The notes under the pieces: model-generated
Databases searched by the model: none
What the model was told of the DNA's origin: nothing
The model's input: only the letters and a program-made list of their open reading frames with translations
Position numbers and translations under genes: made by a program
Shown here: positions 1 through 39,041 of the stretch, one piece after another
How the letters are laid out: each line of letters begins with the position of its first letter
How positions within the stretch are numbered: position 1 is the first letter of the stretch
Assembly: GCA_021323895.1 (NCBI GenBank)
Contig: JAJPKD010000170.1
Coordinates: 1 to 39,041 of the forward strand
Direction: 5' to 3'
Length of the DNA stretch: 39,041 bases
Source of the DNA: Acidobacteriota bacterium
GTDB lineage: Bacteria; Acidobacteriota; Blastocatellia; Pyrinomonadales; Pyrinomonadaceae

Positions 1-132
1 AATTCGCTTGAGTTGGCTGAGCAGATCGATCTTTTGCTGGCCGAACGCGAAGCAGTCCGAGCAAAGGTTCATAAGGTTCTCGATGCGCTGGCCAAAGCTG
101 ATCCGGAAATTGCGGAGGTGATACACGGATGA
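1..132 (+). CDS. C-terminal part of a small coiled-coil protein upstream of zapA (partial)
   Basis: An open frame enters from the left edge and ends in a TGA that overlaps the zapA start codon (ATGA overlap at 129-132). The 43 visible residues have heptad-like leucines (LELAEQIDLLLAERE) and charged pairs, as in a short coiled coil. The four-base overlap implies translational coupling with zapA. It may be a small cell-division or ZapB-like coiled-coil protein, but nothing visible identifies a family, so function is open. The 5' end lies outside the window. Confidence 0.6.
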   Translation, partial: NSLELAEQIDLLLAEREAVRAKVHKVLDALAKADPEIAEVIHG

Positions 133-455
133 CCGTCGAAGAATCACCAACCATCAAAGTCGAAATTTACGATCAGGCTTATACGGTGCGCTCCGACGGT
201 GATCCTGAGTATCTTCGACAGCTTGCCGAGTACGTCGATCAGCGTATGCGTGAGATTTCTTCGGGCACGCTGACTGTCGATTCACGCAAAGTAGCCATTC
301 TCGCGGCGCTATACATTGCCGACGAACTCCACCAATTAAGAAAAGCTCACGAAGCGGCGGACGAGCAACTCGCCACGCGTAGTACCGAATGTTCAGAGAT
401 GCTGGATCGCCTGCTGAAATCACCCCGGTCCCTCGATTCCGCTGCTCGGGCATAG
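129..455 (+). CDS. zapA: Cell division protein ZapA
   Basis: ZapA binds FtsZ and cross-links protofilaments at the cytoplasmic Z-ring. The 108-residue length is typical. The N-terminal half carries the family pattern: a beta strand (IKVEIYDQAYTVRS), then D-x-EYL-x-x-LAEYVDQRM, then DSRKVAILAALYIADEL at about residues 53-69. The C-terminal part is a short helical coiled coil. The start overlaps the stop of the upstream coiled-coil gene, so the two are probably one transcript. A candidate 6S RNA lies downstream, as in other bacteria where zapA and 6S RNA are neighbours. An imperfect hairpin (476-483 with 489-496) follows the stop but has no T-tract. The family call is firm. Confidence 0.93.
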   Translation: MTVEESPTIKVEIYDQAYTVRSDGDPEYLRQLAEYVDQRMREISSGTLTVDSRKVAILAALYIADELHQLRKAHEAADEQLATRSTECSEMLDRLLKSPRSLDSAARA

Positions 456-638
456 CTTTCGCCTTTCCTTTCGTTATGCGTCACCGCATGACGCGTCAAT
501 CAAATGTTAGTTTGAAGTTAAGCAGAGATCCTGATTTTGCATCGGGGATCCGTCCGCCAAAGATTCTTTCAGATGGAGTAATGTTCTGGCGGCCGCCTCG
601 GGCCCGGATTGAGGCTGACGAAACATTAGGAGAGGCTT

Positions 639-983
639 ATGACCAAGAAACTACTGGCAGGTCCACTCGCTCTGACATTGGTGCTCCTGGCTTGCTCTGT
701 GCCGGTATTCGCCGACGGCGCAAGAACCAGCGAACCCCCAAATTCACCGGAAGCCAAGGCGGCCTCGGAAAAAGCGACGAGCAAACCTAATACGAAATTG
801 AAGAAAGACATGGAGAAGTTGTTGGCTGCGGCGAAAGCGGGGAAAGTCGCACCGCAGCAGCAGCAATTTCCGTCCACATCCAGGAACAATCTATCGAAGA
901 CGGCGAAGATTGCCATTATCGCGTCCGCGATTGGTGCCACAATTTTTCTCGCCATCCTGTTCCATGATCTAAGCAAGGACTAG
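639..983 (+). CDS. Small secreted or membrane-anchored hypothetical protein
   Basis: 114 residues, with a good ribosome-binding site (aggaga at 630-635) before the ATG. Residues 1-25 form a signal peptide (MTKKLLAG, then a hydrophobic core). The stretch LVLLACS could be read as a lipobox, with the Cys near residue 19, but a signal peptidase I site after VFA is equally likely. The middle is low complexity and rich in Ala, Lys, Pro and Gln. A second hydrophobic helix near the C-terminus (KIAIIASAIGATIFLAILF) is followed by a short charged tail, so the mature protein is probably anchored in the inner membrane with a flexible periplasmic segment. I recognise no family. Codon use resembles the neighbours and the RBS supports a real gene. 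Confidence 0.7.
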   Translation: MTKKLLAGPLALTLVLLACSVPVFADGARTSEPPNSPEAKAASEKATSKPNTKLKKDMEKLLAAAKAGKVAPQQQQFPSTSRNNLSKTAKIAIIASAIGATIFLAILFHDLSKD

Positions 984-1021
984 CAGATTTAGCTTAGCCT
1001 TGGGGCGAAAAAAACGACGCT

Positions 1022-1250
1022 ACAAACCGCCGGTCGCTTGTGTTAGTACCCTCGCGGCAGGGGGAAGGATTCTGCCGGGTTCGTCACCGATTTAAGATGA
1101 TTGAGCCAACGTCGTTAAAAAGGGAGACCGACATCGCGAGCTAGTGCTTCTCTTCATCGTAAAGAGAAGCCAAAAGATTGCGGTGAAAAAAAGGTTACCC
1201 ACCTGATTACTCAGGTTCAATTACGACTTCGGAGCGGCCAGGCGGTTTTC
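1022..1250 (+). ncRNA. ssrS: Probable 6S RNA
   Basis: The 390-base gap between two genes folds as a long rod. The closing stem pairs 1024-1038 (AAACCGCC GGTCGCT) with 1233-1248 (AGCGGCC, bulged A, GGCGGTTT), 15 pairs with one wobble. A large internal loop follows, with a small hairpin on each side (GGCAG 1056-1060 with CTGCC 1072-1076; ACCTGA 1201-1206 with TCAGGT 1211-1216). The rod closes again at TCACCG 1084-1089 with CGGTGA 1181-1186. A perfect 9-bp hairpin sits near the middle (1146-1154 with 1162-1170). About 225 bases, a central bubble and a position just after the zapA region fit 6S RNA, the regulator that mimics an open promoter for sigma-70 RNA polymerase. Strand is inferred from context, ends are approximate, and no clear promoter was found. 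Confidence 0.6.
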
Positions 1251-1268
1251 CCTCTGCTAATTGAAAGC

Positions 1269-1370
1269 CGTAAATCGCGAATCGTAAATCGTAAATAGAT
1301 TTTGTCTATTCACGACATCGATTTCCGATTTGCGGTTTTTGTATTCACGATTCCCGATTTACTATTCACG
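1269..1370. repeat. Inverted array of seven-base tandem repeats in the ymdB leader
   Basis: Units of period seven run CGTAAAT, CGCGAAT, CGTAAAT, CGTAAAT (1269-1296). The complementary form follows: ATTCACG, ACATCG, ATTTCCG, ATTTGCG (1308-1334), and then ATTCACG, ATTCCCG, ATTTACT, ATTCACG (1343-1370). The last unit ends six bases before the ATG of the next gene. The two orientations can pair into an imperfect hairpin in the mRNA leader. Similar arrays with other unit sequences occur elsewhere in the window, so this is one member of a heptanucleotide repeat class like the STRR elements described in cyanobacteria. Confidence 0.85.
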
Positions 1371-1376
1371 TCCTTT

Positions 1377-2159
1377 ATGAAGCTTCTCCTTATCGGCGAT
1401 GTTATGGGCAAGCCTGGTCGCGCGGCCCTGCTCGATCGTTTGCAAGATTTGAAAGAGCAACACGCGATCGACTTCACGGTGATGAATGCCGAAAACGTGG
1501 CCGGCGGATTTTCGATTACGGCAGCGATTGCGGATCTACTCTTCTCGTCCGGCATCGACGTGATGACCTCCGGGAACCACATCTTCGACAAACACGAAGT
1601 CATCGATTACATAAAGAAACAGCCGCGCTTGCTGCGGCCCGCCAACTATCCACCCGATACTCCCGGCAACGATCTGTGGGTTGGCGAAGTGAAAGGCGTT
1701 CGCGTTGCTGTGCTCAACTTGCTGGGACGCGTTTTCACGCAACCTTCAGACGATCCGTTTCGCATCGGGAACGAGCTAGTCTCTTCATTACCCGAGGACG
1801 TGAAGGTCCGCATCGTCGATATGCACGCAGAGGCAACCTCCGAAAAAGTCGCGATGGGTTGGTTTCTCGACGGACGAGTTTCCGTCGTGTACGGCACGCA
1901 CACTCATGTGCAAACTGCGGATGAGCGCATCCTGCACGAGGGTACTGCGTACATCACTGACCTTGGCATGACGGGAAGCTATGGTGGAGTAATCGGATTG
2001 AAAAAAGGCGACATTATCCACCGGTTCAGATCACCGATTCGTCGCAAACCCGAACAGTCGAAGAGCGAGGTCCGCATCTGTGGCGCAGTTGTCGATGTTG
2101 ACGAAGAAACCGGACGGGCTCGATCGATCGAACGGATCAATCTGTCGCATGACAGCTAG
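1377..2159 (+). CDS. YmdB-family metallophosphoesterase
   Basis: 260 residues from ATG 1377. The frame is open further upstream, but that part is repeat DNA and MKLLLIGDVMGKPGR is the usual N-terminus. Metal-binding motifs of the calcineurin-like fold are visible: GDVMG (residues 7-11), NAEN (about 39-42), SGNHIFD (about 65-71), DMHAEATSEK (about 148-157) and the GTHTHVQT histidine motif. YmdB enzymes hydrolyse 2',3'-cyclic nucleotides, and YmdB affects biofilm and motility choices in Bacillus. In many genomes the gene sits beside zapA and rny (RNase Y); no rny is present here. The family call is strong; the physiological substrate here is unknown. Confidence 0.9.
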   Translation: MKLLLIGDVMGKPGRAALLDRLQDLKEQHAIDFTVMNAENVAGGFSITAAIADLLFSSGIDVMTSGNHIFDKHEVIDYIKKQPRLLRPANYPPDTPGNDLWVGEVKGVRVAVLNLLGRVFTQPSDDPFRIGNELVSSLPEDVKVRIVDMHAEATSEKVAMGWFLDGRVSVVYGTHTHVQTADERILHEGTAYITDLGMTGSYGGVIGLKKGDIIHRFRSPIRRKPEQSKSEVRICGAVVDVDEETGRARSIERINLSHDS

Positions 2160-2189
2160 GCACACCGCCCCCCGCTCACTGCCGACTGC

Positions 2190-2672
2190 CTAAAGCGGTG
2201 CTTCGTCCGAAGGGACGGGCTCGCCGGCTAATTCCGGGTGGTTTGGCAAAGACAACAAGAGTTCGGCAAATCCTTGTGGGAAAGAACGCACTCGTCCGGT
2301 TGAATCGGTGACTACGTGCCCGGTTTCGCCTTCAGCAATCACGACGCCATCCTGTTCACGGATGATTTCATATCCGAAGCGTAGAGATCGGCGACGCAAT
2401 TCAGTGATGTGAGTCCTCACAATTAGCACGTCGTCGTAGTAGGCGGGAGCTTTATAGCGGCAATAACTTTCGGCCACGACCAGGAAAGCATTCTCGCTTT
2501 CTTCCATGTCGCGATACGAAAACCCGCGCGCGCGACAGAACTCAGTGCGGCCAATCTCAAACCAGACAAGATAATTCGCGTGATAGACAACGCCCATCTT
2601 GTCGGTTTCGGCATAGCGGACGCGCAAAGCCGTCTCATGCCATTGGTCAACGTCATCGAGTTCTTCGGCCAT
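2190..2672 (-). CDS. Acyl-CoA thioesterase, YbgC/4-hydroxybenzoyl-CoA thioesterase family
   Basis: Hotdog-fold thioesterase of 160 residues from the ATG at 2672. A longer frame exists but would overlap the divergent gene and carries an unlike N-terminal tail. The family block RVRYAETDKMGVVYHANYL (about residues 17-35) contains the catalytic-type Asp (YAETDKMG) and the H-A-N-Y-L-x-W-F-E helix (HANYLVWFEIGRTEF). Such enzymes hydrolyse short or medium acyl-CoA or acyl-ACP thioesters in the cytoplasm. No Tol-Pal genes are nearby, so a ybgC role in that operon is not supported. The start region lacks a clear Shine-Dalgarno. The gene is divergent from the secreted HExxH protein, so 2673-2763 must hold both promoters. 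The substrate cannot be read from the sequence. Confidence 0.85.
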   Translation of the reverse strand: MAEELDDVDQWHETALRVRYAETDKMGVVYHANYLVWFEIGRTEFCRARGFSYRDMEESENAFLVVAESYCRYKAPAYYDDVLIVRTHITELRRRSLRFGYEIIREQDGVVIAEGETGHVVTDSTGRVRSFPQGFAELLLSLPNHPELAGEPVPSDEAPL

Positions 2673-2763
2673 AAAGTATTCGTTAGCGTCAGGCTGCTTC
2701 GGCAGCCCGCCTTCATTCCTGCTTTGATTTGCTGATCGTTTTAGCGGACTATAAGTGCGAATT

Positions 2764-4128
2764 ATGCGGATGTCAAAACAATTTCGTAGCCGGATCGCCC
2801 GCATGTTGCAGGCCGTTCGCCGGCACCCCTCCTGCTTCTTATCGGGCCTCCTAAGCGTTCTCGTTTTCATTGCGCCGCTCGCGTCGATATCCACCGCGCA
2901 AGCTCCGGCTCAGTCTTCCTCAACGACCAGCGCCGCGGCGCGGAACGCGGCCGTAATCGCCGCTACCCAGGAAGTGCTGAAAGAAACGAGCGAGCTAAGG
3001 CAACTTACCATTCTTCGACCGGTGCAAAGTTCGACTCAGTCAAAAACAGAGATCGAACGAGCCGTGATCAAGAACCTCGATGAAGAAACTTCGCCAGCCG
3101 ATCTGCATGGCAGTGAAATGATGCTGAAGAAACTCGGATTGGCGCCGCCTGATTTTCAGTATCGCGCATTGATGATTCGTTTGCTGACCGAGCAGGTGGC
3201 CGGTTATTACGAGCCAAAGACTCAGCAGTTTCACCTCGCCGACTGGATCGACGTCGATGGGCAAAAGCCGATCATGGCGCATGAGCTGACGCACGCGCTT
3301 CAGGATCAGCATTTCAATTTGCGCCGCTTTGAGGATTGGCCCAAGGGTGATTCGGATGCGGAACTTGCAGCGCACGCGTTGATCGAAGGCGATGCGACGT
3401 TGGCGATGGCACTGTACGTGGCAAGCAATCCGTTTCGCGCGCTGGCTTTTTTGAAGTCGATGGGCGCAACCGGCATCGCGACCGAGGAGTTGGACAAAGC
3501 GCCGCGCGCGCTGCGCGAAACGCTGCTGTTTCCGTATCAGGAAGGAATGAATTGGACGCGCGTGCTTTACAAGAATGGCGGGTGGAAACAAGTGTCCGAT
3601 GCGTTCACGACTCTGCCGCAATCGACCGAGCAGATTCTGCACACGGACAAGTATTTCGCGCATGAAGCGCCGGTCAAGATTACGTTGCCTGATCTTACTT
3701 CGTCATTGAATCGCCGACGAGAGAGGTCATGGAAACGCATCGCCACCGACGTCAACGGCGAGTGGGGCGCTTACTTGATTCTCGATCAATTTCTGAAAGC
3801 GCCGGCCGAGTCGCGGCGTGCGGCGGCGGGTTGGGGCGGTGACCGTTGCGCGCTTTATGAGAATGGAAAGGGCGCCCTGGTGTACGTGTCTGTCTCGACC
3901 TGGGACACGCCAAACGATGCCCGCGAGTTCTTCACTGCTTACGTGAAGCGAACGCAGCTGCGTTATCCAGATGCGGCGTCTGTTGGTGCGCCGACGGATG
4001 ATTCTTCCAAACACTTTCGCACGAGCGAGGGTTTGGTCTCAATTGCGATCAATGGTTTGCGCGTGGTTATTTTGGAAGGCGCTCCAGATGACGCGATTCT
4101 TCGATCGCTGCTGAAAGCTCTCGGATGA
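2764..4128 (+). CDS. Secreted HExxH putative zinc metallopeptidase-like protein
   Basis: Probably starts at ATG 2764 (another candidate at 2755, in frame); about 454-457 residues. A basic N-terminal stretch, a hydrophobic segment (FLSGLLSVLVFIAPLA) and a Ser/Ala-rich region point to a signal peptide and export. Near residue 176 (from 2755) lies HELTHALQDQ, a zinc-binding HExxH helix. About 30 residues on, LIEGDATLAMALY carries a glutamate suited to be the third ligand, as in gluzincins. Upstream VAGYYEPKTQQFHLAD gives the edge strand often seen before such helices. The C-terminal third is mixed alpha/beta without recognised motifs. I cannot assign a named peptidase family; proteolytic activity is inferred from the motif only. 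Confidence 0.75.
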   Translation: MRMSKQFRSRIARMLQAVRRHPSCFLSGLLSVLVFIAPLASISTAQAPAQSSSTTSAAARNAAVIAATQEVLKETSELRQLTILRPVQSSTQSKTEIERAVIKNLDEETSPADLHGSEMMLKKLGLAPPDFQYRALMIRLLTEQVAGYYEPKTQQFHLADWIDVDGQKPIMAHELTHALQDQHFNLRRFEDWPKGDSDAELAAHALIEGDATLAMALYVASNPFRALAFLKSMGATGIATEELDKAPRALRETLLFPYQEGMNWTRVLYKNGGWKQVSDAFTTLPQSTEQILHTDKYFAHEAPVKITLPDLTSSLNRRRERSWKRIATDVNGEWGAYLILDQFLKAPAESRRAAAGWGGDRCALYENGKGALVYVSVSTWDTPNDAREFFTAYVKRTQLRYPDAASVGAPTDDSSKHFRTSEGLVSIAINGLRVVILEGAPDDAILRSLLKALG

Positions 4129-4143
4129 GCTCGATTAGGTGCG

Positions 4144-4172
4144 TTGAGATGCACCCGCAAGTGTGGTATTTT
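4144..4172 (+). promoter_or_regulatory. Candidate sigma-70 promoter for the carboxylase gene
   Basis: TTGAGA (4144-4149), 17-base spacer, TATTTT (4167-4172). Transcription would begin near 4179, giving a leader of about 40-60 bases to the GTG 4216 or ATG 4237 start. A short inverted repeat (GGTGC 4138-4142 with GCACC 4150-4154) overlaps the -35 region and may help end the upstream transcript. Confidence 0.45.
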
Positions 4173-4215
4173 CGGCTGGATTAATTCATAACAGGACCTA
4201 AGCAGTGGCAGCGAA

Positions 4216-5934
4216 GTGACTTCCGGGTCTCAAAGCATGCAGGCGAAATTCACCGTCAAACCTCTCTCGAGGCTCCCAGCGAAACCTCCCGCCATAACTT
4301 CAGAGAAGAACAAAGACGTTCAGTCCCGCGGCCGCTTGCGCGAGTTGACCACAGAGTTGCGCGCGCTTGAGACGAAGCTTCGCGCCGGCGGCGGGCCCGA
4401 CAAAATTGAGAAGCAACATCAACAAGGGAAGCTGACTGCGCGTGAGCGAATCGATTTGCTGCTCGATAAAGATTCCTACCGGCAAGAAATCGGATTACTG
4501 GTCGCGTTCGATCAGTACGATGGCGGCGCGCCGGGCGCCGGAGTTGTCACCACTGTCGGGCGAGTCAAGGGCAGGGAAGTCGTCGTCGTGGCGAATGACG
4601 CGACGGTGAAAGCCGGATCGTGGTGGCCTGAGACAATCAAGAAAATTCTGCGCGCGCAGGAAATTGCGATGCGCTCGCACGTCCCCATCATCTATCTGGT
4701 CGATTCGGCGGGCGTGAATCTGCCTTATCAAGGTGGCGTGTTCCCTGGTGAATATGGCGCGTCGCGGATCTTCTATTACAACTCGATCATGCGGCGTTAT
4801 TTGAAAGTCCCTCAGATTTCCGCGGTGATGGGGCCATGCATTGCCGGCGGCGCGTATCTGCCGGCGCTGTCCGACATCATCATCATGGTCGAAAAGACTT
4901 CGTTCATGGGATTAGGCGGCGCGAATTTGGTGAAAGGCGCGACCGGCCAAACTATCGACAACGAAACGCTCGGCGGCGCGCTGGCGCACAACGAAATTTC
5001 TGGTGTCGCGCATTATCGCGTAAAGAATGACGAGGAAGCCATCGCGAAGATTCGGGAGTTCGTCGGGGAATTGCCAAGGAAGGAGTCAGGAGTCAGGAGT
5101 CGGGAGTCGGGAGTAGAACCAAAAACACCGGAAGAAAGGATCTACGATCTCCTTCCCGAAGATCATCGCCAGCACTACGACCTGCGCGCGGTGCTTGATT
5201 GCCTGCTCGACGAAGGTCATCTCGACGAATTTCAAGCGGACTACGCGAAGGAAATCATCACCGGTCACGCGCAGATTCGCGGAATCCAGGTTGGTGTGAT
5301 CGCAAATGCCCGAGGGATGTTTCGCGATCCGGCTGGTGGGCCACCGAAATTCGGCGGCATCATCTACACAGAATCGGCAGAGAAGGTCGCGTACTTTATC
5401 GACACCTGTAATCGACACGGCACGCCGCTCGTTTTCATCCAGGACGTTTCCGGCTTCATGGTTGGTTCCGAGGCTGAGCATTCCGGAATTATTCGCGCCG
5501 GTGCTCGCTTCGTGGAAGCGATGGCCACCGCGGCGGTGCCGAAGATCGTGCTGACCCTCAATCACGCGTCCGGCGCGGGTTACTACGCCATGGCCGGTCA
5601 GGGCTTCGATCCGGATTTCATTTTCAGTTGGCCCACCGGACGCATGGGCGTCATGGAAGGCGAGTCGGCGGTGCAGGCGACGTTCGGAAGTCAACTCCAG
5701 GAATTGAAAGTAAAAGGCAATGAGCCAAGTGACAAACTAATTTCTGAGATGCAGAAGGTTCGGGATACTTACGAGCGAGACCTCGATGCGAAATACGCAG
5801 CGGCGCGCGGCTTTGTCGATGCGGTGATTGCGCCGGAAGAGACTCGCGACGCGTTAGAGCTTGCATTACGCGTAAGTTTGCATTATTCAGGTCCGCATCT
5901 GGGACAATTCATTTTGCCGGCTTCATTAACTTAG
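4216..5934 (+). CDS. Acyl-CoA carboxylase carboxyltransferase (beta) subunit, methylcrotonyl/geranyl-CoA carboxylase type
   Basis: Carboxyltransferase half of a biotin-dependent acyl-CoA carboxylase; it moves CO2 from carboxybiotin to an acyl-CoA. 572 residues from GTG 4216 (565 from ATG 4237; neither has a convincing RBS). Two crotonase-fold lobes are visible. The N lobe has IYLVDSAGVNLPYQ and GPCIAGGAYLPALSD at about residues 160-220. The C lobe has FIQDVSGFMVGSEAEHSGI, NHASGAGYYAMAG and WPTGRMGVMEGE at about 405-490. The pattern resembles methylcrotonyl-CoA (LiuB/MccB) or geranyl-CoA (AtuC) carboxylase more than propionyl-CoA carboxylase. No biotin carboxylase/biotin carrier gene is nearby, so its partner is encoded elsewhere. 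Oddity: five seven-base repeats (5081-5115) are translated as a linker between the lobes. Downstream AtuA and hydratase genes fit leucine or acyclic terpene breakdown. Confidence 0.88.
   Translation: MTSGSQSMQAKFTVKPLSRLPAKPPAITSEKNKDVQSRGRLRELTTELRALETKLRAGGGPDKIEKQHQQGKLTARERIDLLLDKDSYRQEIGLLVAFDQYDGGAPGAGVVTTVGRVKGREVVVVANDATVKAGSWWPETIKKILRAQEIAMRSHVPIIYLVDSAGVNLPYQGGVFPGEYGASRIFYYNSIMRRYLKVPQISAVMGPCIAGGAYLPALSDIIIMVEKTSFMGLGGANLVKGATGQTIDNETLGGALAHNEISGVAHYRVKNDEEAIAKIREFVGELPRKESGVRSRESGVEPKTPEERIYDLLPEDHRQHYDLRAVLDCLLDEGHLDEFQADYAKEIITGHAQIRGIQVGVIANARGMFRDPAGGPPKFGGIIYTESAEKVAYFIDTCNRHGTPLVFIQDVSGFMVGSEAEHSGIIRAGARFVEAMATAAVPKIVLTLNHASGAGYYAMAGQGFDPDFIFSWPTGRMGVMEGESAVQATFGSQLQELKVKGNEPSDKLISEMQKVRDTYERDLDAKYAAARGFVDAVIAPEETRDALELALRVSLHYSGPHLGQFILPASLT
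5081..5115 (+). repeat. Five tandem heptamers inside the carboxylase coding sequence
   Basis: AGGAGTC three times, then GGGAGTC and GGGAGTA, period exactly seven. The array is translated without breaking the frame and yields the low-complexity linker ESGVRSRESGVE between the two carboxyltransferase lobes. It belongs to the same repeat class as the arrays at 1269-1370 and 21562-21640. Confidence 0.9.
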
Positions 5935-5980
5935 CGTTTGTTCGCAGAGCTTTATTTTGCAGCAACAAAGGAGAAGAACC

Positions 5981-6634
5981 GTGAGAAAGAGCACCATCTA
6001 TCTTTTCGGCTTGAGCGCTGTCGTGCTGGTGATCGCAGCGATGGCCACCGCAGGATTCGTGGTTTCGGCGCAGAATTCAAACTCGTCAACTACGATGACC
6101 GGCAACTCAAATACCGGCAAGGCCAAGCCGCGACATCGTCGCCCGAGAAAGCCGGCGACTACAACCGGCGATACCAGCATGGCGGCAATGCCGCAGAAAA
6201 CTGGCAAGTGTGATCCGACCCAACAGGAGCAGACTGATCTATCCGGAACCTACGTCGGTAAAGCGACGCACGGCAAAACACCGCCAGTTGAAGCGACGCT
6301 GACGATTACCGGGAACAACTTCTCGATGACGTCGGGTTCGGAAACTCACTCGGGCCGCATGACGGCGGTGACCACGTGTGGATACACGGCCGTCACCATG
6401 ATGATGGGTGACATGACGCCGGTGACGCCGAGCCCAAACCCGCCGCCGATGAACAAAGCGATGTCGATGCGCGCCAAGAAAGTCGGCGACAAACTCATGT
6501 TGACCAGCGTGCCGGGCGAGCCCATGGAAGTGAAGTTCGTCACCAACGGGATGGGCATGGGGATGAAGCCGCGCAAGCATCGCTCGATGACGAAGAAGAC
6601 AACGACTTCGGCGCCCGCGAAAACAACGCCGTAA
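5981..6634 (+). CDS. Small secreted hypothetical protein with basic Thr/Pro-rich segments
   Basis: Start taken at GTG 5981 because a strong Shine-Dalgarno (aaaggag, 5967-5973) precedes it; the frame is open 24 bases further upstream. 217 residues. Residues 1-30 form a signal peptide (MRKSTIYLFGLSAVVLVIAA, cleavage probably after VSA). A low-complexity Ser/Thr/Asn and Arg/Lys-rich stretch follows. A central domain of about 100 residues (LSGTYVGKATHG, then ATLTITGNNFSMTSGSETHSGRMTAVTTCGYTAVTMMMGD) is predicted to be beta-rich and holds two cysteines that could form a disulphide. The tail is rich in Met, Gly and Lys. I recognise no family. It sits between carboxylase and atuA genes but is probably not metabolic. 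Confidence 0.7.
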   Translation: MRKSTIYLFGLSAVVLVIAAMATAGFVVSAQNSNSSTTMTGNSNTGKAKPRHRRPRKPATTTGDTSMAAMPQKTGKCDPTQQEQTDLSGTYVGKATHGKTPPVEATLTITGNNFSMTSGSETHSGRMTAVTTCGYTAVTMMMGDMTPVTPSPNPPPMNKAMSMRAKKVGDKLMLTSVPGEPMEVKFVTNGMGMGMKPRKHRSMTKKTTTSAPAKTTP

Positions 6635-6742
6635 CGAAGTTCGATTTGAGTTGATTATCAGGCACGGGATCGTGGCGGCGAGACAGCGTCGAGAGACTCT
6701 CGGTCGCGCGCGTTTCGGTTCCCGTGTCTTGCCGTGTTTGGA

Positions 6743-8110
6743 ATGAAACAGAAAATCAGAGTTGCGGCCGGTCAGGGCTTTTGGGGCGATTTGCTCGATG
6801 CACCGGTGCGCCAGGTTGAGGGCGGGCCGATTGATTACTTGATGCTTGACTATCTGGCTGAAGTCACGATGTCGATCATGCAAAAGCAGAAGGCGCGCGA
6901 CCCTAACGCTGGTTACGCGCGCGACTTCGTGCCGCTGATGAAGCGGATCTTACCGACTTGCGTGGAACGAAACATCAAAGTTACGGCAAACGCCGGCGGC
7001 GTAAACGTGCGAGCCTGCGCTGACGCGGTGCGAGAAGTTGCGCGTGAATTAGGTTTGGCAGGCAAGCTGAAGATCGGCATTGTCACGGGCGACGACATTC
7101 TCGAGCGCGTCGATGATTTGATCGGCCGCGGGATTGAGTTACGTAACATGGACACAGGCGAGCCGCTCAGCTCAGTTCGCGATCGCATTCAAAGCGCGAA
7201 TGCTTATCTCGGGGCTGCGCCGATCGTTGAAGCGTTGAAAGAGGGCGCTCAAGTTGTTATCACCGGACGCGTGACGGATACAGGACTGACGCTCGGTCCG
7301 TTGATGCACGAGTTTGGCTGGGCGGCGGACGATTGGGACAAGTTGGCGGCCGGGACTATCGCCGGTCACATCATCGAGTGCGGCGCGCAATGCTCCGGCG
7401 GCAACTGCCAATACGATTGGCAGAACATTCCTGACATGGCGAACGTCGGCTTTCCGATAGCCGAGGCTTCGCCTGATGCGACCTTCGTGATTACCAAGCA
7501 CGACGGCACGGGTGGTCGCGTGAACGTTCAATCGGTAAAGGAACAACTCGTTTACGAGATGGGTGATCCCTACGAGTACATCACGCCAGATTGCGTTGCT
7601 GATTTCACGACGATTCACCTCGCCGACGATGGCGCGGATCGCGTTCGTGTGTTCGGCATCAAAGGACGATCTGCGACCGACTCGCTGAAGGTGTCGATCA
7701 GTTATTCGGCTGGATACAAAGCGGTCGGAACTTTGGTTTACGCCTGGCCTGACGCCTATGCGAAGGCGAAAGCCGCGGATCAAATTTTGCGCATGCGGCT
7801 GGATCGGCTGGGACTAAGATTCGATCAAGTGCTGACCGAGTTCGTAGGCGCGAACGCGACGCACGGCATTCTTGCCGGAGAGCCTTCGACTGATATTGCT
7901 GAAGTGCAGTTGCGCGTCGGTGTGCGCGGAAACGATCGCGCCGCCATTGAAAGGTTCACGAAGGAAATTGCGCCGTTGATCTTAACCGGTACGCCCGCCG
8001 TGACAGGATTTGCCGGCGGACGCCCAAAAGTAGAAGAGATCGTCGCTTACTGGCCGGCATTAATTCCGAAGAGTGAGATCAAATCTCAGGTTGAAATCCT
8101 CGACGTTTAG
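6743..8110 (+). CDS. AtuA family protein (DUF1446), main domain
   Basis: 455 residues from ATG 6743 (an in-frame GTG lies at 6734). The N-terminus [18 protein letters not shown], the segment [18 protein letters not shown] and the motifs [49 protein letters not shown] and [11 protein letters not shown] mark the AtuA/acyclic terpene utilisation family. AtuA is needed for citronellol/geraniol growth in Pseudomonas, but its reaction is not established. Conserved Cys, His and Asp residues in the [12 protein letters not shown] block look like an active site. In many bacteria this domain is fused to the small domain encoded by the next gene; here the two are separate and about 30 bases apart. It lies between a carboxylase beta subunit and a hydratase-like gene, which supports a role in branched acyl-CoA or terpene catabolism. 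Confidence 0.87.
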
Positions 8111-8140
8111 TCTGATCGAGAATGGAGCAGGAATAAGGAA

Positions 8141-8500
8141 GTGAAGATTCAGCTCGCAAAACTTGCCCACGCGCGTTCCGGCGATAAAGGAGACACGGCC
8201 AACGTGGGACTGATTGCACTGCGTGAAGAGTTCTATCCGCTGTTGACTCGCAAGGTGACGGCTGAACGCGTCAAAGAGCATTTCAACGGCGTCGTCAAAG
8301 GTGAGGTCGAGCGATTCGAATTGCCCAATCTGGGAGCGTTGAATTTCCTCTTGCACGAAAGCCTCGGCGGCGGTGGCACGTTGTCTCTGATGACCGACGC
8401 TCAAGGAAAGACTTTTTCCACCGCACTGCTGCGAATGCAGATCGAAGTTTCTGATAATGAAGCAGCGGAATTGGGATTGGCTGCGCGGACTGAGGACTGA
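8141..8500 (+). CDS. AtuA-like C-terminal (ferredoxin-fold) domain protein
   Basis: 119 residues from GTG 8141, with aaggaa five bases upstream. The sequence LAHARSGDKGDTANVGLIAL near the N-terminus and FLLHESLGGGGTLSLMTDAQGK in the middle match the small domain that follows AtuA in fused proteins, or is its neighbour when split. It probably assembles with the preceding AtuA product. No catalytic role is known. The stop at 8500 is followed two bases later by the next ATG, so the genes are tightly coupled. Confidence 0.82.
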   Translation: MKIQLAKLAHARSGDKGDTANVGLIALREEFYPLLTRKVTAERVKEHFNGVVKGEVERFELPNLGALNFLLHESLGGGGTLSLMTDAQGKTFSTALLRMQIEVSDNEAAELGLAARTED

Positions 8501-8502
8501 GA

Positions 8503-9291
8503 ATGGGCGCTGATGAAATTTTGGTTTCTGAGGCCGGCGACGGCGTTGCGCGCCTTACCCTCAATCGTCCGGACAAGCGCAATGCGCTGAACGACGAATT
8601 GATCGCAGCGCTGAAGAGCGCGCTGCGCCGGGCGCACGATGATCCCACGATTCGAGTCGCGGTTCTTACTGGTGCCGGCTCCGATTTTTGTTCTGGCGCC
8701 GACCTGGCCGCATTGCAGAAAATTTCGATGGCTTCGGTTGCGGAGAATCTCGTTGACGCACAATCACTGATGGAATTGTTTCTGTTAATTCGTGAGGTAC
8801 GCATGCCGGTCATCGCCGCTGTACGCGGTCGCGCGTTGGCGGGTGGGTGCGGGTTGGCGCTGGCTTGCGACATGGTTATGGCCGAACAGGGCGCGCGATT
8901 CGGTTTTCCCGAAGTGAAGATTGGCTTCGTGCCCGCAATGGTAACGGCAATTCTCAGACGAAACGTTTCCGAAAAGCGCGCCTTCGAACTGTTGACTGTC
9001 GGACGAGAGATCGACGCGCAAGAAGCCGCTGGAATGGGCCTGGTGAATCACATCTTTGAGAGCGGAACTTTCGAAGAACAAGTGCAAGAGTTCGCATCTC
9101 AATTCACAAAACTCAGCAAATCTGCCGTTGAACTATCGAAGCGTCTTCTCTATCGCACGGACGAATTATCCTTCGAAGATTCGTTGGCTGCGGGCGCGGA
9201 CGTTAACGTTACGGCCCGCATGACAAGCGATGTGAAGAAGGGAATTGCCGCGTTCCTCAGTCGCAGCGGTGGGCCTAATCGCGAGGCTTAA
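8503..9291 (+). CDS. Enoyl-CoA hydratase/isomerase family protein
   Basis: Crotonase-fold protein of 262 residues. [11 protein letters not shown] (20-30) and [12 protein letters not shown] (60-71) mark CoA binding and the first oxyanion strand; [18 protein letters not shown] (110-127) and [16 protein letters not shown] (131-146) form the active-site helices. Of the two glutamates used by classical hydratases, the second (E137, in PEV) is present. The first is a glycine (G117, in GGCGLAL). The protein could therefore be an isomerase, a hydratase with altered mechanism, or a methylglutaconyl/isohexenylglutaconyl-CoA hydratase. Context (carboxylase beta, AtuA) favours the last. The 3' end overlaps by 17 bases the convergent B12-binding subunit gene on the other strand. 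Confidence 0.88.
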
Positions 9292-9685
9292 CGTTATTTC
9301 GGATGAACTCGGCGATGTCCTGCGTCGATGTGCCGGGAAGAAAAATTTCTGCTACGCCTTGTTCCTTTAATTTCGGAATATCTTCCTGCGGAACAATCCC
9401 ACCAAGGACGACCAACGTGTCAGCCATTCCTTGCTCGCGCAACAGCGAGACGATGCGTGGGCAGAGTGTGTTGTGAGCGCCGCTGAGGATTGAGACTCCC
9501 ACAGCATCAACATCCTCCTGCAAAGCAGCCGCGGCAATCATCTCGGGTGTTTGTCGAAGGCCGGTGTAGATAACTTCCCTTCCCGCATCGCGGAGCGCAC
9601 GCGCGATCACCTTAGCGCCGCGATCATGACCATCAAGGCCGGGCTTCGCGACCAATACCCTGATTCGTTGGTTAGATTGAGACAT
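9275..9685 (-). CDS. B12-binding small subunit of an acyl-CoA mutase
   Basis: 136 residues from ATG 9685; a longer frame runs into the upstream gene. This is the cobalamin-binding Rossmann-like domain of methylmalonyl-CoA mutase family enzymes. It shows the DGHDRG (D-x-H-x-x-G) lower-ligand histidine motif near residues 18-23, [10 protein letters not shown] (the S-x-L motif) and VVLGGIVP (the GG motif). As a free subunit it pairs with the large subunit encoded eight bases upstream, as in isobutyryl-CoA mutase (IcmA/IcmB) and archaeal methylmalonyl-CoA mutases. The two genes are clearly one transcript. The 3' end overlaps the convergent hydratase gene. Confidence 0.9.
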
Positions 9686-9693
9686 GAATGCAA

Positions 9694-11373
9694 TTAGATC
9701 GCAGGTTCCTCGTAAACGCCGTAAACATCGCGCAAGGCGGAGCAAATCTCGCCCAGTGTCGCGTACTCGCGGACGGCATCGATGGTTGCCGGCATAGTGT
9801 TGTCGCCTCGTTGAGCGGCTTGCTTGACCGCAGCGAGAGTCCGATCAACTGCGCCCCTGTCACGCTTCGCACGCGCTTGCTCGATCCGCTCAATCTGGTG
9901 ATTTCGGACTGATTCGTCGATGACGAGAATCGGGACTTCCTGAACCTCGTCCTTCATCACGTACTTGTTCACACCGACGATTGTTTGATCGCCGCGTTCG
10001 AGAGCTTTCTGGTATTGATAAGCTGATTCCTGAATCTCGCGTTGCGGAAATCCTTTCTCGACGGCTTCGACCATGCCACCCATCGAATCGATGCGATCAA
10101 AGTATTCCATTGCGCCACGCTCCATCTTGTCGGTCAGCGCTTCGACAAAGTAGGAGCCACCCAGCGGATCCACAGTATTCGCGACCCCTGTCTCTTCCGC
10201 GATAATCTGCTGCGTGCGCAAGGCGATTAACGCGGCCTTGTCAGTCGGCAGGGCCAGTGCCTCATCGTAGGCGTCAGTGTGCAGCGATTGCGTTCCGCCC
10301 ATCACGCCCGCTAGCGCTTGGATCGCGACTCGGACGATATTGTTCAGTGGCTGCTGTACAGTTAGAGAGACGCCGGCAGTCTGTGTGTGGAACCGCAACT
10401 TCAAAGTTCGTTCGTCCGTGGCGCCGAAACGCTCTCGCATAGTACGCGCCCAAATTCGTCTGGCCGCTCGGTACTTGGCGACCTCTTCAAAGAAATCATT
10501 GTGCGCGTTAAAGAAGAACGAGATTCGCGGAACAAAGCGATCAAGGTCGAGGCCGGCGCGGAGGCCCCAGTCAACGTACTCGATTCCGTCGCGAAGCGTG
10601 AAGGCAAGTTCCTGCAAAGCGGTCGCGCCAGCTTCACGAATGTGATAACCGCTGACTGAAATCGGGTTGTACTTCGGCACGCGCAGCGCGCAAAACTCGA
10701 ACGTGTCAACGACAAGTTTCATCGCCGAGCGGATCGGGTATATCCATTCTTTCTGGGCGATGTACTCTTTGAGAATGTCGTTTTGAAGCGTGCCAGAAAT
10801 CTTCTTCCAATCAGCGCCTTGCTTTTCCGCCACGACTAGATACATTGCCAGGAACACTGATGCCGGCGCGTTGATGGTTTGTGACACCGTAACGCTTTCA
10901 AGCGGAATCCCGACGAATAATGCTTCCATGTCGGCCAGAGAAGAAACCGCGACGCCGCACTTACCGACCTCGCCCTCTGACAGCGACGAATCCGCGTCAT
11001 AGCCCATTAGCGCGGGCAAATCGTAGGCGACTGAGAGACCGGTCTGTCCTTCCTTCAGGAGATATTTGAATCGCGCGTTCGTCTCTTCAGGGGTTCCAAA
11101 GCCGGCGAACTGGCGCATGGTCCAAAGCTTGCCGCGATAACCGGTGGCATGAATGCCTCGCGTGTACGGGAACTCGCCCGGATAGGAAAGGTCGTCTTCG
11201 ACGTCAATCTCGGCAACGTCTGCGGGATCGTAAAGTCGATTAACCTCTTCGAGAGACACAGTCTGAAAGTGCGTCTTCCGCTCGGGTTGCCGAGCGAGAG
11301 CAGGGCGCAAAGTCTCGTCATGCCACCGTTCTCGTTGCAGATTTTCAGAGGAGGTTTCCTTAAGTTCTGGCAT
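9694..11373 (-). CDS. Acyl-CoA mutase large subunit, isobutyryl-CoA mutase-like (methylmalonyl-CoA mutase family)
   Basis: 559-residue TIM-barrel subunit of an adenosylcobalamin enzyme that rearranges a CoA-linked carbon skeleton. Numbering coincides with the well-studied Propionibacterium methylmalonyl-CoA mutase through the active site: W84, T85, R87 (WTMRQ), S114 and H244 (SGYHIREAG) are conserved. Two substrate-carboxylate residues differ: Tyr89 is Phe (RQFAG) and Arg207 is Gln (YIAQKEW). Phe/Gln at these positions is the known signature of isobutyryl-CoA mutase, which interconverts isobutyryl-CoA and n-butyryl-CoA. [18 protein letters not shown] and [10 protein letters not shown] are further family blocks. 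Automatic annotation would probably say methylmalonyl-CoA mutase. The B12 subunit follows eight bases later. A strong promoter lies at 11422-11451. Confidence 0.9.
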
Positions 11374-11421
11374 TGATGTGATTTTCTTTTGCCTTGCGGG
11401 GAAGATTTTTCTTAAAGGCGG

Positions 11422-11451
11422 ATATTAGTTGAAGGCAAAGAGGACTGTCAA
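11422..11451 (-). promoter_or_regulatory. Strong sigma-70-like promoter for the acyl-CoA mutase genes
   Basis: On the minus strand TTGACA (11451-11446), 18-base spacer, TAATAT (11427-11422). Transcription would begin near 11415, leaving a leader of about 40 bases before the ATG at 11373. Both boxes are near-consensus, and no operator palindrome is obvious around them. Confidence 0.65.
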
Positions 11452-11481
11452 TTTTAGGGAAGCGACCCGGTGAAGAGAGGT

Positions 11482-11510
11482 GCGCGGCTGCGTGTACTCC
11501 ACAGCCGCGC
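11482..11510 (-). terminator. GC-rich hairpin downstream of the FtsB-like gene
   Basis: Perfect 9-bp stem GCGCGGCTG (11482-11490) with CAGCCGCGC (11502-11510) and an 11-base loop, located 54 bases past the stop of the minus-strand FtsB-like gene. It lacks a good T-tract (acctctcttc follows on the minus strand), so it is a possible terminator or 3'-end stabiliser rather than a textbook one. Confidence 0.4.
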
Positions 11511-11563
11511 TTGATCGGAAGGACCCAAAGACGTGGACAAAGCAGCAGGGTAAAGCGGTGCTG

Positions 11564-12013
11564 TTAGCGGACAAAGGACAACGTTCCCAAACTCGTAGAA
11601 CTCGAGATTGATTCCATCGGCACAATAATGTCGTTTGCGCGCACCATTCCCAGTCGTTGCCGCGCTGCCAATTCGATCGTGTGCGAATCGTTTGTCAGCT
11701 TGGTGATTTCAACCTGAAGAGACTGGTTTGCCTGGCGTAGAGAATCGATCTCAGACGCCATGTGTTGGTGCTGCGAAACTGACGCGCTGAACTCTGCTTG
11801 TGAGCGAGCAATGACTGTGCAACACACGGCAGTAGTGGCGATGAGAATCATAGCTAGAATTGCCCATGACGGAAAAAGGTTTAATGCCGTTGCCGCTGTT
11901 CCCAAAATCTCGCGCGGAGAAGCCGCTGCGCGCGACGTCGGGACGGATTGAGTCGCGAGGTCATAAATTGTGGCTCGATTAGTTAGCCAGCCTATTGTCT
12001 TTGCGTTATCCAA
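11564..12013 (-). CDS. FtsB/FtsL/DivIC-like septum formation protein
   Basis: Start placed at TTG 12013 because GGAGG (12024-12020) lies six bases upstream; the frame stays open to a GTG at 12058 beside the stop of an upstream small ORF, so a coupled GTG start is the alternative. 149 residues. An N-terminal cytoplasmic tail is followed by one membrane helix (FPSWAILAMILIATTAVCCTVIA), then a periplasmic coiled coil (SEIDSLRQANQSLQVEITKL type). It ends with the family hallmark ELAARQRLGMVRANDIIV, near residues 115-135. FtsB/DivIC proteins join FtsL and FtsQ/DivIB to activate septal peptidoglycan synthesis. The tail is longer than usual. Not in a dcw cluster here. Confidence is good for the superfamily, lower for the exact name. 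Confidence 0.7.
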   Translation of the reverse strand: MDNAKTIGWLTNRATIYDLATQSVPTSRAAASPREILGTAATALNLFPSWAILAMILIATTAVCCTVIARSQAEFSASVSQHQHMASEIDSLRQANQSLQVEITKLTNDSHTIELAARQRLGMVRANDIIVPMESISSSTSLGTLSFVR

Positions 12014-12061
12014 AAAACACCTCCGAGTGACAAGTCTTTTGAAAGGCAGCGACTTCACCGC

Positions 12062-12229
12062 CTAACGAGCGTTGTTCTGCTCGAGTTGAATGAGAAAAGC
12101 AGTACGAATTTGCAAGACGCGGAGCCTCTTGCGCTGCATGGAGACGCGCAATGAAGAGAGCTTGCGTCGGGAAGCAATTCGTGACTGCGTCGATCGGGGG
12201 CGTTTGTGACTCGCGTTAGGGGTTGCCAT
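12062..12229 (-). CDS. Possible 55-residue, highly basic small protein upstream of the FtsB-like gene
   Basis: ATG at 12229 is preceded by a purine-rich Shine-Dalgarno-like stretch (gaggggaag on the minus strand, about seven bases away). The frame runs 55 codons to a TAG at 12062, three bases before the alternative GTG start of the FtsB-like gene. The product is very basic (HKRPRST, SRRKLSS and MQRKRLRVLQIR stretches) with a C-terminal amphipathic helix (FLIQLEQNNAR). It is too short for routine gene finders. No family is recognised; it could be a nucleic-acid-binding peptide, a leader peptide coupling translation of the next gene, or a chance frame. Confidence 0.42.
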   Translation of the reverse strand: MATPNASHKRPRSTQSRIASRRKLSSLRVSMQRKRLRVLQIRTAFLIQLEQNNAR

Positions 12230-12307
12230 ACTGTTCTTCCCCTCTGTTCAAAATCGGGTTTAACGTACTCAAACCACAATATACGTGGGCACCTCTGTGT
12301 CATGACC

Positions 12308-12335
12308 GCAATATAGCGGGGTCAATGCCTGTCAA
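12308..12335 (-). promoter_or_regulatory. Candidate promoter for the basic small ORF and FtsB-like gene
   Basis: On the minus strand TTGACA (12335-12330), 16-base spacer, TATTGC (12313-12308). The predicted transcript would start near 12301 and run through the 55-codon ORF into the FtsB-like gene. The -35 box is consensus; the -10 box is moderate. Confidence 0.4.
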
Positions 12336-12657
12336 TTCCTTGCTGTGGAATAACTTACCGCAAGTTCGGACGGAATGTAGCATTTCGCGATCTGGGGAGC
12401 AATACCATTTCTTTACAACAATTTAACACGCTAACCTCAACATTTACATCAACTAACGGCGATTAAGCGCTTAATTTGGCGTACGGGCGGCGAACCAAAA
12501 GGACAAGGGAATCTGGAATCTCCGAGAAATTTGATATGTGCAAGCCGGATGCCTTCGTGACTCGCGACCCCTGGGATGACGCGGAATGACACGCGTCCTA
12601 AATGAGGAGTAGGACGAATCCTCCCATTATGAGGGCCCTTTCTTACGGGCACGGTGG
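12336..12657. other. Gene-free region upstream of the radical-SAM gene
   Basis: No convincing coding frame on either strand. It contains a perfect 14-bp palindrome ATTAAGCGCTTAAT (12462-12475). It also holds two mutually exclusive small hairpins near the downstream gene: CGTCCT 12594-12599 with AGGACG 12611-12616, or GAGGA 12604-12608 with TCCTC 12619-12623. No known riboswitch core was recognised. With the candidate promoter at 12658-12686, most of this region would lie upstream of the transcript and could hold regulator sites. Confidence 0.5.
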
Positions 12658-12686
12658 TTGCACTGTTCAGCGCGGTATCGTGTAAA
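12658..12686 (+). promoter_or_regulatory. Candidate promoter for the radical-SAM gene
   Basis: TTGCAC (12658-12663), 17-base spacer, TGTAAA (12681-12686). The start would be near 12693, just before the Shine-Dalgarno agggag at 12696-12701, giving a very short leader. Both boxes are only moderate matches. Confidence 0.35.
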
Positions 12687-12710
12687 AACCCCAATAGGGA
12701 GTAGTGGTTG

Positions 12711-14747
12711 ATGAAACCAATTAAATATGCGGAGCGTGGACTGGCGGCAGCAGCCGGAGCCATCTTCAATTCCATTCAGGCGGTTAACAAATATAAGCCG
12801 AATCCGTCGTTTACGCCGAAATGGTCGGACAAACCACTCTTAAAATCATGGCAAAAATCTAAGCCGACTCTGGGTTGGCCTCGGGTAACTGATTCATTGT
12901 GCCCGAATTGTGTAATTGAAGCTCGCGAGTCGATCCTAAATGGCAGTCAGGACGTCTCGGTTCTCGTGAACGAAAAAGTTGGCGAGATCAAGGCTCAAAT
13001 TATTGAGCGCGATGGTGAAATTTGGATGGTGAAAGATTGCCCAATCCACGGGCACTTCGAAGACGTCATGGCGATCGATTCAAAGTTCCTGACGCACATC
13101 GAAACGATGTTTCCCGGTCGCGATATCCCTTCGCATAACGATGAAAAACTACACAACCATGGCTCGAGCACGATCAAATATGGCCGCGGTGCAGTACTAA
13201 CCGTTGACCTGACAAATCGCTGCAACATGATGTGTGATCCGTGCTTCATGGACGCCAATCAAGTGGGTTTCGTTCACGAGCTGAGCATGGAAGAGATCAA
13301 AGAAATTCTGGACAACGCGATCTCCATTAAGCCGCGCCGGCAGATGTCAGTTCAGTTTTCGGGCGGCGAGCCGACTATTTCGCCGCATTTTATCGAAGCG
13401 ATCAAGTATTCGCGCAAAGTTGGGTACAACTCGGTTCAGGCGGCGACCAACGGAATCGAGGTCGCGAAAAGCAAGGAATTCTGTCGCGAAGCGGCGGAGG
13501 CGGGATTACGTTACGTTTACTTCCAATTCGATGGGATTGGTAACGATGCGAACAGCCACCGCCAGGTTGGCAATCTCTTCGACGTTAAGCTGCGCGCAAT
13601 CAATAACCTGCACGAAGCGGGCGTCGAGATCGTTTTAGTGACGACCCTTGTCAACGGAATCAACAATGACCAGGTTGGGTCGATTATTCGCTTCGCTTTA
13701 GACAATCCGAAAAAGATTGCGTTCCTGTCGTTCCAACCTGTCTCGTTTACAGGTCGCGATGAGGCTATTACCGCTGAGCGTCGCTTACAACAGCGCTACA
13801 CACTTTCACACCTTGCGCACGATGTGAAGAACCAGGTGGGAATCACTGAGCCGACCCGCGATTGGTTTCCGCTTTCGCTGATGGGTGCGTTCGCCGATTT
13901 CGCCGATCTAGTTCACGGTGCGAACTCGGAATGGGGTCAGGTCTCCTGCGGCTGCCATCCGAATTGCGGTGTCGGAACCGCGGTGATGATCGACAAGGAA
14001 ACGAAAGAAATGAGCCCAGTGCCGGCTTTCCTGAACATCCCGGGATTGGTCAAGGACATGCAGAAGATCACGGATGCAGCTCGCGGAAAGTGGATGTCGA
14101 ATCTGATGATGGGGCTGGCACTGCTGAAGCATTATCGACCACAGAATGCGCCGTCGCAGTTCAATCTCTATGAGTTGTTCAAGAAATTCGACAAATCCTT
14201 CGGTCTGACCGGCAAGGATTACGGCAAGGTCAGCGGCGATCGTAGCAAGGAAGATATTGAAAAACGCCGTTCGGATCGCTGGAACTTCCTGTTCATCGCC
14301 GGTATGTGGTTCCAGGATCTCTTTAACTACGACTTCCGCCGCACGGAGATGTGCATCATCCCGTACGGAACTCAGGAAGGCGAAATCAGCTTCTGTGCCT
14401 ACAACACCGGAATCGGCTGGCGAAACATCATCGAGCACATGCACCAAAATGCGACCGTTGCGAAGTGGTACGAAGAGCACGGCCGGCATGAAATCTTCGC
14501 GGGCGGCAAGGATGTTCCGCTGTCAGACGCGACTCATAATTTGAAGCTCAATGAAGTCGATCTCATGCGCCCGAACAAGCCCCACATGGAAGGGCCAAAG
14601 ACCGCGCATGAGGAGATGGTTATGATGCGAAAGCTCTATAACGAAATGGTGCTCAAGCAACAAGCCATCACGACCGACAATGCTGACAAGCCAGTCCAAA
14701 TTCAAGGCTTGGGGCGCAAGAAGGAAGCCGCAGTTGCTTCCGTCTAA
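12711..14747 (+). CDS. Radical-SAM protein resembling tetraether / membrane-spanning lipid synthase (Tes-like)
   Basis: 678 residues from ATG 12711, with agggag nine bases upstream. An N-terminal zinc-ribbon or rubredoxin-like part has CPNC (C64, C67) and CPIHG (C110). The radical-SAM cluster C-x3-C-x2-C is CNMMCDPCF (C171, C175, C178), followed by SGGEP (217-221, SAM binding), ATNGIE and YFQFDGIG. More cysteines follow at SCGCHPNCG (C413, C415, C419) and at C548 and C562, suited to auxiliary Fe-S clusters. This order matches archaeal Tes, which joins two lipid tails by C-C bond formation, and the bacterial homologues linked to membrane-spanning iso-diabolic lipids. Family membership is well supported by motifs; the exact reaction is inference. 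Residues 430-680 are longer than in the archaeal enzyme. Single gene with its own terminator. Confidence 0.8.
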   Translation: MKPIKYAERGLAAAAGAIFNSIQAVNKYKPNPSFTPKWSDKPLLKSWQKSKPTLGWPRVTDSLCPNCVIEARESILNGSQDVSVLVNEKVGEIKAQIIERDGEIWMVKDCPIHGHFEDVMAIDSKFLTHIETMFPGRDIPSHNDEKLHNHGSSTIKYGRGAVLTVDLTNRCNMMCDPCFMDANQVGFVHELSMEEIKEILDNAISIKPRRQMSVQFSGGEPTISPHFIEAIKYSRKVGYNSVQAATNGIEVAKSKEFCREAAEAGLRYVYFQFDGIGNDANSHRQVGNLFDVKLRAINNLHEAGVEIVLVTTLVNGINNDQVGSIIRFALDNPKKIAFLSFQPVSFTGRDEAITAERRLQQRYTLSHLAHDVKNQVGITEPTRDWFPLSLMGAFADFADLVHGANSEWGQVSCGCHPNCGVGTAVMIDKETKEMSPVPAFLNIPGLVKDMQKITDAARGKWMSNLMMGLALLKHYRPQNAPSQFNLYELFKKFDKSFGLTGKDYGKVSGDRSKEDIEKRRSDRWNFLFIAGMWFQDLFNYDFRRTEMCIIPYGTQEGEISFCAYNTGIGWRNIIEHMHQNATVAKWYEEHGRHEIFAGGKDVPLSDATHNLKLNEVDLMRPNKPHMEGPKTAHEEMVMMRKLYNEMVLKQQAITTDNADKPVQIQGLGRKKEAAVASV

Positions 14748-14768
14748 CGGGAATTAGAAGTAATTGGA

Positions 14769-14806
14769 CCCCGCGAATAGCGAAAACTGTTCGCGGGGTT
14801 TGTTCT
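14769..14806 (+). terminator. Rho-independent terminator after the radical-SAM gene
   Basis: Perfect 9-bp stem CCCCGCGAA (14769-14777) with TTCGCGGGG (14790-14798) and a 12-base loop, followed by the T-rich tract tttgttct. It lies 22 bases after the stop codon and ends this transcript before rpsU. Confidence 0.85.
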
Positions 14807-14812
14807 GCCTGC

Positions 14813-14842
14813 TTGACCGCATAGCGCGTGCCCGTGTTAAAT
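14813..14842 (+). promoter_or_regulatory. Candidate promoter for rpsU
   Basis: TTGACC (14813-14818), 18-base spacer, TTAAAT (14837-14842), just past the preceding terminator and about 50 bases before the rpsU start. Confidence 0.4.
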
Positions 14843-14893
14843 AGCATTTTCGCACAAGAAGAGTTACGACAAACCTACTAATTGGAGAAATAG

Positions 14894-15109
14894 ATGGCAG
14901 TAGTTAATGTAAATCCCGGCGAATCGATCGAGAGCGCACTGCGCCGCTTCAAGCGCAAGGTGATGAATGAGGAAATCATCAAAGACGCGAAGAAGCATGC
15001 TTTCTTCATGCCGCCGGGACAAAAGGCCAAGTTGAAATCGGCTTTGGCCCGAAAGCGAAACAAGAAGAAAGGCCGTCCGCGGCCGCGTCCCGTCGCCGCG
15101 AAATCCTAA
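14894..15109 (+). CDS. rpsU: Small ribosomal subunit protein bS21
   Basis: 71 residues with a clear RBS (ggag at 14884-14887). The core VNPGESIESALRRFKRKV is the S21 signature, followed by the basic helix MNEEIIKDAKKHAFFMPPGQKAKLKS and a Lys/Arg-rich tail (ARKRNKKKGRPRPRP). bS21 sits on the 30S platform near the anti-Shine-Dalgarno and helps initiation. It stands alone with its own promoter and an upstream terminator, rather than with dnaG/rpoD as in enterobacteria. Confidence 0.95.
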   Translation: MAVVNVNPGESIESALRRFKRKVMNEEIIKDAKKHAFFMPPGQKAKLKSALARKRNKKKGRPRPRPVAAKS

Positions 15110-15135
15110 TTGCGCAACTGCACGCGACTCACCCC

Positions 15136-15149
15136 AGTTGTTAACAACT
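15136..15149. promoter_or_regulatory. 14-bp perfect palindrome upstream of surE
   Basis: AGTTGTTAACAACT reads identically on both strands and lies about 77 bases before the surE start codon. It could be a repressor operator, but no matching site occurs elsewhere in the window that would let me name a regulator. Confidence 0.3.
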
Positions 15150-15225
15150 TTAAGTGAGATTCGGCCAGAGAGTTCCGAAATGGCTCGCGTACGTGTGTGA
15201 TGCCACGCACGATTTCTGATCAGCG

Positions 15226-15993
15226 ATGACCCGGATTCTTGTCACCAACGATGACGGTATTCACTCGCAGGGATTGCAAGTCCTTGAGGAGACACTCAGC
15301 GAGTTAGGTGACGTGTTTGTGGTCGCTCCGGCTGCTGAAATGAGCGGTGCCTCGCACAGCCTGACGCTGTCGCGGCCGTTGCGAATTCGTCAGATCGACG
15401 ATCGCCACTGGACTGTCGATGGAACGCCAACCGATTGTGTAACCCTCGCCCTTCATAAAATCCTTAACGAAGATCAGCTTCCGCATCTCTGCGTTTCCGG
15501 TATCAATCATGGAGGAAACCTGGGCGATGACGCGACCTACTCGGGCACCGTGGCGGGCGCTCTGGAGGCTACGATTCTTGGAGTCCCGGGCATCGCGATT
15601 AGTTTAGTCGCGCGCGACCACTTTGATTTCACAGAGGCAGCTCGGTTCGCTCAACTCGCCGCGCGCAAGATTCTCGCCGAGGGGTTGCCGGAAGGAACGC
15701 TGCTTAACGTCAACGTTCCGCTCGGTGAAATCAAGGGCGTAAAGCTAACTCGCCAGGGAATCAAGAACGCGCGCCCGGTTATTACTGAACATATTGATCC
15801 ACGCGGAAAGCCTTATTTCTGGATCGGCGAGCAGTACTTCCGATCCAACGCTGAAGACGGAACCGATTATCGCGCGATTGAGGAAGGCTACATTTCCGTC
15901 ACGCCATTGAAGAGCGATATGACTGATCATGGCGCGCTGACGACATTCGGTTCCTGGAATTATCTGACAACGACGGAACTCGTTCATTCTTAG
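15226..15993 (+). CDS. surE: 5'/3'-nucleotidase SurE
   Basis: Metal-dependent survival phosphatase acting on nucleoside monophosphates. 255 residues, a typical length. The N-terminus ILVTNDDGIHSQGL holds the N-D-D metal motif (residues 7-9). SGASHSLTLSRPLR gives the conserved serine, DGTPTDCV is the D-G-T-P-x-D-C-V block, and SGINHGGNLGDDATYSGTVAGA carries the conserved Asn ligand. It is followed nine bases later by pcm. The surE-pcm pair is a well-known stress-survival arrangement, and the dedA-like gene follows in the same operon. Confidence 0.95.
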   Translation: MTRILVTNDDGIHSQGLQVLEETLSELGDVFVVAPAAEMSGASHSLTLSRPLRIRQIDDRHWTVDGTPTDCVTLALHKILNEDQLPHLCVSGINHGGNLGDDATYSGTVAGALEATILGVPGIAISLVARDHFDFTEAARFAQLAARKILAEGLPEGTLLNVNVPLGEIKGVKLTRQGIKNARPVITEHIDPRGKPYFWIGEQYFRSNAEDGTDYRAIEEGYISVTPLKSDMTDHGALTTFGSWNYLTTTELVHS

Positions 15994-16001
15994 AGAAAAC
16001 G

Positions 16002-16685
16002 TTGAGTTCCACACCTTCACGTCAAACCACGCTGCAAGCTGAATATCGTATCCCGCGTGAGCGGATGGTCGAGCGTCTGCGTGAACACTACGGCATTCAC
16101 GATCCCAAAGTGCTCGAGGCGATGCGAAACGTCCCGCGGCACTTCTTTGTCACTGAAGCGTTGCGAGGCCGTGCGTACGACGATAACGCGCTGCCGATAA
16201 ATTTCAATCAAACAATTTCACAACCCTTCATCGTGGCACGCATGACGGAGCTACTCGAATTGAATAAGCAGAGCCGCGTGCTGGAAATAGGCGCTGGGTC
16301 TGGCTATCAGACGGCGATACTCGCGCAGCTTGCGTCGCAGGTTTACGCCATCGAACGAATCGGCGAACTCGCGCGCGAAGCGCACGATCGCATACGCGTG
16401 TTGGGAATTTACAACGCGACCGTGAAAGCTTTCGATGGGACGCTCGGCTGGAGCGCTTACGGGCCATACGACGCGATTCTGGTTGCCGCCGGCGGCCCTC
16501 GCATTCCCGATCCTCTCGTGGCGCAGTTGAAAGTTGGAGGTCGTCTCGTCATTCCCATTGGCGCTACTCGCGAATCGCAAAAACTGGTTCGCGTGATCAA
16601 GACGGAGCACAAACCTAAGATCGAAGAACACGGTTCCTGTCAGTTCGTACCGCTGATTGGACAACACGGATGGGAAAAACAGTAG
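16002..16685 (+). CDS. pcm: Protein-L-isoaspartate O-methyltransferase
   Basis: Repairs damaged proteins by methylating L-isoaspartyl residues with S-adenosylmethionine. 227 residues from TTG 16002. A later ATG at 16063 would cut off the RMVERLREHYGI region that the family keeps, so the TTG is preferred. Motifs: VLEAMRNVPRHFFV (about 37-50), ALPINFNQTISQPFIVARM (about 64-82) and the SAM-binding loop VLEIGAGSGYQTAILA (about 95-110). It lies nine bases downstream of surE and three bases before the DedA-family start, so the three genes are co-transcribed. Confidence 0.94.
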   Translation: MSSTPSRQTTLQAEYRIPRERMVERLREHYGIHDPKVLEAMRNVPRHFFVTEALRGRAYDDNALPINFNQTISQPFIVARMTELLELNKQSRVLEIGAGSGYQTAILAQLASQVYAIERIGELAREAHDRIRVLGIYNATVKAFDGTLGWSAYGPYDAILVAAGGPRIPDPLVAQLKVGGRLVIPIGATRESQKLVRVIKTEHKPKIEEHGSCQFVPLIGQHGWEKQ

Positions 16686-16688
16686 CCG

Positions 16689-17324
16689 ATGGTCGCCAGA
16701 ATCCTTGAAATCCTCTCGGCGTTTATCGTCGCCACGATCTCGACGCTAGGTTACGGCGGAATCGTGCTGCTGATGGCGATCGAATCGGCCTGCATCCCGC
16801 TGCCGTCGGAAATCATCATGCCGTTTTCCGGCTATCTGGTTTACACGGGCCGGTTCAATATTTGGCTGGTGAGTATTGCGGGTGCGTTTGGCTGTGTCGT
16901 GGGTTCTCTGGTCGCGTATTGGGTTGGGATGTACGGCGGCCGTCCGTTAATCGAGAAGTATGGCAAGTACATCCTGGTATCTCACCACGATTTGGATTTG
17001 GCTGATCGCTGGTTCGATCGGTTCGGTGAAGCGATTGTGTTCGTGAGTCGTCTCTTGCCGGCGATTCGCACGTTCATAGCTTTTCCGGCTGGCGTTGCGC
17101 GCATGAATCTGAAGAAGTTCGTCATTTACACGTTTGCAGGTTCACTGCCTTGGTGCTTCGGCCTTGCTTATGTAGGTCAGAAGCTCGGCGAGCAGTGGGA
17201 CAAAGATCCGCGGCTCAAGAGTCTCTTTCATCGATTCGATTTCGTGATCGGCATTGTGATCGTGCTCGCCGCCGCCTGGTGGATTTGGCGTCATGTGCGA
17301 CACACGCAGAGAGCTAAGAGCTAA
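16689..17324 (+). CDS. DedA family (VTT domain) inner-membrane protein
   Basis: 211 residues with several membrane helices. Family blocks: ESACIPLPSEIIMPFSGYL (about 31-49), GSLVAYWVGMYGGRPLIEKYGKY (about 72-94, G-x-x-x-G helix followed by the charged loop) and FVSRLLPAIRTFIAFPAGVARM (about 118-139) with the conserved R-x-x-P-x-x-R pattern. DedA proteins are proposed lipid transporters, including recycling of undecaprenyl phosphate and C55-isoprenyl carriers. The 3' end consists of repeat DNA: two AGAGCTA heptamers (17310-17323) encode part of the final residues and run up to the stop. Third gene of the surE-pcm operon. Confidence 0.9.
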   Translation: MVARILEILSAFIVATISTLGYGGIVLLMAIESACIPLPSEIIMPFSGYLVYTGRFNIWLVSIAGAFGCVVGSLVAYWVGMYGGRPLIEKYGKYILVSHHDLDLADRWFDRFGEAIVFVSRLLPAIRTFIAFPAGVARMNLKKFVIYTFAGSLPWCFGLAYVGQKLGEQWDKDPRLKSLFHRFDFVIGIVIVLAAAWWIWRHVRHTQRAKS

Positions 17325-17390
17325 GGGCCCAAACAGATGGCTGTCTCTGCTCTTATCCCTTTGTATTTGCGCTTAGCGCTCTGCCGTTTG
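17310..17390. repeat. Heptamer repeats spanning the dedA stop and the tRNA-Pro leader
   Basis: AGAGCTA occurs twice in tandem (17310-17323). The complementary-sense, degenerate units CGCTTAG, CGCTCTG and CCGTTTG follow at 17370-17390, so the two parts could pair around a loop. The period is seven throughout, as in the other arrays of the window. Confidence 0.6.
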
Positions 17391-17426
17391 CGGCTTCAAT
17401 CGTGTTATCATCCAATCCGTTGATGT

Positions 17427-17503
<77 letters not shown>

Positions 17504-17557
17504 TTTATTTTCCAATCCCAAAACAAACATCTCTTTTGAACTAGCGTCGTTCGTTCC

Positions 17558-18142
17558 TTACGACTTGTGTCTGAGTAATTGATGTCGTGAGAGGGTGGTG
17601 TAACGCGAACCGGCATTGCTGAGTTCGCTGCGCATTACCAACACTTCGCGAACCGGCACGGTTGATTGTGCGAAAGCGCGATCCTTGTGTAGCTGCGCCA
17701 GGCGACGCGCGCCTCTGCTGGATCGCAGACGTGCAATTGTAAGATGGGGATGAAAGGGGCGCGCTTCTTGCGGAAACCCTGCCTGTTCGCATTCGTGCTC
17801 GAGATGCTGATGCAGCCGCTGGAGTCTGTCCGAATGGTCAGTTATTCCGATCCACAAAACCTTCGGCGAACCGTGCGCCGGGAAGGAGCCGCAACCGCTA
17901 ACGACAAACTCGAACGCTTGAAACTCACGGGTTGCGTTTTCAACCGAGGCTGAGAGCTTCGGGATATCCCCGACCGGAACTTCGCCCAAAAACTTCAACG
18001 TAAGATGCAGGTTTTCTTCGCGAGTCCAGCTTGCGCGCACTTCCGGAAATTCGCGGCGAAGATGATTGATGTGCTCAATCACACTTACGCGCAGGTCGCG
18101 AGTAAGCTCTATCGCGACAAAGGTACGAAAGGAATTTGTCAC
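17558..18142 (-). CDS. thpR: RNA 2',3'-cyclic phosphodiesterase (2H phosphoesterase)
   Basis: 194 residues from GTG 18142. Two H-x-T/S-x motifs typical of 2H enzymes are present: HLTLKFLGEV (about 46-55) and HPHLTIARL (about 130-138). The N-terminal RTFVAIEL is the standard first strand. ThpR/LigT enzymes open 2',3'-cyclic phosphates to 2'-phosphate and can ligate tRNA halves in vitro. It starts seven bases after the stop of the penicillin acylase-type gene, so the two are co-transcribed. It converges with tRNA-Pro. Confidence 0.92.
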   Translation of the reverse strand: MTNSFRTFVAIELTRDLRVSVIEHINHLRREFPEVRASWTREENLHLTLKFLGEVPVGDIPKLSASVENATREFQAFEFVVSGCGSFPAHGSPKVLWIGITDHSDRLQRLHQHLEHECEQAGFPQEARPFHPHLTIARLRSSRGARRLAQLHKDRAFAQSTVPVREVLVMRSELSNAGSRYTTLSRHQLLRHKS

Positions 18143-18149
18143 AGCTTAA

Positions 18150-20543
18150 TCATTTTGGAACGAGAGTGATTGAGTCTTTGGCAGCATTTTCAACCGCAGA
18201 CTTGCTGAATGGGAACCTTCGTGGCGTCACGTCGCGCCAATCATCGAGCTGGTCTTTCCAATGCGGACTCGACGCCAGTCCCGATTCTCCAAGCGTGATG
18301 CCGTGCAGAGTAGCGTCCCAGTCGGTGGGATTGGCGATGAAGCGCATCGAAACATTGCTGCCGACGTTTACTGTCGGCCCGAGCGAGCCGACCCCGTTCT
18401 GCGGAATCGGTGGAATTGTAAATTGCAGTCCGATCAGCGGAGCCGCTGCCAACGGATGATTGAAGCGGACCTTTTGCATCTCGCCCCACTTCCATTTTGA
18501 TTCATCCGCGCCAAGACTCTTCGTTAACGCCTGGCGCGCGTCGGCATAACACGCGCGCAATAACGCAGCATAGCTATTGAATTCTTTCGGCAACCATTCC
18601 TTGGGTTGCTCGGCAATGATGCGATCCAAAGTAGTCTCGAAATTGGCCCAGCCGTAAGCCTTAATCAGATCAGGACCGAGGGCAGCGGTCAAGATTCGGC
18701 TGCGAAATGCGGCACGCATTTGGAAGATCAGCGGCGCCACTGTCGAGTCCGCGTTGACCTGGCCGTCCCATTTTTCAAATCCCGCAACGGTTGCTTGCAA
18801 ACCTGCGTCATCGGCACTAGGCCCCAGCATCTTCGCGGTCGCTTTCGCAAACGATGACAGTCCGATCGAATAAACGTCGCCTTGGATCTTTCGAAAGTCT
18901 TCCATGGTGAGTTTGTTGTTTTGACTCAGTAAGTCCCAGATGCGACGCGCGCGATAGGGTTGCGCCCATGAGTGCGTGAGAAAGTACGGATAGTCAGTGC
19001 CAACGATCCGCTGGTTCGCGGTGACGATTATTCCTGACGGTGGATCGTAAACCTGCGGCAGCTTTTCGGTGGGAATATAACTGACCCATTCGCCGGCGTC
19101 AGTCGAACCATCATAGGGAACGCTGCCATCACCGGACTTCCTGATTGGAACCACGCCCGCCGCGTGATACCCGATGTGGCCATCGGCATCTGCAAAGACA
19201 ATATTCTGGGTCGGCGCCGTAAAGGTGCGCAACGCTTCGGAGAAGTCCTTCCAGTTGCGTGCGCGTCCGAGGGTAAAAATGCTGTCCGCCCGGTTAAGTT
19301 TCGGATCCAAAGCGGTCCAGTGAAGCGCATAACGCTTTGAATCTTTTTCGAGCACGATGGGGCCGTGTCGCGTTACCGTCACGTCGAGCGTGACGGTATC
19401 AACGTCCGCACTCGTATAGTTCTTTCGCACCTTAATCTCTTCGCGACGGACTTCGGCGTCGCGCCAGCCCTGCGGAGTCAGGTAACGCTTTGGGTTCTCC
19501 GGATCAAATTTTTCGATGTAGAGGTCCTGAACGTCGGGGCCAACGTTGGTGAAGCCCCACGCGATGCGCTCATTGTGCCCGATGACAATGCCCGGAATCC
19601 CGGGCGAAGTCACACCGGCCACGTGAATGTTCGGCGACTTTAGATTCACCAGATACCAAATCGATGGTGCCGATGCAGCGAGGTGCGGATCGTTGGCAAG
19701 CAGAGGCTTTCCCGAAGCGGTATGCTTGCCACTCACGACCCAATTGTTGCTCGCGGCCAGCGCTTCAGCATACAGGCCGACTCGTTCGAGCGCGGCCGCT
19801 TCAATCTCCTTCGACTTCGCAACCTCGTCAATTAGCGGTTTTGAGACTGATCCAGGGTTCCTCGAAAAATTGATAGAAGCGCGATTGCTCTTCGTATCTT
19901 TCCCGACCACGAGCACATCGATAGGAGAGATTTCGGGCATCAATGCAGCGCGTTTCTCCGCCGGCAGACTGGCAAGCGCTTCGCGCATCACGTCCAGGCG
20001 CCACGTTGAAGACAATGCCTCAGAAAAGAGTTTGGTGGGGAGAAGGGAATCAGCCGCGGTCCACGGTTGCGGTTGGTATCCCAGAATCCGAAACTCCGGC
20101 GGCAGGGATTTCGCGTCCAGAGAATTGATGTAGGCATTCACGCCCTGCGCATAGGCTTCGAGAACGCCGCGCGCTTGCGGCGATGCCAGCGCAAGTTCAG
20201 CATCAACCTCCTGCGCGAATCCCATCGTGCGGTGTTGCTTGTCCTGATCGAGCGCCGGCGTGCCCAATACTTCCGCCAGTTTACCGCGCGCGGTTCGCCT
20301 CATCATATCCATCTGCCACAGGCGATCGCTCGCCATGACGTAACCTTGCGCAAAATAAAGGTCTTCATCGTTTGCAGCTTCAATGTACGGGATGCCACGC
20401 TCATCGCGGCGCACCGTAACTTCGCTGTGAAGACCGGCAATCGAAATCTTGTTCGCCGGTTGCTGAGCGGATGGCGTGCGAAATACGAATATTGAAACTA
20501 GAAGAATAAAGCTCGTGCAAGTGACAATCTTGAAGCGTTTCAT
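18150..20543 (-). CDS. Penicillin acylase family (Ntn-hydrolase) periplasmic protein
   Basis: 797 residues with an N-terminal signal peptide (FKIVTCTSFILLVSIFVF, cleavage near APSAQQ-type residues 25-28). These precursors autocleave to an alpha chain, a linker and a beta chain that begins with the nucleophile. Here the junction is EALAAS-NNWVVSGKHT, with Ser265 as the predicted N-terminal nucleophile. DERGIPYIEA and DLYFAQGYVMASDRLWQMDMMRR in the alpha chain, and LLANDPHLA plus NIVFADADGHIGYHAAG in the beta chain, are family blocks. Members hydrolyse amides such as beta-lactam side chains, acyl-homoserine lactones or cyclic lipopeptides; the substrate here is unknown. Followed directly by thpR. 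Confidence 0.92.
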   Translation of the reverse strand: MKRFKIVTCTSFILLVSIFVFRTPSAQQPANKISIAGLHSEVTVRRDERGIPYIEAANDEDLYFAQGYVMASDRLWQMDMMRRTARGKLAEVLGTPALDQDKQHRTMGFAQEVDAELALASPQARGVLEAYAQGVNAYINSLDAKSLPPEFRILGYQPQPWTAADSLLPTKLFSEALSSTWRLDVMREALASLPAEKRAALMPEISPIDVLVVGKDTKSNRASINFSRNPGSVSKPLIDEVAKSKEIEAAALERVGLYAEALAASNNWVVSGKHTASGKPLLANDPHLAASAPSIWYLVNLKSPNIHVAGVTSPGIPGIVIGHNERIAWGFTNVGPDVQDLYIEKFDPENPKRYLTPQGWRDAEVRREEIKVRKNYTSADVDTVTLDVTVTRHGPIVLEKDSKRYALHWTALDPKLNRADSIFTLGRARNWKDFSEALRTFTAPTQNIVFADADGHIGYHAAGVVPIRKSGDGSVPYDGSTDAGEWVSYIPTEKLPQVYDPPSGIIVTANQRIVGTDYPYFLTHSWAQPYRARRIWDLLSQNNKLTMEDFRKIQGDVYSIGLSSFAKATAKMLGPSADDAGLQATVAGFEKWDGQVNADSTVAPLIFQMRAAFRSRILTAALGPDLIKAYGWANFETTLDRIIAEQPKEWLPKEFNSYAALLRACYADARQALTKSLGADESKWKWGEMQKVRFNHPLAAAPLIGLQFTIPPIPQNGVGSLGPTVNVGSNVSMRFIANPTDWDATLHGITLGESGLASSPHWKDQLDDWRDVTPRRFPFSKSAVENAAKDSITLVPK

Positions 20544-20629
20544 AGGCTTTGGTTACCTTCGCCGGTTGGCGACGCATGGTATCACAATCGATTAATGTCG
20601 AATGAGAGCCGCACGAACGATGAAATGCG

Positions 20630-20659
20630 TTGACGGGTCACGCGGCGACAAACTACAAT
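20630..20659 (+). promoter_or_regulatory. Promoter for the outer-membrane protein gene
   Basis: TTGACG (20630-20635), 18-base spacer, TACAAT (20654-20659), 19 bases before the ATG. Good match to sigma-70 boxes in the region between divergent genes. Confidence 0.55.
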
Positions 20660-20678
20660 CCGTTGACTCGAGAATCAA

Positions 20679-21557
20679 ATGTTTCGCTTGATCAAATCCC
20701 TGGGTTTGGCGTTTGGTGCTGCAGCGCTGGTGTTGGCGTGCTTTTGCATCGCGCCGGCACAACAGCGACCGTTGATAACCGAAGACGTCGATATCATCCC
20801 ACCGGGATCGCTCCGAATTGAAGCCGGCGTCGATTTTATGCAGAAGGCGAAATTCCCGGTTTCCAGTTTGAACGGGGATTTGACGCGCGTCGGCGTGATC
20901 GGAATCAACATCGGATTGGCGCCCAACGTCGAAGTTCAAGTCGAAGGTGTCGCGCAGAATTTTCTCAGCATCAACTCGCGTGGCACGAGCGCGATTCCGC
21001 TCAACTTTGGTCCAACTGCGAACACCACACACGATACTGGCGATTTCACACTTTGGACCAAGATTAAGTTGCGCAACGAGACGGCCCATATGCCTTCACT
21101 GGGATTTCGTTTTGGCGTGCAGTTGCCAAACTCGAATCAGGCGAGCGGCATCGGCTTGAACCAGACCAATGCCTACGGTCAAATTCTTTTCGGCAAGAAG
21201 TTTGGTCACAACGCCCGCGTAAACACCTTCGGGAACCTGGGAATCGGCATCTTGACTGCGCCGACGCAGCTCTTCTCGCAGAACGATGTGATCACGTATG
21301 GCTTCGCCGGCATCGTGCGGCTGGACAAACAATTTTTCGTGGTGGGCGAGGTCAATGGCCGTTCGAACACGCGACCCGGCACAGGACCGCTGGGAACTGA
21401 ATCGCAAAGCGAAGCGCGGTTGGGCATGCAGATTCGCGCGTCCGGTCTGCGCTTCGATTTCGCAGGCATCAAGGGCTTGACGAAGAACAGTCCGCGCTCG
21501 GGCGTGACGGTTGGCGTAACCTACGACACTCCTTCCATCTTCAAGCCGGCAAATTAA
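20679..21557 (+). CDS. Predicted outer-membrane beta-barrel protein
   Basis: 292 residues. The N-terminus has a signal peptide (LGLAFGAAALVLACFCIAPAQQ; the cysteines may also allow lipid attachment, though no clean lipobox is seen). The rest alternates short beta strands with Gly/Asn turns: SLRIEAGVDFMQK, VGVIGINIGLAPNVEVQVEGV, LGFRFGVQLP, LRFDFAGIKGL, and a final strand SGVTVGVTYDTPS. This resembles barrels grouped as transporter or phenol-degradation MetA-pathway proteins in databases. The likely location is the outer membrane. No substrate can be assigned. Confidence 0.6.
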   Translation: MFRLIKSLGLAFGAAALVLACFCIAPAQQRPLITEDVDIIPPGSLRIEAGVDFMQKAKFPVSSLNGDLTRVGVIGINIGLAPNVEVQVEGVAQNFLSINSRGTSAIPLNFGPTANTTHDTGDFTLWTKIKLRNETAHMPSLGFRFGVQLPNSNQASGIGLNQTNAYGQILFGKKFGHNARVNTFGNLGIGILTAPTQLFSQNDVITYGFAGIVRLDKQFFVVGEVNGRSNTRPGTGPLGTESQSEARLGMQIRASGLRFDFAGIKGLTKNSPRSGVTVGVTYDTPSIFKPAN

Positions 21558-21561
21558 TTCA

Positions 21562-21640
21562 GTGACAAGTGACGAGTGACGGGTGACAAGTTAGAATGTT
21601 TGTCCTATTAGCTTGTCACTTTTCACTCGGCACTCGTCAC
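21562..21640. repeat. Inverted array of seven-base repeats before a VTT-domain gene
   Basis: GTGACAA, GTGACGA, GTGACGG, GTGACAA (21562-21589) are followed, after about 23 bases, by the opposite-sense units TTGTCAC, TTTTCAC, TCGGCAC, TCGTCAC (21613-21640). The array can fold into a long imperfect hairpin and ends seven bases before the ATG at 21648, like the array in front of the YmdB-type gene. Confidence 0.88.
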
Positions 21641-21647
21641 TGTTTGC

Positions 21648-22280
21648 ATGTTTGACTGGCTGCAAGTCCTGGCGCGAAGGCTGGGCCGATTCATTGTTCA
21701 CGTTCCCATCTACATCGCCGGGCCGGCGATGATTTTGATCGGCGCGCTTGATTCATCGCTGCTGTCACTGCCGGAAATCAACGATTACCTGGTAGTCGCC
21801 CGCTGTTTCACGCACCCGCGCGCGGTCTTCTTCTTTCCGATGTTCGCGGCAACGGGATCGGTGCTCGGCTGTTTGTTGCTCTACACGATTCTGAAACGCG
21901 GCGGCCTGGCGGTCCTGCACCGGCGATTCAAGCTCGAGCACATACAGCGCGTCGAGCGGGCGTACGCGCGATTTGGAATTCTGGCTTTGGCGGTGCCTGC
22001 GCTGTTGCCGCCGCCGATGCCTTTCAAAATTTTCGTGGCGACCGCCGGAGCGCTGCAATTTCCGCGGCGAAAGTTTTTGCTGACGATCTTGATCGCGCGC
22101 TCACTGAGGTACTACACGGAAGGCATCCTCGCCGTGTTTTATGGCAAGCGCGTTTTGAGATTTCTCAGGGACAATGGCCTGATGATTGTGACGGTAGTCG
22201 GCGGCCTCTGTTTGCTGGCGCTGGCGATTTACCTGCTATCGAATCGCGGCCGGGCTGCGGTGAAGTCAACCAAACAGTGA
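21648..22280 (+). CDS. VTT/DedA-like (YqaA-type) membrane protein, first copy
   Basis: 210 residues, predicted polytopic. A first helix around IYIAGPAMILIGALDSSLLSLPEINDYLVV holds the acidic-Pro segment of the VTT fold. FFFPMFAATGSVLGCLLLYTILKRGG is a glycine-motif helix. LALAVPALLPPPMPFKIFVATAGAL (about 107-131) is the re-entrant P-rich motif, and a C-terminal helix follows. The next gene encodes a similar protein of the same length, so the two arose by tandem duplication. VTT proteins are thought to flip or transport membrane lipids; the exact role is unknown. Confidence 0.8.
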   Translation: MFDWLQVLARRLGRFIVHVPIYIAGPAMILIGALDSSLLSLPEINDYLVVARCFTHPRAVFFFPMFAATGSVLGCLLLYTILKRGGLAVLHRRFKLEHIQRVERAYARFGILALAVPALLPPPMPFKIFVATAGALQFPRRKFLLTILIARSLRYYTEGILAVFYGKRVLRFLRDNGLMIVTVVGGLCLLALAIYLLSNRGRAAVKSTKQ

Positions 22281-22303
22281 TCGAAAGGATTTAAGCAAAT
22301 CAA

Positions 22304-22936
22304 TTGAAGAGTCTGATCCATAAAGTTACCGGCGGCCTCGGAAAGCTGTCCCACTGGCTTCTGTCGTTTGGTCCATTCGGATTATTGGCCATCGCGTTTC
22401 TCGATTCGGTTTTGGTGCCCATTCCCGGCGGCGTCGATGCGATGCTGTTGTTGCTGGCGGCATCGCGGCCGTCCTGGGTGTTGAGTTATGTGGCCGCGGC
22501 GATGATCGGATCGACCGCCGGCTGCGTTGGCCTCTACAAGATTTCCGAGCGCGCCGGACATCGCGCGCTCAATCGTTTCTCCGAGAAGAAACAGAAGCGC
22601 GTCAAGGATCTAATCGATCGGTACGATATGCTTTCAGTTCTGGTGGCTTCGGTCCTGCCGCCGCCTTTTCCGTTCAAGCTTTTCGTCGTTTCGGCTGGTG
22701 TCTTTCGCTTGAATCTCGTTCGATTCACGATAGCCATCGCGGTCGGGCGCACTTTTCGATATCTGCTCGAAGGATACCTGGCGGCGCGCTACGGCGAACA
22801 TGCGAAGGAAATTCTGGCGCACTACTATCCAGCGATCGGCATTGGCGCCGCCGTGCTCATCATAGTGTTTTTTGTGGCAAAGAATTTGTTGAAGCGCGGC
22901 AGCCGGCGCGAGGCGGTCTCAAGCGTCGAAAGCTAA
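22304..22936 (+). CDS. VTT/DedA-like (YqaA-type) membrane protein, second copy
   Basis: 210 residues from TTG 22304 (aagga about 14 bases upstream is a rather distant RBS). Same helix order as the preceding gene: FGPFGLLAIAFLDSVLVPIPGGVDAMLLLLA, then SYVAAAMIGSTAGCVGLYKISERAG, then LVASVLPPPFPFKLFVVSAGVFRLN (about 113-137), and a final membrane helix. The shared LPPP-PFK-FV-AG block shows paralogy. They lie 23 bases apart and may form a heteromer. The 3' end overlaps by 18 bases the convergent exonuclease gene. Confidence 0.8.
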   Translation: MKSLIHKVTGGLGKLSHWLLSFGPFGLLAIAFLDSVLVPIPGGVDAMLLLLAASRPSWVLSYVAAAMIGSTAGCVGLYKISERAGHRALNRFSEKKQKRVKDLIDRYDMLSVLVASVLPPPFPFKLFVVSAGVFRLNLVRFTIAIAVGRTFRYLLEGYLAARYGEHAKEILAHYYPAIGIGAAVLIIVFFVAKNLLKRGSRREAVSSVES

Positions 22937-23761
22937 TTCGAGGGCAGGCTGCGCCTTTTTGTGCAGATGAAACTGGCGCGCCTCCGCGAGCGTTCTCACC
23001 CCGTAAATTTCCAACTCGTCGAGTAAACGCAAGAAGATGTGTGCCGTGGCGAGCGCGTCACCCGCAGCGCGATGCCGTTGTGTGATTTCAAATCCGAAAT
23101 GCTCAGCTAACGCATCGAGATGATGATTGTCGAGATTAGGAGCGATGCGGCGCGCCAGTTTCACGGTGCAAACGTCGGCGTTGCGCATGCGGCATCCGGG
23201 AAACACGCGGCCGATTTCCTGATTCAACAGTGTGAGATCGAAGTTCGAGTTGTGCGCGACCAAAACTGAGTCGCCGGCGAACTCGAGCCACCGTTCGGCA
23301 ACGTCAACAAAGCGCGGGGCTTCGCTCAGCATTTCGTCGGTGATTCCGGTCAACGCGGAAATGAAGCGCGGCACCGGCAGGTCGGGATTCAGCAGCACTT
23401 CGAATTCATCTTTGATCTCGCCGCGATGGACGCGGCACGCGCCAATTTCGATCAGCCGCGTGGGAATCGATCGACCTGAAACCGCCTCGACATCGACCAC
23501 GACGAAATCGATGTCGTTGAGTGGCTGCTCTTCGATTTCGTTCGCCTTGATCGTTAATTGATTTCCTTCGATACTGAAGCGCGGATCGTTCTGAATCAAA
23601 TCGGCGATAAGGGCTCCAGTTAGTTCCTCAGTTGCGTTGTTCAAACGAAAAATGGAGTCGGCGATTTGCGTGAAAGTGGCGCGACCCCCCAGTTCTTTAA
23701 CGAGATCAAAAGTGTCCTGAATGAGTGGTGAATCGGAAATTAGATTTCGCGGACGTGGCAT
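22919..23761 (-). CDS. DnaQ-like DEDDh 3'-5' exonuclease with N-terminal helical domain
   Basis: 280 residues from ATG 23761 (MPRPRN); the frame extends upstream but would overlap pyrE. Residues 1-65 are helical with a winged-helix look (FTQIADSIFRLNNATEELTGALIADLI, then a wing FSIEGNQLTI). From about residue 81 the exonuclease fold starts: FVVVDVEAVSG (Exo I, D-x-E), VLVAHNSNFDLTLLN (Exo II) and HRAAGDALATAHIF (Exo III, H-x5-D). It resembles the epsilon proofreading subunit but carries an extra N-terminal domain, so it is more likely a repair or RNA-processing exonuclease than the replicative proofreader. Confidence 0.87.
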   Translation of the reverse strand: MPRPRNLISDSPLIQDTFDLVKELGGRATFTQIADSIFRLNNATEELTGALIADLIQNDPRFSIEGNQLTIKANEIEEQPLNDIDFVVVDVEAVSGRSIPTRLIEIGACRVHRGEIKDEFEVLLNPDLPVPRFISALTGITDEMLSEAPRFVDVAERWLEFAGDSVLVAHNSNFDLTLLNQEIGRVFPGCRMRNADVCTVKLARRIAPNLDNHHLDALAEHFGFEITQRHRAAGDALATAHIFLRLLDELEIYGVRTLAEARQFHLHKKAQPALELAFDA

Positions 23762-23807
23762 GAATGGATTGTAAACGCTGCGACGCAGTATCAGAAAGCC
23801 AGCCTTT

Positions 23808-24383
23808 ATGAATAGCGACGAAGTAATCCAAAGATTCAAAGACTCGGGCGCCTTGCTCGAGGGGCATTTTATGCTGTCGAGCGGCTTGCACAGTAACGTC
23901 TATCTGCAGTGCGCGATCGCTTTGCAGCAGACGAGGGATGCAATTCAATTCGGCGCGGCGCTGGCCGCGAAGTTTCGCGATGAGGAGATTGAAACCGTTG
24001 CGTCGCCGGCCATTGGCGGCATCGTTATTGGCTACGAAGTCGCGCGGCAACTCGGCGTCCGCTTCATCTGGACTGAACGAGAGCAGGGGAGAATGACCTT
24101 GCGCAGAGGCTTTACGGTGCGCGACGGCAAACGGATTCTCGTCATCGAAGATGTGATTACCACTGGCGGCTCAACGCTCGACACGATTGCAGTTCTGCAA
24201 GACGCCGGCGCAAATGTGGTTTCGGCTGGTTCGATCATCGACCGCTCAGGTGGCGAGGCCGACGTAGGTGTGCCGCGCCTATCGCTCGCAACTCTCAACG
24301 TCGCCGCTGTTTCAAGCGAGGATTGTCCTGCCTGTAAACGCGGCGAAATTGCGGTGAAGCCTGGCAGTCGAAAGAGCGCTTAG
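23808..24383 (+). CDS. pyrE: Orotate phosphoribosyltransferase
   Basis: Joins orotate to PRPP to give OMP in pyrimidine synthesis. 191 residues. GHFMLSSGLHSNVYLQC (19-35) is the orotate-side loop, TVASPAIGGIVIGYEVAR (63-80) is a conserved strand, and LVIEDVITTGGST (111-123) is the PRPP-binding motif. A C-terminal C-x-x-C (EDCPACKRGEIAVKPGSR) is common in this branch. The start is 46 bases from the divergent exonuclease start, and truA follows 11 bases later, suggesting co-transcription. Confidence 0.94.
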   Translation: MNSDEVIQRFKDSGALLEGHFMLSSGLHSNVYLQCAIALQQTRDAIQFGAALAAKFRDEEIETVASPAIGGIVIGYEVARQLGVRFIWTEREQGRMTLRRGFTVRDGKRILVIEDVITTGGSTLDTIAVLQDAGANVVSAGSIIDRSGGEADVGVPRLSLATLNVAAVSSEDCPACKRGEIAVKPGSRKSA

Positions 24384-24394
24384 CAACCCGCGTT

Positions 24395-25150
24395 ATGAAT
24401 TTCCGACTCTTGCTTCAATACGACGGCACTGACTTTCATGGTTGGCAGATGCAGGACGGACTGCGGACCGTGCAAGGCGAGTTGACGCGTGTGCTGACGC
24501 TGCTCGAAGGAAGGGAAGTCACCGTCCACGGATCGGGCCGCACTGATTCCGGCGTCCATGCTGAAGGCCAGGTCGCGACCGTTCATCTAGAGCGAGAGAT
24601 AAGCCCATCGAAGTTACGCAACGCCATCAACGGAAATCTGAAGCCCGATCTTCGCGTCCTGTTTGTTGATATCGTGACCGATGATTTTCATGCGCGATAT
24701 TCCGCGGTTTCGAAGACCTACTGTTACCGCGTAGTTCACGGCCAAGTGATGTCGCCGTTTTGGGTGCGCTACGCCCATCAGGAGTCGCGCGCGCTGGATT
24801 TCGCCTCGATGAAGCATTGCGCGCGATTCCTGATCGGAGAACACGATTGGACGGCTTTCTCTGCCGCACAATCCAACGCTGAGTCACGTGTCCGGACGGT
24901 CACGCAGTTGGAAATTCAGCATGGTTGGGATAGCCGCGGCTGCTGCGATCTAGTGGAGTTCACCGTGTCAGCCAATGGATTCCTGCGTTACATGGTACGC
25001 TCGATCGTGGGAACACTTTTGGCTGTGGGTCGAGGCGAAATTGACGAGGCCGCGATCAAGCGCGCACTCGACACTAGTGATCGCGAATTGGCGGGGCCGA
25101 CTGCGCCCGCGCCCGGGTTGACGTTGATGAGCGTGCAATATGAAGAATAG
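24395..25150 (+). CDS. truA: tRNA pseudouridine(38-40) synthase
   Basis: 251 residues. Catalytic Asp51 lies in GSGRTDSGVHA (47-56). The N-terminal strand FRLLLQYDGTDFHGWQMQ, the YRV/KTYCYRV segment and the C-terminal GFLRYMVRSIVGTLLAVGRGE are hallmarks of TruA, which modifies the anticodon stem-loop of many tRNAs. Starts 11 bases after pyrE. Confidence 0.95.
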   Translation: MNFRLLLQYDGTDFHGWQMQDGLRTVQGELTRVLTLLEGREVTVHGSGRTDSGVHAEGQVATVHLEREISPSKLRNAINGNLKPDLRVLFVDIVTDDFHARYSAVSKTYCYRVVHGQVMSPFWVRYAHQESRALDFASMKHCARFLIGEHDWTAFSAAQSNAESRVRTVTQLEIQHGWDSRGCCDLVEFTVSANGFLRYMVRSIVGTLLAVGRGEIDEAAIKRALDTSDRELAGPTAPAPGLTLMSVQYEE

Positions 25151-25152
25151 GT

Positions 25153-25181
25153 TTGCGCTAAATCAGTCGCCCGATTAAGAT
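25153..25181 (+). promoter_or_regulatory. Candidate promoter for the uppS operon
   Basis: TTGCGC (25153-25158), 17-base spacer, TAAGAT (25176-25181), 24 bases before the uppS ATG. Confidence 0.45.
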
Positions 25182-25204
25182 GCGCTTGGCCTAGAAACGT
25201 TTTC

Positions 25205-25996
25205 ATGCTGAAAGACTTTACCGAGGTTGTTGAGGCAGGCTCGCGCGATCAAAAACTGCTCGCGGCAATCGATTGGGAGCGCTTGCCGAAGCACGTTGCC
25301 ATCATCATGGATGGCAACGGCCGCTGGGCGGCGCAACGCGGGCAGCCGCGAATTGCGGGCCATCGTGCGGGTGTTGAAGCCGTGCGCGCAGCGGTCGATA
25401 CGGGCGCGCGGCTTGGTCTCGGGGCGCTGACGCTTTACGCTTTTTCGACCGAAAACTGGAAGCGTCCACGCTATGAAGTAGATGCACTGATGCGCATGCT
25501 CAGAAAATACTTGCGCCTCGAGCTTGATGAGATCAATCGCCAGAACATTCGCTTTCAGACGATTGGTCGAATCCAAAAACTAAGCTCGAGCGTCCGTGAC
25601 GAGATTGCGCGAGCCTCCGACCGAACCGCGTCGAACACCGGCATGGTTCTGAGTGTGGCGCTGAATTATGGCGGACGCGCGGAAATAGTAGATGCCTGTC
25701 GCGGGGCGGTGCGAAAGCTCGAAGCGTCCGGCAGGTCGATTGATGAATTGAATGAAGAAGAAATCGATCGCGAACTGTACACTAACAACCTGCCGGAACT
25801 TGATTTACTGGTAAGGACCAGCGGCGAACTCCGCATCTCGAATTTTCTTTTGTGGCAGATCGCTTACGCCGAGATTTATGTCACTGAGACCTTCTGGCCA
25901 GACTTTCGCCGCGTGGAGTTGCTGGAAGCGATCGTCGATTATCAGCGACGCAACCGGCGTTTCGGAGGATTGAAGCTCGTCGTCAATGCGAAATAG
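25205..25996 (+). CDS. uppS: Undecaprenyl diphosphate synthase (cis-prenyltransferase)
   Basis: Makes the C55 lipid carrier precursor for peptidoglycan from farnesyl and isopentenyl diphosphates. 263 residues. VAIIMDGNGRWA (31-42) contains the catalytic Asp36 and the diphosphate-binding Gly-Arg. HRAGVEAVR, LTLYAFSTENWKRP and SVALNYGGRAEI follow, and RTSGELRISNFLLWQIAYAEIYVTETFWPDF is the C-terminal IPP-binding block. First gene of the lipid/isoprenoid operon with cdsA, dxr, rseP and ispG. Confidence 0.95.
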   Translation: MLKDFTEVVEAGSRDQKLLAAIDWERLPKHVAIIMDGNGRWAAQRGQPRIAGHRAGVEAVRAAVDTGARLGLGALTLYAFSTENWKRPRYEVDALMRMLRKYLRLELDEINRQNIRFQTIGRIQKLSSSVRDEIARASDRTASNTGMVLSVALNYGGRAEIVDACRGAVRKLEASGRSIDELNEEEIDRELYTNNLPELDLLVRTSGELRISNFLLWQIAYAEIYVTETFWPDFRRVELLEAIVDYQRRNRRFGGLKLVVNAK

Positions 25997-25997
25997 A

Positions 25998-26058
25998 GTG
26001 TTAGAAGCTCGACCGTGAGAGAGGGACTGGCCTTGCTGACGGGCGGGGCTTCTGACAC
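25998..26058. repeat. Imperfect inverted repeat between uppS and cdsA
   Basis: GTGTTAGAAGC (25998-26008) and GCTTCTGACAC (26048-26058) are complementary except for one G-T pair, with a 39-base GC-rich interior. It sits inside the operon just before the TTG start of cdsA and would fold in the mRNA. It may be a dispersed repeat element. Confidence 0.55.
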
Positions 26059-26067
26059 GAATCAATC

Positions 26068-26955
26068 TTGAAAGCCAAACCACCACAGCCAAAACCCAAG
26101 TCATTACTCGCCGGAATTCCGCCATCGATTGCGCGCATCGTGACCGCAGTCGTCCTGCTGCCGGTGCTGATCGCTTCGATCATTGTTGCCAAGTTGGCTC
26201 TCTTATTCGTCGTGTTGGCAGGACTGGCAATGCTGGCGGGTTTGATCGAATTTTGGATCCTCGCTAAGAAGCAGCAAATTCGCGCCGATGCCGCCGCGGG
26301 ATTGTTGGGAGCTGTGGCGCTGCTGACTATTTTCTATTTCACCCGACCGGGATTGTTGCCTGATCTCCTGATGATTCAGCTCATCCTGCTGCTGTTGACG
26401 GCGGGAACATTGACGGCGGCCATGGTACGCGGCGCTCCATTCGAGCGAATGATCTCGTCTGTGGGCGCGACAGTCTTGAGTGTCATGTACGTCGTGTTGC
26501 TGGGCGGCCACTTGGTGGCGACGCGAGTCGGCTTCGCGCCCCAGCTCTCGAAACATCTACTCGGATTTTTCTTTCTGGTGATTTTTGGATCGGATGCAGC
26601 GGCCTATTACGGCGGGCGCATGTTTGGGCGTCACAAGCTGGCGCCGAGCGTGAGCCCCGGCAAGACTTGGGAAGGCGCGATTGCCGGAATGCTCGCGAGT
26701 TTGTTACTGGCGGCCGGTTCGCATTACTGGTTCTTTCCCGAACTGCCGTTGAAATTTGCGTTACCTTTGGCGGCGGTGATGAATGTTGTTGGGGTGCTGG
26801 GTGACTTGACGGAAAGCGCCCTCAAACGCAGCGCCGGTGCAAAAGACACGGCGCAAATTCTGCCGGGCCATGGTGGCATCCTCGATCGAATCGATAGCTT
26901 GCTGTTCAATGCGCCGGTCATCTACTATTTCGCCTGGGCTTATTTCGCCCGCTGA
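26068..26955 (+). CDS. cdsA: Phosphatidate cytidylyltransferase
   Basis: Makes CDP-diacylglycerol from phosphatidate and CTP, in the inner membrane. 295 residues from TTG 26068, with a Pro/Lys-rich cytoplasmic start (KAKPPQPKPKSLLAG) and about seven to eight membrane helices. The CdsA signature is clear: FGSDAAAYYGGRMFGRHKLAPSVSPGKTWEGAIAG (about 171-206) and GDLTESALKRSAGAKDTAQILPGHGGILDRIDSLLF (about 248-283). The stop overlaps the next ATG by one base, so translation is coupled. Confidence 0.94.
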   Translation: MKAKPPQPKPKSLLAGIPPSIARIVTAVVLLPVLIASIIVAKLALLFVVLAGLAMLAGLIEFWILAKKQQIRADAAAGLLGAVALLTIFYFTRPGLLPDLLMIQLILLLLTAGTLTAAMVRGAPFERMISSVGATVLSVMYVVLLGGHLVATRVGFAPQLSKHLLGFFFLVIFGSDAAAYYGGRMFGRHKLAPSVSPGKTWEGAIAGMLASLLLAAGSHYWFFPELPLKFALPLAAVMNVVGVLGDLTESALKRSAGAKDTAQILPGHGGILDRIDSLLFNAPVIYYFAWAYFAR

Positions 26956-27368
26956 TGAGCACTAAGAAAATAATTCTGATTATCGTCGGCATCATCGCGG
27001 TGCTGGCATTGATCGTTGGGCTGTTTGTCGGCGGGATTGCGTTCTTTGTCTTTCGCACAATTGGTCATAGCGAAGCGGCGGACACGGCCCGCGCTTATCT
27101 GCGCAGCAATCAAAAATTGAAACAGGACATTGGCGAAGTTGCCGACTTTGGCTCAATCGTCACCGGCAATATCAATGTGAGCAACGGCGACGGGGTCGCG
27201 ACACTTAACCTGAAAGTTTACGGCGAAAAGAAAACTGTGAACGCGCGAGTCGATCTTTCATTTCGCAGCAACCGCGCTTGGCGCGTGACTGACGCTTCTT
27301 ATGAGAGCGACGGTAAGACGATCGAGTTAATGCAACCCTACGAGCCGGCGTCGTCGCCGTCTCCTTAA
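26955..27368 (+). CDS. Small single-pass membrane protein, Coa1-like
   Basis: 137 residues. One N-terminal helix (IILIIVGIIAVLALIVGLFVGGIAFFVF) anchors a small alpha/beta domain facing out of the cytoplasm. The order is helix ADTARAYLRSNQKLKQDIGEV, strands GSIVTGNINVSNGDGVATLNLKVYGEKKTVNARVDLSF, and W at WRVTDASYE. This resembles the Coa1/TIM21-type fold of cytochrome oxidase assembly factor 1 homologues in bacteria. No catalytic residues are visible. Overlaps cdsA by one base and precedes dxr by six bases. Confidence 0.65.
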   Translation: MSTKKIILIIVGIIAVLALIVGLFVGGIAFFVFRTIGHSEAADTARAYLRSNQKLKQDIGEVADFGSIVTGNINVSNGDGVATLNLKVYGEKKTVNARVDLSFRSNRAWRVTDASYESDGKTIELMQPYEPASSPSP

Positions 27369-27374
27369 TCTTTT

Positions 27375-28574
27375 ATGTCACCTCGCGGAATTTCCATACT
27401 CGGTTCGACTGGTTCGATTGGCTGCAACACATTGCGGGTGGTCGAAGCGCTGGGCGCTGAGCGCTTTCGTGTCGTCGCGCTGGGCGCCGGTCGCAACATC
27501 GAAATTCTCGCCGAGCAGGTAGCGCGGCATCAGCCTGAAACCGTCTCTGTCGAAACCGAGGAAGCCTCCGAGCAACTTAAGAAGCAGCTCAAAAAGCGAA
27601 AAGTAAGAGTTCCGTCGATTGCGATTGGCGAAGCGGGACTGATCGAAGTTGCCACGCATGAACGGGCAGACTGCGTTGTTTCCGCGACGGTGGGCGCAAT
27701 TGGATTTGTGCCTACGCTGCGCGCTCTGGAAGCCGGCAAGCGCGTCGCGCTGGCGAACAAAGAGACGCTGGTGATGGCTGGCGAATTGATGACGCGCGCC
27801 GCGGAAAAATCCGGCGCGGAGTTGCTGCCGGTAGATTCCGAACACAACGCTCTGCATCAATGCATGCGCGGCGAGAAGCGAAACGAAGTGCGTCGCATCG
27901 TCCTCACGGCATCGGGCGGGCCATTCCGCACGAAAGACAAAGCGGCGATGTCGCAAGCGACCGTCGCCGAGGCGATGAAACATCCGACCTGGAACATGGG
28001 CGCGAAGATTACGATCGATTCGGCGACTCTGATGAATAAGGGTTTGGAAGTGATCGAAGCCCATTGGCTGTTTGGATTCAGCGCGGACGAAATCAATATA
28101 GTGGTGCATCCTGAGTCGGTAGTGCATTCCATGATCGAACTGATTGACGGTTCGGTCATCGCCCAGATGGGCGTGACCGACATGCGCCACGCGATTCAGT
28201 ACGCGCTGACTTATCCGGAAAGATGCGGGTCAGACTTGGCGCCACTCGATCTGACGAAGCTCTCGACGCTGCATTTTGAAGCTCCTGATCTCGAACGCTT
28301 TCCGTGCATTTCGCTGGCTTATCGCGCGCTGCGCACCGGCGGGACATTGCCGGCGGCGATGAATGCCGCCAACGAGGAGGCTGTCCATGCCTTCATCGAC
28401 GAACGCATCTCGCTTTCGGACATTCCGCTGATCATCCGCGCCATCATGGATGATCATAAGCCGGCGGCGGTCAAAGTTTTGGATGACGTACTCAATGCCG
28501 ACCGCAGCGCGCGGCAGCTCGCACGCAGAATCATCAACCAACTGACCGCTGCGCCTCGTGCCAACGTGGCGTAG
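27375..28574 (+). CDS. dxr: 1-deoxy-D-xylulose-5-phosphate reductoisomerase
   Basis: Second step of the MEP isoprenoid pathway, NADPH-dependent. 399 residues. NADPH loop ILGSTGSIGCNTL (8-20), ALANKETLVMAGELM (about 125-139), metal/active-site block LLPVDSEHNALHQC (about 151-164), ASGGPF (about 178-183), and HPTWNMGAKITIDSATLMNKGLEVIEA (about 202-228). Length and motifs are standard. Its product feeds the pathway that ends with IspG two genes later. Confidence 0.96.
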   Translation: MSPRGISILGSTGSIGCNTLRVVEALGAERFRVVALGAGRNIEILAEQVARHQPETVSVETEEASEQLKKQLKKRKVRVPSIAIGEAGLIEVATHERADCVVSATVGAIGFVPTLRALEAGKRVALANKETLVMAGELMTRAAEKSGAELLPVDSEHNALHQCMRGEKRNEVRRIVLTASGGPFRTKDKAAMSQATVAEAMKHPTWNMGAKITIDSATLMNKGLEVIEAHWLFGFSADEINIVVHPESVVHSMIELIDGSVIAQMGVTDMRHAIQYALTYPERCGSDLAPLDLTKLSTLHFEAPDLERFPCISLAYRALRTGGTLPAAMNAANEEAVHAFIDERISLSDIPLIIRAIMDDHKPAAVKVLDDVLNADRSARQLARRIINQLTAAPRANVA

Positions 28575-28598
28575 GCCGCGCGCATCAGATATCTCTGT

Positions 28599-28627
28599 TT
28601 GACCTCACCTATCACGACACGTAAACT
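28599..28627 (+). promoter_or_regulatory. Candidate internal promoter before rseP
   Basis: TTGACC (28599-28604), 17-base spacer, TAAACT (28622-28627) in the 71-base gap between dxr and rseP. The leader would be very short, about 12 bases, overlapping ggaagg at 28634-28639. Confidence 0.35.
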
Positions 28628-28645
28628 CGATTTGGAAGGCATTTT

Positions 28646-30061
28646 ATGAGCTTGTTGCAAAGCGGAATTATCGGCGTGCTGGCGTTCATTTTTATTCTGG
28701 GCGCGGCCGTGACGTTGCATGAGTTTGGCCATTTTATCGTTGCCAAGCTGCTGAAGATTCGCGTCGAGACCTTCTCGTTTGGGTTTGGCCCAAGGCTTTG
28801 GGGATTTCGAAAGGGAACGACTGACTATCGGATTTCCGCGATTCCTCTGGGTGGCTACGTGAAGCTGGGTGGCGATGATTCGAACGCGCCGATCGAAGGC
28901 GAGAGCGCGCCGGACATTCCGGCGAATGAGCGATTCGATTTGCGGCCGCGTTATCAGCGCATCATGGTGGCGCTGGCAGGGCCGATCATGAACATCTTGA
29001 CGGCACTGTCGATTCCGTTTGCCGGGGCGTTGATTTACGGCGTGCAGGCCACGCCTCCGCCAGTTGTCCGGCAGATTCTTCCCGGCGGCGCCGCCGAGAC
29101 CGCGGGACTGAAACCGGGCGATCGGATCGTCAACTTTGACGGCAACGAGAATCCAAAATGGAAGACTATCGCGGACGACGCTTTGCTCTCGCCCGGTCAG
29201 CCTCTGCCGTTGGAAATCGATCGCAGCGGTCAGCGCATTTCTCTGTCGATCAAGCCGACGCCTCATACCGAAGAGGGCGAGACGGTCGGCTTCCTCGATT
29301 TTTTGCCTGACTATGGCAATGTCCCAATCGTCGTTCGTGCGGTTGAGCCAAACACGCCGGCGTCCGAAGCTGGTCTGCAACCTGCTGATCGCATCGTGGC
29401 CGTCAACGGCGAACAGGTGAAGAGCGCGGAGCAGGTGACGCAACTCATTCGCGAGCATAAAGGGCAGCCGGTCACCCTGGGCGTTCTGCGCAACGGAAAG
29501 CCAGTCGATATCACGGCTACTGCGCGGCGTTTAAGCGATGGGCGCGAGCGTTTGGGATTCCAACCTGACGAGGAAATTCCGTTTCAGCGAGTTGGGCCGA
29601 TCGGTGCGTTGACGGAAGCAGTCGATCTGAATTGGGAATATATTCGTGTCACCGGCAAGGCACTGGGCCAACTCTTCGCCGGAAAGCGTTCAGTGCGAAA
29701 CACTCTGTCCGGACCAATCGGGATTTATCGCGTGGCTTCGACTTCAGCGATCAAACTTGGCTGGGCCGGCGTGTTCGCGACTCTCGGTTTTCTCAGTCTG
29801 AATCTCGGCATTTTCAATCTGTTGCCGATCCCGGTGCTGGATGGCGGCGCCATCTTCCTGCTGCTGATCGAGGGGGCTTTGGCGATCATCGGCATGACGA
29901 TTTCTGCGCGCGTGCGTGAACGGATTCAGCAAGTCGGATTCGTTGTCGTGATTCTGTTGATGGTTTTTGTGATCACGAATGACCTTTTGAAGCAGGCATC
30001 GATTTGGCGCGGTGGCGGGAATAGCAATCCGCCTGCGGCGTCGCCGGCGCCAAGCAAATAA
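28646..30061 (+). CDS. rseP: Site-2 membrane metalloprotease RseP
   Basis: Intramembrane zinc protease that cuts anti-sigma factors in envelope stress signalling. 471 residues. HEFGH (25-29) in the first membrane helix binds zinc. Two PDZ domains follow: the first around VVRQILPGGAAETAGLKPGDRIV (about 140-163), the second around VVRAVEPNTPASEAGLQPADRIV (about 228-251). The C-terminal helix has NLLPIPVLDGG with the third zinc ligand (Asp), then a last helix. RBS ggaagg precedes the ATG. The stop directly abuts the ispG start. The anti-sigma substrate is not encoded in the window. Confidence 0.94.
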   Translation: MSLLQSGIIGVLAFIFILGAAVTLHEFGHFIVAKLLKIRVETFSFGFGPRLWGFRKGTTDYRISAIPLGGYVKLGGDDSNAPIEGESAPDIPANERFDLRPRYQRIMVALAGPIMNILTALSIPFAGALIYGVQATPPPVVRQILPGGAAETAGLKPGDRIVNFDGNENPKWKTIADDALLSPGQPLPLEIDRSGQRISLSIKPTPHTEEGETVGFLDFLPDYGNVPIVVRAVEPNTPASEAGLQPADRIVAVNGEQVKSAEQVTQLIREHKGQPVTLGVLRNGKPVDITATARRLSDGRERLGFQPDEEIPFQRVGPIGALTEAVDLNWEYIRVTGKALGQLFAGKRSVRNTLSGPIGIYRVASTSAIKLGWAGVFATLGFLSLNLGIFNLLPIPVLDGGAIFLLLIEGALAIIGMTISARVRERIQQVGFVVVILLMVFVITNDLLKQASIWRGGGNSNPPAASPAPSK

Positions 30062-31168
30062 ATGCGTAAATCTCGACCAGTTCAAGTCAAACACGTGCAA
30101 ATCGGCGGTGGCGCGCCGGTCGTCATCCAATCGATGACCAAGACTGACACCGCCAACGTCGATGAGACCGTCGAGCAGATCGAGCAGATGGTAGCGGCGG
30201 GCTGCGAGATCGTACGTCTCGCAGTACCCGACAACGACGCGGCGATTGCCTTGAAAGAAATCCGCAAACGCGTCCCTGAAGTTCCGCTCGTCGCCGACAT
30301 TCACTTTCATTACAAGCTCGCCTTGATGGCGCTCGAAGCCGGCATCGACAAGCTGCGCCTGAATCCCGGCAACATCGGCAAGCACGAGCGCATCGTCGAA
30401 GTCGTGCGTGCCGCGCAAGCACAGAAGGTCCCGATTCGCATCGGCGTTAACGGCGGTTCGCTGGAGAAGGATCTTTTGCAGAAATACGGAACCGCGACTC
30501 CGGAAGCGATGGTCGAATCAGCTTTGCGTCATATTCGCATTCTCGAAGATCTCGATTTCACTGACATCATCATTTCGCTAAAGGCTTCGGATGTGCATCG
30601 CACGGTAGCGGCGTATCGTCTGCTCGCGGAACAAGTCGATTATCCGTTTCATCTCGGCGTGACTGAAGCGGGCACAGCCTTCACCGGCACAGTCAAATCA
30701 TCGATCGGACTCGGCATTCTGTTGCACGAAGGCATTGGCGACACGATTCGCGTTTCGCTGGCCGCGGAACCTCAGGAAGAAGTTCGCGTCGCGTGGGAGA
30801 TTGTGAAGTCACTCGGCTTGCGCACGCGCGGCGTTACGGTCGTGGCGTGTCCGACTTGTGGTCGTCTGGATGTCGATAACTTTGTCGAGATCGTAACTGA
30901 GATCGAACGCCGCCTGGCGCACGTGCAGGAGCCGCTTCATCTTTCGATCATGGGTTGTGCGGTGAACGGGCCGGGCGAAGCCCACGATTCGCAGCTTGGC
31001 ATCACTTTCGGGCGCGGTGTCGGGATGATCTTCAAAGACGGCGTGCCGATGCGCAAAGTCGCCGGCGAGGACATTGTCGAAGCTTTTGTGAAGGAAACTG
31101 AGAAGCTACTGGCCGAAGGTCCTACCGCCAAAGCCGAGATTCGCCACGAGCTGGTGACAATTCAGTAA
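30062..31168 (+). CDS. ispG: 4-hydroxy-3-methylbut-2-en-1-yl diphosphate synthase
   Basis: Penultimate enzyme of the MEP pathway, a 4Fe-4S protein. 368 residues; the ATG follows the rseP stop with no gap. SMTKTDT (24-30), RLNPGNIG (99-106) and GVNGGSLE (128-135) belong to the TIM barrel. Cluster ligands are C263 and C266 (ACPTCGR) and C299 (MGCAVNGPGEA), with E306 as the fourth ligand. This is the short, two-domain bacterial form. Last gene of the operon that begins at uppS. Confidence 0.96.
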   Translation: MRKSRPVQVKHVQIGGGAPVVIQSMTKTDTANVDETVEQIEQMVAAGCEIVRLAVPDNDAAIALKEIRKRVPEVPLVADIHFHYKLALMALEAGIDKLRLNPGNIGKHERIVEVVRAAQAQKVPIRIGVNGGSLEKDLLQKYGTATPEAMVESALRHIRILEDLDFTDIIISLKASDVHRTVAAYRLLAEQVDYPFHLGVTEAGTAFTGTVKSSIGLGILLHEGIGDTIRVSLAAEPQEEVRVAWEIVKSLGLRTRGVTVVACPTCGRLDVDNFVEIVTEIERRLAHVQEPLHLSIMGCAVNGPGEAHDSQLGITFGRGVGMIFKDGVPMRKVAGEDIVEAFVKETEKLLAEGPTAKAEIRHELVTIQ

Positions 31169-31181
31169 TCCATCCGCGTCA

Positions 31182-32222
31182 TCAAGCCGCCGCCAACTTC
31201 ATCATCAGTCCATCACTGGCAATCTTGCGATTGAGATTGACTTCCAACGCGCCGCGTAGTTCTTCAATTTCTTTGAGCCATGCCGCGGCCCGCGCACTCG
31301 GCAATTCGTTAGCAATGTTTTGCAAATCGCTGAGCGCGTCTTTGTTGACGATCGCTTGAGCAGGACCGCCCAAGCCGAGTGCCCACGCGTCCCGAATCAA
31401 ACTTTCGAGTACGTCTAGCGTTTGTTCGTAGTCAGCGCGATCTTTCGCTGCCGCGAGTTCCTCAGACGAATGCAGAAGCTGCACACGATCGCCTGTCAGC
31501 GTCAAAGCCTTCAAAACGGTAATCATTGACTGACGACGCTTGCGATAGTCGTCGATGTTCACGTTGAGCGCGCGACCGATGCTACCGCGCGACGTGCGCG
31601 CCAACAGGGGAGCGTCCGACTCGGGAACTTTCTTTTCTTTGACGAGGAATTCCTCGATGGTCTCGGCGGCGAGCGGGGCAAACCGGATTATCTGACAACG
31701 GGAACGAATCGTCGCGAGTAGTGCCGTGGGATTCGGGGTCGTTAGAATCAAATGCGAAGTTGCGGGCGGTTCTTCCAAAGTCTTGAGCAGCGCGTTTGCC
31801 GCTTGATCGTTCATGTACTCGGCATCTTCGACGATGAAAACACGCGCAGCGCCTTCAAAGGGGCGAAAGTTTGCTTCGCGTTCAAGTTCGCGCATGGGCG
31901 TGACGCGAATGATTTGTTTGTAAGGACGGACCATCGCGACGTCCGCGTGTTCGCTCCAGATCATTCGCTCCTTGTCGTCGTCGAGTTTTCCGAACGGCGG
32001 AAAAGTTGACGCGTCGATTCGCTTGCAGGCAGGACACTGATCGCACGCTTCAACGCCGACACGATTGCGACAGACGAGTGCCTTTGCGACTTCCAGCGCG
32101 AAGAGCTTTTTGCCGATGCCTTCTTCGCCGGTGAAGAGAAGCGAGCCCGGCAGGCGACCGCTGGTGAGCAGTCGCTTCAGCGATTCCTTGACTTCTTCGT
32201 TGCCGAGTAACTTCGAAAACAT
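31182..32222 (-). CDS. holB: DNA polymerase III subunit delta'
   Basis: Clamp-loader subunit of 346 residues. The N-terminal AAA+ domain has a phosphate loop GEEGIGKK (32-39) and a zinc site C51, C60, C63, C66 (C-x8-C-x2-C-x2-C). VFIVEDAEYMNDQAANALLKTLEEPP holds the Walker B-like region. ILTTPNPTALLATIRSRCQIIRF contains the S-R-C sensor motif. Gene order holB after tmk is common. The DnaX (tau/gamma) protein is usually longer, so delta' is preferred. Confidence 0.9.
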   Translation of the reverse strand: MFSKLLGNEEVKESLKRLLTSGRLPGSLLFTGEEGIGKKLFALEVAKALVCRNRVGVEACDQCPACKRIDASTFPPFGKLDDDKERMIWSEHADVAMVRPYKQIIRVTPMRELEREANFRPFEGAARVFIVEDAEYMNDQAANALLKTLEEPPATSHLILTTPNPTALLATIRSRCQIIRFAPLAAETIEEFLVKEKKVPESDAPLLARTSRGSIGRALNVNIDDYRKRRQSMITVLKALTLTGDRVQLLHSSEELAAAKDRADYEQTLDVLESLIRDAWALGLGGPAQAIVNKDALSDLQNIANELPSARAAAWLKEIEELRGALEVNLNRKIASDGLMMKLAAA

Positions 32223-32231
32223 AAACTAATT

Positions 32232-32314
32232 CGCAAAGCGCAAAGAGGAAAGCGAACGACGAGCAAAACTGAAGGTACGTCGCAGCGCTAAGTGATCACC
32301 CGTTTGCGCTTAGC
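32232..32314. repeat. Heptamer repeats between tmk and holB
   Basis: CGCAAAG, CGCAAAG, AGGAAAG, CGAACGA (32232-32259) in tandem, then opposite-sense CGTTTGC, GCTTAGC (32301-32314). The array reaches into the 3' end of tmk and lies in the short gap before the holB start on the minus strand. Confidence 0.6.
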
Positions 32315-32946
32315 CCCTTGCTTTCCAAAAAAGGCATCACAATATCCATGACCAACTGCTGAGTTTGCTTAACTGAACCGCGCGCGTCAATCACGCGCAC
32401 GCGTTCCGGATCGGATTTTGCGATCTCCAAGTATGCTGCACGCACCCGTTCATGAAACTCCGAGTGTTCACGATCAAGCCGATCGCTGTGCTTCGCTTTG
32501 GTTCGACGCCGCGTGCGGACCGCCGACTCGGCCACCGGCAAATCGAACAGCAAAGTCAGATCGGGCATCAATCCGTCCGTGGCCAGTTGCACAATTTCCT
32601 GAATCAGTTCTGGGCTAAAACCGCGGCCTGAGCCCTGGTAAGCAACGGTAGCGTCCGCATAACGATCGGATAAAACGATCTTGTTCGCTTCAATCGCGGG
32701 AGACAGCAGCGTTCGCACATGCTGAGCCCGATCGGCCGCGAACACCAGTAGCTCGGTGAGCGGATCAACTTGCTCCTTCACATCCAACAAAACTGCCCGT
32801 AGCCGCTGGCCCAACGGCGTGCCGCCCGGCTCGCGCGTGGTCACCACCTCCAACCAGCGCACGCGCAGCTCACTCGCCAGCAGACGAAGCTGCGTAGATT
32901 TTCCGCAACCGTCTATGCCTTCGAAAGTGATAAAGACCCCGGCCAT
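32296..32946 (-). CDS. tmk: Thymidylate kinase
   Basis: Phosphorylates dTMP to dTDP. 216 residues. P-loop FEGIDGCGKSTQ (8-19), TREPGGTPLGQRLR (about 37-50), LSDRYADATVAYQGSGRG (about 91-108, D-R-Y motif), and the Arg-rich lid RRRTKAKHSDRLDRE. Lies 23 bases after hfq in the same direction. Its 3' end carries heptamer repeats. Confidence 0.95.
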   Translation of the reverse strand: MAGVFITFEGIDGCGKSTQLRLLASELRVRWLEVVTTREPGGTPLGQRLRAVLLDVKEQVDPLTELLVFAADRAQHVRTLLSPAIEANKIVLSDRYADATVAYQGSGRGFSPELIQEIVQLATDGLMPDLTLLFDLPVAESAVRTRRRTKAKHSDRLDREHSEFHERVRAAYLEIAKSDPERVRVIDARGSVKQTQQLVMDIVMPFLESKGLSANG

Positions 32947-32969
32947 TGATTCAGAAACCTGTGAGAATT

Positions 32970-33254
32970 CTAAACGGCGGGTGGTTCGTTTCCTTCGGGA
33001 GGATCGGGTGCAACTGAGGTATGGCGCAGCTCGCCGGTTTGGCGCCGCGCTTGCGCGATAGTCGAGATGGCGTGCTTAAAAATCAATTGATCCTGCGCGC
33101 CGGTTTCCAGCAGCAATGAAAATTTATCGAAGCTCTTGATGCGTCCCAGGAGTTTCGCGCCGTTCACCAGATAGATTGTTACTGTTACTTTCTCGCGACG
33201 GGCGAGATTCAGAAAACCATCCTGGATGTTCTGTGGGACTGGCTTTGAGTCCAC
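32970..33254 (-). CDS. hfq: RNA chaperone Hfq
   Basis: 94 residues from GTG 33254. The Sm1 region NIQDGFLNLARREKVTVTIYLVNGAKLLGRIKSFDKFSLLLE and the Sm2 motif QLIFKHAISTI (Y/F-K-H) are clear. Hfq forms a hexameric ring that pairs small RNAs with mRNAs. The C-terminal tail (QARRQTGELRHTSVAPDPPEGNEPPAV) is short and acidic/proline-rich. It follows miaA, the same miaA-hfq order seen in proteobacteria, with an 86-base gap. Confidence 0.95.
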   Translation of the reverse strand: MDSKPVPQNIQDGFLNLARREKVTVTIYLVNGAKLLGRIKSFDKFSLLLETGAQDQLIFKHAISTIAQARRQTGELRHTSVAPDPPEGNEPPAV

Positions 33255-33340
33255 CTAACTGTTCCTTCGTTCCGGTTGATGGAATTAGCGACGCTCAGAG
33301 TATAACAGCCGTGCATAGCTTACAAGAGATTTTCTTCATT

Positions 33341-34357
33341 CTAAGCCGCAGCGGACTCTGCCGTAAGAAGCTCGATCACCTTCGTCTGCACACCAACGTC
33401 GTCGCCAAACCCATCGACCCATTCGACGCCGGGCTCTCGACGAAACCAGGTTAGCTGCCGCTTGGCGTAATGACGCACGTCGAGCTTTGTTTGTTCGAGG
33501 GCGCTCGCGAGATCGCGCTGGCCGGTCAGGTACTCCACGACGCGACGATAACCGTGGGCGCCGAGTGCGCTCGAGTTAACCGGCACGCCGCGGCTGAGAA
33601 GATCGCGAACCTCTTCGACCAGGCCCGACGCAAAGTGACCTTCGGTCCGCGCGTTGATTCGACGGTACAACTCGGCACGCGGCGGGTTCAATGCAATGAC
33701 GCGAATGCGTCTGGCGAGTGTTGGCGGTTCAGGCCGAGCAGGTCTTTGGTCTGAAATGCGCTCACCAGTTTGCAGATAGAATTCGATCGCTCGCTGGACG
33801 CGTGGCCAATCGCGAGCGTTTAAGTTCTCGGCTTCCTTAGGATCGAATCTCCGCAGAATTCGATGAAGCCGCCCAGGCCCGTATCGCTCGCGCGATTTCG
33901 TTAGCCGCGCGCGCAAATCTTCATCAGTCTGCGGGCTCGGGAAGAAAGGCTGTCGCAGCGCTCGTAGATAAAATCCAGTGCCGCCAACCAGAATCGCAAC
34001 ATGCTCACGGGATTCGATCTCGTCAATTTTGTCGATGGCTGCGCGCGCCCAATCGGCAGCGGTGAAAGTGACCTGAGGCGGAACAAAATCGATTAAATGA
34101 TGAGGGATACCGCGGCGCTCTTCGAGTGGAACTTTCGCTGTGGCAATCTCAATCTCCTGATAGACCTGAACGGAATCGCAGTTGATGATTTCGCCGTTGA
34201 GATGCAGCGCAATCTGAATTCCGAGTTCACTCTTGCCGGAAGCTGTTGGTCCGACGATCGCGATGATGTGGCGCAAATTGGCAATTTGCGCTTCATCGGT
34301 TGGCTCACAGCTTGCAGAAGTGTTTGGCGATTCTTCCGTCACGGCAAAGCGACGCAA
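33341..34357 (-). CDS. miaA: tRNA dimethylallyltransferase
   Basis: Adds a dimethylallyl group to A37 of tRNAs reading codons that start with U. Up to 338 residues from TTG 34357; GTG at 34342 or a TTG closer to the P-loop are alternatives, and none has a convincing RBS. P-loop IVGPTASGKSELG (34-46), NCDSVQVYQEIEIATAK (about 59-75), and PHHLID are family blocks, and ARDWPRVQRAIEFYLQTG and YAKRQLTWFR complete the pattern. The first about 25 residues are not conserved and overlap a palindromic repeat. Uses DMAPP, linking it to the MEP pathway genes on the other strand. Confidence 0.93.
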   Translation of the reverse strand: MRRFAVTEESPNTSASCEPTDEAQIANLRHIIAIVGPTASGKSELGIQIALHLNGEIINCDSVQVYQEIEIATAKVPLEERRGIPHHLIDFVPPQVTFTAADWARAAIDKIDEIESREHVAILVGGTGFYLRALRQPFFPSPQTDEDLRARLTKSRERYGPGRLHRILRRFDPKEAENLNARDWPRVQRAIEFYLQTGERISDQRPARPEPPTLARRIRVIALNPPRAELYRRINARTEGHFASGLVEEVRDLLSRGVPVNSSALGAHGYRRVVEYLTGQRDLASALEQTKLDVRHYAKRQLTWFRREPGVEWVDGFGDDVGVQTKVIELLTAESAAA

Positions 34358-34371
34358 ATTAGCAATTTGTG
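34271..34371. repeat. Pair of related palindromes at the miaA start
   Basis: A perfect 21-base palindrome (34271-34291, arms GCGCAAATTG and CAATTTGCGC around one G) and a near-perfect 19-base copy (34353-34371, arms CGCAAATTA and CAATTTGTG) lie about 80 bases apart. The first is inside the miaA coding region; the second covers its predicted TTG start. Shared core GCAAATT-NGCAATTTG. Could be operators or small hairpin repeats. Confidence 0.7.
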
Positions 34372-34464
34372 TTACTGCCCGATGATAAGCCGAATCAGAA
34401 TCACGAGCCAGATGACGAGAAGTAAACCGAGCGCTCCGATGATTTGATTGCGGGAGAAGCGCAT
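34372..34464 (-). CDS. 30-residue single-helix membrane peptide
   Basis: Starts nine bases after the stop of the SpoIID-like gene and ends just before the miaA start palindrome. The product has a basic start (MRFSRNQ) followed by one strongly hydrophobic helix (IIGALGLLLVIWLVILIRLI) and a short GQ end. Positive charges at the N-terminus favour an N-in membrane orientation. It is below the length limit of usual gene finding. Coding status is supported by position in the operon and by the non-random hydrophobic profile; no strong RBS is visible, so translational coupling is likely. Function unknown. Confidence 0.5.
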   Translation of the reverse strand: MRFSRNQIIGALGLLLVIWLVILIRLIIGQ

Positions 34465-34473
34465 GCGCGAGGC

Positions 34474-36867
34474 CTAGTACATTCTGGTGAGTTCGATCCC
34501 GGTGTAGTACGTTTTCAGAATCTGTTCGACGTTCAAGCCTTGCTTAGCCAGACCATAAGCGCCGAACTGGCACATGCCGACGCCGTGGCCCCAGCCGCGT
34601 CCCGTAAAGATGAATGACGCCACGCGATTGTTATCGTCATAGACGCGATCGATTACGAAGAGTTGTTCTTTCAAGCCAAGCGCGGAACGAATGCGGCCGC
34701 CGCGAACATGCGCGATGCCTTGAGTGCCCACGACTTCCAAATCGATGACCCGTCGCGATGTGCCTTGCCTGGCAATTCGCAAATCGGTGATGGCTCCGAT
34801 GCCGCGAACAGATCTTCCCAATCGCTGTTGCACCGCGCCCAGGTTCAGCTGCGCCGTCCAGTTGCTGAGGGAAGAGAAGCGATCGGCAGCGGCTCCGTTG
34901 TTGGCGGGCCGGACCTCGAGGTAATCAACCTCGCCCTTGGCATCAACGTGGAAGGTGACTGGCTCACCGCCGACCAGGGCGATCGTCTTCATCTGATAGA
35001 GATTTTCACCGAACTGGCGGAAGAGAAATGCGCGATTGCTCACGGCGATCGGGAGATCTTTGCCCTTATTCGACTTGAGCATCATCACGCCGCTCGCCGC
35101 GGGCCGGGTCGTGCCTTTTTGCAGCGCCAGCAAATTTTTTGATTCCAGCATGCGGGCGATTGCGTGCAGCACGCGCGCGCGAGGCATCGTCTCTTTCGGC
35201 CGCAGGGTCGCGTCCGCGAACAACGAGAGTACGCCATCGCGCAGCAACATCGCCACGTCGGCGCGATTCGGCGACGGCACTTCGCCGCCATCGCGGAAGG
35301 TGAGCAGGTAGTCAGCATCGGCGTTGCTTAGCAACGTATCGGCGCGCGCGTCGGAATAGACCGCAGCGACCAACGCGCTAGCAAAGGCCGGCGCTTTCGT
35401 CGCGTCATCTGGTGCTTTGAATGACGAGTTGCGATTGAGCCGTGCCAGAACGTTCAGCCACCCTCGCACTTCCGATTCCGAAACGTGAGATGACAGCCAC
35501 GAACTGGAGATCTTATCGAGCGGCAGATCGAAACCGGTGACGCTCAAAAGCGCTGCATCGCGCGCGTAAATCAAATCCTGCTCGTCTTTGATCTCGAAAA
35601 TGTCGCGCGAACTTCTGATGGTGAACGGCGCAAAGGCAGACTTGCCTTCGGCTGCGCATTCACGGCCGCGCAGATAAGGAATATCTTCGTTGAAAATATT
35701 TCCCGCGTCTTCGGTCCGGCCCCCGCAAGTCGAAGTGTACAGTGCGTTGATGGGCTCGCCGTTGTAAGTTGCGATGACGCCACGCGTTTCATCGACCGCG
35801 CGCGAAGTCAGCGACGTTTCGCTGCTGAGTCCGCGATATACCTGTGAGCGCGTCGTTGGCAGCAAATCGAAACCTTCCGACCCGAACTGGCCGCGGTTCT
35901 TCACGGCATAAGTTCGCGCGGCAATCGCTTGCGCTTTCAGGGCCTCCAGCGCGGGATAAGAAAGTTCATTCGGAACGACGCCGCGAACGTAATCTTCCAA
36001 GCCAATCACATTCACGACTGTGACACTGCCGTGCGTGTTCGCAAAGACTTCGATCCTGCCGCGATAAGGTTTGTCATTGAAGCGGACCGGCGAGTTCTTC
36101 TCGTCCGACGAAGCGAAAACCAGCGGTGCGCTCGAACGCAGCGTCGGTGCCGCGCCGCGCGCGAAAGCGATGACCTCGCGACTCGACGATAACGCGCGGG
36201 AAGTTAATTTCAGTTTGCTGGGTGAAGTCGAGGCTTTCGCCGTCTGAGATGCATCGGTTTTCGCGCTTGGTTGATTTACCGGACTGGCTTCTTTGGTTGA
36301 GAGCACTTCGAAGCCGGCGTCATCAAGTTTTGCTTTGGTGTCTTCAACCTCAGCTCGTGTCTGTTTCGTGATTATTACTTTCCACTTGTCGCCGTCCGCG
36401 ACCGCGCGAGCTTCTTCGCCTGCGGTTAGCCGGACGGACTCAATCAGCCGCTCGGCATCGTCGCGAATAAGCGAATCAGCAAGTTCCAAATCGTACGCGC
36501 GATCAGTTAACCGCGTCGGCGACAACATGCGAGATTCGACGCGCACACGAGTTGCATCGAGCGGTTGAGCTTCGTCACTGAAATCCGACACGCTCAAGAG
36601 CTTGGCGGTAGTCAAGATCGTGGCCGCGCTCGTGCCCGTCGATAGCGCGATGCGCATGACCGGCTCGTTCGACGTTGCAGAGTCAACCTCGGTTGAGGTG
36701 CGGACGACCGAACTGGAGTCAGCTGGCCATGTGCGCGAAGCTTTTTCGGATTTTGAGTCGGATGAAGGTTGTTGCTGTTGAGCTGAGGCGAGTCGAAACA
36801 GGCCGAGGGACGACGAAGCGAAACTGGCGACAAGCAAAAGGATCGCGGGTCTGCTGATGAACTTCAT
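34474..36867 (-). CDS. SpoIID/LytB-domain secreted protein with large insertion
   Basis: 797 residues with a signal peptide (residues 1-29, ending LASA). Residues 160-195 (DKWKVIITKQTRAEVEDTKAKL and following) look like a SPOR peptidoglycan-binding domain. The SpoIID lytic transglycosylase core begins near residue 268: YRGRIEVF, then GLEDYVRGVVPNELSYPALEALKAQAIAARTYA with catalytic-type Glu301, and STCGGRTEDAG at 379-389. Its last block, GRGWGHGVGMCQFGAYGLAKQG, is only reached at about 756. The 350 residues between include an SLH-like repeat (NRADVAMLLRDGVLSLFAD, RPKETMPRARVLHAIARML, about 533-574). The usual core is about 300 residues, so this is a composite protein acting on denuded glycan strands. 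Confidence 0.85.
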   Translation of the reverse strand: MKFISRPAILLLVASFASSSLGLFRLASAQQQQPSSDSKSEKASRTWPADSSSVVRTSTEVDSATSNEPVMRIALSTGTSAATILTTAKLLSVSDFSDEAQPLDATRVRVESRMLSPTRLTDRAYDLELADSLIRDDAERLIESVRLTAGEEARAVADGDKWKVIITKQTRAEVEDTKAKLDDAGFEVLSTKEASPVNQPSAKTDASQTAKASTSPSKLKLTSRALSSSREVIAFARGAAPTLRSSAPLVFASSDEKNSPVRFNDKPYRGRIEVFANTHGSVTVVNVIGLEDYVRGVVPNELSYPALEALKAQAIAARTYAVKNRGQFGSEGFDLLPTTRSQVYRGLSSETSLTSRAVDETRGVIATYNGEPINALYTSTCGGRTEDAGNIFNEDIPYLRGRECAAEGKSAFAPFTIRSSRDIFEIKDEQDLIYARDAALLSVTGFDLPLDKISSSWLSSHVSESEVRGWLNVLARLNRNSSFKAPDDATKAPAFASALVAAVYSDARADTLLSNADADYLLTFRDGGEVPSPNRADVAMLLRDGVLSLFADATLRPKETMPRARVLHAIARMLESKNLLALQKGTTRPAASGVMMLKSNKGKDLPIAVSNRAFLFRQFGENLYQMKTIALVGGEPVTFHVDAKGEVDYLEVRPANNGAAADRFSSLSNWTAQLNLGAVQQRLGRSVRGIGAITDLRIARQGTSRRVIDLEVVGTQGIAHVRGGRIRSALGLKEQLFVIDRVYDDNNRVASFIFTGRGWGHGVGMCQFGAYGLAKQGLNVEQILKTYYTGIELTRMY

Positions 36868-36959
36868 TTCGATGGTAACTGCGCGAAAAGGGAGGGCAGG
36901 CCGGGCGGGCCATAGTTATCTTACTACATCCGGCGCAGCTTTAGGATAGTAATGTTTTG

Positions 36960-38096
36960 TCATCGACCCGTATTCAAAGCCGCATTGGCGAGCGAATGAA
37001 AGTCTCGACGTACCTGGTTGATATTGGCAAAGGGCAGGGAACGATTGTGCGTTCGATTTGTAAGAAGGATGAAGACGCGTTGAGCCGCCGGATCGATCCA
37101 GCAACTAGTTCCCGTGAATCCCGTGTGACCAAAAGCATTCGGAGGCAAGGCTGATCCAGCGGTCGAGTCTGTTGTCGCCGCAAGCTGCCACCCGAACGAC
37201 CGTGCCTCATTCAAACCTGAAGTCATGTTCTCCTGAAATAATTGACACGTCTCGGGCGAGAGCAGCTCAGATTGTTCGGCGATGAATTGATTCGCAAGAC
37301 GCAGAGTGTCGCCTACGCTTGCAAACAAGCCTGCATGACCGGCCGCGCCGCCCAGAAAATGTGCGTTTCCGACATGGACTTCGCCCCAAATAACATCGTT
37401 GCGCCAATCTTTGTAAGAACCAGCCGCGAAGTCACGCTCGCACATGTCACGTTCATAATTGTTGCCCGATTCGCAGGCTGCGATTCCAGTCTGCATCGCG
37501 CTCGCGGGGTTGAAGAAACTGTGCTCGAGTTTTAGCCGTTCGAAGATTTCACGCTGCGCCAGTTCTGCCAGAGAACCCTTTGTCAATCGTTGCAGAAGGA
37601 GTCCCAGCACGATGAAACCCAGATCGCTGTAAACAACTCGCTCGCCGGATCGATATTCGAGCGGCTCGTTCGCGATCGCGTCCAATACGTCCTCTTTTGT
37701 TTGCGCGAGAAGATAGAGCGGGCGCCATGCGGGCAAGCCCGAAGTGTGAGTTAATAGTTGTCGAATTGTGATGTGACACTTGTCTGCCCGGTCGAATTCG
37801 TGCAGATGATCCGCGATGCGATCGTCGAGCTTCAATTCGCGCTTTTCTGCTCGTGTTGCGCAGAGAAGCCCAGTGACGAGCGGTTTTGTCAGCGAAGCGA
37901 GATCATAAATTGTTTGCAGAGTGGCGGGATGGTTCTCAGGCGTGATCACCGCATCGCCCAAAGCACCGGCGAAGAGTGGTTTGCCATGTTCGGCAACAAC
38001 GTAAACTGCGGAAGGGAAGTCGCCGGCGTCGATTCGGGAACGAAGGAATTCGGAGATCGTCCGGTTCGATGGAGTTTCGGAAGGCGATAACATCAT
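36960..38096 (-). CDS. Serine hydrolase, class C beta-lactamase/esterase fold
   Basis: 378 residues, no clear signal peptide. Active-site motifs of the beta-lactamase/penicillin-binding superfamily are all present: S68-L-T-K71 (SxxK), Y156-S-D158 in place of Y-x-N, and HTG at 324-326. HTSGLP (117-122) and GAAGHAGLFAS are further family blocks. Members include esterases, D-amino-acid peptidases and cell-wall modifying enzymes; true beta-lactamases have a signal peptide, so resistance is not implied. Ends 92 bases upstream of the SpoIID-like gene, in the same direction. Confidence 0.88.
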   Translation of the reverse strand: MMLSPSETPSNRTISEFLRSRIDAGDFPSAVYVVAEHGKPLFAGALGDAVITPENHPATLQTIYDLASLTKPLVTGLLCATRAEKRELKLDDRIADHLHEFDRADKCHITIRQLLTHTSGLPAWRPLYLLAQTKEDVLDAIANEPLEYRSGERVVYSDLGFIVLGLLLQRLTKGSLAELAQREIFERLKLEHSFFNPASAMQTGIAACESGNNYERDMCERDFAAGSYKDWRNDVIWGEVHVGNAHFLGGAAGHAGLFASVGDTLRLANQFIAEQSELLSPETCQLFQENMTSGLNEARSFGWQLAATTDSTAGSALPPNAFGHTGFTGTSCWIDPAAQRVFILLTNRTHNRSLPFANINQVRRDFHSLANAALNTGR

Positions 38097-38111
38097 CCCA
38101 CGACGAATTCG

Positions 38112-39041
38112 TCAGGCTTTTTGCAGCAGCGAGCCCGCGCCGATGCGCACCGTGTGCGCGTGAATTTGTTCCAGGGTTTGCAGGGCGAGCGACAATGCTC
38201 GGCGACCGTCGTCACCCGAAACCACAGGCCGTGAGTTAGTCATCGCCGATTGGAGAAACGATTCAATCTCGGCGCGAAGTGGCTCGACGTTGTTTACTTC
38301 GAGAACGTTGGTGTTCACGCCGGGCCAGGGACTCATAGCCGACGCTGCGAGGCTGCTGATCGACGCATAGTTGTTCGCGTAATCGACCGCGACGTAATCG
38401 CGTGGTTGAAAGAAGCGCATCTTGCGGATTCGTTCGGTGCCTACGCGCGACGCAGTGATGTTGGCGACCGCGCCCGTCTCGAATTCGATGCGTGCGTTGG
38501 CCGCATCGACGCGGTTCGTGAGAATGGGAATGCCAACCGCGTGGACGCTCGCCACGCCAACCTCTTCACCCACGAGCCACTGCACGATGTCGAGATCGTG
38601 AATCATCAAGTCGAGCACTACGTCGATGTCCAACGAACGCGCGGTGAATTGACCGACGCGATGAATCTCGAAATAGACCGGATTCTTGACGTACGGGTGC
38701 AGCGCGACGAGAGCTGGGTTGAATCTTTCGGCGTGACCAACCTGAAGAGTCGCAGCTCCCTTCGTGGCTGCCTCAATCATTCGATCCGCTTCGTCGAGGG
38801 TGCGCGAAATCGGCTTCTCAACCAGGACATGCGTGCCGGCCTCGAGAAACGCACAACCAATTTCACAGTGCGACTCAGTTGGCACGGCCAGGCTAACGGC
38901 ATCGACTTTCCCGATGAGCCCGCGCCAATCGGTGAGCGCTTCCACGTGCCATTCGTCGGCGATTCGTTCGGCGCGCTTCGGGTCGATGTCACACACGCCG
39001 ACGAGTTGCGCTTTGCCTTCGGCAGTAAGTGCCGCATGCAG
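38112..39041 (-). CDS. Gfo/Idh/MocA family oxidoreductase (5' end outside window)
   Basis: At least 309 residues; the frame continues past the right edge, so the Rossmann glycine loop and start codon are not seen. The first visible residues LHAALTAEGKAQLVGVCDIDPKRAERIA are the second strand of the NAD(P) domain. VSLAVPTESHCEIGCAFLEAGTHVLVEKPIS contains the E-K-P motif whose Lys is catalytic. HAERFNPALVAL and DVVLDLMIHDLDIVQWLVGEE (H-D-x-D) follow. Such proteins oxidise sugars, often UDP-linked, or myo-inositol. The stop lies 15 bases before the serine hydrolase gene, so they may be co-transcribed. Confidence 0.9.
   Translation of the reverse strand: MHAALTAEGKAQLVGVCDIDPKRAERIADEWHVEALTDWRGLIGKVDAVSLAVPTESHCEIGCAFLEAGTHVLVEKPISRTLDEADRMIEAATKGAATLQVGHAERFNPALVALHPYVKNPVYFEIHRVGQFTARSLDIDVVLDLMIHDLDIVQWLVGEEVGVASVHAVGIPILTNRVDAANARIEFETGAVANITASRVGTERIRKMRFFQPRDYVAVDYANNYASISSLAASAMSPWPGVNTNVLEVNNVEPLRAEIESFLQSAMTNSRPVVSGDDGRRALSLALQTLEQIHAHTVRIGAGSLLQKA

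What the first reader, a model, noticed from the sequence alone, without database searches (positions are those of the whole stretch)
12711..14747. Tes-like radical-SAM enzyme: candidate membrane-spanning lipid synthase
Seen: an N-terminal CPNC...CPIHG metal site, C-x3-C-x2-C radical-SAM motif, SGGEP, and extra cysteines at 413-419, 548 and 562. Known: this layout is that of archaeal tetraether synthase and of bacterial homologues proposed to join two fatty-acid tails into iso-diabolic acid, a hallmark lipid of Blastocatellia. Inference: this gene makes membrane-spanning lipids here. The C-terminal half is longer than in the archaeal enzyme and may define a bacterial subclass.
Basis: partly seen in the sequence, partly recalled or inferred. 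Interest (0 to 1): 0.8.

Follow-up and report, generated by a model that had tools for sequence, protein, structure and literature searches.

The report
Bacterial Tes-like lipid coupling enzyme, variant
The gene encodes a bacterial relative of the archaeal enzyme that welds two lipid tails into one membrane-spanning lipid, and it belongs to a large, previously undistinguished subclass that has lost one of the archaeal enzyme's iron-sulfur clusters.

Summary
Its closest solved structure is archaeal tetraether synthase (Tes, MJ0619/7TOM): phmmer E 4e-62; predicted model (pLDDT 90.8) superposes over 477 of 498 residues, Z 42.9. The rubredoxin site, the radical-SAM cluster, and the catalytic C-terminal cluster with its labile methionine (Met439 = Met532) are conserved. 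The N-terminal auxiliary [4Fe-4S] site of Tes (C73, C77, C80) is absent: 0 of 172 window-type proteins have it, 14 of 14 archaeal-like bacterial homologues do, and the tree needs one change. The window protein therefore falls in a distinct Acidobacteriota/Myxococcota subclass, below NCBI's Tes cut-off. It is near-universal in its class (28/28 same-family genomes, 18/19 others) and is the only Tes-family gene in named Acidobacteriaceae, a group that makes 12-49% iso-diabolic acid. Best explanation: it joins the ends of two iso-C15 acyl chains to make iso-diabolic acid; no activity has been shown. That bacterial Tes homologues might do this was proposed in 2022. The cluster-less subclass appears undescribed in the papers searched. 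Verdict: partly supported; new variant of a known kind.

The parts
12711..14747 (+). Tes-like radical SAM enzyme gene, 678 aa plus stop; AGGGAG about 9 bases upstream of the ATG
12714..12794 (+). predicted N-terminal helix, residues 2-28, absent from archaeal Tes; possible membrane-association helix (inference; its hydrophobic moment is only moderate)
12900..13049 (+). rubredoxin-like metal site C64-x2-C67 ... C110-x2-H113 (= C9, C12, C33, H36 of MJ0619); Pfam PF23545
13050..13220 (+). region where archaeal Tes binds its N-terminal auxiliary [4Fe-4S] cluster; no Cys here, conserved H148-x-H150-G instead
13221..13244 (+). radical-SAM motif C171-x3-C175-x2-C178
13359..13373 (+). SGGEP (217-221), SAM-binding motif
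13731..13757 (+). FQPVSFTGR (341-349), identical in MJ0619; holds the SAM-loop residues Q268, S271, R275
13947..13967 (+). C413, C415, C419; C419 = Tes C338 (ligand candidate for the catalytic auxiliary cluster), C413/C415 characteristic of the bacterial subclass
14304..14306 (+). M532 = labile cluster ligand Met439 of MJ0619
14352..14396 (+). C548 and C562, remaining cysteines of the catalytic C-terminal auxiliary cluster
14493..14744 (+). C-terminal tail, residues 595-678, beyond the part that superposes on 7TOM; conserved in clade A to about residue 645, disordered from 663

Best explanation
[quoted passage not shown] Proposed steps, all inferred by homology with MJ0619: two phospholipids bind with their tails in the two hydrophobic pockets; the C171/C175/C178 cluster cleaves SAM; the 5'-deoxyadenosyl radical takes H from a terminal CH3 of one tail; the carbon radical is stored as a C-S bond on the C-terminal [4Fe-4S] cluster (C419, C548, C562, labile M532); a second SAM cleavage makes a radical on the other tail, which attacks the stored carbon to form the sp3-sp3 C-C bond. 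[quoted passage not shown] Not shown: activity, substrate, product, metal content.
For: Closest solved structure by sequence and by fold is Tes: E 4e-62; Foldseek E 1.3e-35, TM 0.87 on the target; Z 42.9, 477/498 residues, 2.5 A. Ligands of the catalytic C-terminal cluster, including the labile Met, are invariant in a 75-sequence alignment across all bacterial types (C419, M532, C548, C562), as is the SAM-loop arginine R349, with FQPVSFTGR identical in MJ0619. Tes binds ester-linked bacterial phospholipids in its active site (PMC9433317), and the isopropyl ends of iso-C15 and phytanyl chains are alike (PMC8941075). Distribution: clade A is in 28/28 same-family and 18/19 other same-class genomes sampled. 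Named Acidobacteriaceae (Granulicella aggregans, Granulicella S156 and L60, Acidipila rosea) hold exactly one Tes-family gene, of this type, while cultured relatives contain 12-49% iso-diabolic acid (PMC11354219, PMC12935467); Pyrinomonas and Chloracidobacterium, of the same class, also make it (PMC4644332, PMC12816986). Edaphobacter aggregans has a single Tes homologue at 32% identity to archaeal Tes (PMC8941075), the value of clade A here (30-33%).
Against: No enzymatic test of any bacterial Tes homologue was found in the papers searched. The N-terminal auxiliary cluster of Tes is missing, so function could have shifted. Score is below the curated Tes cut-off (324.6 against 450 bits). No conserved gene neighbourhood ties it to lipid genes. 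The second Tes paralogue in this genome could be the actual coupling enzyme.
Confidence: 0.7

Rival explanations
1. Same chemistry on a different lipid: the enzyme cross-links other tails (mixed iso-C15/iso-C17, one phospholipid into a macrocycle, or lipid A-type acyl chains), and iso-diabolic acid is made by the second paralogue or by an Mss enzyme.
For: The genome holds a second, 50% identical Tes paralogue, beside an lpxD-like gene. Archaeal Tes makes both macrocycles and tetraethers (PMC8941075, PMC9433317). One of two Methanosarcina Tes copies made only trace macrocycle (PMC8941075).
Against: Named Acidobacteriaceae carry only clade A and no second copy, and members of that group are rich in iso-diabolic acid (PMC11354219, PMC12935467).
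Confidence: 0.17
2. A Tes-fold enzyme with another radical reaction (tail methylation, desaturation or ring formation) on membrane lipids, the lost N-terminal cluster marking the change.
For: The N-terminal auxiliary cluster is absent in 172 of 172 A/B proteins; the long branch to A/B (2.07 changes per column) shows strong divergence. The rubredoxin domain (PF23545) bears the name of an earlier, methyltransferase reading of MJ0619.
Against: The catalytic auxiliary cluster and its labile Met, which hold the C-S intermediate in Tes, are retained without exception in the 75-sequence alignment.
Confidence: 0.09
3. It is Mss, the known bacterial membrane-spanning lipid synthase.
For: Mss makes iso-diabolic acid in Bacillota and is described as sharing the Tes catalytic architecture (PMC13274423).
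Against: Thermotoga maritima, which makes diabolic acids (PMC8788747), has no match to the Tes model at 1e-28 nor to the rubredoxin domain, whereas both Tes-like genes here match both. The Black Sea survey treats Tes and Mss as separate searches (PMC11868695). No Mss sequence could be compared directly.
Confidence: 0.04

Closest known systems
Archaeal tetraether synthase Tes / GDGT-MAS (MJ0619; PDB 7TOL, 7TOM)
   Same: Whole fold (Z 42.9 over 477/498 residues), rubredoxin C/C/C/H site, radical-SAM motif, FQPVSFTGR SAM loop, C-terminal auxiliary cluster cysteines and labile Met
   Different: 31% identity; lacks the three cysteines of the N-terminal auxiliary [4Fe-4S] cluster; has extra C413 and C415, an N-terminal helix, a longer rubredoxin loop and a C-terminal tail; substrate presumably ester-linked iso-acyl chains
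Archaeal-like bacterial Tes homologues (here clade C, about 510-620 aa; their 40-42% identity values match those published for Koribacter and Solibacter)
   Same: Same family, same catalytic cluster, also in Acidobacteriota, sometimes in the same genome
   Different: Clade C keeps the N-terminal auxiliary cluster (14/14), is 37-48% identical to MJ0619, and lacks the CxCHPxC motif
Second paralogue in the same genome (clade B; contig C263:2-1570, cut by the contig end)
   Same: Also lacks the N-terminal auxiliary cluster; same catalytic motifs as far as the contig goes
   Different: 50% identity; clade B lacks clade A's conserved tail; B type also occurs in Myxococcota
Mss, bacterial membrane-spanning lipid synthase
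   Same: Proposed product (iso-diabolic or diabolic acid) and C-C coupling of acyl tails
   Different: Appears to lie outside the Tes model by the Thermotoga maritima control; no sequence available here

Membership tests
Tes / GDGT-MAS | Radical SAM CX3CX2C cluster | tested here: met
   C171, C175, C178
Tes / GDGT-MAS | Rubredoxin site CX2C...CX2H | tested here: met
   C64, C67, C110, H113; Pfam PF23545 48 bits against cut-off 27
Tes / GDGT-MAS | N-terminal auxiliary [4Fe-4S] cluster (C73, C77, C80 + His) | tested here: not met
   No Cys at 111-170; 0 of 172 A/B proteins have the motif, 14 of 14 clade C proteins do
Tes / GDGT-MAS | C-terminal auxiliary [4Fe-4S] cluster with labile Met439 | tested here: met
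   C419, C548, C562 and M532 align with C338, C455, C470 and M439 and are invariant. The paper's text names Met439 but not these cysteines; they are inferred from the alignment
Tes / GDGT-MAS | SAM/5'-dAH contacts F106, Q268, S271, R275, R210 | tested here: inconclusive
   F179, Q342, S345 and R349 conserved; the R210 position aligns to Q285, next to R284
Tes / GDGT-MAS | Overall fold | tested here: met
   Foldseek TM 0.87 on target; Z 42.9, rmsd 2.5 A over 477 residues
Tes / GDGT-MAS | NCBIfam NF045702 equivalog cut-off (450 bits) | tested here: not met
   324.6 bits, yet the best-scoring family
Tes / GDGT-MAS | sp3-sp3 coupling of lipid tails | not testable with these tools
   needs enzymology or lipid analysis
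Mss (bacterial membrane-spanning lipid synthase) | Sequence similarity to characterised Mss | tested here: inconclusive
   No Mss sequence held; only an indirect test: T. maritima does not match NF045702 at 1e-28 or PF23545
TrsS (seleno)protein, NF045646 | Curated cut-off 490 bits | tested here: not met
   209.6 bits

The most novel reading that the evidence does not exclude
Acidobacteria and Myxococcota share, from a single origin, a Tes-derived class of lipid-coupling enzymes that dispenses with the N-terminal auxiliary [4Fe-4S] cluster (conserved HxHG in its place) and carries an added CxC next to the catalytic auxiliary cluster. This class, rather than archaeal-like Tes homologues or Mss, makes the abundant iso-diabolic acid of aerobic soil Acidobacteria. 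It would mean that the N-terminal cluster is not needed for sp3-sp3 coupling, and that clade A genes mark iso-diabolic acid producers while clade C genes mark brGDGT producers.
Probability: 0.45. Interest if true: 0.72.

Novelty: new variant of a known kind. Interest (0 to 1): 0.55.

Why it matters
iso-Diabolic acid and the related brGDGTs underlie widely used palaeotemperature and pH proxies, yet the coupling enzyme of Acidobacteria is unproven (PMC11868695 states that bacterial Tes function is unconfirmed). Separating bacterial Tes homologues into cluster-less (A/B) and archaeal-like (C) classes gives a testable gene-to-product rule and better marker genes. Lloyd et al. (PMC9433317) say the roles of the remaining metallocofactors of Tes are unclear; a large natural subclass lacking one of them is a ready-made experiment.

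Tried and rejected
Viral relatives: none found by protein patterns; the one viral contig with the CGCHPNCG DNA pattern holds no Tes ORF. Plasmid relatives: only 24-33% identity radical SAM hits. Conserved operon: none beyond Pyrinomonadaceae (surE/pcm side); 17 of 87 clade A loci share an ABC transporter neighbour, not followed. PlsA/Ger-type ether-lipid genes (PF09989): absent from this genome while T. maritima matches, so the anaerobic PlsA/Ger route to ethers is unlikely here (genome about 95% complete). Direct comparison with Mss: no sequence obtainable; Sahonero-Canavesi et al. 2022 and the two primary acidobacterial lipid papers were not held. The VIA-align list contains many MoaA/viperin/SuiB rows; they share only the radical SAM core (Z 14-21) and were not pursued as candidates. 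No coordinates were available for measuring distances between the modelled cluster ligands.

Full report
Observation. The ORF at 12711-14747 (+) encodes 678 aa. The start ATG at 12711 follows an AGGGAG about 9 bases upstream.

Family. phmmer against the PDB gives one strong match, the M. jannaschii tetraether synthase GDGT-MAS/Tes (7TOL/7TOM), E 4.4e-62, then generic radical SAM enzymes at 1e-6 or worse. NCBIfam's best family is Tes (NF045702, E 9e-97), but at 324.6 bits it is under the curated equivalog cut-off of 450. Pfam finds the radical SAM core and the HMPTM/Tes zinc-ribbon (rubredoxin-like) domain. A prediction on a 75-sequence alignment has pLDDT 90.8 and pTM 0.90. It matches 7TOM with Foldseek E 1.3e-35, TM 0.87 on the target, and VIA-align Z 42.9, 2.5 A over 477 of 498 residues. 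The next family, MoaA, is at Z 21 and covers the core only.

Metal sites. From the structure paper (PMC9433317), MJ0619 has a rubredoxin iron (C9, C12, C33, H36), an N-terminal auxiliary [4Fe-4S] (C73, C77, C80, His), the radical SAM cluster (CX3CX2C), and a C-terminal auxiliary [4Fe-4S] with labile Met439; [quoted passage not shown] Aligned to MJ0619, the window protein keeps the rubredoxin ligands (C64, C67, C110, H113), the radical SAM cysteines (171, 175, 178), the catalytic cluster (C419, C548, C562, M532) and the SAM loop FQPVSFTGR. It has no cysteine at all where the N-terminal auxiliary cluster should be; a conserved H148-x-H150-G lies there. The particular cysteines of the C-terminal cluster are my inference from the alignment; the paper's searched text names only Met439.

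Subclasses. Bacterial homologues fall into three groups. Clade A (window type, about 64-93% identical to the window) and clade B (about 46-62%) lack the N-terminal cluster: 0 of 172 sequences with the region complete have CX3CX2C there, and HxHG is present in 131/133 A and 34/39 B. Clade C (about 28-36% identical, shorter) keeps it in 14 of 14. The CxCHPxC motif (C413, C415, C419) is in all whole-genome A and B sequences that cover it. Its count in the named loci is circular, because that motif was used to fetch them. In a tree with the trait's own region removed, the cluster-less proteins are one side of a branch (SH-aLRT 100, one change, shuffled mean 13.9); with all columns the A/B branch is 2.07 changes per column long. 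These are quick trees with one archaeal row, so the root and the exact sister of A/B are unsure. Median identity to MJ0619 is 31% for A, 31% for B, 42% for C. The published values are 32% for Edaphobacter aggregans and 42% and 40% for Koribacter and Solibacter (PMC8941075; measured against another archaeal Tes). By identity these correspond to A and C types respectively (inference; those sequences were not fetched).

Distribution. Of 396 genomes of the phylum, 208 have a Tes-family match. All 28 sampled genomes of the window's family and 18 of 19 others of its class carry the strong, clade A type. The family is Pyrinomonadaceae: contig G195:C30 (213,036 bases) has the same length and match position as the named locus L101. 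All 118 hold a Tes-family ORF, nearly all Acidobacteriota, the rest Myxococcota or deltaproteobacterial MAGs of B type plus one intermediate. In Myxococcota, 11 of 190 genomes have a B-level match. Named isolates Granulicella aggregans, Granulicella S156 and L60, Acidipila rosea and Bryobacterales F-183 hold exactly one Tes-family gene, of clade A.

Link to phenotype. Cultured Edaphobacter strains contain 12-30% iso-diabolic acid (PMC11354219) and Occallatibacter relatives 27-49% (PMC12935467). Chloracidobacterium and Pyrinomonas, of the window's class, make it too. Since sampled Acidobacteriaceae isolates have one Tes-family gene and it is clade A, that gene is the obvious Tes-family candidate there. 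These are group-level associations; the lipid data and the genomes are from different strains. That bacterial Tes homologues may make membrane-spanning lipids was proposed by Zeng et al. 2022 and is described as unconfirmed in 2025 (PMC11868695).

Second gene. The source genome holds a second Tes-like gene, 50% identical, clade B, cut by the end of contig C263 and divergent from an lpxD-like gene. Many genomes of the family have two matches, and the six second copies fetched are all clade B. Division of labour is unknown.

Mss. The anaerobic-bacterial synthase Mss is a rival. Thermotoga maritima, a diabolic acid producer, does not match the Tes model at 1e-28 or the rubredoxin domain, so Mss and this gene are probably different families; I could not compare sequences. 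Several other radical SAM genes in this genome are unassigned, so an Mss homologue here is not excluded. PF09989, expected for PlsA/Ger-type ether formation, is absent here but present in T. maritima, so ester-bound products, or ethers by another route, are expected.

Mechanism. By homology: two SAM cleavages, H abstraction at a terminal methyl of each iso tail, storage of the first carbon radical on the C-terminal cluster sulfide, then coupling. iso-Diabolic acid (13,16-dimethyl C28) is what an omega-to-omega join of two iso-C15 chains gives. Retention of the catalytic cluster and its labile Met in every class argues that the coupling chemistry persists; loss of the N-terminal cluster suggests that it serves electron delivery or structure in archaea and can be replaced. 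All of this paragraph is inference.

Verdict. The archaeal layout is only partly kept, the function is likely but unproven, and the subclass is the new element.

Noticed in passing
genome contig G000:C263:2-1570 (locus L032): Second Tes-like gene (clade B), 50% identical, cut by the contig end and divergent from an lpxD-like acyltransferase gene; many genomes of the family carry both copies.
   Followed up: partly
window 4216-11373: Cluster resembling leucine/branched-chain acid catabolism upstream of the gene: carboxyl transferase, AtuA, enoyl-CoA hydratase, and a methylmalonyl-CoA mutase large domain on the other strand. Possibly relevant to iso-C15 precursors, more likely incidental.
   Followed up: no
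L146 (CALQCC020000001.1): A MAG titled 'Bordetella parapertussis' carries a clade A gene that groups with Bryobacterales F-183; the title is probably a mislabelled acidobacterial bin.
   Followed up: partly
L084 (G263:C7) and L083 (G073:C24): In two genomes of family f15 an archaeal-like clade C gene lies within about 0.8 and 6 kb of the clade A gene on the same strand, suggesting joint use.
   Followed up: no
L102 6379-7998 and similar loci: An ABC transporter gene neighbours the clade A gene in 17 of 87 loci, possibly a lipid exporter.
   Followed up: no
window 13152-13163: Near-invariant HxHG exactly where archaeal Tes has cluster cysteines; could bind a mononuclear metal or be structural.
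   Followed up: partly
window 18150-20543: 797-aa penicillin-acylase family ORF on the minus strand, with only a weak match to the PvdQ acylase model.
   Followed up: no
L153 (CALMDF010000132.1): A MAG titled Holophagales carries a clade B gene; Holophagae are not known to me as iso-diabolic acid producers, so either the bin name or the gene-product rule needs checking.
   Followed up: no
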